The notes under the pieces: model-generated
What the model saw: only the letters and a program-made list of their open reading frames with translations
The model's database searches: none
What the model was told of the DNA's origin: nothing
Shown here: one piece after another, positions 1-64,000 of the stretch
How the letters are laid out: each line of letters starts with the position of its first letter
Numbering within the stretch: the stretch's first letter is position 1
Made by a program: the position numbers and the translations under genes
Assembly (NCBI RefSeq): GCF_040219335.1
Contig: NZ_JAVJSQ010000007.1
Location: forward strand, 62,001 to 126,000
DNA length: 64,000 bases
From: Gimesia sp.
GTDB lineage: Bacteria; Planctomycetota; Planctomycetia; Planctomycetales; Planctomycetaceae
Direction of reading: 5' to 3'

Positions 1-2
1 GG

Positions 3-119
3 AAAGGATTCCCCTGCCGACATTCGTTCTGGACCCACGGTTTGTCGTCGGGTACGATGAGGGAACTCTCTGCTTTTCTGCGTCCCTGCATCATCAGCCG
101 CTCAAGAACACTCCGATGA
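3..119 (+). other. possible 3' end of an upstream gene
   Basis: The frame beginning at base 3 is open from the window edge to a TGA at 117-119. That stop overlaps the ATG at 116 in an ATGA arrangement typical of coupled genes. The readable C-terminus is only 38 residues and shows no motif I recognise. The frame starting at base 2 is also open and runs without a stop into the SGNH hydrolase gene, so the choice between a coupled upstream gene and plain leader cannot be made from this window. Confidence 0.2.
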
Positions 120-1633
120 ACCAGACAGGCGATCCACAACCCGAACCGCGCCCCGCGCAGCCAAAGACACGGCACCCTGTGCTGTTTCGCACGCTGGCAG
201 TGCTATTGGGGCTCATCTTCATTGGTCTGCTGGAAGGGGGGCTCCGCCTGGGTGGCGTTCAGCCACTGCCGCACAGCCAGGATCCTTTCATTTCTTTCAG
301 CGAAGACTCCACCCTGTTTGTCAAAAATGCTGACGGGACGACATACCAGATCTCTGCCGACCGCAGCGATTTCTTCCGTCCGCAGCAGTTCCCGGTCAAC
401 AAAGGGAAAGACACGTTCCGCGTGTTCGTCCTCGGCGGATCAACCGTGCAGGGACGTCCGTATGCCGTCGAAACCTCATTTACCAACTGGCTGAAAATCA
501 ACCTGCAGGCCGCTGACCCTGCGCGGAAATTTGAAGTCGTCAACTGTGGCGGCGTCTCCTATGCCAGCTATCGCCTGGTACCAATCCTGCGGGAAGCGTT
601 GCGCTACGAACCCGATCTGTTCATCGTCTACAGCGGACACAATGAATTTCTGGAAGACCGTTCCTACTCCCGTCTGAAACATCAACCCGAACTGCTGCTG
701 CAGACCGAGAGTGCCCTGCTGGACCTGCGCCTGGCATCAGTGATTCAAAGCCTGCTTCCCGACTCACAACAGAGACCGCAGGCAACGGAAAAATCAGAAA
801 ACGTGCTCGAAACCGATGTCAACGCGCTGCTCGACTTTCGACAGGGACTGGAACAGTACCACCGCGATCCGGAACATCGCCGGGCCATTATGGTCCACTA
901 TGAATTCAACATGCGTCAGATGATTCTGCTGGCGCAGCAGGCCGGCGTTCCCCTGCTGCTGGTCAATCCGGTCAGCAATCTGAAAAACTGCATTCCCTTT
1001 AAAAGCGAATTCGCTTCGCGCCTCACCGCAGCAGAACGCGACGAGGTGAATGCACTCTGGAAGTCCGCCGACGAATGCAGCTGGGACGAGGCAGAGCAGA
1101 AAATGAACTACTGGCAACAGGCCCTGCGTATAGACGACACACACGCCAGCCTGGTGTATAGCGTGGGAAAAACCTGTGAATACCTGAAACGCACTGACGA
1201 CGCGCGTCACTGGTTCATCAAGGCCAAAGAAGAAGACATCTGCCCGCTTCGCATGCTCGAACCGATGCACGACACCCTTTTCCAAGTGGCGAAACAGTAC
1301 GATGTCCCCGTCATCGATGCCCGCCGGTTGTTCGAACAGAAAACACCGGACGGCATTCCCGGCAGCGAACTGCTCGTCGATCATGTGCATCCCAGTATCG
1401 AAGGCCACCAGTTGATCGCCGATGCGATCTATGAAACCATGTGCGATCTGCAGTTCATCTCTTCCCCTCCCGACTGGAAGACCACCCGCAATCGTTTGCG
1501 ACAGGAACAGCTGGAGTCACTCAACCAGGAATATTTTCTGCGTGGCGCGAAGCGTCTCAGTCGTCTAAAGGGTTGGGCCCGCGGTCAAAGCACGCTCGCT
1601 CCGCCCGGCACGACGCAAACCCATACAAAATGA
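116..1633 (+). CDS. SGNH/GDSL-type hydrolase, membrane-anchored
   Basis: A 505-residue protein with one N-terminal membrane anchor (about residues 22-46) and an extracytoplasmic SGNH hydrolase domain. The four blocks are readable: GGST with the candidate nucleophile S109, the block II glycine in VVNCGG (about 145), GHNE (H175-N176) in place of the usual GxND, and DHVH (D422, H425) as the catalytic Asp-His pair. Between blocks III and V lies a helical TPR-like insert (about 325-375). This lineage often carries such proteins, where they may de-acylate polysaccharides or lipids; the substrate here is unknown. The chosen ATG precedes a proline-rich cytoplasmic tail and the anchor. The frame is open upstream, so a longer N-terminus cannot be excluded. 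Confidence 0.8.
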   Translation: MNQTGDPQPEPRPAQPKTRHPVLFRTLAVLLGLIFIGLLEGGLRLGGVQPLPHSQDPFISFSEDSTLFVKNADGTTYQISADRSDFFRPQQFPVNKGKDTFRVFVLGGSTVQGRPYAVETSFTNWLKINLQAADPARKFEVVNCGGVSYASYRLVPILREALRYEPDLFIVYSGHNEFLEDRSYSRLKHQPELLLQTESALLDLRLASVIQSLLPDSQQRPQATEKSENVLETDVNALLDFRQGLEQYHRDPEHRRAIMVHYEFNMRQMILLAQQAGVPLLLVNPVSNLKNCIPFKSEFASRLTAAERDEVNALWKSADECSWDEAEQKMNYWQQALRIDDTHASLVYSVGKTCEYLKRTDDARHWFIKAKEEDICPLRMLEPMHDTLFQVAKQYDVPVIDARRLFEQKTPDGIPGSELLVDHVHPSIEGHQLIADAIYETMCDLQFISSPPDWKTTRNRLRQEQLESLNQEYFLRGAKRLSRLKGWARGQSTLAPPGTTQTHTK

Positions 1634-1763
1634 ACGCGTTCTCTGATTGCTTCCGGTCTACCGCTGCTTTATGATCGAACTACCTGCCTGAATTACAGTT
1701 GCGATTCGCGCATCCCATTGAGAACCGGCCCCGACTGCAGCCCACAGAGAAAGAGACCGTTCA

Positions 1764-4184
1764 ATGAATCAACGAAGGACCTGCCTGGTGACAGGACTTT
1801 TGTGCCTGATCATGGGCCATTCCCTGCTTGCCGCTCCTGATGCGGCCCCCTTTGTTTCCGGTTACGACCGCTTCGGACGTCATGCAGAACTTCCGAAAGG
1901 GACCGCAGGCCGACTGTTGATCAGTGAACTGAGCTGCGCCGCCTGTCATCCCACATCACAGTCTACCCTGCAGCCCAAGGGTGGTCCTCGACTCGATGGC
2001 GTCGGCAATCGTCTGCAGCGGAAGTGGGTTACAGAATTCCTGTCCGCCCCGCAGGTCACCAAAGCCGGCACCACGATGCCCGACGTCCTGCACGGTCTGC
2101 CTGCAAACGAAAAAGAATCCACCATCCAGGCCCTGACCGCGTTTCTGATGTCCCAGCAGAAACCGTTTCCCACGATCAAAGCCACCGGCGCCAATCCGGT
2201 CCCCTACGAATTCTGGAATAAAGGGAATCTGGCGCGGGGCCGCGAACTCTATCACAAAATCGGCTGCATCGCCTGTCATGAAACCGATGTGGACTACGAA
2301 CCAGGCGAAACCAAAATTTCGCCCAACGACAAGCTGCTGGCTCAGCTCGATCCCGAAGACATCAAAGAGCTCGGACTCGCTGCAGCAGTCCGTCCGGTGA
2401 ATTCGGTTCCTCACCCGGATCTCCCGGCGAAGTACACGCCACAGGCTCTGACTTTTTTCCTGCTCAATCCGGAACAGACGCGCCCCGCCGGTCGCATGCC
2501 CCAGTTGAAACTCGCCGCTGTGGAAGCAGCAGACATCGCTGCCTACCTGCTCCGAGATCAGCAACCCGGGTCCGCGACAGCTGCTACCAGCAGTGACTCT
2601 GCAGAACTGATCGCCGCCGGCAAGAAACGGTTTATCGAACTCAGATGCGTGAACTGCCATCAGGTCGACCAGTTGAAACCGACGTTCTCTGCCCGGCCTC
2701 TGATCCAGCTACAGGCGACCGCCGCTGCCAGCTGTTTTCACAATCCCCAACAGAAGATGCCCGCCTATCCTCTGGATGAACTCCAGCAGACCGCGATCAA
2801 AGAATCTCTCGCCGCTCTGAAGCAAAAACAAAATCCAGCTGCGGCAAACCAGCTGGCCTTTCAGCTCCTGCAGTTCAACTGCTATGCCTGCCATGAACGT
2901 GACAAACAGGGGGGCGTCGGTTTTAACCGGAAACCGTACTTTGAAACCGCCGGTCATGTCGACCTGGGTGATGAAGGTCGGATTCCCCCCACGCTGACAG
3001 GCATCGGCTTCAAGCTGCAGAAGGGTTGGCTGTCGAAGGTTCTCAAAGGCAAAGGGGACATTCGACCGCACATGCACGCCCGCATGCCGATCTTCTCGGG
3101 TAAGCAGATTGCAGCGCTCCCCAATCAGTTTGAGAAAGTCGATCGTCCACAAAAGCGATCTGAAGCGGACGTCTTCCCTCAACATGCGCAGCTCGCCCCC
3201 GCTGGTCGCAGCATGCTGGAGACCGGCTGTATTCAGTGTCATCCGATCCGGGGCGAAAGTATGCCGGGCGTGGTTGGCACGGACCTGGGCGAGGTCACCA
3301 GTCGCGTGCATTCCCAGTGGTTTCATGACTTCCTGCTTGATCCCGCGTCCCTCAAAGAGCGTACCCGCATGCCGACCTTCTTCCCCGATGGCAAGAGCCA
3401 GAACAAGGATGTGCTCAACGGGGATGTAGAGCAACAGATCGCCGCGATCTGGGCGTACCTCAAAGCGGGAGACAAACAGCCGCTGCCGGAAAAGATTCTC
3501 GCTGCCAAGTCGAAAAACTACGAATTGGTGCCCGACAAAAAGCCGATCATCCTGCGAACATTCATGCAGGACGCAGGCACACATGCGATCGCCGTGGGGT
3601 TCCCGCAGAAAGTCCACGTTGCCTTCGACGCCGAACAGGTTCGCCCTGCGGTGGCCTGGAAGGGACGCTTCCTCGACGCACAGGGAACCTGGTTCATCCG
3701 CTTTGCCCCACCGGCAGATCCGCTGGGTGATGCACTGATGCAGTTTCCCGCAGGGCCACCGGTCGCCTTACTCAAACAGACAGAAGAGGCCTGGCCTGAA
3801 TCGAAACCGGGAACGAGTGCCCTGCAGTTCCGCGGCTATCGCATCGACAAACAGGGCGTGCCCACGTTTCTTTACCGCTACCAGGGAATTAACATCGAAG
3901 ACCGCCTGGAAGCGACTGACAAACAGACACTGAAACGACGGCTGACCATCAAGGCCGGCTCACAAGCCAAGTCTGCCGGCACGCTCTGGTTCCGCGGTCT
4001 GACGGGGAAGAACCTGAAAACCGTTGATCCGACCACGCGACAAAATGAAGACGGCCTGCGTGTCTCCGTTGCAGAAGCCTTCGCCAAAGCAGGTGAAGAA
4101 CGAACCCGAGACAAGCTCAGCGAATGGCTGATCCCCGTGCCCCTGACAGAAGACACCACGATTGAGGTGACATACCAATGGTAA
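1764..4184 (+). CDS. exported five-haem c-type cytochrome
   Basis: An 806-residue protein with a signal peptide (about 1-24, cleavage near LLAAPDA). Five CxxCH haem c motifs are visible: C58-H62, C168-H172, C295-H299, C373-H377 and C489-H493. They lie in successive cytochrome c-like modules over the first 580 residues. The last 230 residues have no haem motif and look like a beta-rich domain. It is expected to act outside the cytoplasmic membrane as an electron carrier. The next gene overlaps its stop by seven bases (ATGGTAA), so the two are translationally coupled. That partner is a beta-propeller of the sugar-dehydrogenase type, which suggests an oxidase/dehydrogenase pair. The substrate is not shown by the sequence. 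Confidence 0.85.
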   Translation: MNQRRTCLVTGLLCLIMGHSLLAAPDAAPFVSGYDRFGRHAELPKGTAGRLLISELSCAACHPTSQSTLQPKGGPRLDGVGNRLQRKWVTEFLSAPQVTKAGTTMPDVLHGLPANEKESTIQALTAFLMSQQKPFPTIKATGANPVPYEFWNKGNLARGRELYHKIGCIACHETDVDYEPGETKISPNDKLLAQLDPEDIKELGLAAAVRPVNSVPHPDLPAKYTPQALTFFLLNPEQTRPAGRMPQLKLAAVEAADIAAYLLRDQQPGSATAATSSDSAELIAAGKKRFIELRCVNCHQVDQLKPTFSARPLIQLQATAAASCFHNPQQKMPAYPLDELQQTAIKESLAALKQKQNPAAANQLAFQLLQFNCYACHERDKQGGVGFNRKPYFETAGHVDLGDEGRIPPTLTGIGFKLQKGWLSKVLKGKGDIRPHMHARMPIFSGKQIAALPNQFEKVDRPQKRSEADVFPQHAQLAPAGRSMLETGCIQCHPIRGESMPGVVGTDLGEVTSRVHSQWFHDFLLDPASLKERTRMPTFFPDGKSQNKDVLNGDVEQQIAAIWAYLKAGDKQPLPEKILAAKSKNYELVPDKKPIILRTFMQDAGTHAIAVGFPQKVHVAFDAEQVRPAVAWKGRFLDAQGTWFIRFAPPADPLGDALMQFPAGPPVALLKQTEEAWPESKPGTSALQFRGYRIDKQGVPTFLYRYQGINIEDRLEATDKQTLKRRLTIKAGSQAKSAGTLWFRGLTGKNLKTVDPTTRQNEDGLRVSVAEAFAKAGEERTRDKLSEWLIPVPLTEDTTIEVTYQW

Positions 4185-5740
4185 AATACATTTTCTGCCT
4201 GCTCACACTGTTCTGTCTGACCAGCGTCCTGACGAATACCAACGCGTATGCGGAGAGTGAAGACGATTATTACCGCATCGTCTCCATCATGACCCCCAAA
4301 GCGCAGACCGAGTCGCGTTCGAAAAACTGGAAGCCGGCCCCCGGTGATCTGGTGCTGGAAGTCAGCGGCATCGCGGTCCTCGACGATCAGCGTATCGCGG
4401 TTGCCATCCGCAAGGGGGAGATCTGGATTCTGGACGGCGTCTATGACGAGCCTCCCAAAAACGTGACGTATAAACGGTTCGCCACCGCCCTGCATGAGCC
4501 GCTGGGACTGATCTGGAAAGACGGTGCCTTCTATACGGTGCAGCGGAGCGAGCTGACGCGGATTCGCGATACCGACGGCGATGGAACCGCCGATGAATAC
4601 CTGACCGTCGCCAAAGGCTGGGGCGTCACCGGGCACTACCACGAATACGCTTACGGACCGAAGCTCGATCACGAGGGCAACCTGTGGCTGACACTCAATA
4701 TCGGGCTGGGACTGAAAAAAGAACACAAGGCCCGAGCCGTCAAAGATCCGACGCTCGGCTTTGCCCAGGGACGCTGGCGCGGCTGGGGGATGAAGGTTAC
4801 CCCCAACGGAGAACTGGTTCCCGTCTGCGCCGGCATGCGTTCGCCTGCAGGGATCGGCGTGAACCGGGCCGGCGATGTGTTCTACACCGATCAGCAGGGG
4901 AACTGGGTCGCCACGAATACGCTGCATCACATGCGCAAAGGGGCCTTCTTTCATCACGTGGAAGCACTCGCCTCGATGGGCCTCCCGGGCTCACCCATTC
5001 AGGGTGTGAAAGCGATTCCCAACGGGCTCCCCTTCCCCGATGCGATCAAACAAATGCCGCAACTCAAACCGCCTGCGGTCTGGTTTCCCTACAAAAAAGC
5101 GGGACAGTCCACGACCGATGTCATGCTCGATAACAGTGGCGGCAAGTTCGGCCCGTTCGATGGTCAGTTTTTCGTCGGCGAATTCACCCAGGCCGCCATC
5201 AACCGCGTCTTCCTGGAACAGGTCGACGGTGAATACCAGGGTGCCTGCTTCCCTTTCCGGGAAGGGTTCGCCTCAGCGGTTCTGCGTCTGGCTCAGGGAA
5301 CCGATGGCAGCATGTTTGTCGGTCTGACCAACCGGGGTTGGAGCAGTCTCGGGACGGCGTCCTACGGCTTACAGCGTCTGGTCTGGACGGGTAAGACGCC
5401 CTTTGAAATCAAGGAAATGCGGGCGAAACCCGATGGCTTCGAACTGGTCTTCACGCAACCCGTCGATCCGAAAACCGCGATGGATCCCCGGTCGTATCTG
5501 ATGAAAAGTTACACCTACACTTACCATTCATCCTACGGCAGCGATGAAATTCTGAACCGGGAACTCCCCCTTGAACAGATCACGGTCTCGGAAGATGGCA
5601 CCCGGGTCCACCTCAAAGTGAACGACCTGCGAGAACTGTATGTGCACGAACTGATCGCCGCTGGTGTGAAAAACAAAGCCGGTCAGTCACTGCTGCATCC
5701 ACAGGCCTATTACACGCTCAATAAGATCCCCAAAGAGTAA
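4178..5740 (+). CDS. exported beta-propeller, PQQ-sugar-dehydrogenase-like
   Basis: A 520-residue protein with a signal peptide ending near AYA (about residue 26). It has repeated propeller blades of the soluble glucose dehydrogenase / planctomycete membrane-bound dehydrogenase type: the aspartate-rich RDTDGDGTADEY turn (about 130-141), GPKLDHEGNLWLT and FVGEFTQAAINR. Its start codon lies inside the last codons of the five-haem cytochrome gene, a strong sign of co-expression. Family knowledge suggests a sugar or alcohol dehydrogenase-like fold that passes electrons to the cytochrome; catalysis and cofactor binding are inferred. The C-terminal 110 residues form a separate beta domain rather than another blade. 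Confidence 0.75.
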   Translation: MVKYIFCLLTLFCLTSVLTNTNAYAESEDDYYRIVSIMTPKAQTESRSKNWKPAPGDLVLEVSGIAVLDDQRIAVAIRKGEIWILDGVYDEPPKNVTYKRFATALHEPLGLIWKDGAFYTVQRSELTRIRDTDGDGTADEYLTVAKGWGVTGHYHEYAYGPKLDHEGNLWLTLNIGLGLKKEHKARAVKDPTLGFAQGRWRGWGMKVTPNGELVPVCAGMRSPAGIGVNRAGDVFYTDQQGNWVATNTLHHMRKGAFFHHVEALASMGLPGSPIQGVKAIPNGLPFPDAIKQMPQLKPPAVWFPYKKAGQSTTDVMLDNSGGKFGPFDGQFFVGEFTQAAINRVFLEQVDGEYQGACFPFREGFASAVLRLAQGTDGSMFVGLTNRGWSSLGTASYGLQRLVWTGKTPFEIKEMRAKPDGFELVFTQPVDPKTAMDPRSYLMKSYTYTYHSSYGSDEILNRELPLEQITVSEDGTRVHLKVNDLRELYVHELIAAGVKNKAGQSLLHPQAYYTLNKIPKE

Positions 5741-5771
5741 ATGAGATCCTGGAACTACTCGTGTGCGTCTC

Positions 5772-5964
5772 CTCTGGCAGCTTCCTGTTGCCTGCAGCAG
5801 TATGTTCTATCGCGTAGAGCCCTGTGTGGCTACCCGCAGAGCGAGTCTGTCTGCGTTTGGTAGTACGAATATTTGAGAAAGCTACCTTCGTTGCCTGCAT
5901 AACGGTCGAGACTCGCCAGGCGGGCGGACACACAGGTACCGCCCCTACGCCTGATTACATCTCG
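5772..5964. repeat. dispersed intergenic repeat, family A, copy 1
   Basis: About 190 bp of non-coding sequence after the beta-propeller gene. It matches the reverse complement of the stretch at 19194-19419 module by module. The shared parts are the block around CTTCCTGTTGCCTGC, the block GTGTGGCTACCCGCAGAGCG, a TCTGCGTTT/GAGAAAGCT segment, and the end module CGCCAGGCGGGCGGACACAC followed by CGCCCCTACG. The modules keep their order, while the links between them vary in length. No open frame or transposase is associated with either copy. Confidence 0.8.
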
Positions 5965-6001
5965 AAACGTGTCAACCCAGATTCAAATTACAACGACCCC
6001 G

Positions 6002-6535
6002 CTAATTCAGAAAACCGCGTTCGCGTAATTCCTGAATGTTACCCGGGGCACTCTCCCAGACCCGTTCGGCGGCGTAACGCATGATGGCGATGCCTCCCAT
6101 GCCGGGCGGTGCACTGAGGATCGCGGTGTGCTCTTCCTCTTCGTCGTCCAGCTGTTTATTCAGCTTGTCAACCGCTTCCTCGACGCTGTCGCTGACGATC
6201 CGTTCGGGTCCGCTGGTGTTGGAGAACTTCAGATTGGAAAAGCCTGCCGTCCGCGAGAGCAGGAACGCAGCCAGGTCCGCCTCTTCCTGCTCTTCAAAAA
6301 AGTTGCGGAACTCGGGCTCCATCGAATCGGGAGTGATGATCATCGCCCGCGTGATCAGGACTTCCCCTTTGCGGACTTTGACCGTCGCCCCGGGTTCGGG
6401 CGCGCCGGTCACCAGGTAGTAAGGAAGCTGCTGATCTCCAAACGTAAACAGGGAGAAATTCACGGGACGCTCAATCCGTACTGCAGTCCAGATTTCGAAG
6501 AAGCGCTGCTCATCGAACTCGTGAGAAAAATTCAT
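6002..6535 (-). CDS. conserved-looking protein of unknown function
   Basis: A 177-residue soluble protein with no signal peptide or membrane segment. The N-terminal half is beta-rich and follows MNFSHEFDEQRFFEIW. The middle is acidic, with the clusters FFEEQEEAD and LDDEEEEH, and the C-terminus carries APPGMGGIAIMRYAAERVW. I recognise no family. Codon use is regular and no better frame competes. It lies 59 bases downstream of, and in the same direction as, the NHL-repeat gene, so the two could be co-transcribed. Confidence 0.6.
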   Translation of the reverse strand: MNFSHEFDEQRFFEIWTAVRIERPVNFSLFTFGDQQLPYYLVTGAPEPGATVKVRKGEVLITRAMIITPDSMEPEFRNFFEEQEEADLAAFLLSRTAGFSNLKFSNTSGPERIVSDSVEEAVDKLNKQLDDEEEEHTAILSAPPGMGGIAIMRYAAERVWESAPGNIQELRERGFLN

Positions 6536-6594
6536 CAGGTTCCAACCGGGGTGAAGAGATTAAAGCGTGTGTGAACCTCAGGATCAAAGTCGGA

Positions 6595-7674
6595 TCAGCT
6601 GACTTTCTTGAGTTTGCTGATCCGGCCCGTCGAGACCCATTCGGTGACAAAAATATTACCCGCCTGATCAAAGCAGGCATCGTGGGGATGCACGAAGCGA
6701 CCGGCTTCCCACTGATCGGGCTGCGTGCGAATCTTAAAACCATCCAGCACGCGGTTCGTCCAGTCCTGATCATAGCCCAGGTGAGTGATTACCTGGTTCT
6801 GTTTATCGAACAGGGTCACCCGGGCATGCAGATCGGAGACCAACATGATGTCTCCCTGGATGTCAATGTCCGCCGGAAAGCTGACTGTGTTGACAAAGCC
6901 CAGGTGTTTACCATCCAGGCTGAAATACTGGAGCCGATGATTGGCCCGGTCACAGACGGCGATCTTAGGTGTGCCATCGCGGGTATCAAGCCACATGCCG
7001 TGCGGTGTTTTCATTTTGCCCGCTTCGGTGCCGCTGCCTCCCCAGAAAAACTCGGGCTTCCCGTCGCTCGTGTATTTGTGAATGTAGTGGGAGCCGTAAC
7101 CATCGCCGACATAAAATCCCCCATCGGGGGCGAAGGCAATGTTGGTGGGACTGTAGCGTTGTTTGGCGTCCTGATAATGCGCGGGCGCAGCGGGTCGTCC
7201 AATCTTCCAGACGACTTCCCCTGTGAGACTGGTTTTAGCAACGATACCGTGCTTCACATCAGAGAGATACAGGAATTCCTCGTTGCCTTCCTTGCGGACG
7301 TCGATGCCGTGACCGCCGCCGTGATATTCCTTTCCGAAAGAGCGGACGAATTTCCCAGCGGCGTCAAACACCACGATGGCATCCAGGGGCGTCTTTGCGC
7401 GGGAGCGATGTTTGATATAAATCAGACCGGCTTCGTCGACACAGACGCCGTGTGTCTCTCCCCACTTGATGTGCTTCGGGGTACCGCCCCACCCGTGCGT
7501 GACTTCATACTGAAACGCGCCTTCTCCGACAAGCGGCGGCTTAGTGCCTGCTTTGTCGTCAGCCCCCAGAATCGCGGGAGCAAAAAAACTGCCGGCAACC
7601 GCGACCCCGGCGGTTTTCAAAAATGTGCGGCGGGAATCAAAGTGAGCAGAACAAGCGGTGGAACGTTGAGTCAT
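6595..7674 (-). CDS. Tat-exported NHL-repeat beta-propeller protein
   Basis: About 359 residues from the ATG at 7674. An earlier TTG at 7710 is in frame but would place extra residues before the signal. The N-terminus has a twin-arginine signal, SRRTFLKTAG, followed by a hydrophobic run and an AILGA-type cleavage region. The rest is an NHL-type six-bladed propeller, with blades such as GETHGVCVDEAGLIYI, NIAFAPDGGFYVGDGYG, TPHGMWLDTRDG and VHPHDACFDQAGNIFVTEW. Such proteins are exported folded and may bind a ligand or act as lyases/peptidylglycine-lyase relatives. No catalytic residue set is evident here. The unknown gene at 6002-6535 follows in the same direction. Confidence 0.8.
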   Translation of the reverse strand: MTQRSTACSAHFDSRRTFLKTAGVAVAGSFFAPAILGADDKAGTKPPLVGEGAFQYEVTHGWGGTPKHIKWGETHGVCVDEAGLIYIKHRSRAKTPLDAIVVFDAAGKFVRSFGKEYHGGGHGIDVRKEGNEEFLYLSDVKHGIVAKTSLTGEVVWKIGRPAAPAHYQDAKQRYSPTNIAFAPDGGFYVGDGYGSHYIHKYTSDGKPEFFWGGSGTEAGKMKTPHGMWLDTRDGTPKIAVCDRANHRLQYFSLDGKHLGFVNTVSFPADIDIQGDIMLVSDLHARVTLFDKQNQVITHLGYDQDWTNRVLDGFKIRTQPDQWEAGRFVHPHDACFDQAGNIFVTEWVSTGRISKLKKVS

Positions 7675-7783
7675 GAGCAGACGACCTGAATCGGGAAAGA
7701 TTTCTGGCAAAATACGTGAGGTTCACGTAAGACAAGGAGGGCCCATCCTCCTGATCTTAACGGACGGAATGTGGTCACCTCAA

Positions 7784-7811
7784 TTGTGGATCGGAAAAAA
7801 TAGGGTATTCT
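7784..7811 (+). promoter_or_regulatory. weak candidate promoter for the HlyD/M50 operon
   Basis: TTGTGG, a 16-base spacer and TATTCT lie about 190 bases upstream of the adaptor gene start at 8000. The rest of the 325-base gap between 7675 and 7999 shows no convincing gene. The -35 match is poor, so this is only a candidate. Confidence 0.25.
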
Positions 7812-7999
7812 GACAATGTTCTCCACGCCAGGCTGCTCAGTTTACCTCCAGTCGGGCGGTCCGCCCCCGATTAAGATGGTCTTTAAGCAGTGAATGTGAT
7901 ATGAGACAATTCCGCCGGAAAACGTGTGTTTTCGGTGCTTTGTTTCACGTTAGCAGAATTCAAGCTCACTGCTTTCCTGATAAAAGGAAGAGAATCACC

Positions 8000-8902
8000 A
8001 TGAACCGGTTGTGTGCCTCAATCTGTTTGTTCACCACCCTGGCTGGTCTGCAGATCGCCGCGCCGCTGGCCCTGTCCGCGGATGAACGTGCAGCGGCGGA
8101 CGCACCGCTGCGCATCGACTCGGTGCTGGTGACCGTCATTGAGCAGGTCGAAGTCCCCGCGCGGGAAGTCGGGCAGTTGACCAACCTCAGAGTCCGGGAA
8201 GGCATGACCATCGAACGGGGCACCCTGCTGGCCCAGATTGAAGACTCCGAAGCCAAGCTGCTGCTCAAACAGGCACAACTGGAATACGAAACCGCGCAGC
8301 TCAAAGCGGAGAACGACGTCGATCTTCGGTTCGCCCGTAAATCGCATGAAGTGGCGAACGCGGAACTGCAGCGGGCCAAAGATTCAATCCAGAAATACCC
8401 GAAGAGCATCTCGAAAACCGAACTGGATCGTCTGCAGCTGACCGCAGAGAAAGCAGAGCTGGAAATCGAACAGGCAACCGAAGAAGCGAAGACCGCGCAA
8501 CTGGAAGCGAAACTGAAACGGAACGCGGAAGAGATCGCAGCTTTGGCTGTGGAAAAGCGGAAAGTGGTTTCCCCGATTGACGGGATGGTGGTGCAGATCA
8601 TGACCCGGACCGGAGAATGGGTGCGTCCGGGTGAAACCGTGATGCGGTTGCTGAAGCTCGATCGTCTGCGGGCAGAAGGCTTGATCAACTTGTCACTGCT
8701 GCAGGAACGGGATCTGAATGACCGTCCCGTGGTGCTGCTGGTCAACCCGGGCACGAAGCAGGAGCAGAAGTTCCAGGGCAAAATTTCATTCGTCAGTCCC
8801 GAGATCAATGCGGTCAATAACCAGACTCGTGTCTGGGCCGACATCGAAAACCCGAACCTCAAACTGAAACCAGGCATGCGTGCCTCGCTGATCATTCAAT
8901 AA
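8000..8902 (+). CDS. HlyD/RND-type periplasmic adaptor protein
   Basis: About 300 residues from the ATG at 8000. That ATG follows an AAGGAAG ribosome site and begins a normal signal peptide; the open frame reaches 33 codons further but that extension looks untranslated. The mature protein has the adaptor order: a lipoyl-like beta segment (LTNLRVREGMTIERGTLLAQIED), a long alpha-helical coiled coil rich in E, A, K and Q, the second lipoyl half (VVSPIDGMVVQIMTRTGEWV), and a beta-barrel ending in NPNLKLKPGMRASLII. It is expected to work in the periplasm with a transport partner. The gene 31 bases downstream encodes an M50 protease fused to another HlyD-like half, and no RND pump or ABC transporter follows. 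Confidence 0.85.
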   Translation: MNRLCASICLFTTLAGLQIAAPLALSADERAAADAPLRIDSVLVTVIEQVEVPAREVGQLTNLRVREGMTIERGTLLAQIEDSEAKLLLKQAQLEYETAQLKAENDVDLRFARKSHEVANAELQRAKDSIQKYPKSISKTELDRLQLTAEKAELEIEQATEEAKTAQLEAKLKRNAEEIAALAVEKRKVVSPIDGMVVQIMTRTGEWVRPGETVMRLLKLDRLRAEGLINLSLLQERDLNDRPVVLLVNPGTKQEQKFQGKISFVSPEINAVNNQTRVWADIENPNLKLKPGMRASLIIQ

Positions 8903-8933
8903 ACTTCCGCGACTGAGAAGGCGGTCCTCCCTC

Positions 8934-11147
8934 ATGTCTATCGGCGCCCAGAACTATTCGAACCAGTCCCTGCACCTGCGAATGCGGGCCGACCTGCAGG
9001 TGCAGCCGCTCCAGTTTGGCGGCAAGACGTACTGGGGCATCAAGGATCCGTTTTCGCTCCAGTACTATCAGCTGAGGGACGAGGAATACTTCATCCTGAA
9101 ACAGCTGGACGGCGTGGCTTCGTTCGAAAGCATCCGCAGGCAGTACGAAAAAAAATTCCTGCCTCAGAAACTGGAAGCCTCACACCTGCAGGGCTTTTTA
9201 TCGCGACTGCACGAAGCAGGGCTGATTCTGGCCGATGCGTTCGGGCAGGGTGAAATCCTGCTGGAACGTCAGACACAGAAACAGAAACAAGCCCGGCGGG
9301 CCCGCTGGATGAATCCGCTGGCCATTCGCTTCCGGGGCGTTGACCCGCATCGACTGCTAACCTGGCTGCAGCCGGTCGCGGCGCTCTGTTTTACTCCCTG
9401 GTTTCTGCTGGCGACGCTGCTGCTATTCGTCTCGGCGGTGACGCTCGTCTTCACTCACTTCGATGCTGTTGTCGCCCAACTGCCCGAGTTCACCACCTTT
9501 TTTGAAGCAAAGAACCTGGTGCTGCTCGGGGTCAGTCTGGCGCTGGTCAAGATCCTGCACGAACTGGGTCACGCCCTCGCCTGCCGGCACTTTGGCGGGG
9601 AGTGTCGCGAAATGGGCGTCATGCTGTTGGCCTTCATTCCCTGCCTGTACGTCAACGTGAGTGATGCGTGGACGATGCCGCAGAAGTGGCACCGGATCAT
9701 CGTGAGCGCGGCGGGCATCCTCGTAGAACTGATCATTTCATCGCTCTGCGTATTTCTCTGGTGGTTTACGTATCCCGGCCTGTTTCATTCGCTCTGTCTG
9801 AATATTGTCTTCGTCTGTTCGGTGAGTACGCTGCTGCTCAACGGCAATCCGCTGCTCCGCTACGATGGCTACTACATCCTGCTGGACCTGGTCGAAGTGC
9901 CGAACCTCAGGCAACGGGCCCAGACCATTGTTTCCAACCGCGTGCATCATTTTTTCTTCGGACACAAGGCAGACACCCTGCTCCGCGAACCGCGACGGCT
10001 GCGGCGTTTTCTGTTTGCCTACGGCGTCGCTTCGGCGATTTACCGTTGGCTGGTTGTGTTTCTGATTGTGTCCGTCTGTTATTATGTACTGGAACCCTAC
10101 GGCTTGGAAATCATCGCGCAGGTCCTGGGAGCCTTTGTCTTTTTGGGAATGCTGATCGTGCCCGTGAAATCCGGAATCAAGGAAATTCAGACTTACGCGA
10201 ATGCGGGCCGCATCGACGGCGGTCGCTTTGTCCGGCGTGCGGCACTGGTCATTCTGATCCTGATGGGGCTGCTGCTGATTCCCTTCCCGCATCGCATCTC
10301 CGCTCCGGCACTGATTGAATTGCAGGATGCGAACCATGTCTACGTCACGTCCCCGGGGTTTGTCACTTCCATCGCCAGGCCGCAAACAAGTGTCGAACCG
10401 GGTGCACTCATCGCCCGCCTGCAGAACGATCAGATCGATCTGGAAATTCTCAAGCTCAAAGGACAGATCAGCGAACAGCAGATCCGCATCACCACGCTCA
10501 AGACGCGACAGGTCGACGATCCCGATGCCGCCCGCGAACTGCCCACCGCCGAGGAACAGCTGACCGATCTGAAAGACCAGCTCGCACAACGACTCACCGA
10601 TCAACGGCGGCTCACCCTGACTGCCCCTGTGCGAGGCACGTTGATTCCCGCTCCGCGTACACCCGCACCTGCCGATGCAGCGGAGCTGCCGGACTGGGTC
10701 GGCTCTCCCTTCGATGCGGATAACCAGCACTGCTTTCTGAAGCGGGGGACCTGGCTCTGTTCGCTGGGAAATCCCCGCGCGTTGCAGTCCAGCCTGATCG
10801 TGGATCAGGAGGACGTCGAATATGTGCAGGCCGGACAGATCGTGCGGATTCTGCTCGACGAATATCCGGATCAGGTCATCACAGGCACGATCGACGACAT
10901 CGCGGAGATTGATCTCGAAGATCTGCACCCCAACCTGATTCACCGGGAAGAGGTGATTACCGAAGTCGATGCCGAGGGCAAGCAGCGGCTCAGCAGCACA
11001 TCCTATCTGGTGCGGGTCAAACTGGATGTGACGGACGAACAGCCCGTGATTCACGCTTCCGGACAGGCTAAAATCGTGGTTGCCCCGGAATCACTGGGGA
11101 AAAAGGCTTATCGCGGTCTGCGTAAGACCTTTCGGTTGCTGCAATAA
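8934..11147 (+). CDS. PqqD-like/M50 site-2 protease/HlyD fusion membrane protein
   Basis: A 737-residue protein with three parts. Residues about 10-110 resemble a PqqD/winged-helix peptide-binding domain (YYQLRDEEYFILKQLDG). Residues about 140-450 form a multi-spanning M50 metalloprotease with the zinc motif HELGH (209-213) and the distal ligand region NPLLRYDGYY (D311). Residues about 455-735 are an HlyD-like lipoyl, coiled-coil and barrel section. Related proteins are annotated as putative peptide zinc metalloproteases and often sit with adaptors and exporters. With the adaptor gene just upstream it forms a two-gene unit; a peptide-processing or export role is inference. No precursor peptide or ABC exporter is visible nearby. 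Confidence 0.85.
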   Translation: MSIGAQNYSNQSLHLRMRADLQVQPLQFGGKTYWGIKDPFSLQYYQLRDEEYFILKQLDGVASFESIRRQYEKKFLPQKLEASHLQGFLSRLHEAGLILADAFGQGEILLERQTQKQKQARRARWMNPLAIRFRGVDPHRLLTWLQPVAALCFTPWFLLATLLLFVSAVTLVFTHFDAVVAQLPEFTTFFEAKNLVLLGVSLALVKILHELGHALACRHFGGECREMGVMLLAFIPCLYVNVSDAWTMPQKWHRIIVSAAGILVELIISSLCVFLWWFTYPGLFHSLCLNIVFVCSVSTLLLNGNPLLRYDGYYILLDLVEVPNLRQRAQTIVSNRVHHFFFGHKADTLLREPRRLRRFLFAYGVASAIYRWLVVFLIVSVCYYVLEPYGLEIIAQVLGAFVFLGMLIVPVKSGIKEIQTYANAGRIDGGRFVRRAALVILILMGLLLIPFPHRISAPALIELQDANHVYVTSPGFVTSIARPQTSVEPGALIARLQNDQIDLEILKLKGQISEQQIRITTLKTRQVDDPDAARELPTAEEQLTDLKDQLAQRLTDQRRLTLTAPVRGTLIPAPRTPAPADAAELPDWVGSPFDADNQHCFLKRGTWLCSLGNPRALQSSLIVDQEDVEYVQAGQIVRILLDEYPDQVITGTIDDIAEIDLEDLHPNLIHREEVITEVDAEGKQRLSSTSYLVRVKLDVTDEQPVIHASGQAKIVVAPESLGKKAYRGLRKTFRLLQ

Positions 11148-11202
11148 AGCACACCCCAGTACTCCCTCTTTGCCTATTTTTACATCCACTATTCTTACAA
11201 GA

Positions 11203-11237
11203 TCACCATTTGCAGATTGGTGACCAACTGCTAGAAT
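11203..11237 (+). promoter_or_regulatory. candidate ddl promoter with overlapping dyad
   Basis: TTGCAG (11210-11215), a 16-base spacer and TAGAAT (11232-11237) lie about 80 bases upstream of ddl. The perfect inverted repeat TCACCA-9 bases-TGGTGA (11203-11223) overlaps the -35 element and could be an operator. The assignment rests on sequence resemblance only. Confidence 0.4.
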
Positions 11238-11317
11238 CCCGCGAATCTTTGAAGATCTCAGAATTTCAACGTTGAAAATCCAAGCGATATTATGGCCGGA
11301 AGCAAGGAGGCGACCCG

Positions 11318-12280
11318 ATGAGCCATTCACCAGCACAACCCTCGACCCTTTTAAACATTGTGGTACTTGCCGGCGGGGAATCTGCCGAAAGTGACATCAG
11401 CCTGAAGAGTGGCGAGAACGTGTCGCGCGCGTTGACTGCGCGAGGACATCAGGTGGTGACGGTCGATCCTTCCCTGGTCGATCTGGAAACTTATGACTGG
11501 TCAACCTGCGACGTCGTGTTCCTGGCATTGCACGGAACCTACGGCGAAGATGGCACCATCCAGGCCACACTCGAACGCTTAGGTGTTCCCTACTCCGGCT
11601 GTGATGCTCCCACTTCCAAGCTGGCCTTCAGTAAGTCGGCCTCCAAGGAACGTTTCATTCAGCAGAATGTGAGCACTCCTTCCTACGTATTGATCCACGA
11701 ATCAGACGACGCCCAGCGGATCGAACAGCATGCCCGCTGCATGGGTTATCCGCTGGTGGTCAAGCCAGACGCCCAGGGCTCCAGCCTCGGGGTGACCATT
11801 GTTCAATCGCCCGAAGAACTGCCGCAGGCGCTGTCCCGCTGTTTTCATTATGACTCTTTCGGCATTATGGAGTCGGCAATCGCGGGTACAGAGTGGACCG
11901 TCAGCCTCGTCGATGACGACGTGCTGCCTTTGATTCAGATCGAAACGCCTCACGAATTTTTCGACTACGAAGCCAAGTACCTGGAAGACTCGACTCAGTA
12001 TCACTTCGAGTTCCAGCAGACGACGAACGTGATTCAGTCGATCATTAAAACGGGCGTCGGTGCCTGCCAGGCACTGGGCACGAGCGGCATTGTACGGGTC
12101 GATATCCTGCTGGATCGCTTTCAGCAGCCCTGGGTACTGGAAGTAAATACCATTCCCGGCTTCACCGACCATTCGCTGGTCCCCAAAGCGGCCGCCCGGG
12201 CGGGTCTCGACTTTGGCGAATTGTGCGAACGGGTCCTGCTCAGCCGCCTGGCGAAAGTCACTACCCGCCCGCAAAACTGA
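11318..12280 (+). CDS. ddl: D-alanine--D-alanine ligase
   Basis: A 320-residue ATP-grasp ligase of normal Ddl length that joins two D-alanines for the peptidoglycan stem peptide in the cytoplasm. Diagnostic segments are LAGGESAESDISL with the N-terminal glutamate, HGTYGEDG, the QGSSLGV loop with the catalytic serine, FFDYEAKY with the triad tyrosine region, and EVNTIPGFT, which binds Mg-ATP and substrate. An AAGGAGG ribosome site lies 10 bases before the ATG. It is followed 157 bases later by an FtsQ-like gene, an order known from the dcw cell-wall cluster of other bacteria. It supports peptidoglycan synthesis in this organism. Confidence 0.95.
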   Translation: MSHSPAQPSTLLNIVVLAGGESAESDISLKSGENVSRALTARGHQVVTVDPSLVDLETYDWSTCDVVFLALHGTYGEDGTIQATLERLGVPYSGCDAPTSKLAFSKSASKERFIQQNVSTPSYVLIHESDDAQRIEQHARCMGYPLVVKPDAQGSSLGVTIVQSPEELPQALSRCFHYDSFGIMESAIAGTEWTVSLVDDDVLPLIQIETPHEFFDYEAKYLEDSTQYHFEFQQTTNVIQSIIKTGVGACQALGTSGIVRVDILLDRFQQPWVLEVNTIPGFTDHSLVPKAAARAGLDFGELCERVLLSRLAKVTTRPQN

Positions 12281-12437
12281 CAAAGTTTACCCAGACGGCC
12301 TGTGCCCGGCGGGAATTCTGGCTTTTCTGTGGTGTACCACAACTCGCGCTGCTTGAGATTGCGATAATGTTAATGCAGGGGAAGGTGCGCTGAGGTTGCG
12401 TCGCGCGCACCAGAATGGAACATATCAGTCAGAGCTC

Positions 12438-13433
12438 ATGAGTCGCAAAGCATCCAAAAAGAAGCCGACGAAGAAAAAAGTCCCGGCTAAAAAACAGGTC
12501 GCAGAGATCGAAGAAGAAGAGGAAGTGCTGGACGAAGAACGGTCCGCGCTGAGCCCCGCGCGACTGGTCCGCCTGCTGTTTCGTCCCAAGGTGCTTTTGA
12601 TTCTGGCAGTGGGAATTACCATCTGGTTCTTTTCGCAGAAGCTCAAGGATCAGCTTCCCGATCTGGCAGAACAGGAACAGTACCAGATTGAAACCCGCAG
12701 TCTGTCGCTGATTCCCGCACCTCCCCACTACGTCCCCATTGATCTGGTCGATCAGGTGATCAAACGCAACCAGCTGCCGGAGAAGGTCTCGCTGCTCGAT
12801 AGGGATCTGGTCATCAAGGTGGCAGAAGCATTCCAGAAACATCCCTGGGTACAAAAAGTGGTCTCGGTTCGGAAGACGAGTACGGTCGAAGTCGAGCTGC
12901 AGTTCCGTAAGCCGGCGGCGATGGTGGCATTCAAAGAGCGACTGTTACCCGTCGACAACGCGGGCGTCCTGCTGCCTCCAGAAGACTTTTCGGTCTCCGA
13001 TGCCCGCCGCTATCCTGTGATTACCGGCGTTGAATCGGTTCCCGCGGGACCTCCTGGAAATGCCTGGGGGGATGTCACCGTCACCGGTGCTGCCCAGCTG
13101 GCTGAAGCGCTCTCGCCGCACTGGAAGGAACTGGAGATCGTCGCTATTGCCGCGCCTCCCCGCCTGAGCGAAGCGAGTACGCTGGACGATCTGATCTTCC
13201 GGTTGATCACCGCAGGCGGTTCGGAGATTGTCTGGGGTCGCTCCCCCAAGAGCCAGCGACGGGGAGAGCTCCGCGTCGACCAGAAGATCGGCAAGCTGGA
13301 AAAATACCATCGGGATTACGGCGGGTTTGATCGGCCACACGGTCCGTATGAAATCGACATCCGCCACTGGCAGGAAATTTCCCGCCGCCCGCTGCGGCAG
13401 CAGAGTCACCGCCGAACTTTGATGCGCCGCTGA
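12438..13433 (+). CDS. FtsQ/DivIB-like cell-division protein
   Basis: About 331 residues from the ATG at 12438; the open frame has an upstream start at 12396 that would add 14 arginine-rich residues. The layout is that of FtsQ: a highly basic cytoplasmic tail (KKKPTKKKVPAKK) then an acidic run (EIEEEEEVLDEE), one membrane helix (about 50-70), a POTRA-like segment (VPIDLVDQVIKRNQLPEKVS to HPWVQKVVSVRK), and a beta domain ending in YEIDIRHW. FtsQ bridges the divisome in other bacteria. Planctomycetes are known to lack FtsZ, so its role here is open. The position after ddl supports the call. A generic POTRA membrane protein is the alternative. Confidence 0.65.
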   Translation: MSRKASKKKPTKKKVPAKKQVAEIEEEEEVLDEERSALSPARLVRLLFRPKVLLILAVGITIWFFSQKLKDQLPDLAEQEQYQIETRSLSLIPAPPHYVPIDLVDQVIKRNQLPEKVSLLDRDLVIKVAEAFQKHPWVQKVVSVRKTSTVEVELQFRKPAAMVAFKERLLPVDNAGVLLPPEDFSVSDARRYPVITGVESVPAGPPGNAWGDVTVTGAAQLAEALSPHWKELEIVAIAAPPRLSEASTLDDLIFRLITAGGSEIVWGRSPKSQRRGELRVDQKIGKLEKYHRDYGGFDRPHGPYEIDIRHWQEISRRPLRQQSHRRTLMRR

Positions 13434-13635
13434 ATCTCAGCTGACTGCAGTGCCTGGCTCTCTCTCCCGTTCTGATAGCAGCGATTCGCACATCGATCTC
13501 CCAGCGCCGGTTTCCAGTTCTGTTAAAGAATCTGGGAAAAAATCGTGGAAAACCGATTTCAACTCATTAGATTGTTAGGGATCTGCATCTTGCAAGCGCG
13601 CTGATTTTGACCAGGCTGCCTATGAGGAGAAAGTC

Positions 13636-14367
13636 ATGACTGAAGACGCCATCGTTCAGGAATACCGGGAACAGGGGTTTGTGCACATTCCCGAATTCTA
13701 TTCTGCCGAACAGCTGGCCCAGATCCGTGCCGCGGTCGATCGCTTTAATCGGGAAGTCGTTCCCGGGGTACCAGAGAACGATGTGGTCTTTGAAGCGGAC
13801 GGTATCGCGATTCGCAACTGCTGGCGGATGCAGATCCATGATCCGTTCTTCGCGGAACTTCCGCAGTCAGCACAGCTGCAGCCCCTGATTGCTGCCCTGG
13901 TCAACGGCACACCGCTCTGTATGGGAGTCGAGACGTTTAACAAACCGGCGAAAGTCGGCTCGGGTGTACCGCCGCATCAGGACAATGCCTACTTCTGTCA
14001 GGAACCGCCGGACGTGCTTACGGTCTGGGTCGCCCTGGATGAAGTCACGCCGGAAAACGGACCGGTACAATACGTGGGTGGTTCTCATTTAAAAGGCCTG
14101 CAGGTACATACGCCATCAGGCGTCAAAGGAAATTCGTTCGGTCTGGCGGAAGACGTTGATGCCGCGACAGCGACGCCTGCACTGATCAAAGCGGGCGATG
14201 TGCTGATCCATCACTGTCAGACGATTCATTTCAGCGATCCCAATGTCAGCGATCATCCGCGGCTCGGTCTGTTGATGGTCTTTCGAGGTGAACACACACA
14301 GGATTCGCCTGAAATGAAAGCCGCCTATCAGAAAGCACGGGCCCTGATGGAGTCACAGGCGAGCTGA
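13636..14367 (+). CDS. phytanoyl-CoA dioxygenase (PhyH) family protein
   Basis: A 243-residue Fe(II)/2-oxoglutarate oxygenase. The metal ligands are readable: HQD (H114, D116) in PPHQDNAYF and the distal histidine H198 in IHFSDPNVSDHPRLG, which also holds the arginine expected to bind 2-oxoglutarate. Family members hydroxylate small molecules or lipids; the substrate is unknown here. A ribosome site (GAGGAGA) precedes the ATG by six bases. It stands alone between the FtsQ-like gene and acs, with more than 200 bases before it and nearly 400 after it. Confidence 0.88.
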   Translation: MTEDAIVQEYREQGFVHIPEFYSAEQLAQIRAAVDRFNREVVPGVPENDVVFEADGIAIRNCWRMQIHDPFFAELPQSAQLQPLIAALVNGTPLCMGVETFNKPAKVGSGVPPHQDNAYFCQEPPDVLTVWVALDEVTPENGPVQYVGGSHLKGLQVHTPSGVKGNSFGLAEDVDAATATPALIKAGDVLIHHCQTIHFSDPNVSDHPRLGLLMVFRGEHTQDSPEMKAAYQKARALMESQAS

Positions 14368-14596
14368 ATCCGGCTGTATTTCCGCTGTCTGCCCATCAGC
14401 AGGTGTTCAGATTGTCCCCAGTGGTCGGTTCTGCGTCAAAAGGGATCGATTCGGGAAGAATTCGGGAATCTGCGTTACTTTCCGGTGATTTAAAGTGACT
14501 TCCGTACCCCGTTCTGCTTGATTTTCCCTGTTTTGACGCTTAGATAAGTGGTTACCTTTCATAATTCCGTTCTGAGAGGAAGCGATTGGCCGTTTG

Positions 14597-14625
14597 TTGA
14601 CTTCAAAAAAACAGCACCCTAAAAT
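14597..14625 (+). promoter_or_regulatory. candidate sigma70-type promoter of acs
   Basis: TTGACT, a 17-base spacer and TAAAAT give a near-consensus promoter about 140 bases upstream of acs. It lies within the roughly 400-base gene-free stretch 14368-14766, in which I see no other feature apart from the ribosome site AAGGGG at 14751. The transcript would have a leader of about 135 bases with no recognised riboswitch. Confidence 0.55.
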
Positions 14626-14766
14626 CGCTAACTTAGCATTGTTTAATAATTCGACTTCAAGACACAGGGAGAGAATCGAATCTACACACCTGAAAATTCA
14701 GGTCGTTGATTAACATTTTTCGGTTCTTATTTCGCTCGCCAAATAACGCAAAGGGGAATGACAACG

Positions 14767-16722
<1,956 letters not shown>

Positions 16723-16781
16723 GACTCGCGGACTCAGGTCCCCGTCATCTATAATGTGCCCTGCGGCACAAAACCAATTTT

Positions 16782-16820
16782 GCAGGATGGTCGCTTTCGG
16801 CCATCCTGCTCTTTCTTTAT
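16782..16820 (+). terminator. intrinsic terminator after acs
   Basis: A nine-base-pair stem (GCAGGATGG at 16782-16790, CCATCCTGC at 16801-16809) closes a short loop and is followed by the T-rich run TCTTTCTTTAT. It lies between acs and larB and separates their transcripts. Confidence 0.85.
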
Positions 16821-16856
16821 ACACTGACTTTTTTCACTGGAAATAGAGGCACTCTG

Positions 16857-17645
16857 ATGGTGGATGATCAACTTTCTCAACTGTTTGAACTGGTAAAACA
16901 GGGAACGCTCTCTGTGGAGCAGGCGGTCGAGCAGGCGGAGAGCCAGGGACATCACAAATCGGGAATGCTCTCTTCTGCGAACATCGACCTCGATCGCAGT
17001 TCCCGCTGCGGTTATCCCGAAGTCATCTACTGCGAAGGCAAGACGTCGACCGCGCTGGTCGAAATCTTCACGCTACTGCTCGAATCAAAACAGCGCTGCC
17101 TGGGCACACGGATTTCCGAAGAGCAGGCCGAGACCGTACTCAAGCAGTTTCCACAGGCGATCTACAACCAGGTGGCGCGGACCATTCGCATCCCGGAAAA
17201 AGATGCCGCTTTCGACGAAGAGTTGACCAAAGGCAAAATCACCGTTCTGACCGCAGGCACCAGTGATCGCCCCGTCGCGGAAGAGGCGATGGAAACACTG
17301 ATCTGGATGGGTTACGAGCCGGACCTGATCGTGGACGTGGGCGTCGCTGGACCGCATCGCCTGATCGAACAGTTACCCCGCATTCAGAACGTTTCGGCCA
17401 TCATTGTGGCTGCCGGCATGGAAGGGGCGCTCCCCTCGGTGGTCGGTGGCTGGGTCTCTTGCCCGGTGATCGCGGTGCCCACGAGCGTCGGTTACGGCGC
17501 GAGCCTGGGCGGCCTGACGGCGCTGCTCGGCATGCTCAACAGTTGTGCCGCGAATGTGACCGTGGTTAATATCAATGCAGGCTTCAAAGCCGGTTTCATT
17601 GCCGGCCTGATCGCCGACCAGCAGCGTTCCTCCTCCGAAAGTTGA
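16857..17645 (+). CDS. larB: LarB, pyridinium-3,5-biscarboxylic acid mononucleotide synthase
   Basis: A 262-residue protein with a helical N-terminal section and a PurE-like C-terminal domain (about 120-255). Characteristic pieces are ITVLTAGTSDRPVAEEA, GVAGPHRL, VAAGMEGALPSVVGG and PTSVGYG. In the known pathway LarB carboxylates and hydrolyses nicotinic acid adenine dinucleotide as the first step to the nickel-pincer cofactor of lactate racemase-type enzymes. LarC and LarE are not in the window, so any cofactor pathway must be completed elsewhere. The M23/PKD gene starts 24 bases downstream in the same direction, without an obvious functional link. Confidence 0.92.
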   Translation: MVDDQLSQLFELVKQGTLSVEQAVEQAESQGHHKSGMLSSANIDLDRSSRCGYPEVIYCEGKTSTALVEIFTLLLESKQRCLGTRISEEQAETVLKQFPQAIYNQVARTIRIPEKDAAFDEELTKGKITVLTAGTSDRPVAEEAMETLIWMGYEPDLIVDVGVAGPHRLIEQLPRIQNVSAIIVAAGMEGALPSVVGGWVSCPVIAVPTSVGYGASLGGLTALLGMLNSCAANVTVVNINAGFKAGFIAGLIADQQRSSSES

Positions 17646-17668
17646 CCCCATAACGAGAGACTCCCGCC

Positions 17669-19168
17669 ATGCTGAATCTGTCCCCCCGTACTCTGCTCTG
17701 CGTTCTGCTTATCCTCATCGGCAGCTCTCTGTCAGGATCTCCAACACACGCGGCAGAAGAGAAACTGGCCCTGGATCCGATCGTGCGGGTTGTCGATCTG
17801 AACGTGGGTGAAACGACAACAGTCACGCTCAGCAATGGAGAACAGGTCAAAGTCAAACTCTGTGATCTCAAGGAGACCCGCGATCCGATTCGCAACGCGG
17901 TGCGCAGTGCGATTGTCACCGTGGAAGTGGACGGCGATACCATCGAACTCGAATCGGGTATGTATAATCTGCCGGTAGGCATGGGTAAGGCGCAAATCGA
18001 CTGTTCCATTACCAGCGGCTACAACTCCAACGGCACGCCTGCGTTCTGGGGGCTCGACAAGGATGCCCGGCTCCGCCTGTGGCCGAATGGTTCGCCGCTG
18101 CTCAAACCAGGTTCATTAATTTATCCCGTCGATCAACGCTGGTTCGCCACGCGCACCTGGTACGACAATGAGCCGGTAGACGGCGGCCATGAGATCCTGC
18201 CGAAGATTTACTATCACAGCGGTCTGGATATCGGCGGTGCCGAAAAACTGACGCGGGTCGTCGCAGCCACCGATGCGATCGTGGTCTCTTCCGGAACGGA
18301 TGTGCTGGACGGTCATGAAAAAGATACACCCGTCGCGGAGCGGTATGATGTCGTCTATCTGCTGGATGCCCGGGGCTGGTATTACCGTTACAGTCACCTG
18401 CACGAAATCAACGATCGCATCCGCCCGGGACGACTGATCAAACAGGGCGAAGAGATCGGCATCCTCGGAAAGAAAGGGGCCAGCGGCGGCTGGTCGCATC
18501 TGCACTTTGAAATCAAAAGCCGCCAACCGTCGGGCAAGTGGGGCACCCAGGCTGGCTACGCATTCATCTGGGAAGCTTACCGGAATCAATACCATCCCAA
18601 ACTGGTCGCGAACACCCGCCGCAAACACATGGTCCTGCCAGGTAACACGGTCACCCTGAGCGGAGTACAGTCCTACAGTGTTAATTACAGCATTGTTGAT
18701 TACGAATGGATCTTCAGCGACGGCACGACCACCCGGGGCCCGGCGATCGAACGCAAATATGACTCTCCAGGTATCTATTGTGAAACGCTTAAAGTCACCG
18801 ACGAAGCGGGGAACGTCGATTATGATTTCGCGGAAGTCATGGTCCTGGATCCCAAAGACAGGGAACATTACGTGCCCCGGATTCATGCGAGCTACTGGCC
18901 TTCGCTCAAGAACAAAGTGGGGGAGCCGATTACTTTCAAGGTCCGGTCATTCAATAATACATTCGGCGAAGAGGTGTGGAACTTCGGTGATGGCACCCCT
19001 GAAGTACGGGTCAAATCAGACGGCAATGTGAACCCGCTGAATGAAGATGGTTACGCGATCACAAAACACACTTATCAGAAACCCGGCGATTACCTGGTGA
19101 AGGTCGAACGCAGCCGTGAGGATGGCGTGAAAGCAGAGACACGCTTACATGTGCGGGTGGAACCGTAA
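17669..19168 (+). CDS. exported M23 peptidase-like protein with PKD domains
   Basis: A 499-residue protein with a signal peptide (cleavage near THA-A, about residue 29). A LysM-independent M23/LytM domain spans about 170-290 with the zinc motifs HSGLD (H183, D187) and HLH (H277, H279). Two PKD-type beta domains follow (about 315-395 and 410-497), with signatures such as YEWIFSDGTTTRGP and EEVWNFGDGTPEV. M23 enzymes cut peptidoglycan cross-links, and PKD domains usually mediate binding. The catalytic residues visible are consistent with activity, though the substrate is not known. Confidence 0.82.
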   Translation: MLNLSPRTLLCVLLILIGSSLSGSPTHAAEEKLALDPIVRVVDLNVGETTTVTLSNGEQVKVKLCDLKETRDPIRNAVRSAIVTVEVDGDTIELESGMYNLPVGMGKAQIDCSITSGYNSNGTPAFWGLDKDARLRLWPNGSPLLKPGSLIYPVDQRWFATRTWYDNEPVDGGHEILPKIYYHSGLDIGGAEKLTRVVAATDAIVVSSGTDVLDGHEKDTPVAERYDVVYLLDARGWYYRYSHLHEINDRIRPGRLIKQGEEIGILGKKGASGGWSHLHFEIKSRQPSGKWGTQAGYAFIWEAYRNQYHPKLVANTRRKHMVLPGNTVTLSGVQSYSVNYSIVDYEWIFSDGTTTRGPAIERKYDSPGIYCETLKVTDEAGNVDYDFAEVMVLDPKDREHYVPRIHASYWPSLKNKVGEPITFKVRSFNNTFGEEVWNFGDGTPEVRVKSDGNVNPLNEDGYAITKHTYQKPGDYLVKVERSREDGVKAETRLHVRVEP

Positions 19169-19193
19169 TTCGATCTCTTTATTTATTGTGTTA

Positions 19194-19419
19194 CGAGATC
19201 AGACGTAGGGGCGTTACCTGTGTGTCCGCCCGCCTGGCGAGATTTGTCTGGCATATGGACACGAAGGCAGCTTTCTCGACCATCCGAATTACAAAACGCA
19301 AACAGACTCGCTCTGCGGGTAGCCACACAGGGCTACCCCTACCCCGGTTCATTGAGAGAACACATGCATGGTCTCGGATAAAATCGGGGATTGCCGCAGG
19401 CAACAGGAAACTGTCAGAG
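19194..19419. repeat. dispersed intergenic repeat, family A, copy 2 (inverted)
   Basis: This element is the reverse complement of 5772-5964, with the same modules in mirrored order and about 30 extra bases in one linker. It contains a perfect eight-base-pair hairpin GGGTAGCC-ACACAG-GGCTACCC (19317-19338). It opens the 518-base gene-free stretch 19169-19686; the rest of that stretch holds the family B repeat and nothing else recognisable. Confidence 0.8.
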
Positions 19420-19506
19420 CACGCTGGCAATTGCAAAGCAGTCGCCGACCTCGTTTCATTTTAGAGTCAAAGTGGCTCACCAAACTTGTAAGTACACACA
19501 GTCTGT

Positions 19507-19551
19507 TTCCTGCTCGCTCCGCTCGGCCCGAATTACATTCGGGGCCACCCT
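19507..19551. repeat. short intergenic repeat, family B, copy 1
   Basis: About 45 bp containing CCTGCTCGCT-CGCTCGGCCCGAATT-CATTCGGG-CCACCCT. It is shared almost base for base with 60739-60784. The core is a hairpin, GCCCGAAT-TAC-ATTCGGGG. It is non-coding in any frame. Confidence 0.7.
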
Positions 19552-19686
19552 TTCGCTCATGATCAATTCAGAGACTGCAATCGCATTCCCTGCTGGCAAT
19601 TGACTCCCTGCAGATTTACAATGTGAGGGAACTGCATCAAACACGGACTCATTCCTTCAAACATACCTGCCGGGAACCTGCCTGCC

Positions 19687-21540
19687 ATGAACGCGCACCT
19701 GCTGCCCCTGTGTCTCAGCCTGTTAACCCTGATCTCCCTGCCCGCTGCTGTCGTCTCCGCTGCCGATGAGAAAGCGGAACCGTCGACCGTCGATTTCAAA
19801 GGCAAAGTCGCCCAGCGGCTGGAGTCACTGAAAAAACAACCGGCGCTGATTCACTCTGCACTCGGTGTTACTCGCCAGGAGACGCCGATTCCCTGCGTAT
19901 TCTCTGCCGATGATCTGAACTTTGAAACAGGCAAGACGCGCGTCCTGCTGATCGGGGGACTGGACGGTTCACAGACATCCGTTGATGCGGTGATCGATGC
20001 CGTCAACTGGTTTTATGGATCGGAAGCAGCGGCACCGCTGCGGAAACAGTTCTCACTTTCCGCAGCCCCGATTGCCAATCCGGATGGGTGGGCACTGCAA
20101 GAGGGACCGAAAAATGCCTCCGGCGGTGATCCGACCACAGGTTACCCGCCGCAGGGATCTGCTTATCAGGATACTCAGAAACCGGAAGTTCAATACCTGT
20201 GGCGGTGGATCGGCATGCATGCCCCGGATCTGGTGGTTGATGTCCGCGCAGGTCAGCAGTCACAGTGGATCATCCCGAAAACCGCTCGCAAAGAAGTGCG
20301 TGGACTGCAGCAGCAATTGTCACCTGTGCAAACCGCGAACGCCGGCTGGGAACTGGCTGCCGCTCTGAATACCGAGGCCCCGTCGAAGATCGGACCGATC
20401 CCTGCCCTGGGTCTGGAAGTCTCAACTCAAGAGAAGGCTGCGTTCCTCCCCACACTGCTCAAGGCACTTAAGGAAACATCGTTTCCGGCGCCCTCTCCCG
20501 CGCGTGAGGAACTGATTCAGCGTCAACAGCGGACGCCGATTCAGGTGGCCACGCAGCTTTCGAAAGTGTATGGCAACGATCTGGGACGACTCTCGTATCT
20601 GCCCGTGCTCTCACTCATCAGCCAGATTCGTCTGGGTGAACTGACGAACGATCAGAGTCGTCTGCCTCATGTCGAGAAAATCACACAGGAGTATTTGAAG
20701 AAGAACCCCCAGCCCCTCGAAAATAAAGGGGGCGGCTCGGTCATCGCCGGTCACCTGCTCTTTTCCGAGCTGACCAAAGCGACCGGCAACCGGGATTACC
20801 TCAAGTACGCCCAACAGGCGGCGGACCTGGGATTTGATGTACAAGGCAAGATGAAAGAATCGATGCCGCACCATGTCGAGATGAGTGATGCGGTCTTCAT
20901 GTCGTGCCCGATTCTGGCGGTCGTGGGTCGGCTGACTGGGGACCCGAAATACTACGACATGGCCATGAAACACTGGCGCTTCATCCAGAAGCTGGATCAG
21001 CGACCGGACGGCATCTATCGGAATTCTCCCCTCAGTGATGCTGCCTGGGGTCGTGGAAATGGTTTTCCCGCGCTGGGGCTGGCGTTGGTCTTGAGTGAGT
21101 TGCCCGTGCATTCGCCATTGCGGGAACCGTTCGTGGAGGGACATCGTCAGCACCTGGAGGCGCTCAGCAAACATCAGGATCCGACGGGCATGTGGCACCA
21201 GGTGATTGATCATCCGGAAAGCTACCGCGAAATGACATCCACCTGCATGATTACCTTCGCCATGATTCGTGGCGTGCGGGAAGGCTGGCTGGACGAAAGC
21301 GTCTATACGCCTCTCATCGAGAAAGCCTGGGAAGGGATCAAAACCCGGGTCGCGCCGAACGGAACCCTGGTCGATGTCTGCACGGGGACCGGCAAACAGA
21401 AGAACCTCCGCGGGTATCTCGATCGCATGGCGATTCTCGGTAATGACGCTCGTGGCGGGGCGATGGCCTTCATCGTCTCTAACGAAATGGCACAGTGGCT
21501 CAACGAACGGGCCAACGCCGCTGAGCAGAAACAGGATTAA
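19687..21540 (+). CDS. degenerate M14-like domain fused to GH88/GH105 hydrolase
   Basis: A 617-residue exported protein (signal peptide about 1-26). Residues about 75-260 follow the zinc-carboxypeptidase fold order, with VLLIGGLDGSQTS where active M14 enzymes have the HxxE zinc motif, then PIANPDGW. The zinc ligands are absent, so this half is probably non-catalytic. Residues about 280-610 form an alpha6/alpha6 domain of the unsaturated glycuronyl / rhamnogalacturonyl hydrolase type, with HHVEMSDAVFM, AAWGRGNGF, HQDPTGMWHQVID and ILGNDARGGAMA. It may act on unsaturated uronic-acid oligosaccharides from marine or plant polysaccharides; this is inferred from family. Confidence 0.8.
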   Translation: MNAHLLPLCLSLLTLISLPAAVVSAADEKAEPSTVDFKGKVAQRLESLKKQPALIHSALGVTRQETPIPCVFSADDLNFETGKTRVLLIGGLDGSQTSVDAVIDAVNWFYGSEAAAPLRKQFSLSAAPIANPDGWALQEGPKNASGGDPTTGYPPQGSAYQDTQKPEVQYLWRWIGMHAPDLVVDVRAGQQSQWIIPKTARKEVRGLQQQLSPVQTANAGWELAAALNTEAPSKIGPIPALGLEVSTQEKAAFLPTLLKALKETSFPAPSPAREELIQRQQRTPIQVATQLSKVYGNDLGRLSYLPVLSLISQIRLGELTNDQSRLPHVEKITQEYLKKNPQPLENKGGGSVIAGHLLFSELTKATGNRDYLKYAQQAADLGFDVQGKMKESMPHHVEMSDAVFMSCPILAVVGRLTGDPKYYDMAMKHWRFIQKLDQRPDGIYRNSPLSDAAWGRGNGFPALGLALVLSELPVHSPLREPFVEGHRQHLEALSKHQDPTGMWHQVIDHPESYREMTSTCMITFAMIRGVREGWLDESVYTPLIEKAWEGIKTRVAPNGTLVDVCTGTGKQKNLRGYLDRMAILGNDARGGAMAFIVSNEMAQWLNERANAAEQKQD

Positions 21541-21637
21541 GCGTTCTCTGCTGATGGCGATACTTTGAAACTCAACCTGGAATGCGCACTACTGGAATGA
21601 TCAAACAAGACCTCTGAGCTCCTCGGAAAGGACTGTC

Positions 21638-23074
21638 ATGATTTCGCGATTTTCTGTTCTGCTGTTGTTTGTACCTGCACTCGGGATGCTTTCGCTCAGT
21701 GTGACGGAAGTCCAGGCGGAACAGGCGGCGCTCCGTGCCGGGGCCGCGATGATCGACATTACCCCCGAGCCCGGTGTTTCACTGGACGGCGTGATTTCCA
21801 AGAATGGTCCCGTGACAGGAGTGCATGACCGGATCTACTCCCGCGCGCTGGTCCTCGACGATGGAAACACGCGGGTTGCGATCTGCGTGAACGATCTCTG
21901 CATGGTCGAGCGGAGCTATTTCGACCGGGCCAAGCAGATTGTATTTGAGAAAACCGGACTGCCCGTGAATCGAATGCTGATGACCAGCACGCACACACAT
22001 GCGGCGCCTCGCGTTCCCTATGGTCGCGCAAGTGAGCAGGACGATACTTACTATCAGGGGCTGATCCAGAAAATGGCCCAGGCGGTCATTACCGCCGAGC
22101 AGAATCTTGCGCCGGCCCAGATTGCCTGGGGCTCCTTCGATGCAGGTCGTTATGCAGCGTGTCGACGTTTTCTGGCAGAGAAAGGGAGCGTCTCGCTGAA
22201 TCCATTTGGTGTCGCGGGAGAGCAGATCAAATCGGTTTCAGGGCGCAGCAAACAGATCATTCAACCCGCGGCCGACATTGATCCCCAGTGTTCGATTCTC
22301 TCCGTACAACATGCTGACGGTACTCCATTGGCAGTGCTGGGGAACATGAGCATTCATTATTGTGGCGGCTACAGGAAGGGAGAAATCAGCGCGGATTACT
22401 TTGGTGCGTACGCGAAATATCTCGCGGAGAAACTGAAGTCGAACGGTTCCCATCCCCCGTTTGTGGGCATACTCTCCAACGGCACCAGCGGGAATGTGGG
22501 CGCAGTGATGAAACAGGACAAACGGAAGTATCAGCCATTCGAATGGATTGACGAATCGGGAAAACAGTTCGCCGAACAGACCATCAAGGTCCTGGCGCAG
22601 TTACAGTACCAGCGCAAGGTTCCGGTGGAGATGGTCGAACGCGAAATTGAACTGGCGATCCGCAAGCCGGATGCGGAACGCCTGGCCTGGGCACAGGAGA
22701 TCCTGGCGAATCCGAAACAGAAAACCGTACATCCCTGGTCGAAAATTTACGCAACCGAAGCGGTTGAACTCAACAAGTACCCGGCGACGGAAACCATCAA
22801 GCTGCAGGCCATTCGCATCGGCGATCTGGGTATCGCCAGTCTGCCCTGCGAAGTCTTTACCGAAACCGGGCTGGCGATCAAAGCCGGCAGTCCATTTGAT
22901 GCCACCTTCTCCATGGAACTGGCCAATGGATCGAGCGGTTATCTGCCCACCCCCACACAGCATGCGTTGGGAGGCTATGAAACCTGGCCCGCGCGGAGCA
23001 GTTACCTGGAGATCGAAGCCGAGACTATAATCCGACAGACGGCCCTGGAGCTGCTGCGTGAGTTACACAACTGA
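21638..23074 (+). CDS. neutral/alkaline ceramidase N-terminal-domain-like exported protein
   Basis: A 478-residue protein with a signal peptide (about 1-27). It matches the ceramidase-like family of planctomycetes, with RAGAAMIDITPEPGV at the mature N-terminus, a metal-site region TSTHTHAAPRVP, a central GNMSIHYCGG segment with the second histidine, and NGTSGNVG. It is shorter than true ceramidases, which have an extra C-terminal domain, and an amidase role on lipids or sugars is inferred. An SD-like GGAAAGGAC lies just before the ATG. It converges on the PDZ gene 12 bases downstream. Confidence 0.83.
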   Translation: MISRFSVLLLFVPALGMLSLSVTEVQAEQAALRAGAAMIDITPEPGVSLDGVISKNGPVTGVHDRIYSRALVLDDGNTRVAICVNDLCMVERSYFDRAKQIVFEKTGLPVNRMLMTSTHTHAAPRVPYGRASEQDDTYYQGLIQKMAQAVITAEQNLAPAQIAWGSFDAGRYAACRRFLAEKGSVSLNPFGVAGEQIKSVSGRSKQIIQPAADIDPQCSILSVQHADGTPLAVLGNMSIHYCGGYRKGEISADYFGAYAKYLAEKLKSNGSHPPFVGILSNGTSGNVGAVMKQDKRKYQPFEWIDESGKQFAEQTIKVLAQLQYQRKVPVEMVEREIELAIRKPDAERLAWAQEILANPKQKTVHPWSKIYATEAVELNKYPATETIKLQAIRIGDLGIASLPCEVFTETGLAIKAGSPFDATFSMELANGSSGYLPTPTQHALGGYETWPARSSYLEIEAETIIRQTALELLRELHN

Positions 23075-23086
23075 GAGTTGTCACGC

Positions 23087-24049
23087 TTAGCGGTCAAGCC
23101 AGCTGCTGAGTGTGACGGGCAGCTTCTTGATCATGCCGTCACGGAGCAGTTCGACTTGCACCACATCGCCGGCCGATTTCTCGCCGATCAGTTTCACGAG
23201 AGCATCGAAGTTTTCGACCGGTTTATCGTCGAACTTGAGAATGAAGTCTCCCGAGCGGATCCCCGCCTTCTGAGCGGCGAGACCATCAGAGACTTCGCCG
23301 ACCAGGCAGCCCCCCTGGTCCCGAATGCCGGTCATGTGAGTAATGCCCAGCATGGCATCGCTGTCGCGGGTCTGGAATTGAGTGGCGGGAAGTGCCCGCA
23401 TCAGATCTTCCATCGCGACAACCGGAATGGGATGTCCTTTGATGAGATACAGCACCGGAAACTTTCGGACCCGCTTGATGAACCGCAGGCCGTCTTCGCC
23501 TCCGGTCCACTTAGAGCCCAGGGCCACATAGCGTACCTGTCCGGGCTCCACACTGCCGCCCGGTGCTGTTCTGGCGATGTCTTCAGGCGTCCAGAGTTTG
23601 ACCGTGCCGCCCATTTTTTTGATTTCGCGGACGGCCCGTTTTTCCCGAATGTCGGCATGCCGGTCGATGGCTTCTTCGGCGCGAATGGCAACCGAAGGAT
23701 TCTTCGCCTTCGTCAGTTTCTCGAGTGCATCTTCGGCAGGTCCAACCGAATTGGCTTTCCCCAGAATGTAGACCTGTTCGATCACGAGGATCGCGCGGAC
23801 CGCGGCTTCGAGGCTGTCGCCCTGGGTCACCTTGAGCAGTGGCGGAACAACCTGTTCGCCAAACTTAGGCAGTTCCTGGGTCGCTTTCTGGCGGACCTGA
23901 TAGTCATCGCTCTGGAGATCGAGAATGTAGTCAACCGCCTGTTGCGGCAGCGCTGCTGTTTCTTTTTCCTGTGAGTACACAGGCGAACCGGTCGTGAGCA
24001 ATGACAGGGCCAGTGCCCCCGCGAGCAGGGATGCGAAACATGATTTCAT
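23087..24049 (-). CDS. exported PDZ-domain protein with helical-repeat N-terminus
   Basis: A 320-residue protein with a signal peptide (about 1-27). Residues about 35-150 are helical and HEAT-like (AVDYILDLQSDDYQVRQKATQELPKFG), and a PDZ domain lies at about 235-315 (GLAAQKAGIRSGDFILKF, then KPVENFDALVKLIGE). No protease triad is present, so it is a binding protein rather than a DegP/HtrA enzyme. The 57-residue stretch between the two halves contains VALGSKWTGGEDGL. It is probably a periplasmic scaffold; partner unknown. Confidence 0.78.
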   Translation of the reverse strand: MKSCFASLLAGALALSLLTTGSPVYSQEKETAALPQQAVDYILDLQSDDYQVRQKATQELPKFGEQVVPPLLKVTQGDSLEAAVRAILVIEQVYILGKANSVGPAEDALEKLTKAKNPSVAIRAEEAIDRHADIREKRAVREIKKMGGTVKLWTPEDIARTAPGGSVEPGQVRYVALGSKWTGGEDGLRFIKRVRKFPVLYLIKGHPIPVVAMEDLMRALPATQFQTRDSDAMLGITHMTGIRDQGGCLVGEVSDGLAAQKAGIRSGDFILKFDDKPVENFDALVKLIGEKSAGDVVQVELLRDGMIKKLPVTLSSWLDR

Positions 24050-24163
24050 CTGGTTTGTACCTCTGGAATTAAGTGCGTCTTTTCAAGGGCGACTTCATTC
24101 CATTTTCGAACAAACCAGAGTGGAAATCAATACGAGACTTTATCCGAGCACCCGGAACAGGCG

Positions 24164-24994
24164 TTATTCTGCCTGTTTAAGTGTTTCCATCATCAGGCCG
24201 GGGCGATCGGTGGTGATACCGGTAATCCCCATCTCTACCAGTTTTTTCGCATCTTTGACGTCGTTGATCGTCCAGACAAAGACAGGCAGGCCGGCGGCTT
24301 CCGATTTCTGAATAAAATCGGCGGTGAGGAACCCGTTATAGCCGACATCCAGGCCATCCAGGTTCGCTTCTCTGGCTTTGCGGATGTAGTAGTCTGCATT
24401 GTGTTCCCAGCGACGGGTGACCTTGTTCTGCTTGACTTTGAAGACCCAGTAGGCTTTAAGCTCGGGCATTAATTGCTTGGCCTTGCGCATCGTGTCGTAG
24501 TCGAAACCGATCAGTGCCGTCTGGTCAGCTGCTTTGCCGGACGCTTGCAGATCGGCCTTGAGCTGCGGCAGAACCTCGGGGCCGCATTTGATTTCGATGA
24601 ACAGCCGCTTGCCTGCGGGAATCGTTTTCAGAATCTGCGGGAGGGTCGGAATCCGTTCGTTGCGGTATTGAGCATTCTTCCAGGCACCGACGTCCAGGGT
24701 CTGGAGTTCTGCCAGCGTCTGTTCTGCCACATCCTTATCGCGCCCGCCGATCCGCTTGGTGGTCTTATCGTGATAGGCGACGATCTTACCATCGCTGGTG
24801 AGATAGATGTCGATCTCGACGGCATCAGCATTACGTTCCCAGGCCAGATTCACAGAGGAGAGTGTGTTCTCCGGGGCATCAAATGAGGCACCGCGGTGTC
24901 CCACAATTTCGACGGCTGAGAGGGGATTTGCAGCTGACACGAGAGTTAATCCTGCACAGAAAACGAGAAAACACACGGAACGCATCGACGACAT
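24164..24994 (-). CDS. glycerophosphodiester phosphodiesterase (GDPD) family protein
   Basis: About 276 residues from the ATG at 24994, which opens a signal peptide; a GGAG site lies about 12 bases upstream. Longer in-frame starts read through sequence that is not protein-like. The TIM-barrel active site is intact: GHRGASFDAPENT with the first catalytic histidine and glutamate, then EIDIYLTSDGKIVAYHD with the acidic metal ligands and second histidine, and a C-terminal FVWTINDVKDAKKLVEMGI followed by GITTDRP. It should hydrolyse glycerophosphodiesters to glycerol 3-phosphate outside the cytoplasm. It is transcribed away from thiS-thiG. Confidence 0.9.
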   Translation of the reverse strand: MSSMRSVCFLVFCAGLTLVSAANPLSAVEIVGHRGASFDAPENTLSSVNLAWERNADAVEIDIYLTSDGKIVAYHDKTTKRIGGRDKDVAEQTLAELQTLDVGAWKNAQYRNERIPTLPQILKTIPAGKRLFIEIKCGPEVLPQLKADLQASGKAADQTALIGFDYDTMRKAKQLMPELKAYWVFKVKQNKVTRRWEHNADYYIRKAREANLDGLDVGYNGFLTADFIQKSEAAGLPVFVWTINDVKDAKKLVEMGITGITTDRPGLMMETLKQAE

Positions 24995-25192
24995 CTGATC
25001 TGATCTCCACGAAAATAAGCAAACAGCGGTAAGGGGGTTTGATCCATCGTCAGTTATATAAAAGCATATTAACGACTTGTAAAGAAACGATGAAAACCGG
25101 AAAGTGACCGCGGGAGGCCGCCGTGGTAGCTTCTGTTCAGAAGCGAATCCCGCTGCTAAGCGAAATAACGGCTGACAGATTCGGGCCATTCC

Positions 25193-25221
25193 TTGACGAC
25201 TGGCAGTATCACTTCTAAACT
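25193..25221 (+). promoter_or_regulatory. candidate promoter of thiS-thiG
   Basis: TTGACG, a 17-base spacer and TAAACT lie about 95 bases upstream of thiS. The leader that follows contains no TPP riboswitch core (no CUGAGA-type motif with its partner), so thiamine control is not evident from sequence. Confidence 0.4.
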
Positions 25222-25314
25222 CGCTTTTTGCAAACAATCTTTGAGAAAGATCAGATTTCCCGCGATCTCTCGTTTGCTTCGTCTGATATGAAATTCTTCC
25301 AGGGAGCCGCACAG

Positions 25315-25515
25315 GTGCAAATTCAGGTCAACGGTGAACCCCGCGAGGTTCCCGATGCTTTTACAGTGGCTGAACTGCTGGTCCAGCTTGAACTGCAGCC
25401 CCGCTATCTGGCTGTTGAACGGAACCTGATCCTGATTCCCCGTGAAAAACATGCCAACTGTCAGCTGGAGGCCGGGGATCGTCTGGAAATCGTAACGCTG
25501 GTAGGCGGTGGATAA
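25315..25515 (+). CDS. thiS: sulfur carrier protein ThiS
   Basis: A 66-residue ubiquitin-fold protein ending in the required diglycine (VGGG at the C-terminus). ThiS is thiocarboxylated at that glycine and donates sulfur for the thiazole ring of thiamine. I place the start at GTG 25315, which follows AGGGAG with nine-base spacing and gives the family length. The ATG at 25288 would add nine residues without a ribosome site. Internal family features are [18 protein letters not shown] and LILIPREKH. The thiG start is five bases downstream, so they form an operon. Confidence 0.9.
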
Positions 25516-25520
25516 CTATT

Positions 25521-26354
25521 ATGGCAACAATTGGCGATACCGAATCGGCCCTGGTACTGGGCACACATCATCTAAACTCCCGACTGATCGTCGGCACGGG
25601 TAAATACACCACGTACGAACTGATGCAGGAAAGCCTGGAAATCAGCGGTGCGGAAGTGATTACCGTCGCCGTGCGTCGGGAACGATTGATCGACGCCGAC
25701 GGCCGGAACATTCTGGACTTCATCGACCTCGATAAATACACGATCCTGCCGAACACCGCCGGCTGCTTCTCCGCAGACGATGCCGTGCGTGTCGCCCGGA
25801 TGGGACGCGAAATTCTGCGGGGCCTCGAAAACCCGGGAGCCGACTGGGTCAAAATTGAAGTTCTGGGCGATACCAAAACCCTGCTCCCCGACCCGGTCGC
25901 CACACTCGAAGCGACGAAACAACTGGTCGACGAAGGCTTTTCGGTGCTCTGCTATTCCACCGACGATCCGATCACCGCGAAGCGTCTGAAGGACGCAGGT
26001 GCGACCTCGGTCATGCCGGCGGGCAGCCCCATCGGCAGTGGTCAGGGAATTCTGAACCCGAACAATATCCGCATCTGTCTGGAGTACCTCAAAGAGGACG
26101 ACCCGGACTATCCGGTGATTGTCGATGCGGGCGTGGGAACCGCCAGCGATGTCACGATCGCCATGGAACTGGGTTGCGACGGCGTGTTACTCAATACGGG
26201 TATCGCCGGCGCGCAGGATCCCGTCCGCATGGCCCGGGCCATGAAAAACGCAATTGAAGCCGGCCGCGACGCTTATCTGGCGGGACGCATTCCCCGCAAG
26301 CTCTACGCCACGGCCTCCAGTCCCGAAACCGGGATTATTGCGCCAAAGGCTTAA
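25521..26354 (+). CDS. thiG: thiazole synthase ThiG
   Basis: A 277-residue TIM-barrel enzyme that makes the thiazole phosphate of thiamine from deoxyxylulose phosphate, a glycine imine and ThiS-thiocarboxylate. Typical pieces are [10 protein letters not shown], the Schiff-base lysine region [39 protein letters not shown] and [14 protein letters not shown]. It is slightly longer than most ThiG (about 255-270) because of the N-terminal extension. ThiH/ThiO and ThiF are not nearby. Its last 20 bases overlap the 3' end of the convergent gene on the opposite strand. Confidence 0.95.
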
Positions 26355-27075
26355 TTTCCCTGGTCGATTGATTTTTCCCGACCGGTTTGATTTTGCGGTC
26401 CTGCTTACGGGACTGCTCTTTCTGCCAGGGGGGCTGACGTTCGGCTGAGATCACGACCTTGATCTGATTCAAACCGGCGATTCCGCCCGTCTGGCCTGAG
26501 GTGCGGACGACTTTCCAGCTGGAAGTCGCATCCATCACGCCCCCTTCACCCAGTGCGCGATTGAGTTTTGCCAGCGCGGTCGAGAGGGCTTCTTCAAACG
26601 AGCCTTTCGAGGAGACGCCGGTAAACGTTCTGCGAATCGGCTCCATTTCGTGCCCCTGATCGAAGTGGATGACTTTGACACCCTGGTTCTTACCGTGCAC
26701 GCGAACTCCTTTGACCCAGGCGGGCAGATCGGTCCAGACATCCGAGGCTTTGACTTCCGAGATGACCGTAATCGCGATACCGGTCGGCGGTTTGGCTTTG
26801 AGATAATAATCCTGAATGCCGTCTTCGGGAGGTTTGACATACACGGCTCGATCAAGATGCACGTCGGTGTAACCGCCGGTGGGAACCTCACCCACTACAT
26901 CCAGGATCAGCGTGGGCGGTTTGGATTTCTGCAGCTGGTGTGAGACACTCAGAATTTTCTCGACGGTGATGGCTTCAGACTTCGATTTTTTCTTGTCTGC
27001 CTGTACCAGCGAAGTGCTGGCGCAGACACAGGCGACTGCCAGCAGGACGATTTTAAGTTGCTTCGTAGACTTCAT
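26335..27075 (-). CDS. exported protein of unknown function
   Basis: A 246-residue protein with a clear signal peptide (about 1-27, LVQA-D). The mature part is beta-rich with [29 protein letters not shown] and [19 protein letters not shown], and a very basic tail ([24 protein letters not shown] composition). I recognise no family. Tail-to-tail overlap with thiG (20 bases) means the two transcripts run into each other, a possible antisense arrangement. Confidence 0.65.
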
Positions 27076-27228
27076 CGGACTCCCTCCAGGTTAGAAATGG
27101 TCAAGGGAACATGCAGAGCGACTCAATTCCCTGCGACCCGCGGTCTCTTTGACGCAGGCCACGCCGCTCCTGTTCCCGGAGATCGAACAATCTCCCGTCA
27201 GCCCGGCTGTTTGCCTGCTACAGATTCG

Positions 27229-27852
27229 CTATCTTGCCTCGATAACCTTCCACTGGTCTTCGGTGGAAAAAGGATCGATGAGTTGTGCCAACCCTGCATC
27301 GGCCAGTTCCTGTCCGGAGACGAAGCGTCCGGGGCGCGTCCAGCGATCGAGAACGCTCTGTCGGCAACCAAACAGCTGTGCCTGGAGACGATCGAAATCG
27401 GTTTCCAGTACTTTAAAATGTCGTGCCCACTCTGCGGCTTCTTCGAGGCGAACCTCGTCTTCGCTCTGCCAGCGAATCGGATGAAACAGCAGCGTGGTGT
27501 ATATGGTAACGAAGCGATGCTTACAGGCGGCAAACGGCAGGATGGCAGCGGAAGAGCATTCACCCAAAGCCACGCCAGCCACGTTAAGCTGCCTCAATCG
27601 GATCAGACTGGCCAGTGTCAGACCGGCATAGACTGAACCACCGGGGGAGTCGAAATAAATTGTGCCCCGACTGCTACGCGGGACGTCAACCAGCCTGGCC
27701 ACCAGATCGGATTCCTTGTCTCCCAGATCTCCCGAGAGTGAGATTTCCCAGTCCGGCTCTTTATCCTGAGGCACAAAACTGCGCAGTGAACGTGCTTTCT
27801 CGGGATAGGATTTCAGATTGGATTCTGTACTTGTCCGTCTTCGTTTCGTCAT
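27229..27852 (-). CDS. ClpP/crotonase-fold serine-protease-like protein
   Basis: About 207 residues from the ATG at 27852; a TTG 51 bases earlier is in frame but lacks a ribosome site. The fold resembles Clp[17 protein letters not shown], the nucleophile region GECSSAA and the histidine region TTLLFHPIR. The segment matching the triad aspartate of ClpP reads [16 protein letters not shown], with glycine where ClpP has aspartate, so activity is uncertain. The first 50 residues are basic and low in structure. No ClpX/ClpA or peptidase partner is nearby. A degenerate ClpP paralogue is the best reading. Confidence 0.7.
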
Positions 27853-28078
27853 TGTTTCTAAAAAGTCTTCAAGCTGAGAGCCCACAAATTCAACATGTCG
27901 CAAGTTATCTAGAATAACAGATTAAAAGTGTGATTCGCAAACTGTGTTTCCCCTCAGTTCGAGAAAAAACCGGTGAAATTGCCCCTGCGACTTGGCGCAG
28001 TCACACCGTTCAGGACACAATAACTGACAGTAATTAACAAACCGTTCAGGAATGACTGTTTTTTGAGGAAATTTCGCT

Positions 28079-29209
28079 GTGAAAACCGTGTTAAGCATAC
28101 TCTGTCTGTTTGTCGGCCTCTCTAGCACTGTGGGTGCCGCAGAAGGTACCGTCGACATCAAGAAAAACGGAAGCAAGTTCAGTGTGACCATCGATGGGAA
28201 ACCGTTTGCGACCTACAACACCAGTGCCGACCTGCCTAAGCCGTTCTTCTCACCGGTCCGCGCTGCAGACGGCACCGTGATTACCCGTTCGCTCGTCGAT
28301 CCCGAAGATCACCCGCACCACAAAGGGGTCTGGGTGGCCGTCGATGAAGTCAACACTGTCGACTTCTGGGCCGAGAAAGGCAAAATCAAAAACACCGGCG
28401 TGAAGATCGTCAAAGCCTCAGGTAATCCGGCTGTAATGAAAGTCACCAACGAGTGGCTCGGCGAAGACAACAAGCCGATCATTACCGAAAATACCCTGAT
28501 CTCGATCTACGCCAATCGTCTGATGACATACAACATCACCTTCACCGCAGGTGCGAAGCCAGTTGTCTTTGAAGACACCAAAGAAGGCCTGTTCGGAATT
28601 CGTCTGCCCAACGGCATGCGGGAAAAAGAAGATGGTTCGGTCGTCAACAGCAAAGGCGTCAAAGGAACCAAAGACACCTGGGGTAAGCCCACCGAATGGA
28701 TCGACTACTACGGTCCGCTGAACGGAAAAGTTTACGGCGTCACCCTGATGGATTCTCCGCAGAACTACAAGCAGTCCCGTTACCACGTGCGGAACTACGG
28801 TCTGTTTACCATCAGCCCGTTCGGCGATCACGCTTACACCAACAAGAAGCAGCCCGCCGATCACAAGCACCTCAAAGCGGGTGAAAAGATGAACCTGAAA
28901 TACGGCCTCTACATCCACTCCGGAGATACCAGGCAGGGTCACGTGGCTGACGCTTACCAGCAGTTTGTGGACGTCACTAAAAAAAAAGCGACTAAGAAAA
29001 AAGTGACACAGCAGAAACCGGCTGCCAAACCCGCTAAGAAAGTTGCCGCAGCGTCTCAAAAGCCGGCGGCACCCGCCAAGACTGCTGAACCCCAGATGAA
29101 ACCGGTTCCGGAAACGGAAGCGGTTCCCGCAAATAACTGTGAATGTCAACCGGCTCAACAGCCGCAACGTCGTCGCGGTCTGTTCGGTCGTCTGCGATTT
29201 CGCCGATAA
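28079..29209 (+). CDS. PmoA-like (DUF6807) exported protein with basic tail
   Basis: A 376-residue protein starting at GTG after a GAGG site, with a signal peptide (about 1-20, VGAAE). Residues about 25-290 match the planctomycete DUF6807/PmoA family: PFFSPVRAADG, SLVDPEDHPHHKGVW, RYHVRNYGLF and HLKAGEKMNLKYGLYIHSGD. The family function is unknown, though it is often annotated near sugar or methane-related genes. The last 85 residues are a Lys/Ala/Pro-rich low-complexity linker followed by an arginine-rich end (RRRGLFGRLRFRR) that lies outside the family domain. Confidence 0.82.
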   Translation: MKTVLSILCLFVGLSSTVGAAEGTVDIKKNGSKFSVTIDGKPFATYNTSADLPKPFFSPVRAADGTVITRSLVDPEDHPHHKGVWVAVDEVNTVDFWAEKGKIKNTGVKIVKASGNPAVMKVTNEWLGEDNKPIITENTLISIYANRLMTYNITFTAGAKPVVFEDTKEGLFGIRLPNGMREKEDGSVVNSKGVKGTKDTWGKPTEWIDYYGPLNGKVYGVTLMDSPQNYKQSRYHVRNYGLFTISPFGDHAYTNKKQPADHKHLKAGEKMNLKYGLYIHSGDTRQGHVADAYQQFVDVTKKKATKKKVTQQKPAAKPAKKVAAASQKPAAPAKTAEPQMKPVPETEAVPANNCECQPAQQPQRRRGLFGRLRFRR

Positions 29210-29224
29210 CTGCACATAATATCA

Positions 29225-29292
29225 CCCGCCGGAGCTTTTTTCCTGTATTCAGGTCTGAATAATCGGACAATCCGGAAAAAGATACCGGCGGG
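29225..29292. other. long imperfect inverted repeat upstream of aspS
   Basis: The 333-base gap before aspS contains nested complementary arms: CCCGCCGG (29225-29232) with CCGGCGGG (29285-29292), CTTTTTTCC with GGAAAAAG, and a perfect TATTCAG-GT-CTGAATA (29246-29261). A second hairpin, GGAACTG-11 bases-CAGTTCC, lies at 29440-29464. There is no T-run after the first structure, so it is not a standard terminator. It may be the 3' end of the DUF6807 transcript, an aspS leader, or a cruciform. No gene is seen in the gap. Confidence 0.45.
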
Positions 29293-29543
29293 GTAAGGTG
29301 TATCCGCCTGCTGTTCATTGCGGGCGGTGGTCTGCTCTAATAAGATCAGCGTCATTGCTTTCAGCCCGGCGCACCAGTTGCGCGAACCCGGCCCACCCAG
29401 CGTGGATCAGAACCGGGAACGTGCATCAGTCTGCCGGCCGGAACTGACTTTGTCAGCCAGTTCCCGATATATATCCGGAGCCTGCTGCTCCCCGACACAA
29501 CTTTTTTTGAGAACGAACGTTTTCTAACCAAGGACTTAGTAAG

Positions 29544-31307
29544 GTGTTACGAACACATACCTGTGGCGAACTGAGAACAGACCATGTTGGACAGACTGTG
29601 ACTCTGGCGGGTTGGGTCATCCGTGGTCGCGATCATGGGGGCCTGGCCTTCATCGACCTTCGCGACCGCTACGGGGTCACCCAGATTGTGTTCAATCCGG
29701 ATCGTGATGCCGAGATGCACGAGCTGGCTCGTACCCTGCGTGCCGAGGATGTGATCCAGGTCAGCGGCGAAGTCGTGCTGCGGGACGACCGCGAAAACGA
29801 GAAGCTGGCCACCGGGAAGATCGAAATCCGGGCGCACGAACTCAAAGTTCTCAACAAAAGTAAAACACCGCCGTTCGAACCGGGAACTTCCGAACTGCCC
29901 AACGAAGAGTTGCGGCTCACCTACCGCTTCCTCGATCTGCGGAGCGAACGTCTGCAGCACGCGATGCTGGTACGTCACCGCCTGATGAAACTCACCCGCG
30001 ACTATTTTGACAACCTGCAGTTCCTGGAAATCGAAACGCCGATCCTGGGACGGAGCACACCGGAAGGGGCCCGCGATTACCTGGTGCCCAGCCGCGTGCA
30101 CGAAGGTGCGTTCTACGCCCTGCCTCAGTCACCGCAGATCTACAAACAGATCCTGATGATCTCGGGCTACGACCGCTACTTCCAGATCGCCCGCTGTTTC
30201 CGTGACGAAGACCTGCGTGCCGACCGTCAGCCGGAGTTCACCCAGATCGATATCGAGATGGCGTTTGTCGAACAGGAAGACATCCTGACCCTGATCGACG
30301 GACTGATGGCGACCTTCCTGAAAGAGCTGCGGGGCGAAGAAATGGCCCTGCCCCTGCCGCGGTATGACTATGCCGACGTGATGGAAAAATACGGTTCGGA
30401 CAAACCGGACCTCCGCTTCGGCCTGGAACTGGTCGACATTGGTGAGATCGCGAGCAACTGTGACTTCGCCGTGTTCAAAAAGACCATGGAATCGGGCGGT
30501 CGCGTACGTGGCCTGAACGCCAAAGGTGCCGCCGACAACTACAGCCGCAAGGACATCGACGGTCTGACCGAGTACGTGGGAGAATACGGAGCTAAAGGCC
30601 TGGCGTTCTTCAAAGTGACTGACGAAGGTCTGCACTCCCCGATCGCCAAGTTCTTCTCGGATGAAGACAAGCAGAAGATCATGGACGCCATGGGAGCCGA
30701 AGTCGGCGACCTGCTGTTTTTCGTCGCCGATCAGTGTGCGGTCACCTCTGCTGCCCTCGCGGCACTTCGTAACCGCCTGGGTAAAGAACTCAAGCTGTAC
30801 GATCCGAGTGACTTCAAATGCTGCTGGGTCGTCAACTTCCCACTGCTCAACTACAACGAAGACGAACAGCGGTGGGACGCAGAACATCACCCGTTCTGTC
30901 AGCCTGTTGATGAAGACGTGCAGTACTTTGAGAGTGATCCTGCCAAGGTGCGTGCCCAGTCGTACGACCTGGTCATCAACGGTTATGAAGCAGCCAGTGG
31001 AAGCGTCCGTGTGCACGATCAGAACGTTCAGCAGACCGTCTTCGACCTGCTGGGGATCTCAGCCGACGAAGCGGAAGAACGTTTCGGCTTCCTGCTGCAG
31101 GCACTGCGTTACGGGGCACCACCGCACGCCGGGGCCGCTTTAGGCCTGGACCGACTGGTGATGCTGCTCTGCGGTAACGACAACATCCGCGACGTCATCG
31201 CGTTCCCCAAAACCCAGAAAGCGGCCGACCTGCTCAGCGGTGCACCTGCGGAAGTGGATCCGCACCAGCTGCGTGATCTGCGGATCAAAGTTGACATTCC
31301 CCAATAA
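29544..31307 (+). CDS. aspS: aspartyl-tRNA synthetase
   Basis: A 587-residue class II synthetase of normal bacterial length that charges tRNA-Asp. Evidence by region: an OB-fold anticodon-binding start ([20 protein letters not shown]), motif 1/2 around [20 protein letters not shown] then [21 protein letters not shown], a GAD insert (about 295-415), and motif 3 in [13 protein letters not shown]. The start is GTG, with AAGGAC eight bases upstream. It is not apparent from the sequence alone whether it is discriminating. Confidence 0.97.
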
Positions 31308-31352
31308 GTCGATCCCGTGCATAATGGGGTGACTCGCATCAAGGAGAAACCC

Positions 31353-32699
31353 ATGAAGTCAGTCACCCCGTTTCTGTTCTGTCTGGCAGGCCTGAGCCTG
31401 TGGGCGTGCAGTGAAGCGACATCCGAATCGATGACGCAGCGCGCAGACGCAGCGCAGGACTCCTCGGCAGAACCACTTCCCGAGGTGATCACGGAGATTT
31501 CGTTCAAGGACGCCCAGACCAAGGCGACTCCCCAGGTCGGTTTCTGGCCTCACTGGCTGGGCCCCAACTATGACGGCATCTCTCCGGAGACCAACTGGCG
31601 CGCCGACTGGTCCCAACAGCCGCCAAACGTCTCCTGGCGAAAAAATGTGGGTATCGGCTACAGCTCGATTTCCTCAGCGAATGGCCGCATCTACACGATG
31701 GGGCACAAAGAGGGCAACGAAACCGTTTACTGTCTGAATGCCGACACGGGCGAAGTCATCTGGCAGCAATCGTATCCCGCGGAACTGATCGACAACCTGA
31801 ATGCAGGCGGTCCGGGTGCGACCCCCACCATCGATGGCGCGTTCCTGTATACCAACAGTCGCGACGGACGACTGATCTGCTTTGAGATTGAAACCGGTAA
31901 GAAAGTCTGGGAGAAAATCCTGCCAAAAGCGTACGACATGGAGATCCCCGAGTGGGGCTTTACCTGTTCGCCGCTGATCCGTGGAGATCGCCTGTATGTC
32001 GAAGCGGGACGTCTGGTCGCGCTGGAGAAACAGACGGGTAAGGAAATCTGGAAATCGAAAGCCTACATGCCGGGCTATGGCACGCCAGCCGCGTTCGAGA
32101 ATGAGGGCACCCGTTACCTGTCAATTCTGAATAACGATTGCCTGTCGATCGCCCGTGAAGAGGACGGTAAAGAGGTCGCTTCATTTGCCTGGCCTTCCCC
32201 CTTCAATACGAATTCGACCACCCCCATCATCGACGGCAAGACCATCTTCATATCTTCCGGTTATGGCAAAGGCTGTGCGCTGCTTGACTTCGAAAATGAA
32301 ACGCTGAAGTCCCGGTATACGAATCGGGATCTGAAGAACCATTTCAACAACAGTGTGCTCTACCAGGGACACTTATACGGCATGGACGGCAACTCGAACC
32401 TGGGGCGCATCGTACGCCTGACTTGCATGGATCATCAGACCGGAAAAGTCAAATGGCGGGAGGCGGGCTTCGGCTGCGGTTCCCTGCTGATCGCCGCTGG
32501 CAAGCTGATTATCCTCTCGGATAAAGGGATGCTGGTGACCGCGGAAGCCACCCCTGAAGCGTTCAAAGAAATTTCCCGCTTCAAGGTGCTCGACCATCAA
32601 TGCTGGACGGTCCCCGTGCTGAGCGACGGCCGACTCTATTGCCGGGACTCAGCCGGAAACCTGGCCTGCGTGGACCTCCGGTCTAAGCCCGCCCGCTAG
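31353..32699 (+). CDS. PQQ-like beta-propeller lipoprotein
   Basis: About 448 residues from the ATG at 31353, which follows an AAGGAG site; the earlier frame start at 31317 is unlikely. The signal ends in a lipobox, LSLWAC, so it is probably lipid-anchored. The mature region has tryptophan-rich WD/PQQ-type propeller blades, for example VYCLNADTGEVIWQQ, LICFEIETGKKVWEK and LVALEKQTGKEIWKS, with docking tryptophans in each. No catalytic quinoprotein residues are evident, so it may be a scaffold such as BamB-type propellers rather than an enzyme. It follows aspS closely in the same direction. Confidence 0.85.
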   Translation: MKSVTPFLFCLAGLSLWACSEATSESMTQRADAAQDSSAEPLPEVITEISFKDAQTKATPQVGFWPHWLGPNYDGISPETNWRADWSQQPPNVSWRKNVGIGYSSISSANGRIYTMGHKEGNETVYCLNADTGEVIWQQSYPAELIDNLNAGGPGATPTIDGAFLYTNSRDGRLICFEIETGKKVWEKILPKAYDMEIPEWGFTCSPLIRGDRLYVEAGRLVALEKQTGKEIWKSKAYMPGYGTPAAFENEGTRYLSILNNDCLSIAREEDGKEVASFAWPSPFNTNSTTPIIDGKTIFISSGYGKGCALLDFENETLKSRYTNRDLKNHFNNSVLYQGHLYGMDGNSNLGRIVRLTCMDHQTGKVKWREAGFGCGSLLIAAGKLIILSDKGMLVTAEATPEAFKEISRFKVLDHQCWTVPVLSDGRLYCRDSAGNLACVDLRSKPAR

Positions 32700-32742
32700 A
32701 ATTTTCTTGGAGGGGTGTCCTTTTGCGATTTCACCCATTTCC

Positions 32743-33315
32743 CTACGCCTGGTAATGGCGGGTGATCAGATCGTTCTGTACCCAGAGCAGCTTATTGAAC
32801 GCGACCAGGGTTTTGACTTCGGTTTCGCGATCCAGATTCAGGCCCAGAATCGTGCTGATCAGCGCAGTTGAGACGAACCCCATCAGTGCGTTCATCTGCA
32901 CGAGGGGCACATTCAGGTCTTTGCTGCCCGCTTTGGGGGTGTGGATTTTGCCGACCATGTCCAGGTATTCCACCATCTTTCCGTCATAAGGCCGGGTAAC
33001 CAGCGATTCCAGATAACGGGCCAGATGCTGTTTGCGAAACTGGATCATTTCGTGGTCCAGGGTCAGCGTTTCGAGGCTTTCGGGAATTTCCCCCTCATAT
33101 CCGGATTGGCGTGGCAAGAAATGTCGTTTTGTGCAATCATATCTGAAGAGTTGATCATATACTGCATCAACCAGGGCCGGTACCAGAGGTTCCAGAATGC
33201 CCGCCGCACCATGAATAGCCCCCAGATCGTCTTCCGTAATCCCAATGAATTCCACGAGATACTGGAACCGGTAGGACAGATCAACTTCCAGTTTTTCTTC
33301 ATCAATATGCTTCAT
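32743..33315 (-). CDS. protoglobin-domain haem protein
   Basis: About 190 residues from the ATG at 33315 (MKHIDEEKLE); the in-frame start at 33357 adds 14 residues that do not fit the family. The sequence matches the protoglobin family: SYRFQYLVEFIGITEDDL near the N-terminus, the proximal-histidine helix FRKQHLARYL (H97), YVEHLD-like MVEYLDMVGKIH, and a C-terminal LDRETEVKTLVAFNKLL. It should bind haem and could sense or carry oxygen, nitric oxide or carbon monoxide. It is divergent from an Rrf2 regulator with 136 bases between the start codons, which suggests joint control. Confidence 0.85.
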   Translation of the reverse strand: MKHIDEEKLEVDLSYRFQYLVEFIGITEDDLGAIHGAAGILEPLVPALVDAVYDQLFRYDCTKRHFLPRQSGYEGEIPESLETLTLDHEMIQFRKQHLARYLESLVTRPYDGKMVEYLDMVGKIHTPKAGSKDLNVPLVQMNALMGFVSTALISTILGLNLDRETEVKTLVAFNKLLWVQNDLITRHYQA

Positions 33316-33406
33316 GCAGGTTTCCTCTGCGAAGAGACGCCTATAATAAACTGACAAGAACTTTGAATAATATCAGATTTAGATTGAAACTGAGTCTATC
33401 AGACCC

Positions 33407-33433
33407 GATAATAGACATCAATGTCCAATTATC
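33407..33433. promoter_or_regulatory. 27-bp dyad, candidate Rrf2 operator
   Basis: GACAT-CA-ATGTC is a perfect inverted repeat inside a wider, slightly bulged dyad (GATAAT...ATTATC). It lies 18 bases before the Rrf2 ATG and between divergent genes. A second short dyad, GTCT-ATC-AGAC, is at 33394-33404. Rrf2 proteins bind such AT-rich dyads, so autoregulation and control of the protoglobin are plausible. Confidence 0.5.
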
Positions 33434-33451
33434 AGCTATAAGGACTTTCCT

Positions 33452-33925
33452 ATGTTTTCGCAGACTGTTGAATATGCACTTCGAGCAATTGTTCACCTGG
33501 CGGATCAGGCTCCGAACCCCTGCACCACCGAACAAATCGCCAAGGCAACCAAGGTTCCCCAGGCGTATCTTTCGAAAGTGCTGCAAAGCTTAAGGCAGTC
33601 CAGTGTCGTGCATTCTCAGCGTGGCATCGGGGGTGGCATTTCGCTGGTAAAGCGCCCCGATGAACTCAGCCTGCTGGAAGTCGTGAATGCCGTGGATCCG
33701 ATCTGCCGCATTACTACCTGCCCACTGGGACTGAAGGGCCACGGTGCGAATTTATGCCCGCTGCACCGCAAGCTGGATGACGCCATGAAGGAAACGGAAA
33801 CGGCTTTCGGCGATACTACGCTGGCCGATATTCTGAATTCCTCGACCAGCAGTTATCCGCTCTGCAACGAACCGGTTGAGTGTCTGACTCAACTGGGCGG
33901 CCCCTCCATCGTGCCTTCCAACTGA
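33452..33925 (+). CDS. Rrf2-family, NsrR-type transcriptional regulator
   Basis: A 157-residue winged-helix protein. The N-terminus MFSQTVEYALRAIVHLADQ, the recognition region AKATKVPQAYLSKVLQSLRQS and the wing RGIGGGISL are typical Rrf2. Three conserved cysteines, C85, C90 and C102 in the C-terminal region (CRITTC...LCPLH), match the Fe-S cluster set of NsrR/IscR-like members, though the spacing differs. Divergent pairing with a protoglobin fits a nitric-oxide or redox sensor that represses both genes; this is inference. An AAGGAC site precedes the ATG. Confidence 0.88.
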   Translation: MFSQTVEYALRAIVHLADQAPNPCTTEQIAKATKVPQAYLSKVLQSLRQSSVVHSQRGIGGGISLVKRPDELSLLEVVNAVDPICRITTCPLGLKGHGANLCPLHRKLDDAMKETETAFGDTTLADILNSSTSSYPLCNEPVECLTQLGGPSIVPSN

Positions 33926-33926
33926 T

Positions 33927-34895
33927 TCACGGTCCTCCGACCTGTTGAATCTCTTCCTGATCTGAACTCCCCTCCGCTGCGGCGGGGGAGGCCGGTTCTT
34001 CCCAGTGTACCTGCTGAATCTCTGAGGTGGATCGCTTGCGCGCCAGTGCTTCCTGCTGAACTTCGCGCGCCTTCCAGCGCCCGACCAGATGCCCGGGAAT
34101 CACAGCCCCCGCTTTGATCAATAGATCGCTAAAAGGCAGAAAGGGAGTCGCAGCCCCGGCGATGTAAGTCGCATACGCCGGGTAAAGTACTTCGTAGGCA
34201 TCCGCTTCTCCGGAGTAATTCTGCTCCGCTTCCAGGTAACTCAAGGCATCGCCGGTAGCGATCGCTTCGGGCCAGAGTGAGACGCCGGGGATGGCCGTCA
34301 CCACGGCATAGGTACCCTTCCATTTACGGGTACCAAAATCTTTGGAGTGCCCCCCTTCATGCAGGGCGACGGCGGGGTGATCCGAATAGAGGCTGATCGT
34401 GTTCGTGAAAGGATTGTAATTATCACCGCCGATGATGCGACCGGGCAGGAGTGTGTAAGACAGCGCGGTCAACGTGCCTGCAGTATACCGCCAGCCCCAG
34501 CCGACAGCCTTGTTTCTGCGAAGCCGTTTCCATTCGCCGAGCGGATCGTATTCATTGAGGCGTACCTTAACCTGATCGAGGCCGTTTTTCTCCAGGTAGT
34601 CCGCGATGGCTGCTTCCGTTTCGGGTGAGATCTTGTGATTATCGATCCGGCGATCCCAGAGCAGAACTTTCCCGGGGATGCCGACAACCCAGCCGATGCC
34701 GTCTATCACGGGCCGTGGTTTGCCGCGGACAATCTGGGGCTCTTCCTCAGGGAAATCCAGTTCCGGGCTTGTGATCAGCGGCGGCTGGTAGACATAGGGA
34801 GTCGTTGCGCAGCCGGTAGCACAGGTCAGCAGCAGGCTGGCCAGAAATCCCCAAAACCGGGGGCGCAGCTTCAGCGGAGAGTCTGGAAACGACAT
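33927..34895 (-). CDS. lipoprotein of unknown function with HEGGH motif
   Basis: About 322 residues from the ATG at 34895; longer in-frame starts lack a plausible signal. The signal ends in a lipobox-like TCATGC. The middle contains VALHEGGHSKDFG, a zinc-protease-like HExxH variant (HEGGH), within YAVVTAIPG/LWPEAIATGDALSYLEAE surroundings, and SLYSDHPA. Whether the site is catalytic cannot be judged from sequence. The C-terminal 60 residues are charged and low in structure. It converges on the Rrf2 gene with one base between stops. Confidence 0.65.
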   Translation of the reverse strand: MSFPDSPLKLRPRFWGFLASLLLTCATGCATTPYVYQPPLITSPELDFPEEEPQIVRGKPRPVIDGIGWVVGIPGKVLLWDRRIDNHKISPETEAAIADYLEKNGLDQVKVRLNEYDPLGEWKRLRRNKAVGWGWRYTAGTLTALSYTLLPGRIIGGDNYNPFTNTISLYSDHPAVALHEGGHSKDFGTRKWKGTYAVVTAIPGVSLWPEAIATGDALSYLEAEQNYSGEADAYEVLYPAYATYIAGAATPFLPFSDLLIKAGAVIPGHLVGRWKAREVQQEALARKRSTSEIQQVHWEEPASPAAAEGSSDQEEIQQVGGP

Positions 34896-35002
34896 GTTCA
34901 GGATCTGCCTGGGAGAACGAGGGGAAAGAGAGGAAGACGCGATATATCTCAGTCCCCGCATTCAGGCAAGACCAGATTTCCACCTGCTGCCTGAACCGCT
35001 CG

Positions 35003-35563
35003 TTAACCGGCAGACTCTGCCGGTGTCTGCATTTCTGCCCCACCCCGAAACAGGCGTAACAGGGAACGGAACAGAATGCTGCTGGCCATCAGGATCCCCA
35101 GGCCGAGGAACAGCCAGCCAAACAGGTAAAAGAAATACGTGGTTTTAAAGACCCCGGGTTCCAGCACCGCGATCGCGTGATCCGCCGGGTCGTAATAGAC
35201 GGTGATGTTTTGCTTGACGGGATATTTGCGGATCGTCTCTTCCGACAGGGAGCGGTCAGACGTCGAGACATCGTTCCCGAACCAGACGGTCTCCCCTTCA
35301 AAGTCTTTCCCTTCCACCTGGTAGCGATAGACGACATGGGGAGAGTAAGTTGACGAACTGGAGTTGCTGCTGCGATGTGACTCGACCCGCGATTCCAGAA
35401 CGACCCCTTCCACGGTCGGCCAGGTTTTGCTGGCTTTGGCCCGTTCCAGCAGCGGCAGGCCCTTCTCGTAAGCTAAAATGTAACCCACGAAGATAAAGAG
35501 GAATCCAAGGAACATCACCAGCTTGCGGCCGACATTGGTCATTCGGTTATGTCTGCGATTCAT
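35003..35563 (-). CDS. DUF3592 membrane protein
   Basis: A 186-residue protein with an N-terminal membrane helix (about 13-30), a beta-rich DUF3592 domain (WPTVEGVVLESRVESH, YRYQVEGKDFEGETV, ITVYYDPADHAIAVLEPG), and a C-terminal hydrophobic hairpin (about 140-172). The family is common but functionally uncharacterised. It runs leftward, 71 bases downstream of the AIM24 gene, and both may be co-transcribed. Confidence 0.85.
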   Translation of the reverse strand: MNRRHNRMTNVGRKLVMFLGFLFIFVGYILAYEKGLPLLERAKASKTWPTVEGVVLESRVESHRSSNSSSSTYSPHVVYRYQVEGKDFEGETVWFGNDVSTSDRSLSEETIRKYPVKQNITVYYDPADHAIAVLEPGVFKTTYFFYLFGWLFLGLGILMASSILFRSLLRLFRGGAEMQTPAESAG

Positions 35564-35634
35564 GTCACCCTTCCTTTCCCCTGATTCCGTGTTTCAGCCT
35601 GCCGTGAAAACTCCAAACGTCTGTAAAGACAGGC

Positions 35635-36423
35635 TCAGCTGTCCCCAAACATATCGCCCAGGCCACCCAGAACAGAGCCTTCCCCGCGGGAAGACCCGCC
35701 GGCTGACGGAGCATGTGCCAGCACGCGATCTGCCAGCCGTGAGAAAGGCAGACTCTGCAGCAGCACGGTGCCATGTCCCGAAAGCGTCGCCAGAAACAGG
35801 CCTTCGCCGCCGAGCACCATTGATTTCAGGTTCCCTGCTTTCTCGATGCTGTAATCGATGTCCCCCGTGAAGGCGACGATACAACCGGTATCTACGCGGA
35901 GCGTCTCCCCCTGGAGTTTCTTTTTGATGACCGTTCCGCCAGCGTGCACGAACGCCATCCCGTCGCCGCTGAGTTGCTGCAGAATAAAACCTTCCCCACC
36001 GAAAAAACCGGAGCCCAGGCGTTTGTTAAACGCCATCGTGACTTCCGTGCCTAGAGCCGCACACAGGAAGGAGTCCTTCTGGCAGGTAATCGTGCCGCCG
36101 ATCTTACTCATATCAATGGCGATGATCTTCCCGGGATAGGGGGCAGCGAATGCAACCCGTTTCTGTCCCCGACCATCATTGGTGAAATGAGTCATGAAGA
36201 GCGATTCGCCGGAAAGCATCCGTTTGCCCGCTTTGAACAACTTACCCATAAACCCATCGTCGGGGCGGGAACCATCGCCCATACGGGCTTCAAAGCGAAT
36301 CCCGTCTTCCATGTAATTCATGCTGCCCGCTTCGGCGACCACCGATTCCCCCGGATCGAGGATGATTTCCACAATCTGCAGGTCGGAACCAAAGATCTCG
36401 TAGTCAACTTCGTGGCATTGCAT
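35635..36423 (-). CDS. AIM24 / TIGR00266 family protein
   Basis: About 262 residues from the ATG at 36423 ([10 protein letters not shown]); the open frame continues 40 codons upstream, but that part lacks the family pattern. The core matches AIM24: [37 protein letters not shown] [51 protein letters not shown] and [17 protein letters not shown]. The fold is a beta-sandwich trimer in known members, but its biochemical role is not settled. The C-terminal 35 residues are glycine- and serine-rich. Confidence 0.88.
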
Positions 36424-36697
36424 GCTGATATCCTTAAATAGTGCCAGCGTCTGGCATAATTGATGTTGAAGGGCAGGTTCAGGAACGTTGAGCGGGGCCG
36501 CGCAGATCAAATAATCTGTTCTCCGGGGCTCAAAAGGTGTCAATCTTTTCCGAATGAGCGAGGTTTGCCGATTTTGAGTGAAGAACTGAATTTTAAGTAG
36601 TCGATTGTATGATCTAAGGAATCCTGATTCCTGAAAATCATCAACGTGTCTGAGTTGATGAACAAGTTATCAATTTAAAGGACTTTGTAAAGCAGAA

Positions 36698-37603
36698 ATG
36701 TCGGGCTTCAGCCAGGAGAATGTCGAAGCCATCTTCGCCCAGGCGGGTGAAAGTATGGCCGCGATTTCCGATTCTCTCAATCAGTGTTTCGATACGAGCT
36801 ATCGAATCGAGCTGGGTGAGTCGGGCATGTGGTCTCCCGAAGAGCTGGACGACACGTTTCGCGGTCCGGGCCTGGCTGTCTTATTTCGCATTGGCGACGA
36901 GGCAATGCTGGGCCTGATCCCGGAAGGACTGCCTTTACCAGACTGGTACACGTCCCCGGGAGAGTCGCAGTCTTCACGATTGCAGACGCTGTCGATGGAA
37001 TGGTCCATGAACCTGATCCCGCTGGATGCAGGTGAAGCTGAAGAGTTTAGAGCTTACGCAGTTGAGAGTTTATTAAATGAAGTCATGCAGGGTGCTCCCG
37101 CCGATTGGGCAGCATTACTGCGCTTGAATGTGTTTCCGGGTGAATCGGAAACCGAAGCAGAAGAGAGTGACGGCCAGAGCCCGAGTGCTGTGATCCCTGT
37201 AATTTGGCCCCTGACGAACGTGCCAGTTGCAGAAACCGCATCCGCGGAACCCGATCCGGCGCCTGAACCGGCCGCCACTCAGTCTGCTGAGAAAGCCGCG
37301 TCCGCGGCTGCTCCCGCGGGAGCGATGTCCAGTGGTCATAACCCGTTGAACCGCATCACCAAATTGCCCGTGCAGGCGATCGTGAAACTGGCCTCCAAAA
37401 AAATCGAGATGAACCAGCTGCTCTCCATCTGCCCGGGCTCGCTGATCACTTTCGACAAAGCTTGCGAAGATCCCCTGGAAATGTATATCAACAACCAGGT
37501 TTACTGCCTGGGTGAAGCGGTCAAAATTGGGGAAAACTTCGGCCTCAAGATCGACAAGGTTGGCTTTCATAAGGAATACAAATCGAAGATTATTGAATTC
37601 TGA
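36698..37603 (+). CDS. orphan FliN/SpoA-domain protein
   Basis: A 301-residue protein. The C-terminal 75 residues (about 225-298) carry the FliN/SpoA (surface presentation of antigens) pattern: LPVQAIVKLASKKIEMNQLL, GSLITFDKACEDPLEMYIN and GEAVKIGENFGLKID. The N-terminal 150 residues are unrelated to FliM and include a solvent-type acidic segment, followed by an Ala/Pro/Glu linker. In flagella FliN sits in the motor switch C-ring. Here there is no flagellar gene within the window, so the protein is either a motor part encoded apart from its cluster or a repurposed SpoA domain. Confidence 0.75.
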   Translation: MSGFSQENVEAIFAQAGESMAAISDSLNQCFDTSYRIELGESGMWSPEELDDTFRGPGLAVLFRIGDEAMLGLIPEGLPLPDWYTSPGESQSSRLQTLSMEWSMNLIPLDAGEAEEFRAYAVESLLNEVMQGAPADWAALLRLNVFPGESETEAEESDGQSPSAVIPVIWPLTNVPVAETASAEPDPAPEPAATQSAEKAASAAAPAGAMSSGHNPLNRITKLPVQAIVKLASKKIEMNQLLSICPGSLITFDKACEDPLEMYINNQVYCLGEAVKIGENFGLKIDKVGFHKEYKSKIIEF

Positions 37604-38109
37604 TCGCGGTATCAGACGGGCCAGCCAACTTAGCCGTTATCGGCGTCTGCTTTGAGAGTCTTCGCATTGCTCTACAGGAGAACGTCTCAACTCTGTAAGT
37701 CATGCTGCTCCTCGTCTGCTGCGGGAACTGAGACCGCCTCCTGAGAATTTGGTTGAAAAATCGCCGAAATCCGATTTTTCTCAGAACGAATCGAGCCTGG
37801 AACACGTAAAATAGATGCAGCTCTTATTTTTTATTCACTTCTTAACTAATACCAGTCTGAGTCTGATACGAGCTGAATCGAGTCCGAACACGATTTAAAG
37901 CGCTTAACCACATATCTTGAAACAGGTTAAGTTTATTTTGCATGAACAGACGCAATTTGTGATTGAGCAGGTGCCGTCAGAGGCGCTCTGAACGGGCATT
38001 CTTTTCCAACAATCATTGTGAATTTGGATAACGCAGTTGCCTGGTCGGCAAAGCCTTCGATATCATCTCAAACGTTGAATTTAAGCTATTTTTAAGTGAA
38101 CCTTAGATC
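37604..38109. other. 506-base gene-free stretch
   Basis: No coding region is supported. The AT-rich end (about 37800-38100) precedes the kinase gene and presumably holds its promoter, but no -35/-10 pair stands out. Only short palindromes such as AAGCGCTT are visible. Confidence 0.5.
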
Positions 38110-41073
38110 ATGAGTTCCGACTCTCAATCAGAACGATCCATGACAAGCCAGGAATCGCTGCCCGAGTTCTTCGCGCGACCGGTTCCTCAGGGGGACGGTC
38201 CGGAGACGATCATCAGTCCGCTGGAGCCGATCCCGGCTCCCGATGCGAATCGTCCGCAATCAGGTTCACAGCCTAACATGGCCCGCTCTTCCATCTGGAA
38301 CCGCCTGTTTCCTCCCACCACAGATGATCCCGAAGTGGAAGTCGAAACAACCAGTCCGTCCGGCATGGAACTGGAACATTTTGTCATTCGTGAGCGCATC
38401 GGCCGGGGAGGCATGGGCGCTGTATTCCGGGCAATCGATACCCGCCTGGATCGTGTAGTGGCACTCAAGGTGCTCAGCCCTGGTCAGTCCCGGGATGCAG
38501 GTTCGGTTAAACGTTTTCAGAACGAAGCCAAAGCAGCTGCCCGGCTGGACCACGAAAATATTTCGCGTGTGTTTTACATCGGCGAAGATCAGGGTCTGAA
38601 CTTCATCGCCTTCGAATACGTGAAGGGAACCAACGTCCGCGAGATCATTCAGTCACGTGGAATCCTGCCGGCTGCGGAAGCGGTCAACTACGCCCTGCAG
38701 ATCGCTTCAGCGCTGAAGCACATCAACAAGGCCGGCGTGGTCCACCGTGATATTAAACCATCCAACATCATCATTACGCCCGGCGGCCGCGCCAAACTGG
38801 TGGACCTCGGTCTGGCCCGTAAGGACAGCGACAACGCTTCGGCAGACCTCACCACCGCAGGCACCACGCTGGGAACCTTCGACTACATCTCACCGGAACA
38901 GGCTAAGGACCCCCGGAACGTGGATGTGCGGAGCGATATTTATTCGCTGGGCTGCACGCTGTATCACATGCTGACCGGGGAACCACCCTACGGCGAAGGG
39001 ACCGTGTTGCAGAAGCTGCTCGATCACTCGGGCAAGAACGTTCCCGACCCGGCGACCATCAACAAACAGATTCCACGCGAACTCTCGCTCATCGTACAGA
39101 AGATGATGGCCAGTGATCCGGACGAACGGTTCCAGACTCCCGAAGAGTTGATGTATCACCTGATGCAGGTTGCCGGCCAGTTGGATCTCCGCGGCGTGAA
39201 CCCCGAAGGTCTGGTCTGGACTTCCCCCACGAATTCGCGACTCAGCTTCCTGGAAAAACATGTCGGCTGGATCGCAACCGCGGCTGTGCTGTTAATCGTG
39301 GTAATCCTGCTCGACCGCTATCCATCACTCGATCCCGGTTCCGTGACGGTGACACAAAACCCGGCTCCCCAGACAGGCGACAAAGGCACGACGACAGACA
39401 ACGGATCAGACGTGATCAGTCCCGAAGCCAGTCAACCTCTGCCCGAACCCGACACGCCGATGGTCGGCTCGCTGACTGAGAATTCGGCGGTCGCTTCGAC
39501 GACATCAACCGACGCCGGCAAAGAGAAACAGCCGGCCGGCACCAGTTCAAACAACAAAAACAGCAGTGCGGCTGACAACAGCAGCGAAACTCCACTGGCT
39601 CAGATGAATCTGGATGAACCCGGCGGTAAGGAACTGAGCGGCATTTTCGACATGCCCCTGCTCTCTTCTCCCGGTTCCATCAAGGATCTGATCGAAACTG
39701 AAAAACCCGTGACGAACAAGGTCCTGCTGGAGAACAAGCCCGAGAATCAACTGGCCATGTCCAACACTCCGGAACCCAGGAAGACCATGATTCCGCTGGC
39801 GCCCGCCCCCGAGGTGAAACCCGAGACCGAACCGGATCCGTTCCCCCGGAAAGACGCGAATGAATTCCGGAAGATCGAGATTCCAGCTATCACGATCATC
39901 AATCCGGATGGAACCGCCGGCCAGGATTTCAAAACACTCGACGCGGCCTGTGCCGCTGCCGAAGATGGCAGCATCATCGAACTGGGATTCACGGGCGTCC
40001 GCAAAGAAGCCCCGATTCACATCAACAACAAACGGGTCCGCATCCGGGCCGCGAAAGACCGCAAGCCGGTTCTCCAGTTTGAATCTGTGGAAGAACCTGC
40101 AGAAGGATATCAGACACACATGATTCACATCGCCAACGGTTCTTTAGAACTGTTTGATGTGAGCATTGTGGTCGACGTGAAAGATCTGAATACCGATTCC
40201 TGGGCCATCTTCTCGCTCAAGAATGCACACGACATTCGCCTGCATCAGGTGACGGTCACTTGTGCCAACAACACGAGTCAGCAGGTTGCCATCTTCGAAA
40301 TGAACGAGCCCATCAACCAGGGCCTCGACGATGATTCCATGATGGGCAAACGCCCAGTCAAAGAATCGACGTTCATTGAAATCATCAACTCGGTACTCCG
40401 CTGTGACGGGCAGGCCTTCTCGGTTCGCGAGACAGCTCCCACCCGTCTGGAAATTACGAACTCGGCCCTGATGATTGGTCAGTCACTGATCGACCTGGTC
40501 GGCTGCAGTAACAAACCGATGGAAGGGGATCACCTGGAACTGGTGCTGAACCACTCCACGTTCCTGCTGGGCCGCGGTCTGGCGGTGATGGACAGCGGTT
40601 CGATTCCTCGCGAACTGATTCCGCTCCATGTTTCTTCCCGCAACAATATCTTCTTCTCGCGCAGCGATGCCCCATTCGTGCTGATGAAGGGGAACACGAA
40701 CGAGAACGATTTCCGTCAGAAGCTGCTGACCTGGCGTGGTTCGAACAATTACTTTGACCGCTTCGAAACCTACTGGACGATTCAGTCTCAGCAGGGAACC
40801 ACCGGCGCACTGTCACTCGACGCCCTGGACTGGAAAGACATCTGGGGGCTCTCTTCCGATGTCAACAATCTGCAGATGCGCATCCCCTGGCTCGCCGATC
40901 GTGAGAAACTGATCAAGTCACCCTGTGCCGAGCTGCAGACCGCACAACTTCAGTTCACGCAACCCACTGATGGCAGCCCGACGATCACCGCTGTGGATCG
41001 GACCAATGCCGGTGCCGACCTGATTACTCTGCCGGAACTGCCGCGGAATACCAAAGTCCCGAAAATCGATTAA
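38110..41073 (+). CDS. transmembrane Ser/Thr kinase with extracellular beta-helix
   Basis: A 987-residue receptor-type kinase. Residues about 90-355 form a Hanks-type kinase: glycine loop GRGGMGAVF, ATP lysine in VALKVL, catalytic HRDIKPSN (H212-R213-D214), DLG in place of DFG, and YISPEQAKD. A membrane helix is at about 386-405. A Ser/Thr/Pro-rich linker (about 405-600) leads to a beta-helix-type extracellular half (about 600-960) with repeated rungs such as IINPDGTAGQDF, RVRIRAAKDRKPVL and LRCDGQAFSVRE. The fusion suggests that surface or carbohydrate binding could control phosphorylation. The TPR gene 137 bases downstream may be a partner. Confidence 0.85.
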   Translation: MSSDSQSERSMTSQESLPEFFARPVPQGDGPETIISPLEPIPAPDANRPQSGSQPNMARSSIWNRLFPPTTDDPEVEVETTSPSGMELEHFVIRERIGRGGMGAVFRAIDTRLDRVVALKVLSPGQSRDAGSVKRFQNEAKAAARLDHENISRVFYIGEDQGLNFIAFEYVKGTNVREIIQSRGILPAAEAVNYALQIASALKHINKAGVVHRDIKPSNIIITPGGRAKLVDLGLARKDSDNASADLTTAGTTLGTFDYISPEQAKDPRNVDVRSDIYSLGCTLYHMLTGEPPYGEGTVLQKLLDHSGKNVPDPATINKQIPRELSLIVQKMMASDPDERFQTPEELMYHLMQVAGQLDLRGVNPEGLVWTSPTNSRLSFLEKHVGWIATAAVLLIVVILLDRYPSLDPGSVTVTQNPAPQTGDKGTTTDNGSDVISPEASQPLPEPDTPMVGSLTENSAVASTTSTDAGKEKQPAGTSSNNKNSSAADNSSETPLAQMNLDEPGGKELSGIFDMPLLSSPGSIKDLIETEKPVTNKVLLENKPENQLAMSNTPEPRKTMIPLAPAPEVKPETEPDPFPRKDANEFRKIEIPAITIINPDGTAGQDFKTLDAACAAAEDGSIIELGFTGVRKEAPIHINNKRVRIRAAKDRKPVLQFESVEEPAEGYQTHMIHIANGSLELFDVSIVVDVKDLNTDSWAIFSLKNAHDIRLHQVTVTCANNTSQQVAIFEMNEPINQGLDDDSMMGKRPVKESTFIEIINSVLRCDGQAFSVRETAPTRLEITNSALMIGQSLIDLVGCSNKPMEGDHLELVLNHSTFLLGRGLAVMDSGSIPRELIPLHVSSRNNIFFSRSDAPFVLMKGNTNENDFRQKLLTWRGSNNYFDRFETYWTIQSQQGTTGALSLDALDWKDIWGLSSDVNNLQMRIPWLADREKLIKSPCAELQTAQLQFTQPTDGSPTITAVDRTNAGADLITLPELPRNTKVPKID

Positions 41074-41210
41074 GCAGCCACTGTTCGAGGAGGTCTGCTG
41101 CAGAAAATCAGCTCTGGGAGAACTGGAGCATTCCGTATATGATGACCTGTAGAAGGAACACCATCGCCGGTCCTCACGTCTGATTTCCCTGTTCTAATTC
41201 GATTGAGTTC

Positions 41211-43838
41211 ATGCCGCAGCGATCACCACATGCCCCCCGCTCTGCCAACACACCGCGCAGAACCGGTGCGCTCTGCAGATGGCTCTGCGGGATCGTGCTG
41301 CTCTGTACGCTCAATGGTCTCTGCCAGGCTGAGGATCCGACGCGCACCTATTTTGAAGGACTCAGATCCCGCCACCTGTTTGGCATCGCAGAAGGCTTCT
41401 GTCTGAACGAACTGTCCCGGCAGCGTCTCTCTGATCCGGAGCGGGCCCGTTATTCCCTCGAGCTCATCCGCACGCTGGCCGCCCACGCCAGTGCTGCCAC
41501 ACCCTCCGAACAACCCGAACTCTGGAAACGGGCCGAGGAGACCATCGCGCAGATCGAACGCGATTATCCCCGCTGGTCAGACCTGCCTGTGTTTCGGGCC
41601 GAGCGTGCACGGATCACCTTTCTGCAGGCATCACTGCTCTTCTGGCAGTCACAAGCGATACCACAGAATGCATCACTGCGGGACAACGCCATCAATGCGC
41701 TGGATCGGGCTGTCAGCCAACTGACACTCTCCGAACAGCAGATTCAGAAACTGCTCAACAAAGCGGGTGCCAAACAGGATTTCACGGTACTCCCCGTCGC
41801 CACGGTGCGGGACAGCCTGCTTGAGTATCAGCTGCTGATCGCACGGGCAGACATGCTGCTGGCGGGCCTGTATCACCCCGATAGTCCCAAACGGAAAATG
41901 AGTCTCTCAGCGGCCCGGACCTGGCTGGAACCGCTGGCCCGCCGCGCGACGACTCTGAAGATCACCTGGGAAAGCAGGCTGGCGCTCATCGAATGCGAAC
42001 GCCTGGAAGGCGATCCCGATGCCGCCGAGCGTGCGATTCAGGGACTGATCAAAGACCAGCACCCACCTTATCTGGATGAGTCTGTGTTTCTCGAATCGAT
42101 GCGGATTCTACTCGCCCAGAATAAGCCCCAGCAGGCAGCTACCCAGATCATCCAGCACCGACAGAAACAGGGCCGTTACTCCAGTGAGCTCGGCTTCCTG
42201 GAAATCGATGCCCTGCTGAAGCTGCACCACATCGCCGCCGATCAGCAACAGCAGGAACTCGCCGACGAGCTCTGGCGACAGATTCAACAAAGGTCCGCAC
42301 AACTCGCCGAAGCTCACCCGGGTTACTGGTCACAACGGGCGAAGCTGCTGGTCAGTCGCCAGGAGCAGATCCAGGAATACGGCAGCCGACTCTCAGACAG
42401 TCTGCAACGTGCCCAGCTGCTCTACGCGAAAGGCAAAATTCCCGAAGCGATTACCGCTTACGAGAAAACAGCCAAGCAGGCTGCTGAAGAAGGCAAGACC
42501 GATCTCGCGTTCGAGCTGGGTTTCACCAGTGCCTCGCTGCAGCTCAATCAAAAAGAGTATGCGAAAGCAGCAGAGCGGTTCCAGTCGCTGGCACAACGCT
42601 TCAGCGGGGTGGCGAAAGCCTCCGATGCGAGCCTGCTTTCCGCCTGGTGCCTGGGTCAGCTCTATTCGCAGAACCGCACCAAGTCGCGTCGCCTGGCTTA
42701 TACCGACGCGCTGGAAAATGTCCGCAAGATGTTTTCCATGGACAAGGCCTATTACGAAGCCGGCTGGATGCTGGCCCGGCTGGAGGAGTCCCGCCTGCAG
42801 TACTCCAAGGCGCTCGTCCTCTATTCAGAAATTCCTGAGAACCATCCCAAAGCGGCCGACGCACACCTGGGTGTCGCCCGCTGTTACGAACAGATCCTGC
42901 TCAGACTCGCCGCCCTCGATAAACCGACACGTGCCTGGCGACAGGAGGCGATGGACGTGCTGGAAAAATACCTGGCACGCTATCCCCAGGAAAGCGACGA
43001 CGCCATTCTGCTGTCGCAGTCCGAAATCGCACTTCGGCTGACGCGGATCTATCTCAATGACTCGCCTCCCGAATACGACAAAGCGCATCGCCTGCTGGAT
43101 CTGCTCATCCACACTGCGGAGACCAAGCCAGAAGAACTGAAGCGGAACAGCGAACAATCGCCCGAGAGCGTAGCCCAGACGACCAGGGCCATCCAGGGCT
43201 GGAATCGGATTTCCAGCCAGGCACTCCGGCTGCAGATCATCGCGCTGGCCGGTCAGGGAAAACCGTCTGAAGCACGTTCGCTGGTGGCCAGCCTGGAGAA
43301 TGCGGGGACGAGCGAGCTGCTCTCTGTCTTGAATGGGGTTTCGCAGATCGACCTGGATCTCAGCCCGTCGGTCCGCAGGGAACTGGGTATGCTGCAACTG
43401 CAGTCGGCCGAGAAGCTGGCCAATCGTCGCGATGAACTCACGCCGCAACAGGCACGACAGCTCGACCTCTGCCTGGCGGAAGCCTATCTCGCCGTCGATC
43501 GACCGATCCGCGCCCTGGAGTATTACCAGAGTCTGTTGAAACAGTCCCCCCGCGACACCGCGCTGATCAGGCAGGTCGCACTGCTGCTCGAACGGTGTGG
43601 CACCAAAGAATGTCTGCGGCAGGCGATTCCCAAATGGCGCGATCTGGAAGCAGCCGAGAAAGCGGGCACCGTCCCCTGGCTCGACGCACGCCTGCATGTA
43701 ATTCGCTCCCTGTATGAATCGGGGGACACGGACGCCGCGAAGAAACTGATCGGCGTAACCCGCCTGCTCTATCCCGAACTCGGTAATGTCGATCTGAAAA
43801 AAGAGTATCGTGAACTCGAAGCACAGATTAAGAAATGA
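41211..43838 (+). CDS. large exported TPR-repeat protein
   Basis: An 875-residue protein with an N-terminal signal/anchor (about 24-42). The rest is almost entirely helical, with repeated TPR motifs such as LLYAKGKIPEAITAYEKTA, QKEYAKAAERFQSLAQRF, AKALVLYSEIPENHPKAADA and GVARCYEQILLRLA. It is longer than common TPR scaffold proteins and has no other domain I can see. It likely assembles a periplasmic or membrane complex. The methyltransferase gene overlaps its stop in an ATGA, so the two are co-translated. Confidence 0.8.
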   Translation: MPQRSPHAPRSANTPRRTGALCRWLCGIVLLCTLNGLCQAEDPTRTYFEGLRSRHLFGIAEGFCLNELSRQRLSDPERARYSLELIRTLAAHASAATPSEQPELWKRAEETIAQIERDYPRWSDLPVFRAERARITFLQASLLFWQSQAIPQNASLRDNAINALDRAVSQLTLSEQQIQKLLNKAGAKQDFTVLPVATVRDSLLEYQLLIARADMLLAGLYHPDSPKRKMSLSAARTWLEPLARRATTLKITWESRLALIECERLEGDPDAAERAIQGLIKDQHPPYLDESVFLESMRILLAQNKPQQAATQIIQHRQKQGRYSSELGFLEIDALLKLHHIAADQQQQELADELWRQIQQRSAQLAEAHPGYWSQRAKLLVSRQEQIQEYGSRLSDSLQRAQLLYAKGKIPEAITAYEKTAKQAAEEGKTDLAFELGFTSASLQLNQKEYAKAAERFQSLAQRFSGVAKASDASLLSAWCLGQLYSQNRTKSRRLAYTDALENVRKMFSMDKAYYEAGWMLARLEESRLQYSKALVLYSEIPENHPKAADAHLGVARCYEQILLRLAALDKPTRAWRQEAMDVLEKYLARYPQESDDAILLSQSEIALRLTRIYLNDSPPEYDKAHRLLDLLIHTAETKPEELKRNSEQSPESVAQTTRAIQGWNRISSQALRLQIIALAGQGKPSEARSLVASLENAGTSELLSVLNGVSQIDLDLSPSVRRELGMLQLQSAEKLANRRDELTPQQARQLDLCLAEAYLAVDRPIRALEYYQSLLKQSPRDTALIRQVALLLERCGTKECLRQAIPKWRDLEAAEKAGTVPWLDARLHVIRSLYESGDTDAAKKLIGVTRLLYPELGNVDLKKEYRELEAQIKK

Positions 43839-44551
43839 CCGCTGAGAAAAAACGCAGCCTGCTGTCAGATGAAGAACTTGAATGGTCGGACGTGGCTGCG
43901 AACTGCCGCATGAATCGCGAACGCGAAATCACCGGGACTAACAGCTACACCGCCGACCTGAAACTCAATCCCCTCGAATTTCTGACCGAGAAAATCCAGG
44001 CAGGACAGACCGTGCGCTGGCTGGATCTCTGCTGTGGATCGGGACGGGCCTTGATTCAGGCTTACGAACATTTCCAACAAGCGGGACTGTCCGCACAGGT
44101 TCAGATTCGAGGCATCGATCTGGTAAATCTGTTTCTGCCTGCCCCTGACGCTGGCGATACACTTCGTCTGCAGACCGCCTCCCTGCATGACTGGGATACG
44201 GACGAACGGTTCGATCTGATTACCTGCGTGCATGGTCTGCACTATGTGGGCGATAAACTTTCGCTACTGGCCCGCGCCGCGGGCTGGCTCTCTTCCGACG
44301 GCCAGTTCCTGGCTCATCTGGATCTGGAGAATCTGCAAACCGTCGAAGGGACATGGACGACTGCAGACAAACGGGAATTTCTGAGGCGACGATTCTTTCA
44401 ATACCATTCGCGGACACACCTGCTGACCTGCACGGGACAGCAAGACGTCCGCTTTCCCTGTCGTTACGCGGGTGCTTCGGATCAGGCGGGGCCGAATTTT
44501 ACCGGGCAACCGGCAGTCAACTCGTTCTACCAGCTGCGGGAAACGGTTTAA
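43835..44551 (+). CDS. class I SAM-dependent methyltransferase
   Basis: A 238-residue Rossmann-type methyltransferase. Motif I is WLDLCCGSGRALIQA (about 66-80), an acidic end of strand 2 follows at RGIDL, and strand 4 is FDLITCVHGLHYVGD. No substrate-specific C-terminal signature is recognised. The start overlaps the TPR gene stop by four bases (ATGA). The gene ends against the reverse-strand phosphatase remnant, whose stop codon shares bases 44549-44550 with this gene's stop. Confidence 0.85.
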   Translation: MTAEKKRSLLSDEELEWSDVAANCRMNREREITGTNSYTADLKLNPLEFLTEKIQAGQTVRWLDLCCGSGRALIQAYEHFQQAGLSAQVQIRGIDLVNLFLPAPDAGDTLRLQTASLHDWDTDERFDLITCVHGLHYVGDKLSLLARAAGWLSSDGQFLAHLDLENLQTVEGTWTTADKREFLRRRFFQYHSRTHLLTCTGQQDVRFPCRYAGASDQAGPNFTGQPAVNSFYQLRETV

Positions 44552-44640
44552 TCTTCCACGAGTGTGTTCATGTCGAGCAGCAACTCCAGCGCGGTCAGAC
44601 AACCGTGAATATCACCAATGGCCAGCAGACGATCTACCAC
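44548..44640 (-). pseudogene. N-terminal remnant of a GDIHG metallophosphatase
   Basis: Reading leftward from a GTG at 44640, this frame encodes VDRLLAIGDIHGCLTALELL, then 10 more residues ending LVED and a TAA at 44548-44550. The GDIHG block and its flanks match the first metal-binding motif of Ser/Thr phosphatases (PP2A/bis(5'-nucleosyl) tetraphosphatase type). The GDxxDR and GNHD motifs needed for activity are missing because the frame stops at once and a convergent methyltransferase gene follows. It was probably truncated by deletion. Its start lies 10 bases after the stop of the 222-residue membrane-protein gene, so it could still be translated. Confidence 0.65.
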
Positions 44641-44649
44641 AGTCTTGTA

Positions 44650-45318
44650 TCACCTTTCTGATTGGTCTCTGTCTGGCTTTAGCGACTCACAGACCGTGGG
44701 CTCCAGTGAGCCGAATCCGTGATCGCCGCCATGCTCATGAATGAATTCGTCTTCTACAAAATCCACGAAATCGACCTCATCCCCGGCGGTCTTGATCTCC
44801 AGAATGGTTCTGGTATGCGGGGCCCGCAGCAGCGTGACTTCGCTGCGCGGAAAGGCATCTTCTTCAAAATCATCCAGTCGTTGATCAAACAGATAGAACC
44901 ACTCACCTTCGCGGGTATGGATTAAAAACCCGGCCGCCGGCTCGTAAGACGTGACCGACCAGTACTGGTAGATATTGCGGATCGTTATCTGTTCCGCCAC
45001 GCTATCCGCGGCATCCCGCTGGCGACTTTCCTGCCTGGTTTTCCAGCGCTGCAGGTCCTCGGCACGGAGTTTGAGCAGATACCAGAATCCCCCCGCCAGG
45101 CCCAGGCCGGCGGCACCGAGCAGTACCAGCCGATTTAGTAGCAAATTCTCCTCCCCGGTCCAGCGTTCGCACACATAGAGCAGAGGCAGAACCGGAACCA
45201 TGCAGAGCATCGGCAAGCCGATCAGCAGGACGACGATAAAGATGAAATATCCCTCAAAGCGATATTTTTCTTCCGGTCGTGGCGGATACGTATGCGGGAT
45301 GCGGACGATTTCAATCAT
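44650..45318 (-). CDS. small membrane protein, last intact gene of the DUF1559 array operon
   Basis: A 222-residue protein with two membrane segments (about 22-50 and 62-82) and a cytoplasmic-looking C-terminal domain of about 130 residues rich in aromatic and charged residues (WYLLKLRAEDLQRWKTRQ, then YQYWSVTSYEPAAGFLIHTR, LYLFDQRLDDFEEDAFPR). It lacks the DUF1559 passenger. The start overlaps the stop of the preceding array gene by eight bases, so it belongs to the same operon. I recognise no family. Confidence 0.7.
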   Translation of the reverse strand: MIEIVRIPHTYPPRPEEKYRFEGYFIFIVVLLIGLPMLCMVPVLPLLYVCERWTGEENLLLNRLVLLGAAGLGLAGGFWYLLKLRAEDLQRWKTRQESRQRDAADSVAEQITIRNIYQYWSVTSYEPAAGFLIHTREGEWFYLFDQRLDDFEEDAFPRSEVTLLRAPHTRTILEIKTAGDEVDFVDFVEDEFIHEHGGDHGFGSLEPTVCESLKPDRDQSER

Positions 45319-46438
45319 GTCTGTTCTGCCTGCCTGTCACCGGTTTTCTCTGATCCCAGTCATCAGAGTTTACCTCTCCTCCTGCAGGGGTACTCAGTGC
45401 TTTCAGGATAGTGGGATCAATGTTCTCAGACACATGGCGGACGCTTCCATCTGAGAGCAGAACCTGAGCCCCTTGTCCATAGGGACCTCCGAATGTGTCT
45501 GGTCCCTGATTGATACCGCGAGCAGGGTCCCTGAAATTTAAGGGATCTCCCCAGGCACGAATGCCTGCTTTGACTTCCCCTCCCAATATCGTGTAGGAAG
45601 TGCCATCGGTGATATCACGGAGTCTCAATGAAGAATTAATACCCAGCAGTCGCTGATTCGCCGCATAATGTGCGGGTTTATATCCGGGGCGATCCGACTG
45701 ATAATCTTCCAGGGGATCGAAATCATAATCCAGGCCCGGATTATGGAAGACATAAAGGCGCGTCTCGTAAGGTTGGCGGTTCTCCTCTGATGTCCAGGGC
45801 TGAGTAAAATCGATCTGCTGATACAGTTCCTGTTGATCCAGGTAAGGCAGTAACCACGCCGCCCAGCCATGCTGGGGTTGTCCCGTCGAGTCAATGATCC
45901 CCCCACTGGGAAATTGATTGTGATCGTCATGGTAGTTGTGCATTGCCAGGCCAATTTCTTTCAAAATATTCCGCGACGTGCTACGACGCATACCGGTCAT
46001 GCCTCCCTGATACACCAGCCTGTCTTCCCCGGTCGCCATCCACCAGAGTTGATGCGAAACGCCGATCAGACAGATGCCACTGGTTACCAGTACCAGCAGC
46101 AGTGCCACCAGTGAGAACGACCAGCGCAGTTGCCAGTCGCGGTTCTCCTCTGCGGCCGCGGTTTCCTGTTTCCCACGATAGACACCCCGGCAGGCAAAGT
46201 GCAGTCCGGTTACGAAGAGGGCCAGACAGAACAGAAACCATAACACGCCGGAAGCCGAAACCGTCAGCGTGGGCAGGGTTCGTTTCAGATAGGGAATCCA
46301 GCCGGTTCCCAGCTGAAACAGTGTCTGAACGAGAAAGGCCATTCCCGCGCAAGAGACCAGAAAAAAGAACGTCACCAGTGCCATGGCAGACAGGGAGGCG
46401 CGCTGTACTTTGGTAGAAGGTTCTGATTCAGTGCTCAC
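45311..46438 (-). CDS. membrane-anchored DUF1559 protein, array member 6
   Basis: A 375-residue protein. Three membrane helices (about 17-44, 60-84 and 108-132) replace the pilin helix. The passenger starts at RRSTSRNILKEIGLAMHNYH, the same helix junction as canonical DUF1559 proteins, and continues through SGGIIDSTGQPQHGWAAWLL, LLGINSSLRLRDITDGTSYT and QVLLSDGSVRHVSENIDP. Tyrosine replaces the histidine of the H-X9-DG signature. With an N-in topology the passenger would face outward. The start overlaps the stop of member 5 by 11 bases. Confidence 0.85.
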   Translation of the reverse strand: MSTESEPSTKVQRASLSAMALVTFFFLVSCAGMAFLVQTLFQLGTGWIPYLKRTLPTLTVSASGVLWFLFCLALFVTGLHFACRGVYRGKQETAAAEENRDWQLRWSFSLVALLLVLVTSGICLIGVSHQLWWMATGEDRLVYQGGMTGMRRSTSRNILKEIGLAMHNYHDDHNQFPSGGIIDSTGQPQHGWAAWLLPYLDQQELYQQIDFTQPWTSEENRQPYETRLYVFHNPGLDYDFDPLEDYQSDRPGYKPAHYAANQRLLGINSSLRLRDITDGTSYTILGGEVKAGIRAWGDPLNFRDPARGINQGPDTFGGPYGQGAQVLLSDGSVRHVSENIDPTILKALSTPAGGEVNSDDWDQRKPVTGRQNRHD

Positions 46439-47615
46439 GCTGCCCTCCTTTTGTGTTTCCTGACGGAGATGGATTTTCCTCCAGCACTTCCCGACCGTCA
46501 GGTGTGCTCAGCGCCTTGAGCACAGCCGGATCGATGTCTTCAGAAAGGAAGCGAACACTGCCATCCGCGATTAAGGCATTGGCTCCGGGTCCAAAGGGCC
46601 CTGCGAACGTTTCAGGTCCCTGGTTGATGCCCCGCGCGGGGTCGCGGATATTCAGGGGATTGCCCCAGGCTCGAATGCCCGCTTTGACTTCCCCTCCCAT
46701 GATCGTCTGTGATGTGCCATCCTTGATGTCGCGGATTCTCAGACCGCCATTGAGGCCCAGCAGTCGTTGATTGGCCGCGTAATGCGCCGGCCTGTAACCA
46801 GAGCGGTCAGTCCGTTCATTGTCACCCGGTTCGAAGTCGTAGCTCAAGCTCGGATTCTCCAATACACGAAGCGGCTTTTCGAAAACCTGACGATTCACCT
46901 CGGCCGTCCAGGACTGATTGAAGTCGATCTGCTGGAACAGATCCGGCTGGTCCAGGTAGGGTAAAATCCGCGCCGCCCAGCCGTGGTGTGGATTGCCGGT
47001 TGCATCCACGGTTGCCCCTATCGGTAACTGGTGATGCTCGTCATGATAGTTGTGCATTCCCAGGCCGATCTGCTTGAGACGGTTAATTGAAACCCGACGT
47101 CTCTGACCTTCGATGAAAGCAACCGGATAAAACAGGGAGAGGGGACGCTCTCTGAGTAGAGCCCTCTGATCTCCAGCAGCCATCCACCACAGCTGATGCG
47201 AGATTCCAATCAGACTGATGCCACTGGTGATCAGAACCAGTAACAGGCTGACCAGGGTCGCCGTCCAGCGGAGTCTCCACCGCGAAACACCCGTCGTTGA
47301 CTCGGTCCGCTTCACAGTGGTCAGCGTTCCTCGATACAGTTTTCTACCCACCAGATGGACTCCGATCAGGAACAGACTCAGGGTGCAGAGAAACCAGAGT
47401 GTCCCTGAAATTGAAAGGGTCAACGTGGGCACGACGCGCCAGAGATAACTGATCCAGCCGATCATCAGTGCGTACACTGTCTGCGGCAGAAAGAACAGTC
47501 CCAGGCCGAGAGTCAGACCGAGCAACATAAGGCCGCCTGCCAGCGCGACCCAGAACCGCTGCAGTGTAGTCAACGGTGGTGTTTCCGTTTTGCTGGTGGC
47601 GCTGTTTTCCTGCAT
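46428..47615 (-). CDS. membrane-anchored DUF1559 protein, array member 5
   Basis: A 395-residue protein. The N-terminal tail is rich in Ser/Thr, followed by three membrane helices (about 22-50, 63-87 and 113-137) and a DUF1559 passenger from RRVSINRLKQIGLGMHNYHD. Further family blocks are GWAARILPYLDQPDLFQQID, LLGLNGGLRIRDIKDGTSQT and NALIADGSVRFLSEDIDPA. The signature histidine is phenylalanine here. It begins three bases after the stop of member 4, and its last 11 bases overlap member 6, so translation is coupled along the array. Confidence 0.85.
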   Translation of the reverse strand: MQENSATSKTETPPLTTLQRFWVALAGGLMLLGLTLGLGLFFLPQTVYALMIGWISYLWRVVPTLTLSISGTLWFLCTLSLFLIGVHLVGRKLYRGTLTTVKRTESTTGVSRWRLRWTATLVSLLLVLITSGISLIGISHQLWWMAAGDQRALLRERPLSLFYPVAFIEGQRRRVSINRLKQIGLGMHNYHDEHHQLPIGATVDATGNPHHGWAARILPYLDQPDLFQQIDFNQSWTAEVNRQVFEKPLRVLENPSLSYDFEPGDNERTDRSGYRPAHYAANQRLLGLNGGLRIRDIKDGTSQTIMGGEVKAGIRAWGNPLNIRDPARGINQGPETFAGPFGPGANALIADGSVRFLSEDIDPAVLKALSTPDGREVLEENPSPSGNTKGGQREH

Positions 47616-47618
47616 CGC

Positions 47619-48749
47619 TTAATACTCCCCCACTGGTTCGCCGCCGTCGGGTGTTGCCAGTGCTTTGAGGATTGCCGGATCGATGTTTTCATTGATGAAG
47701 CGGACGGAACCATCTCCCAGTAGAAAATAGGCGCCGCCTGTCGAAGGGCTGCCGAATCCTTGAGGGGCTGCGTTGATACCACGCATGGGATCGCGGAAGT
47801 TGGTCGGATCACCCCAGGCTTTGATTTGGGAATTCACCTCGCCCGCCAGCAGGGTATTCGAAGTGCCGTCTCTGATCTCCTGAATTTTCGGTGCCGAATT
47901 CACATTGAATACATGGGAATTCGCGGCATAATGTGCCGGCTTGAGGCGGTGTTCGGCGTCTCTTCTGAGATCGCCCGGCTGATAATCATAGTTTAGCTTC
48001 GGGTTTTGCAGGACAGGTAACCTGTTCTCGAAATGCGGACGATTTTCCGGTGCTGTCCAGGGTTGCTCGAAATCGATCTGGTTATACAGATAGGCCTGGT
48101 CCAGGTAGGGCAGCAGTTGTGTGGTCCAGCTGTGCTGCGGCTGACCGGCACGATCAAAAATTCCGCCGGGAGGGAAACGGGACATCATGTTGTGATAATT
48201 GTGCATCGCGAGGCCCAGTTGCTTGAGATGGTGACGGGTTTCAATGCGACGGTATCTGCCCCTTCCTTTGTGAACCAGCAGCAGTCTCTCGTTTGTGGTC
48301 ACCAGTTCCTGAACCGTGTGCTTCAGTCCCAGTAGTGCAAAGCCGAAACCCGTGAGACTCAGAACGAGTACCAGGAGTGAGGCCGTCCAGCGTTTCTCCC
48401 ATTTTGTTGTCACGGCAGTCTGTACATGATCAACTCGGGTAGACTGGAACCGGTGGTAGAGACCGTTCAGCAAAAGATGGGCGACGAGCGCCACCGCCAG
48501 CAGCAGACCACAACACCAGAGGAACTGCGGCACCGTAAAGGTCCAGAGGGAGAGGAACCGCCAGAGGTAAACAGCCCAGCCCGTCAGGAACAGGAACCCG
48601 AGGAGCAGTGGAAACATGATTTGAAAAAATCCCAGCACGGCAATCAGGATCAGTAACAGACCCAACGTTTCCAGCCCCGTCAGTCGATAGCCCCAGGTGA
48701 TCTCCGTCTCTGAAACATCCCGCCCGGTTTTGTGGAAGTCATCTGTCAT
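47619..48749 (-). CDS. membrane-anchored DUF1559 protein, array member 4
   Basis: About 376 residues from the ATG at 48749. An upstream in-frame ATG at 48830 reads inside member 3 and is not used. Layout: three membrane helices (about 23-54, 65-88 and 109-137) and a DUF1559 passenger beginning RRIETRHHLKQLGLAMHNYH. Blocks include FPPGGIFDRAGQPQHSWTTQ, NVNSAPKIQEIRDGTSNTLL and FLLGDGSVRFINENIDPAIL. Serine replaces the signature histidine. Its start overlaps member 3's stop by 11 bases. The 3' end is nearly identical in DNA to that of member 3. Confidence 0.85.
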   Translation of the reverse strand: MTDDFHKTGRDVSETEITWGYRLTGLETLGLLLILIAVLGFFQIMFPLLLGFLFLTGWAVYLWRFLSLWTFTVPQFLWCCGLLLAVALVAHLLLNGLYHRFQSTRVDHVQTAVTTKWEKRWTASLLVLVLSLTGFGFALLGLKHTVQELVTTNERLLLVHKGRGRYRRIETRHHLKQLGLAMHNYHNMMSRFPPGGIFDRAGQPQHSWTTQLLPYLDQAYLYNQIDFEQPWTAPENRPHFENRLPVLQNPKLNYDYQPGDLRRDAEHRLKPAHYAANSHVFNVNSAPKIQEIRDGTSNTLLAGEVNSQIKAWGDPTNFRDPMRGINAAPQGFGSPSTGGAYFLLGDGSVRFINENIDPAILKALATPDGGEPVGEY

Positions 48750-49869
48750 GGTGCCACACTCCCTCACCCACCGGTTCGCCGCCGTTGGGTGTTGCCAGTG
48801 CTTTGAGGATGGCGGGATCGATATTTTCATTGATGAAACGGACGGAGCCGTCGACCATCAGAAACTGGGCACCGCCCTGAAAGGGACCGCCAAAGCCATG
48901 CGGGTCAACGTTGATGCCCCGCGTTGGATCGCGGAAGTTGGTTGGATCGCCCCAGGCCTTGAACTGCGCGTTCACTTCTCCTGCAAGCAGCGTATTCGAA
49001 CTGCCGTCACTGATCTCCTGAAAACCCGGCGCCGCATTCGCATTCATGACATGCGAATTGGCCGCGTATTGCGCGGGCTGGTAGCCTGCGGAAGTCGGTT
49101 CGCCCTCGGCTCCCCCGCGGTAGGTCTCCCGCAGACCGGGATTCAGGCAGTAGTACAAGGGCTGCTGAAAGGGGAGACGATTAGCGTCGGCTGACCAGGG
49201 CTGGCCGAGGTCGATCTGACGATAGAGCCGCTCTTCCCCCAGGAAGGGGAGCAGGTGTGTGAGCCAGCTGTGCTGTGGCTGACCGGTTTGATCGAAGGTG
49301 CCCCCTGCCGGAAAGTGTCCATAGACATCCTGGTGACTGTGCAGCGCCAGCCCGAGTTCTTCGAGTTGATCGCCGGACTGCTCACGCTTCCAGCCGCCTT
49401 GACTGTCAAACGCGAATGAGATTCGTTCCTGACTGGTGACCAGCGCCCAGACCTGTTGTGTCAGCTCGGTCACTGCAAAGCTGCTGCCCAACAGCAGCAG
49501 CAACAACGCCAGGATGGTACAGGTCCACCGTGGTTGCCAGACTGCGGATGAATTCTCTGACTGAAATCGCAGGCGATAGCCACGTTTTAAAAACAGATGC
49601 AAGACGGCGCCCATGAAAATGAGAATGACGACACACCAGACGATCTGCGTGGGAGAACGACTCAAGCTGTTCCCCACGCGCTGCAGATACAGATACCAGC
49701 CGGCCAGCAGGTGATACCCGAGACGAAACGGATAGACGACTCCCAACAGCAGCAGGAAGAAACAGTAAACCAGCAGCGCAAACAGGATCATCAGGCAGCC
49801 AGCCACGATCAGCAGTTTGAAGCCCAGGCCGCGGGCAGGACGGGGATCGGTTTTCGTTTCGTTCGACAT
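48739..49869 (-). CDS. membrane-anchored DUF1559 protein, array member 3
   Basis: A 376-residue protein with three membrane helices (about 17-52, 64-86 and 107-132; the first is unusually long) and a DUF1559 passenger. It shares the blocks GGTFDQTGQPQHSWLTHLLP, NANAAPGFQEISDGSSNTLL and FLMVDGSVRFINENIDPAIL with its neighbours. Phenylalanine replaces the signature histidine. The helix junction reads SGDQLEELGLALHSHQDVYG, a more divergent form of the NxLKQxGLAxHNYHD pattern. It starts four bases after the stop of member 2. Confidence 0.85.
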   Translation of the reverse strand: MSNETKTDPRPARGLGFKLLIVAGCLMILFALLVYCFFLLLLGVVYPFRLGYHLLAGWYLYLQRVGNSLSRSPTQIVWCVVILIFMGAVLHLFLKRGYRLRFQSENSSAVWQPRWTCTILALLLLLLGSSFAVTELTQQVWALVTSQERISFAFDSQGGWKREQSGDQLEELGLALHSHQDVYGHFPAGGTFDQTGQPQHSWLTHLLPFLGEERLYRQIDLGQPWSADANRLPFQQPLYYCLNPGLRETYRGGAEGEPTSAGYQPAQYAANSHVMNANAAPGFQEISDGSSNTLLAGEVNAQFKAWGDPTNFRDPTRGINVDPHGFGGPFQGGAQFLMVDGSVRFINENIDPAILKALATPNGGEPVGEGVWHHDR

Positions 49870-49873
49870 GGCT

Positions 49874-51007
49874 TTACCAGTCCTCCTGAAAACGGCTCAT
49901 GTCTTCGCCGCCGTTGGGTGTCGCGAGTGCTTTAAGCACGGCCGGGTCGATGTTTTCATTAATGAAGCGGGCCGAACCATCTCCCAGCAGGCAATTGGCA
50001 CCGCCGATGAAAGGACCACCAAAGCCGCGCGGGTGAGCATTGATTCCCAGTGCCGGATCGCGGAAGTTGGTCGGATCGCCCCAGGCTTTGAGCTGTGAAT
50101 TGACTTCGCCCGCCAGCAGTGTGTTGGAAAGACCGTCCTTGATCTCTTTGAAGTTCAGCCCCGAGTTCACATTCAGGACACGTGCGTTCGCCGCGTATCC
50201 GGCTGGCTGGTATCCGTGGGGGAGCTCCGGTTCTTTCCTGTTCAAGCGGGGACCCGGAATCTGATAAACATCCAGTTCTGTAGTAAAGATGTCACGATTG
50301 TCCGCAGCGGTCCAGGGTTGATGAAAATCGACCTTGTTATACAGGGGTGCCTGGTCAACAAAAGGCAGGATCTGCGTCATCCAGCTGTGTTGTGGTTGTC
50401 CGGTCTGATTGAAAATTCCGCCGGGAGGCAGGCGATCATGGACGTCGTGGTAGTTATGCAGCGCCAGGCCGATCTGTTTGAGATTGTTTTTGGAAGCACT
50501 GCGTCTGGCTGCATTATAAGAATTATAGGCTGTCACAAGCCGCTCATCGCCGGTGGTCATCGACCAGACCTGCCTGCCGATTTCGGCAACGGCCACTCCG
50601 CTCCCGGCCAGGATCAACAGAAACAGTAGCACCGAACAGGTCCACTGTTTAGGCCAGGAGTTCAGGGGGGCGACGTCCGGCTCGGCCGACTGCAGTCGTT
50701 GTGACCAGTGATATCCCTGTTTCAGCAGCAGATGCAGGGCCACGACGATCAACGCCAGAAAGAGAATCAACCACACCAGTTGTGAGACGACCAGGGTCTG
50801 CGTGCTCAACACGCGTTTGAGATAGGCCACCCAGCCGAACAGGAGATGATAGCCGATCACGAAAGGCAACATAACTCCCAGGCAGGCCATGAATCCCGCC
50901 AGCGTCAAGACGCTGATCCCCCGCGCAATCCAGTCTCCCGATTTCTGTGGAGTCGACTGCTCTGAGTCCGTGGAGCCGGGTCCTGTGGTTTCCGGGTCGG
51001 TTGTCAT
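49874..51007 (-). CDS. membrane-anchored DUF1559 protein, array member 2
   Basis: About 377 residues from the ATG at 51007, the first after member 1's stop; an in-frame ATG at 51052 lies within member 1. A GGAGGTAA site overlaps that stop. The protein has three membrane helices (about 34-60, 69-96 and 117-141) and a canonical-looking DUF1559 passenger from SKNNLKQIGLALHNYHDVHD, with RLPPGGIFNQTGQPQHSWMT, NVNSGLNFKEIKDGLSNTLL and CLLGDGSARFINENIDPAVL. Phenylalanine replaces the signature histidine. Confidence 0.85.
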   Translation of the reverse strand: MTTDPETTGPGSTDSEQSTPQKSGDWIARGISVLTLAGFMACLGVMLPFVIGYHLLFGWVAYLKRVLSTQTLVVSQLVWLILFLALIVVALHLLLKQGYHWSQRLQSAEPDVAPLNSWPKQWTCSVLLFLLILAGSGVAVAEIGRQVWSMTTGDERLVTAYNSYNAARRSASKNNLKQIGLALHNYHDVHDRLPPGGIFNQTGQPQHSWMTQILPFVDQAPLYNKVDFHQPWTAADNRDIFTTELDVYQIPGPRLNRKEPELPHGYQPAGYAANARVLNVNSGLNFKEIKDGLSNTLLAGEVNSQLKAWGDPTNFRDPALGINAHPRGFGGPFIGGANCLLGDGSARFINENIDPAVLKALATPNGGEDMSRFQEDW

Positions 51008-51011
51008 CGCA

Positions 51012-52091
51012 TTACCTCCCCTCCAGGAACGCGCTGACATCTTCGCCCCCATGGGGCGTCGCGAGTGCTTTCAATATTTCGGGGTCGATATTTTCATTGA
51101 TGAATTTCCCGCTGCCATCCAGGAACAGCATGTTAGCTCCGCCTCTCAGCCTTCGCGGTGCTCCGAATCCCAGCGGGTGCCTGTTGATTCCTAATGCGGG
51201 ATCGCGTGCATTCAGCGGTTCTCCCCAGGCAGGCAGCCGGGTGCTGATCTCACCGAGCATAATTGTATTCGCAAGTCCATCCGGGACGCTTTGATCATTG
51301 AGGACCTGATCTGGCGCGGCAATGTGACTGTTCAGCGCGAGATGTGAGAGTCCAAACCCGTTGCTGTCGACCCGCTGTTCGTCCGGGGTTTCACTCCTGA
51401 GAAAATTCGGGATCGAAGTCTGGAAATGCTCTGCATTCCGTTGCGAGTTCCAGGGGGCACTCAGATCGATCTTTTCGAACAAAGCGGTCGAGTCCAGGTA
51501 AGGCAACAGTTGTGTTTCCCAGCTGTGTAACGGTTTACCCGTCGAACTGATGATTACTGTGGGATGCCGATCTTGATTCTCTGCAGAATATCGCTCTGCT
51601 GATTTTCCAAGTCTGCGTTGATTCAAGAGAAATGTGTACTGGTTCCAGAATTCTTTTGTGCTTGTTAAGAAGGATCCTTTGTCATCCTTCATGATTTCCC
51701 GTGTCCGATGGGCCATACCGACCACTGACAGTCCTCCCGTGAAGCTGACGATCAGCAAGATCAGACAGACAGCCGTCCTGCGCAACCGCCAGGGACCTGC
51801 CGGGGAATTTTCAGTTTGTGAGGATCCCAGTTTTGTTGCCTGCACCCCCAGTACCTGAATTACAACTGCCAACAGAATCAGGAGCAGACACGCCGTCACG
51901 ATTCCCGGCACTGAAACGGTCATTTGCGGCTGGACACGTAGCAAAAAGGGATACCAGCCCAAGAGAAGGTAGATCAGAAATCGGAAGATAAAATACATCC
52001 CACCCAGGAAAACCAGAGTCAGGAAGATCATGAAAACAACACCGATCTCAGTCTTTGTTGGTCCTTTCGATTTCTTTGTTTCATTTTCCAT
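51012..52091 (-). CDS. membrane-anchored DUF1559 protein, array member 1
   Basis: About 359 residues from the ATG at 52091 (MENETKKSKG); another ATG nine bases earlier is possible. The protein has three membrane helices (about 15-42, 52-77 and 100-123). The passenger is the most divergent of the six: the helix junction lacks the NYHD motif, but HSWETQLLPYLDSTALFEKI, GLANTIMLGEISTRLPAWGE and MLFLDGSGKFINENIDPEIL are intact. Leucine replaces the signature histidine. The start overlaps the stop of the preceding membrane-protein gene by 11 bases. Confidence 0.8.
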   Translation of the reverse strand: MENETKKSKGPTKTEIGVVFMIFLTLVFLGGMYFIFRFLIYLLLGWYPFLLRVQPQMTVSVPGIVTACLLLILLAVVIQVLGVQATKLGSSQTENSPAGPWRLRRTAVCLILLIVSFTGGLSVVGMAHRTREIMKDDKGSFLTSTKEFWNQYTFLLNQRRLGKSAERYSAENQDRHPTVIISSTGKPLHSWETQLLPYLDSTALFEKIDLSAPWNSQRNAEHFQTSIPNFLRSETPDEQRVDSNGFGLSHLALNSHIAAPDQVLNDQSVPDGLANTIMLGEISTRLPAWGEPLNARDPALGINRHPLGFGAPRRLRGGANMLFLDGSGKFINENIDPEILKALATPHGGEDVSAFLEGR

Positions 52092-52785
52092 TGAGCACAT
52101 CCTGAGCTTTGGTGGTGGGAAGCACCTTAATGGCGCCGTCGGTGAACAGGATCAGCTGCTGGTCGTCGCCGTAGATGGCCTGCTCGAAGGCGAGAGGTTC
52201 TGAAGGGTACGCTTGCTTGTCGCCCGCGACATAGCCGTAGCGGGCCTGCAGCGGGCCGGGCTGCAGCCAGAACTCTTCGGCGAAGGTGGTCTCGTCTGCT
52301 TTGCCGGGGAATTTGCCCTGGTGGGTGGCGACATGCATGAAGAGTGCCGACCGCAGTTCACCCAGTTTGCTGCGTCGCTCGTCGAGTGTGGTCCCTGCTG
52401 CCAGGGAGGAATCGTCCGGTTGTTTGTCTTCCACGAGTCGATAGGTGCGTCCGCTCTTTTCCCAGGCACCGGGGGTCAGCAGTTCGCGTGCGCCCGAGAT
52501 CATCGTCAACACAAACAGGAACATCAGCCCCCAGAGCACCGAGACTCCGAGCGCGCCTTTATACGAGATGCGGGGCAGTTTCGGGAAATCTTTCGCCAGC
52601 AGATTCCAGCAGAGCTTGAGGATCAGGGCGCTCAGCAGCAGCACCATCAGGAAGAAGGAGATGGACTGCAGACGCAGCTGGGCGATGTCGGTCAGGTCGA
52701 GTGAGACGCTGGGCATCCCGGCCTGGACGGGTCCGGTCCAGAAAAAACTGACACAGCCGGCGAGCAGAACAGTGCGAACCATCAT
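52081..52785 (-). CDS. membrane protein, first gene of the DUF1559 array operon
   Basis: About 234 residues from the ATG at 52785, which follows GGAG by nine bases; a TTG nine bases earlier is in frame. It has a signal peptide (VQAGM), then two membrane helices (about 42-62 and 82-100), and an outward-facing domain of about 125 residues ending LILFTDGAIKVLPTTKAQDV. The DG element and the preceding KLGELRSALFMHVATHQGKF helix resemble a stripped-down DUF1559 passenger, but I would not call the family. Being first, it may set expression for the whole operon. Confidence 0.7.
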   Translation of the reverse strand: MMVRTVLLAGCVSFFWTGPVQAGMPSVSLDLTDIAQLRLQSISFFLMVLLLSALILKLCWNLLAKDFPKLPRISYKGALGVSVLWGLMFLFVLTMISGARELLTPGAWEKSGRTYRLVEDKQPDDSSLAAGTTLDERRSKLGELRSALFMHVATHQGKFPGKADETTFAEEFWLQPGPLQARYGYVAGDKQAYPSEPLAFEQAIYGDDQQLILFTDGAIKVLPTTKAQDVLNGK

Positions 52786-52930
52786 GGAAATCAACTCCGC
52801 AGAAGTGCAATGAGAAAGGGTCTATTTCCATCATACATAAGTCCACATGATACGCGAGTCTATTCTTTTTGTTGTCGGGCAATTTCGCGGGGGATCGCGA
52901 TTTCGGGCTTGCCAGACGCGGGACCGCCTG

Positions 52931-52959
52931 TTGACACTCCCCGGCGCGCGGACTAGCAT
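52931..52959 (+). promoter_or_regulatory. sigma70-type promoter of the VCBS-TPR gene pair
   Basis: A perfect TTGACA, a 17-base spacer and TAGCAT lie about 80 bases upstream of the VCBS gene start at 53042, in the 256-base space between the divergent operons. It is the best promoter match in the window. Confidence 0.65.
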
Positions 52960-53041
52960 TGATCCATGATTGCGACTGCAGCGCTGTGCAGTCGTGACAT
53001 TAGACTCATATTATTCCTTCCGCGTTGACCTGCCCGAGCTT

Positions 53042-54415
53042 ATGTCTGCAGCCGAGAACAGCCCACCCCCCGAGACGAACCCGGAGCCGAACATTCCGGA
53101 CCGCACTGGTTTGACGCTGCTGATGCTGGTGGCCGTCATTCTGCTGCCGCTGGCGACCTGGTTTGCCTTGCCTCTGGTTCCACCGCTGGGGAGTCTGCCC
53201 GAGCTCTACACGGGAGGCACTTCGTATCCGGCGTCCCCCCTACACTTTGATCGCAGCGGGAGTCTGCAGACTGCGAGTGCGGAGGGCTCATCAAAAGAGC
53301 TGCCTCTGATTACCAACGTGCAGATTCTTGATTTTGACGGCGATGGAAAAAACGAGATTCTCGCCTGTGATGCCGGCAATAACCGAGTGCTGCTGATCTC
53401 GATAGATAATGAGGGAGTCCAGACGACCCGCACGCTGATTGAGGATGTGGCTGCGCCCGCGCATGCGACTGCCGTGGATATTGACGCCGACGGCGATCTG
53501 GATCTGGTGATTTCGGTGCTGGGGAACATTCAGCCCGATGATGGAGTCGTGGGCAAAGTCGAGCTGTTTGAACAGACGAAAAACGGTTTTGTCAGACATG
53601 TGATTCTGGATGACGTCCGCCGCGTCGCCGATGTGCAGCCTGGTGACTTCGACCAGGATGGCGACCTCGACCTCGCGGTGGCTGTCTTCGGCTACAACCG
53701 CGGTGAAGTCCTCTGGCTGGAGAACCAGGGCAACTTTCAGTTTGTGGATCACCTGCTGCATCGGGCGCCGGGTACGATTCATGTTCCCGTGGCGGACTTT
53801 GACGGGGACGGCGATCTGGATATCGCGACGATCGTCTCGCAGGAAGAAGAAGAGCTCGTGGCCTTTGAAAATCTGGGGCAGGGAAAATTCAAAACCCGGT
53901 CCCTGTGGATGACGCCTAATATGGACCTCGGCAGTGCGGGTCTGATTCACGCCGACCTCGACCAGGATGGCGATCAGGATCTGATTCTCCCCGCGGGCGA
54001 CAACCTCGAAGACTTCGATGCGTACCCGCAGCCTTACCACGGATGTTACTGGTTTGAGAACACGGGCGACTGGAAGTTTAAGCAGCACCGCATCTCGAAT
54101 CTGGGAGGTACGTATGCCGGGGATGTGACCGACCTGGACGGCGACGGCGATCTGGATGTCGTGCTGGTGAGCATGACGAACGACTGGTACACGCCGGGGA
54201 ATGCGAGCCTGGTCTGGCTGGAAAATGATGGTCAGCAGAACTTCAAAAGCTGGCAGATCGACAGTGAGCCGATCCATCTCGTCACGGTTGCGACGGGTGA
54301 CCTGAACCAGGACGGCCGGCCCGACATCGCCGCTGGTGCGTTGAATATGCGGAAACCCTTTGATCGCATCGGACAGGTTTCGGCCTGGCTGCAACGTGCG
54401 GAAGGGGGTCGCTGA
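53042..54415 (+). CDS. FG-GAP/VCBS-repeat protein with signal anchor
   Basis: About 457 residues from the ATG at 53042; an in-frame TTG at 52970 is unlikely. It has a proline-rich tail and one membrane helix (about 24-46), followed by a seven-bladed-type repeat region with seven calcium loops: DFDGDGKNE, DIDADGDLD, DFDQDGDLD, DFDGDGDLD, DLDQDGDQD, DLDGDGDLD and DLNQDGRPD. VCBS/FG-GAP proteins are extracellular adhesion or ligand-binding modules. It overlaps the TPR gene by one base (TGATG), so both are made together. They diverge from the DUF1559 array. Confidence 0.85.
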   Translation: MSAAENSPPPETNPEPNIPDRTGLTLLMLVAVILLPLATWFALPLVPPLGSLPELYTGGTSYPASPLHFDRSGSLQTASAEGSSKELPLITNVQILDFDGDGKNEILACDAGNNRVLLISIDNEGVQTTRTLIEDVAAPAHATAVDIDADGDLDLVISVLGNIQPDDGVVGKVELFEQTKNGFVRHVILDDVRRVADVQPGDFDQDGDLDLAVAVFGYNRGEVLWLENQGNFQFVDHLLHRAPGTIHVPVADFDGDGDLDIATIVSQEEEELVAFENLGQGKFKTRSLWMTPNMDLGSAGLIHADLDQDGDQDLILPAGDNLEDFDAYPQPYHGCYWFENTGDWKFKQHRISNLGGTYAGDVTDLDGDGDLDVVLVSMTNDWYTPGNASLVWLENDGQQNFKSWQIDSEPIHLVTVATGDLNQDGRPDIAAGALNMRKPFDRIGQVSAWLQRAEGGR

Positions 54416-55794
54416 TGTTATTTCGCGCGTTGATGCTGTTATTGATCGTTGAAGGCACCTGGTGCGGATATCTGTTCTACCAGCGGGCTGCACGACCGGA
54501 ACCGGTATTGCCCGAAGCGCGGCTGATGGACACTTTGTTTGTAGAGGATGTCGAACCGCTGGTCACGCAGGTTCAGAAAGACAATGCGCCTTACGACTGG
54601 ATGCAGTTGGGTGAGGCACTGCTGGGCCAGGGATATTACAGTCATGCGGCACTCTGTTTTGAACAGGTTGCCCGGCTGATGCCCGCGAGTCGACTGGCTG
54701 AGAGCCGCATCGCATATTGCCTGGAACGGACCGGGCGCACCTCCGAGAGCACCGACAAGTATCTGAGTCTGCTGGAGACCGCAGAAGAAGGACGCGAAGG
54801 AGACCGCGAGCGGATGCAGATCCGCTATGAAATCGGTCGCAATTATCTGCGCGAGGAACAGACCGACAAAGCGGAAGCCATGTTCCGTGAGAATCTTGGT
54901 TTCCTGCCGGCCCGCTATCAACTGGCCAAACTGTTGATCCGCTCGGACCGCATTGAGGAAGCACTGCCTTTGATTCAGGAATCGTTACAGCGGGTTCCCC
55001 AGTCACTCAAATTCCGGGAACTGGAACTGCAGGCATATCGCAGACAAGGTGACATGGACGCGGTCAACCGGAGTGCCCTTGCCCTGGCGCGGGCTCAGCA
55101 CTCGGTCCCGTTGCATCCGGGTTCCGATTTCATCGAGCCCTATCGAATGCAGTATGGCATCGATCGGCGGGTGGAAGAGTTCAATCAGCGGATTTCGGGA
55201 GGCACACTGGATGAGCTGGCGGGCGAACTGGAGCAGCTGATCGCGCTGCTCGATAACCGCCCCACGACCCATTATCCGATCTTCCTGATGCGGCTGGCGG
55301 AAGTGAATCTGCAGCGAAAACGTCCCGAGCAGATCGGCAAGACGATTCAGCAGTTGAACGATTTGCAGATCCACAACGCCGAGACCCTGCTCTACCAGGC
55401 GCAGTCTCTGGGGATGCAGGACGAGTGGGATCAGGCTGCTGAGCTGGCTCAGCGGGCGGCGCTGCTCACGAAAGATCCGGCCCTGCATCAGCAGATTGCA
55501 GTCATCCTGGAACAGGCGGGTCAGGTGGAGCCAAGTACGGCGGCTCGCGCACGGGCCTTGCGGCTCAAGGGGATGCTGGCTTACCGCGAGAATCAGCTCG
55601 CAGAGGCGGAAGCCCTGCTCGATCAGTCACTCTCCCTGAACCCCGCAGATGCCCAGGCATGGTATGACCGAGGGCTGATTCGGCTCGCTCTGGGGAACCT
55701 GGAAGCCGCCCGGGCTGATTTTCAGGCCTGCCTGGAACGGGAGCCCCGACACGGTCGTGCGCAGCGTCAACTGACGCCGGCCAAGGACAAATAA
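54415..55794 (+). CDS. signal-anchored TPR protein
   Basis: A 459-residue protein with an N-terminal anchor (about 1-20) and many TPR-like repeats, including LGEALLGQGYYSHAALCFEQ, KAEAMFRENLGFLPARYQLA, ALPLIQESLQRVPQSLKFRE and AEALLDQSLSLNPADAQAWY. It is co-translated with the VCBS protein through the TGATG junction. It probably assembles with that protein at the cell envelope; this is inferred from coupling only. Confidence 0.82.
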   Translation: MLFRALMLLLIVEGTWCGYLFYQRAARPEPVLPEARLMDTLFVEDVEPLVTQVQKDNAPYDWMQLGEALLGQGYYSHAALCFEQVARLMPASRLAESRIAYCLERTGRTSESTDKYLSLLETAEEGREGDRERMQIRYEIGRNYLREEQTDKAEAMFRENLGFLPARYQLAKLLIRSDRIEEALPLIQESLQRVPQSLKFRELELQAYRRQGDMDAVNRSALALARAQHSVPLHPGSDFIEPYRMQYGIDRRVEEFNQRISGGTLDELAGELEQLIALLDNRPTTHYPIFLMRLAEVNLQRKRPEQIGKTIQQLNDLQIHNAETLLYQAQSLGMQDEWDQAAELAQRAALLTKDPALHQQIAVILEQAGQVEPSTAARARALRLKGMLAYRENQLAEAEALLDQSLSLNPADAQAWYDRGLIRLALGNLEAARADFQACLEREPRHGRAQRQLTPAKDK

Positions 55795-55943
55795 GCGTAA
55801 CCTTATATATATCAAGACTTACGTTATATTTTCTACCTGAGAAATGCTGCAGCAGTAGCCAGGTCCCCCTTCTCCTGACAGGTACAAGCCTCCTGCAGTA
55901 AACACATTTCTCTTAGGAAGCACTTTCTTTATTAACAAAATTA

Positions 55944-55973
55944 TTGAATTCTTGCAGGCAGTGTGGCTAATAT
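55944..55973 (+). promoter_or_regulatory. candidate promoter of the canonical DUF1559 pseudopilin
   Basis: TTGAAT, an 18-base spacer and TAATAT lie about 60 bases before the gene start. The 235-base gap before it (55798-56032) also contains a GAGAAATG...CATTTCTC inverted repeat (about 55840 and 55906) around complementary CTGCAG boxes, possibly the 3' structure of the TPR transcript. Confidence 0.4.
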
Positions 55974-56032
55974 AAAGAAGCGTCTCAAATAATTCCCAAT
56001 TACATTTCTATTAAATTTGAGGTCATGTCTTT

Positions 56033-56968
56033 ATGAAGAGGAACAGTAGTGTGATCTGCGGCGTTCGCTGGCGTGGATTCACCTTGATCGAACTTCTGGT
56101 TGTTATCGCCATCATTGCTATCTTAATTGCCCTTTTGCTGCCAGCCGTACAACAGGCGCGCGAAGCTGCCCGCCGCAGTACCTGTAAAAATAACCTGAAG
56201 CAGATGGGCGTTGCCTTTCACAATTATCACGACACACACCGGACCTTCCCTCCCGGCTGGATCGACGGTGATCAGACTGTTGGTGACGCTTCCGAAGCTG
56301 CCAACAAGAATGGTCTGGGTTGGGGCACGATGATTCTGCCCTTCATGGATCAGACTCCGCTCTACAACCAGATCGGTACTGAGACCAATGGCTTCACCAT
56401 GAACTGGCACATCGGCTATACCGGTTCGACATCTATCCCGTCCGCCAAAACCATTATTCCCGCGTATAACTGCCCGTCCGATCCGATGGGTGGCATCAAT
56501 ATCGACAAGGGAAGCTTTGGAAAATCCAACTATGGAACCGAGCGTCTGCTGATGGGCGTCAACAAGAAGCTACAGATCCGAGACTTCCGTGACGGAACCA
56601 CCAACACGATTCTCGTCGGCGAAGTGACCACGCAGGACGAAACCGGAACGACCGGCAGCTGTGGTGGCGCCGCCTGTGATCAATTTATGGGCAAACTCTG
56701 GATCGGTGCCCGGACCGCCTCCTGGGGCTGGGAACGGGGTCTGCAGGCCGAAGACGTCTACTTCATCGGCTACAACGCACCGGATGACTTCATTAACGGT
56801 GGTGCCCGCGACCCTGCCGACCGGTTCGCTCTGTCGAGCCCTCACGTAGGCGGCGTACATATCATGCTGGCCGACGGCTCGGTTCGCTTCCTGTCGGAAA
56901 ATATCGACGTCAACACCTACGAATGGTTGAACGACGAAAGTGACGGAAACGTGCTGGGCGAGTTCTAA
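56033..56968 (+). CDS. canonical DUF1559 (H-X9-DG) pseudopilin
   Basis: A 311-residue type IV pilin-like protein. The prepilin signal is clear: RG before F16 with the conserved glutamate E20 and the helix TLIELLVVIAIIAILIALLL, cleaved after G15. The passenger begins CKNNLKQMGVAFHNYHDTHR and ends with the family signature PHVGGVHIMLADG (histidine, nine residues, DG) and VRFLSENIDV. It should be processed by a prepilin peptidase and inserted or secreted by type II/IV-like machinery. It stands apart, with its own promoter candidate and terminator, and contrasts with the membrane-anchored paralogues of the array. Confidence 0.92.
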   Translation: MKRNSSVICGVRWRGFTLIELLVVIAIIAILIALLLPAVQQAREAARRSTCKNNLKQMGVAFHNYHDTHRTFPPGWIDGDQTVGDASEAANKNGLGWGTMILPFMDQTPLYNQIGTETNGFTMNWHIGYTGSTSIPSAKTIIPAYNCPSDPMGGINIDKGSFGKSNYGTERLLMGVNKKLQIRDFRDGTTNTILVGEVTTQDETGTTGSCGGAACDQFMGKLWIGARTASWGWERGLQAEDVYFIGYNAPDDFINGGARDPADRFALSSPHVGGVHIMLADGSVRFLSENIDVNTYEWLNDESDGNVLGEF

Positions 56969-57024
56969 GGGACGCCTCCGTCGACGACCACCCGTCACCA
57001 ATTTCGTGATGTCTACTTTCTTGA

Positions 57025-57064
57025 GCACAACGGTTTTCAACTGAGAGCCGTTGTGCCTCTTTTA
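57025..57064 (+). terminator. intrinsic terminator after the DUF1559 pseudopilin
   Basis: A nine-base-pair stem, GCACAACGG (57025-57033) with CCGTTGTGC (57048-57056), is followed by CTCTTTTACT. It lies between the pseudopilin and the transthyretin-like gene, so each has its own transcript end. Confidence 0.75.
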
Positions 57065-57129
57065 CTGCAGCCCGAGCGGGACTGCAGTCGTTCCCAAATT
57101 TCTCCTGATTAATCCAGAGTATTTTCAAG

Positions 57130-57540
57130 ATGACAAAACACACGCTGCTGCTGATGTTTGGTTTGACGCTTTCCCTGTTGTTGACCGCCTGTGGTGGTGC
57201 CCCCGATGACCAGCCCGAGCTGGGTACGGTTTCGGGTGTAGTAACCATGGATGGCAAACCGCTGCCCAATGCGAATGTGCGGTTCTACCCGGACGCGGGA
57301 CGTGCGTCTGCTGCCAAAACGGATGACTCGGGTCATTACGAACTGGTTTACATTCGCGACGAAATGGGGGCGATCCCCGGCAAACACAGTGTCAAGATTT
57401 CAACCCTCGACGAAGCCAACGATCCGTTCGGCGACCAGGGTAGCGAAACCGTTCCTGATAAATACAACAAAAAAACCACCCTGGAAGCCACCGTTGAACC
57501 CGGCGAGAACACGATCAACTTCGACCTGGAATCGAAGTAA
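57130..57540 (+). CDS. transthyretin-like lipoprotein
   Basis: A 136-residue protein. The signal ends in a lipobox, LLLTACGG. The mature domain is a single carboxypeptidase-regulatory / transthyretin-like beta-sandwich: GTVSGVVTMDGKPLPNANVR, SGHYELVYIRDEMGAIPGKH, then a C-terminal LEATVEPGENTINFDLES. Genes of this family often sit next to DUF1559 pseudopilins in planctomycetes, as here. It is probably a surface protein; function unknown. A strong terminator follows. Confidence 0.85.
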   Translation: MTKHTLLLMFGLTLSLLLTACGGAPDDQPELGTVSGVVTMDGKPLPNANVRFYPDAGRASAAKTDDSGHYELVYIRDEMGAIPGKHSVKISTLDEANDPFGDQGSETVPDKYNKKTTLEATVEPGENTINFDLESK

Positions 57541-57587
57541 GCCTTTTCAACCGAAGGTCGACCGCGATCTCCTGTGGATCTGAAGAC

Positions 57588-57627
57588 AAAAGCCCGCTAT
57601 CATGATGACAGCGGGCTTTCTTTATTT
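57588..57627 (+). terminator. intrinsic terminator after the transthyretin-like gene
   Basis: AAAGCCCGCT, an 11-base loop and AGCGGGCT, followed by TTCTTTATTT, make a classic terminator. It overlaps in-frame bases upstream of the next gene, which supports starting that gene at 57631 or later. Confidence 0.9.
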
Positions 57628-57630
57628 CGG

Positions 57631-58038
57631 ATGCGAATCATGCAGACTCAGCTGGCTCAAAAACCGTTTTCTCTGGAGCAACTCGTCGTACTCTGCAGAA
57701 AAATCCGCGCGGTGCTGCTGCATCCCCAGACTCTGTTACGCGGTCTGATCTATCTGCAGTGTCTGTTGACCCTGTTTCTGTTCTGCCTGTTTCATGGCGG
57801 GCTGCGATTCCTGGGTCCTTATGAAACAATGCGACCTCTGCTGCCTGCTCTGGATACCTGTATTTCGCTGGTTCCCATGCTGTGTGTCTGTTTTGGCTTT
57901 GCTTTTCTGATATTGTTCGGTTCGATTCAATATCCGGCAGGTCAAGCACGACTCTGCCTGGTATCGTATGCGGTCAACTTTGCTGCGGCGATCTTCTTCT
58001 GGTATTTCCTGTACGCCAGCCGAATTCCTGTGCTGTGA
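57631..58038 (+). CDS. small membrane protein of unknown function
   Basis: About 135 residues from the ATG at 57631; a second ATG at 57640 is also possible, and the open frame upstream passes through the terminator hairpin. It has three hydrophobic segments (about 34-53, 73-92 and 105-128). No family is recognised. It ends nine bases before the stop of a convergent gene. Confidence 0.6.
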   Translation: MRIMQTQLAQKPFSLEQLVVLCRKIRAVLLHPQTLLRGLIYLQCLLTLFLFCLFHGGLRFLGPYETMRPLLPALDTCISLVPMLCVCFGFAFLILFGSIQYPAGQARLCLVSYAVNFAAAIFFWYFLYASRIPVL

Positions 58039-58047
58039 GCTCGCAAC

Positions 58048-58449
58048 TCACTCTCCACTGTGGTCTGCGGAATCGAAGGTCATCCATTTGGGCAGTGGGA
58101 TGGAAGGACTGCGGGCGATGAGCAGCAGGCAGCCGATAACGATCACCAGGATCGGGATTTCGATATTGAAGGTGACGTAGCCGATCTGTCTCAGGACGGA
58201 GAGGGTGCTGGCGATGAGGAAGAAGGGGCCGATCAGGACGGAGGACTTGTCGATTCCGCTGACGGCGAGGGAGGTCAGGCCGGTGATCGCCAGGCCGAGA
58301 ATCCAGATCCAGTTGAGTCCGGGCACGACGTTGAGTGTCGTCAGTAACCAGCCGGTGCCGACGGCGATGATGAGCAGCGGAATGACCAGTGTTTTGCGGT
58401 TCGAGGCGGCGATTTCAGCAGCAGGCTGGGTGACTGGCGTATTCATCAT
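58048..58449 (-). CDS. small LiaF-like transmembrane protein
   Basis: A 133-residue protein with four membrane segments (about 20-43, 47-65, 71-90 and 96-113) in two hairpins. The spacing and the short loops resemble the LiaF/DUF5668 transmembrane part (KTLVIPLLIIAVGTGWLL), without the soluble C-terminal domain. Its function is unknown; the family is linked to envelope stress in other bacteria. The 139-base stretch after its start has no recognised gene. Confidence 0.6.
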   Translation of the reverse strand: MMNTPVTQPAAEIAASNRKTLVIPLLIIAVGTGWLLTTLNVVPGLNWIWILGLAITGLTSLAVSGIDKSSVLIGPFFLIASTLSVLRQIGYVTFNIEIPILVIVIGCLLLIARSPSIPLPKWMTFDSADHSGE

Positions 58450-58588
58450 TCTGACATCCTGTTCTAAAAGGTTGAAAGTGGCTTGATATCATTCAGGCGG
58501 TGTCGCGTCAGGAATCTCACGCGGTTTCGGGAAAAAACTGAGATTTTCCGGGAAACGGCGTTCCGCGTCGATTTGAGGCTCTATTTCA

Positions 58589-58783
58589 GTGAGGAAACGC
58601 ACATTGACGCTCCCCCTGACTCAGAATCAGGATAAGACGCTGGTAGCATTTTTAAATGCGAACAGGTACTTGCAAAAGATCGCCTGCCCGGGCTACGTTG
58701 TTGAAGACGCCATCCGACTGGGGTTGAATATCGTCTGGTATTCGCAGCTGCCGTGTGTTGCTGGAGGCCTGACGGTTACCTGA
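58589..58783 (+). CDS. doubtful 64-residue open frame
   Basis: A GTG-started frame with a GAGG-like site about 10 bases upstream. The product (KTLVAFLNANRYLQKIACPG, then YVVEDAIRLGLNIVWY) has no recognised domain, though its helical pattern is protein-like. It is listed because no gene overlaps it. It may be non-coding. Confidence 0.25.
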   Translation: MRKRTLTLPLTQNQDKTLVAFLNANRYLQKIACPGYVVEDAIRLGLNIVWYSQLPCVAGGLTVT

Positions 58784-58833
58784 GGTGGGAGAGACAGAAG
58801 AGGGGTTTAACATCTGCATGAGGATGGTGCACG

Positions 58834-59316
58834 TCATTCATGAGTGGAATCTGTCAAGAGTGAGGGCAGTCTGCGATGTTTGAACGGTAGACGTGCTTTG
58901 TCGAAGGCGGTGGTCCAGGTTTTCTCCCAGTCGGGGTCGGTGCAGTCGGCATAATTTTGATTGTCCTGCCGCAGGAGGATTGTCTGCTGTACCGTGCCCA
59001 CACTATACAAGGCCAGTTCCAGTTCGCCAGGCTTTTGTTTCCAGACCAGTAACGACAGAGCTAACTGAATCAATTGATCCAGATGATCCAGGCCATCGTC
59101 AGGGTAATAAAATTTTTCGAGATCGCACCAGAGAATCAAAGACGAATCGATCCAATACTGCTTTTGAATTTTGGCGCGATGTTCCTCATTCGGAGTGAGC
59201 ACTGTACACGATAGCCCCGGCTTCACCACAGTGTCGGTCAGCTCAGTGGAACGGTACATCGACTGCTGCTTGATCAGCCAGTTCAAGAGTTCTTCTGGAG
59301 TAGAGTCCAGCTTCAA
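58834..59316 (-). CDS. soluble protein of unknown function
   Basis: A 160-residue protein with no signal or membrane segment. Readable blocks are SLILWCDLEKFYYPDDGLDH, LDQLIQLALSLLVWKQK and ALYSVGTVQQTILLRQDNQN. I recognise no family. It is upstream of, and in the same direction as, nothing closely spaced; the next leftward-transcribed gene lies 384 bases away. The call rests on codon regularity and length. Confidence 0.5.
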   Translation of the reverse strand: MKLDSTPEELLNWLIKQQSMYRSTELTDTVVKPGLSCTVLTPNEEHRAKIQKQYWIDSSLILWCDLEKFYYPDDGLDHLDQLIQLALSLLVWKQKPGELELALYSVGTVQQTILLRQDNQNYADCTDPDWEKTWTTAFDKARLPFKHRRLPSLLTDSTHE

Positions 59317-59345
59317 CGAGAACGCGTAAATACGAGACAGTCGAT

Positions 59346-60698
59346 CTATGGTTCCAGCTCCACATTACTGATGCCTTCGCGGCCCGGGTCGAAGATGTTG
59401 TTCGAGAGATGAATGCCGGTCGCTTTGCGGGCGATGCGGATGGCGTAAACGTAGCGCGGTCCCTGCTCTGTTTTGTCCGGGTGGAAGCGACCGGAATTCT
59501 GGACGATGTTCCCCTGGATGATCACGTCGGCCAATGGCGGGTTGTCTGGTTTTTGACCTTCGTCGAGCAGAATCGGATTGCCCTGACTGCCCCAGATCCA
59601 GTGGGCGTTGCCGAAGCCGAACTGGGAGATAATATTGTTCGCGATGATCGAACCACCGTCGCCGTTATCGACGTGGGCCGACTCTGAAGGTGATTCCTGA
59701 CGGGCATCATGAGAGGCGGCGCCTGGCATCAGGCCGATACTCCAGAGATCGTTTTTGATGAACTGGTTGCCGATGATGACCACATTGCGGGAGCCGTGCA
59801 TCGCTTTCATTCCCACGAAGCAGTTGGAGACGATATTCTGGGCGACGATGACATGGTCGGAATGCAGGTCGATGCCCTGCGCGCCGTTTTCGATTGTATT
59901 CCCCAGGATCTGAGTACGATCGCTGGCGGTGGGCGAAGTGACGATGATGGCCGATCCCTGGTGCCAGTTTTTGACCGATTCCCGCTCCCAGGTTTCCTGG
60001 CTGGTGAGTGTCCCTTTGGTCTCGTTCTTTTTGACGAACTGGCCGAGCTGGTGTTGCTGCTGGACTTCGGGCGTGGGCAGCAGTTCGGTTTCGGTGATGC
60101 GGTTTCCCTGGATCAGGGTGCCTGTGCTGGCGTTGACGACGATGCCAGTACCGTCGATGCAGTGAAAGGCGTAGCCCCAGTCGGGGGACGCGGTGCGGTC
60201 GTCGACGGCGATCCGCATGTAGTTGGTGATCGTGCAGTTGCGAATGGTGGCGTTGCGACAGTTGAGCAGATAGAAGACGCCGGAACGGGTGCGATGATTC
60301 AGGACTGTGACATTATCGAGTACCAGATCCTGACAGTCGCGGACGTTGATGGCTTCGATGGCGGTCGTCTGTTTGTCCTCCGGTCGAGTGAGAACGAGGT
60401 CGCGAAACTGGACGCCCTTTCGATGTTCGACTTCGATGAACGGGGCTGCGGGGTTCGTCTGAATAATGCGTCCCGGACCAAACAGGCCGCTGCCATCACT
60501 GCGGATGACCAGTTTTTCCGAGATCTCATAATCGCCGGCAGGGAGGAAAAGCATCCGCCCCGGCTGGGCATCGAGGGCCGCCTGAATCGATTGTCCGGTG
60601 GTGACCATTGGAAAGGGCTGGTTGTTTTGTGCCCGGCTGGAGGTGGCAGAGACGAGGAGGCTGAAGAGAAGAAGCGTGGGCATGGTGAGTGAGCGCAT
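59346..60698 (-). CDS. secreted right-handed beta-helix protein
   Basis: A 450-residue protein with a signal peptide (about 1-24, SRA-Q). The body is a right-handed parallel beta-helix of the pectate-lyase/Pel superfamily: MVTTGQSIQAALDAQPG at the cap, then rungs such as VLNHRTRSGVFYLLNCRNAT, IRNCTITNYMR, GNTIENGAQGIDLHSDHVI and VAQNIVSNCFVG. No catalytic arginine set is obvious, so it could be a carbohydrate-binding or lyase-like protein. It follows the 1009-residue gene leftward with a 193-base repeat-containing gap. Confidence 0.83.
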   Translation of the reverse strand: MRSLTMPTLLLFSLLVSATSSRAQNNQPFPMVTTGQSIQAALDAQPGRMLFLPAGDYEISEKLVIRSDGSGLFGPGRIIQTNPAAPFIEVEHRKGVQFRDLVLTRPEDKQTTAIEAINVRDCQDLVLDNVTVLNHRTRSGVFYLLNCRNATIRNCTITNYMRIAVDDRTASPDWGYAFHCIDGTGIVVNASTGTLIQGNRITETELLPTPEVQQQHQLGQFVKKNETKGTLTSQETWERESVKNWHQGSAIIVTSPTASDRTQILGNTIENGAQGIDLHSDHVIVAQNIVSNCFVGMKAMHGSRNVVIIGNQFIKNDLWSIGLMPGAASHDARQESPSESAHVDNGDGGSIIANNIISQFGFGNAHWIWGSQGNPILLDEGQKPDNPPLADVIIQGNIVQNSGRFHPDKTEQGPRYVYAIRIARKATGIHLSNNIFDPGREGISNVELEP

Positions 60699-60738
60699 GA
60701 TGGTTCCTGTTTCTGTGATCGAGCGCGGGCACGGTCAG

Positions 60739-60784
60739 TTGCCTGCTCGCTGCGCTCGGCCCGAATTGCATTCGGGCCCACCCT
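60739..60784. repeat. short intergenic repeat, family B, copy 2
   Basis: It matches 19507-19551 over about 45 bp. Its core is a perfect eight-base-pair hairpin GCCCGAAT-TGC-ATTCGGGC (60759-60777). It lies between two genes of the same direction. Confidence 0.7.
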
Positions 60785-60829
60785 GGTTTTTGAAACGATG
60801 GAATCGATTATAGCTTTCGGCTACGTTGC

Positions 60830-60851
60830 GGGCGACCACGCAGGGTCGCCC
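60830..60851. repeat. hairpin related to the family A repeat
   Basis: GGGCGACC-ACGCA-GGTCGCCC, followed by CTACC, is a perfect eight-base-pair hairpin. It has the same layout as the GGGTAGCC hairpin of family A copy 2, with compensating changes in the arms. Confidence 0.5.
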
Positions 60852-60891
60852 CTACCACGAAAGTGATTGATCAACGTTGAGGGGGCGACGA

Positions 60892-63800
60892 TCAGTCGTC
60901 TTTCTTTTTCAGGGCTTCGACGAGTTCGTTGATTTCCATGCTGTTGAGGCGGATTGCGGTTTTCTCCAGCATTTTCTGGTAGTGTTCCCTGCCGCTGATT
61001 GAGCTGGGGAAGCCGATGTTCTGGCCGTCCTCTTCGTCGTTATTACAGGTCGCCAGGATTTTGCCGTCGGCATCCAGAATCGCCCACCAGGGAATTCCGC
61101 CTTGTGCGCCGGCCCGGATTTTCTTCATGATTTCACTGGAGCCGGTCCAGCGGTGATCCAGCTTGATCCAGATATAGTCGCGCTCCCAGATTTTGCGTTC
61201 GCGGTCCAGGTAGAGGGAAAGCAGACGACAGGGTCCGCACCAGGTGGCGGTCTCCTGCACGATGACGCGTTTGTTCTGTTCCTTCGCCTGCTTGAGCGCG
61301 GTTTCGAGTAACTCGTTCGCATCGCGGGTCGGGTACTGATTGGCTTTGAGAAACTTGAGCAGCTTCTCTTTACTGACTTTGCCGTCGACAGTGAGCTCTG
61401 ACTGCGTGATGCGGGCCAACTGTTTGCCGTGCGTGTCTGTGACCAGCAGTTCGAACTGTTGCGGATCGAGTTTGAGGTTCCATTTGTCGGCGAGGGCCTG
61501 GGCGGCTGCGCGTTTTTCGCCCGTGTCACTCACGGCCATCACGAGGAAGGGATAGAGCTCTTTGCGAACGTCCTTGACTTCGTAGCGAAGCTGCATCAAT
61601 TCTTTGACGGCTTTCGATTGGGGATCGCCGAAGAGCAACATGGGATACTGACTGGTGAGGCCGCCCAGGCGTTCGCTTTTTTGATAACGTTCGAGGGGCG
61701 TGCCTTTGACGCCGAACGCGGAAGCGATGCGTTCGTCGAGCGTGGGTGGGACATACGGTTTGGGTGGCGGTTGGACTTCGACTTCACCCAGGTCGACCGG
61801 CTGGCTGTCTTTCACCTTCACTTCACCGGCGGTACGCCAGGAGATATTGGCGGGATTCTTGTCCCGGCGGATGACCAGCGAGAGATTGTACTTCTGCCCG
61901 ACGACCAGGTCCTTTAGCTCAAAGCGTCCCACATCATCGGTGGTCACTTTGCCCCCATACGCGGTTCGGAAGGCAGAGAAACGATCTTTGCCCAGATAGA
62001 CTCTGACGCCGTATTGAAGTTCGCGGCCTTTCAAGGGTTCCCCACTGGCGCCATCAATCAGAGTGCCGAAGGCTGATCCTGAGGGTTGGAGGGGGATGGT
62101 CACGGTTTTGTCGTCCGGTCCGATCTCCACGACGCCTGTGAGCGTTTTATCTTTTTTGCGGGCATAGATGACCACCTTGTGGAGTTCACGTTCGACTTCG
62201 AACTTCCCTGCTTTGTTGGTCGTGGCCTGCATGTCACGACCTGCGAGACCGTGGCGATAAATGCCGGAGATCGAAGCATCGGGTACGGGCTGGGCTGGAT
62301 TGCCTGCAACGACTGTGCCGTTCAGGATGCCTTTCTCCGGACGGACGGTATGGAAATTGAATTCTTTTTCGGTCTCTGTGGTTATATCAAACTTCTCGAT
62401 CTTGTTTTGTGACGGGCCGCGCAGATCGAACTTGCCGGAGCCTACGAACAGTTCGAAGTCGCCGTTTTTATCGGTCGTCGTGCGCCGAACGATCATGGGG
62501 CGCACCGATTTCCGGCTCTTCTCCGGGTTCGGCAGATCGACGTCTTTCATATTGTGGGCGGCCTGACCGTACTGGTAGGAGTAGATCGTCTGTCCCTCGA
62601 CCGGCTGATTGTCTTTGCCGGTCGTGACGCGACCAAAGAGACGGGTGGCGGGGCGGAGCTTAAAATCGAGACTGGTACGGGGCTGGTCCGGCTGGAGGGC
62701 GAAGCCGGTTTGGGGTTCTGCGGCCCATTTCTCATTTCCGGCGGTCACGAGGTAAACCATGTTGGGGGCAGCTTCAATGGTATAGTGTCCCTGGTCATCG
62801 GTGGTTGTCGTGCCGCGGAAGGAATCGATCATATAGCCTTCTCCGGATGCAGAAATCGGAATGCCTGCCGCCGGGGATCCATCGGGAAGGGAGACCTTGC
62901 CCGAGAGGGGGACAAGTTTCTGCAGGCGCATGGTCAGCTTGCCTTTGTCTTTCTCCGGGTCATACATGGTGCGGAGGTGTGCGTATCCCTTCTCGCGGGG
63001 CCACATGGTAATGGGTGTCTGTTGCCAGTGCGGGATCCAGTCGAAGTTGACCGTGCCTGACTGATCGGTTTCCGCCTGAATCAGTTTATAGAAAAACGAG
63101 AGATTGACATCGCGGGGCTGACCTTCTTTTTTGAGATACCAGGGAGCGACGTTGACGCCGGGCAGCGGCTTACCGGCGGTGTCGACGACTTTGATTGACA
63201 GTGGCTGTGTGCCATCCAGGGTCAGGCGAATGGGATGGTCGGGGACCTCCGGCCGTTTAGCCTGCTGATCGTTGTATTGTTCGCGCGAGAGTTCATAAGA
63301 CCGGTAGTCGAGACCGTGCCCGTCGCTGAAGGCGAAGATGGTTTGAATATCGAGATCCTGAGGAATAAGGTAGGTTGCTTTACCGGTCTGATCGGTCTGT
63401 TGCGAACCCCAGCCCCGGTAATTCGCGAGCAGGGCTGTCGTAGCTCCGGGCAGGGGTTTTCCGTCACCATCCACCACTTCCAGGACCAGACGCCGCGGCG
63501 GTTTGAGTTGCAGGCGCAGCTTGTCGAGAGAGGGATCCTCTTCGATGGTCTGCCAGGGGAGACGAAAATGTGCCATCTGCTGATCGGGGCCGCTTACCTG
63601 GATGGTCTGACCGCGCAAGCGAGCGGACTTGCCTTTGAAGGTGAACCGGCCCCGGGCGTCGGTCTGCGTCTCAATATTGGAGTTGTCGGGAAAGCTCTGG
63701 GCTGAGAAATCGATCAAGACCTTAGCGTCGGCGACGGGCTTGTCCTGTGCATCAACGACGGTGCCCTTAATGGTCAGTTCGGTCTCTTCAGCGGGCTCCG

Positions 63801-63921
63801 CGGCGTGTAACACGACTGGTGTCAGCAGTGTTGATAACAGCAACAGGGAGCAGAGGAATCTGAGGGCGCGATTTTGTGAACGATTGAATGTGCAACGACT
63901 GAGCAGCGTTGAATGGACCAT
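60892..63921 (-). CDS. secreted carboxypeptidase-regulatory-like stack with C-terminal thioredoxin domain
   Basis: A 1009-residue protein with a signal peptide (about 1-41). Seven or more transthyretin/carboxypeptidase-regulatory-like modules follow (about 45-735), for example IKGTVVDAQDKPVADAKVLI, PLSIKVVDTAGKPLPGVNVA, VSLPDGSPAAGIPISA and NGTVVAGNPAQPVPDASIS. The last 200 residues carry a thioredoxin-like domain with ATWCGPCRLL (C895, C898). The order suggests an envelope protein that binds or spans through the beta modules and has a thiol-disulfide end. The TlpA-like redox role is inferred. It may be transcribed together with the beta-helix gene. Confidence 0.82.
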   Translation of the reverse strand: MVHSTLLSRCTFNRSQNRALRFLCSLLLLSTLLTPVVLHAAEPAEETELTIKGTVVDAQDKPVADAKVLIDFSAQSFPDNSNIETQTDARGRFTFKGKSARLRGQTIQVSGPDQQMAHFRLPWQTIEEDPSLDKLRLQLKPPRRLVLEVVDGDGKPLPGATTALLANYRGWGSQQTDQTGKATYLIPQDLDIQTIFAFSDGHGLDYRSYELSREQYNDQQAKRPEVPDHPIRLTLDGTQPLSIKVVDTAGKPLPGVNVAPWYLKKEGQPRDVNLSFFYKLIQAETDQSGTVNFDWIPHWQQTPITMWPREKGYAHLRTMYDPEKDKGKLTMRLQKLVPLSGKVSLPDGSPAAGIPISASGEGYMIDSFRGTTTTDDQGHYTIEAAPNMVYLVTAGNEKWAAEPQTGFALQPDQPRTSLDFKLRPATRLFGRVTTGKDNQPVEGQTIYSYQYGQAAHNMKDVDLPNPEKSRKSVRPMIVRRTTTDKNGDFELFVGSGKFDLRGPSQNKIEKFDITTETEKEFNFHTVRPEKGILNGTVVAGNPAQPVPDASISGIYRHGLAGRDMQATTNKAGKFEVERELHKVVIYARKKDKTLTGVVEIGPDDKTVTIPLQPSGSAFGTLIDGASGEPLKGRELQYGVRVYLGKDRFSAFRTAYGGKVTTDDVGRFELKDLVVGQKYNLSLVIRRDKNPANISWRTAGEVKVKDSQPVDLGEVEVQPPPKPYVPPTLDERIASAFGVKGTPLERYQKSERLGGLTSQYPMLLFGDPQSKAVKELMQLRYEVKDVRKELYPFLVMAVSDTGEKRAAAQALADKWNLKLDPQQFELLVTDTHGKQLARITQSELTVDGKVSKEKLLKFLKANQYPTRDANELLETALKQAKEQNKRVIVQETATWCGPCRLLSLYLDRERKIWERDYIWIKLDHRWTGSSEIMKKIRAGAQGGIPWWAILDADGKILATCNNDEEDGQNIGFPSSISGREHYQKMLEKTAIRLNSMEINELVEALKKKDD

Positions 63922-64000
63922 GGCAACAGAACTCGCGAGAGAGGAGTAGAGAATGGTTTCTCAGTTCACAATCCCCGGGTGTGCCTGAGCCCGGCTGGTG

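Follow-up and report, generated by a model that had tools for sequence, protein, structure and literature searches.

The six DUF1559 genes that lie head-to-tail on the minus strand at 45311-52091 of the window (the whole 64,000-nucleotide stretch of Gimesia sp. DNA analysed here; C7:62001-126000 of a 7.93 Mb genome) are best read as an amplified version of a conserved module of two membrane genes, which would form a fixed display complex in the periplasm with exchangeable recognition subunits; we put the probability of this reading at about 50%. The partner gene is labelled Y, the three-helix anchor gene class D, and the six array copies A–F; the copy bearing the letter D is written as array gene D throughout. 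Y is a near-obligate partner of D, and the two form a two-gene module across the phylum. Few gene families of planctomycetes are larger than DUF1559, for which we know of no function. A membrane-fixed DUF1559 protein that lacks the pilin cysteine and is tied to one partner is much easier to approach by experiment than dozens of redundant pilins, and the array documents a pilin-type domain moving between chassis at a defined junction.

Layout of the array and its first gene

The array genes, delimited from open reading frames, PF07596 matches and hydropathy, are all on the minus strand: A, 51012..52091; B, 49874..51007; C, 48739..49869; array gene D, 47619..48749; E, 46428..47615; F, 45311..46438. 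Their likely products have 359, 377, 376, 376, 395, and 375 aa, respectively; start codons of A, B, and array gene D were read from the translations by eye, and F starts with GTG. PF07596 (DUF1559) matches all six (E 2e-16 to 4e-38; 61-132.5 bits, gathering cut-off 23.3), TIGR04294 (H-X9-DG) scores 19.1-30.5 bits in five and 13 in F (cut-off 19), and three hydropathy peaks precede the passenger in each, with no single pilin-like helix. The original prediction of six adjacent DUF1559 paralogues of 359-395 residues with three N-terminal helices was thereby borne out, as was its statement that neighbors overlap or lie within 11 bases of one another: by the gene coordinates, adjacent genes from Y through A–F to the membrane gene X222 overlap by at most 11 bases or are 3-4 bases apart. 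B–F are 30-33% identical to A at the protein level (end-to-end alignment), and the six genes are 48-63% identical to one another at the nucleotide level.

PF07596 has 133 matches in this genome, falling in 128 open frames, and none in 14 control genomes. Three hydropathy peaks within the 180 residues before the domain are found in exactly the six array genes among these 128 frames (one peak, 113; two peaks, 4; no peak, 5); the three-helix architecture of the array exceeds chance expectation. The array genes depart from the type IV pilin pattern (G/A with E at +5, followed by one N-terminal helix that runs on into the domain) in having three spans each.

Y (52081..52785, minus strand; delimited from open reading frames, hydropathy, alignment, and structure prediction) is the first gene of the operon and overlaps A by 11 nt. 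It has two membrane helices and conserved AGMPS and SGAREL-TPGAW segments; its N-terminus is probably a cleavable signal peptide, and its C-terminal domain (residues about 128-229) is pilin-like in the predicted structure. Y has no Pfam match, nor was a Pfam domain present in any of its homologues among the 120 matches listed, from a protein search that returned 2122 homologues (7993 candidates scored). The window copy is the only Y match in this genome, and the closest named relatives of Y and D in protein searches are from Gimesia. PHROGs gave a single weak match to Y (E 0.005), a PDB sequence search gave nothing informative for the module proteins, and none of the eight proteins matches a PADLOC anti-phage defence model at E 0.01. 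Profile comparison of Y with D for a common origin (hhalign) gave 34% and 14% and did not establish one. The gene overlaps, as the one line of evidence, suggest a single transcript; no sigma-70-like promoter match was found on the minus strand in 44400-53100, the region upstream of Y included.

An operon with a non-DUF1559 membrane gene at each end had also been proposed. Both genes are present, but they are not equivalent: Y is a partner with a predicted pilin-like domain, and X222 (44650..45318, minus strand; from open reading frames, Pfam, and neighbors in relatives), at the 3' end of the array and without Pfam match, is accessory. X222 was rejected as a part of the module, since it occurs in 4 of the 12 Gimesia loci besides this one, in one of them at 41% identity. 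Further out, a divergent FG-GAP/TPR gene pair (52970-55794 of the window) stands beside Y in 8 of 13 Gimesia loci and a large TPR gene stands on the other side of the array in 11 of 13; G003 has neither in the stretch compared. Genomes G004 and G013 keep the FG-GAP/TPR pair with no Y or D beside it and no match to either elsewhere in the genome.

Pairing of Y and D across genomes

One scan used Y as query and the other only the anchor, and the genomes that they found were compared. Among 297 genomes of the host's class, Y was found in 58 and the anchor in 61: both in 57, Y only in 1, the anchor only in 4, and neither in 235 (Fisher p 4e-55 for co-occurrence, a value that ignores kinship and assumes that both scans covered the same genomes). 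The sole Y-only genome has a stop within its Y match; all four matches to the anchor without Y are partial and weak. Among 392 genomes of the phylum, Y was found in 31, of which 21 are strong (E up to 1e-45); all 21 fall within the anchor list of 22, whose extra genome holds a partial match with a stop.

Y and D are adjacent on the same strand in all 66 loci that hold both. The D start codon lies -11 to +10 of the Y stop in 65 of them, most commonly at -4; the nearest in-frame D start was taken, which favors short gaps, and 65 short gaps in 66 would not be expected by chance despite this bias. Loci L006, L007, L011-L014, L181, L188, and L189 stand outside the 66, as do the Y matches in G471 (interrupted by a stop) and G508 (fragmented). 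Gene orders are YD (39 loci), YDD (16), YDDD (1), YDDDDD (2), YDDDDDD (3), YDYD (2), DDY (1), and apparent DY (2; L225 and L230, where the order arises merely from upstream extension of an open frame). In the two Y-D-Y'-D' loci (L227:5437-8616 and L245:2862-5656) the second Y measures only 124 and 147 aa. One D copy is present in 41 loci, two in 19, and three or more in 6. Three-helix DUF1559 genes were found in other planctomycete genomes, with conserved synteny to Y, and large tandem arrays, first taken for the arrangement itself, are the exception; a six-gene array as the basic unit was rejected on the 41 single-D loci. Six-copy D arrays have had at least two origins, and the six IP29b copies form a separate expansion in the D tree (98/96).

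The one clear exception to the pairing is at L006:9962-11029, where a complete three-helix DUF1559 gene stands alone: ~10 kb to each side, searched from stop to stop as well, holds no Y; L007 starts inside its D at a contig edge. An apparent Y remnant of 127 aa lies at L181:9332-9715 (G244) and a partial anchor with a stop at G286:C68:23913-24161, which suggests decay of the module in these two genomes.

Within 5 kb of the module, no neighbor family is widespread outside Gimesia (the largest cluster, TPR-like and on mixed strands, occurs at 9 of 53 loci), so the Y–D pair appears to be self-contained. Genes for a pilus or for secretion formed no conspicuous cluster next to it. That D is the solute-binding part of a transporter, as the Pfam family name SBP_bac_10 and the NCBI name 'PulG-like putative transporter' in the source annotation would have it, is an idea repeated in a 2009 paper (PMC2754498); we hold it to be very improbable, given that permease-like and ABC-ATPase-like neighbor clusters (named by eye) occur at 2 loci each, that no neighbor family is widespread, and that D has no PDB neighbor by sequence or fold, binding proteins included.

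Outside the host's class, D is short: in five of five loci (L172, L174, L175, L178, L179) it has 236-269 aa, with the same three helices and ~110 residues that are not DUF1559. Profile comparison joins the anchors of short-passenger and DUF1559-bearing D (99.9%, E 8e-31, 137 columns), and the match ends where the passenger starts. Inside the class, 60 of 61 loci hold at least one DUF1559-bearing D; in the remaining one (L226) the sole D frame stops after 159 aa near a contig end. DUF1559 matches number 0, 0, 1, 2, and 3 in the five short-passenger genomes and 54-116 in four class genomes checked, and the module likely acquired DUF1559 where that family was abundant. In the Y tree (L255 left out) the deep forks lack the strength to give this change a direction, and with all other rows taken into account the five short-D rows do not group together.

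Of the 74 D frames in which exactly three segments are seen, 69 have K/R residues in greater number in loop 2 than in loop 1, which predicts an N-in orientation with the passenger outside the cytoplasm and agrees with the outward-facing domains foreseen at the outset. With duplicates of genome loci (L001-L005, L009, L010) omitted from the motif, passenger, and marker counts of D, 9 of 114 D frames, among them gene A, have a loose prepilin-like motif close to helix 1, and 2 of 114, both IP29b, have a strict and correctly placed one; L171, one of three strict matches, has its motif behind helix 1 and was not counted as a prepilin site. A three-helix D starting MRRGFTLKEL, with a strict prepilin-like motif before helix 1, is seen at L005:8794-9861 (= L229:4265-5332). 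Direct descent of D from a pilin by addition of two helices was rejected, since the whole anchor is common to short-passenger D; it is possible for the IP29b genes starting GFTLKEL or GLTSIEV. Of the proposal that the array had swapped the pilin helix for a permanent membrane anchor, the permanent three-helix anchor stands, supported by the scarcity of the prepilin-like motif; this anchor is not a novelty of the array, being, with Y, the signature of the module across the phylum and carrying a non-DUF1559 passenger as well.

These distributions bear on a docking or priming platform, in which the fixed DUF1559 would pack against pilin-borne DUF1559 and nucleate or anchor filaments, the six copies serving different pilin classes. 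The passenger is the same domain as in 102 pilin-type genes of this genome, and it occurs on D only in the class rich in such pilins (54-116 matches, vs 0-3). Yet neither gene is present in 235 of 297 class genomes, G004 and G013 hold 116 and 54 DUF1559 matches without the module, and the module is also present where DUF1559 is almost absent; we regard the platform as a tentative and not very probable alternative.

Exchange, loss and selection among relatives

The D tree places the position-1 genes of the 13 genomes together in one branch (100/99) and the remaining Gimesia copies in a second (97/97). B–F have same-position orthologues in G005-G007, apart from losses in G005 and G007: G005 has a single gene in place of A and B, and G007 has a clean gap at array gene D. 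Compared in 200-base bins, the genome studied here (G000) shows 92-98% identity with G006 and 92-100% with G007; the exceptions are A (53-61%), the F passenger (64-75%), one E bin (86% vs G006), and the gap at array gene D. The diverging stretch of A, the most exchanged gene, covers 51150..52100 (minus strand, ends approximate), at 53-61% nucleotide identity to G006 and G007 with the next bins at 94-95%. That of the F passenger covers 45400..46150 (minus strand, ends approximate), at 64-76% to three relatives with the next bins at 92-98%; at the protein level, F is 93-96% identical to its orthologues in the three relatives in the anchor and 62-63% in the passenger. An origin of the F passenger as a recent copy of E was rejected: it is 63-64% identical to E-type passengers, no better than to F orthologues.

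In six pairs of loci with Y 97-99% identical, the first D is 40, 44, 40, 98, 46, and 45% identical; G002 compared with G011 and G009 gives 91 and 88% for Y and 52 and 50% for the first D, and G011 compared with G009 gives 88 and 92%, with no such replacement. The last 90 nt of gene C in G007 are 96.7% identical to array gene D vs 88.9% to gene C, and longer tails match C; this D-like end points to loss of array gene D by crossover in the common 3' end.

Synonymous divergence (dS) reaches 0.6-0.7 in F and either 1.8 or saturation in A, against 0.07-0.24 in the other genes, and fast evolution alone was rejected for A on these values. The ratio dN/dS is 0.17-0.48 in D genes, 0.08-0.12 in Y, and 0.19-0.36 in the flanking methyltransferase gene; for A it was computable only against G005, and every computable comparison is below 0.5. 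By these ratios the array genes look like working genes. Neutral turnover, by which extra copies of a dispensable membrane pair come and go by recombination with no role for their diversity, would fit the patchy occurrence (Y in 58 of 297), the lack of any match in two Gimesia genomes (G004 and G013) that keep one flanking gene pair, and the higher dN/dS of D than of Y. It fits poorly with dN/dS below 0.5 wherever computable, with B–E conserved at 90-96% between species, with exchange concentrated in A and the F passenger, and with a pairing kept across the phylum, and we consider it unlikely.

An antigen-like surface family, a repertoire on the cell exterior varied against external attack, had been suggested from the start. 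Replacement at position 1, exchange of one passenger, and the outward topology predicted from charge are the part of that suggestion which stands. Three alpha-helical spans, on the other hand, predict an inner-membrane protein with periplasmic exposure, B–E are conserved between relatives, and dN/dS is 0.17-0.48, which leaves such a family with a small probability. The other half of the suggestion, a heteromeric membrane complex, is plausible.

In the favored reading, the display complex, Y (one copy) and D (usually one, six here) are expressed from overlapping genes. Y, with two helices, and D, with three, would in all likelihood come together in the cytoplasmic membrane, and each would keep a pilin-type domain on the periplasmic side. 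Since neither usually has a prepilin site, processing into a filament is not expected, and the domain would be displayed on a fixed platform. D forms the exchangeable part, recombination between related bacteria replacing whole genes or just the passenger of a retained anchor, and D copies disappear, and presumably arise, via crossovers in conserved 3' ends while Y does not vary. Exchange of D with a constant Y suggests a recognition role: the passengers may recognise a changing target, for example a filament subunit, a substrate, a rival, or a phage. The array may provide subunits that alternate or mix on a single Y platform. A stronger form of this proposal, a phylum-wide two-component display in which an invariant Y presents pilin-type D domains gone from filament assembly and arrays are a recombining recognition repertoire, for example for discrimination of kin, rivals, or phages, is doubtful.

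Comparison with other DUF1559 proteins

Among the 122 non-array PF07596 frames of this genome, 102 are pilin-type and 20 are other by a widened pilin pattern; a narrower pattern gave 99 of 128 and missed some variants, and by eye some of the 20 resemble pilins even so. These 20 are a mix of GYF_2-helix-DUF1559, M56-DUF1559, and a weak zinc-ribbon form (by Pfam) and of short-helix and lipoprotein-like forms (by eye). Three proteins at L110:7782-9663 (C12 of this genome) and L115:8396-9376 (C37) join a GYF_2 domain (E 1e-7 to 1e-9), one helix, and DUF1559, the two on C12 belonging to a three-gene DUF1559 cluster. A 960-aa frame at L093:2694-5573 (C19) joins a BlaR1-type M56 peptidase to a C-terminal DUF1559, which suggests DUF1559 as a sensor part there. 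At L113:6269-9842 (C6) is a DUF1559 cluster on lipoprotein-like and zinc-ribbon-helix starts, one protein of which has two DUF1559 copies.

D passengers fall in one branch in 101 of 102 cases (support 0.90; the outsider is from L258), nearest to the GYF_2 and short-helix forms and apart from the pilin-type genes, with DUF1559 proteins of this genome only as outgroup. The KNN site holds a cysteine in 0 of 102 D passengers, 91 of 102 pilin-type frames, and 2 of the 20 frames without pilin motif; the literal H-x9-DG occurs in 10 of 102 D vs 96 of 102 pilin-type; the median number of cysteines per passenger is 0 in D and 6 in pilin-type. The structure of B was predicted with pLDDT 86.5.

PMC10632474 gives 68 DUF1559 paralogues in Planctopirus limnophila, and PMC8567305 reports 91 proteins of T. 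immobilis that combine N_methyl with SBP_bac_10, plus a few SBP_bac_10 proteins whose N-termini are of other kinds. Three-helix DUF1559 arrays and Y are not described in the available parts of PMC2754498, PMC10632474, PMC4807772, PMC5352709, and PMC8567305, and no other paper on the module was found in the open-licence literature, a coverage from which subscription papers are mostly absent.

Pilin-type DUF1559 proteins (PF07596, SBP_bac_10; often annotated H-X9-DG, TIGR04294) share with the array the PF07596 passenger, a DG near the C-terminus and, in many, a domain start of the type AARRSxxKNNLKQIGLAxHNYHD; D differs from them in having no pilin helix, usually no prepilin site, a three-helix anchor, and an adjoining Y. 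The other non-pilin DUF1559 proteins of the genome resemble the array in carrying the domain on other N-termini, but none has three helices before the domain and none has a Y. Y, finally, differs from type IV minor pilins (PilE, PilV) and pseudopilins in having a secretory-type N-terminus and two spans in place of the N-terminal pilin helix.
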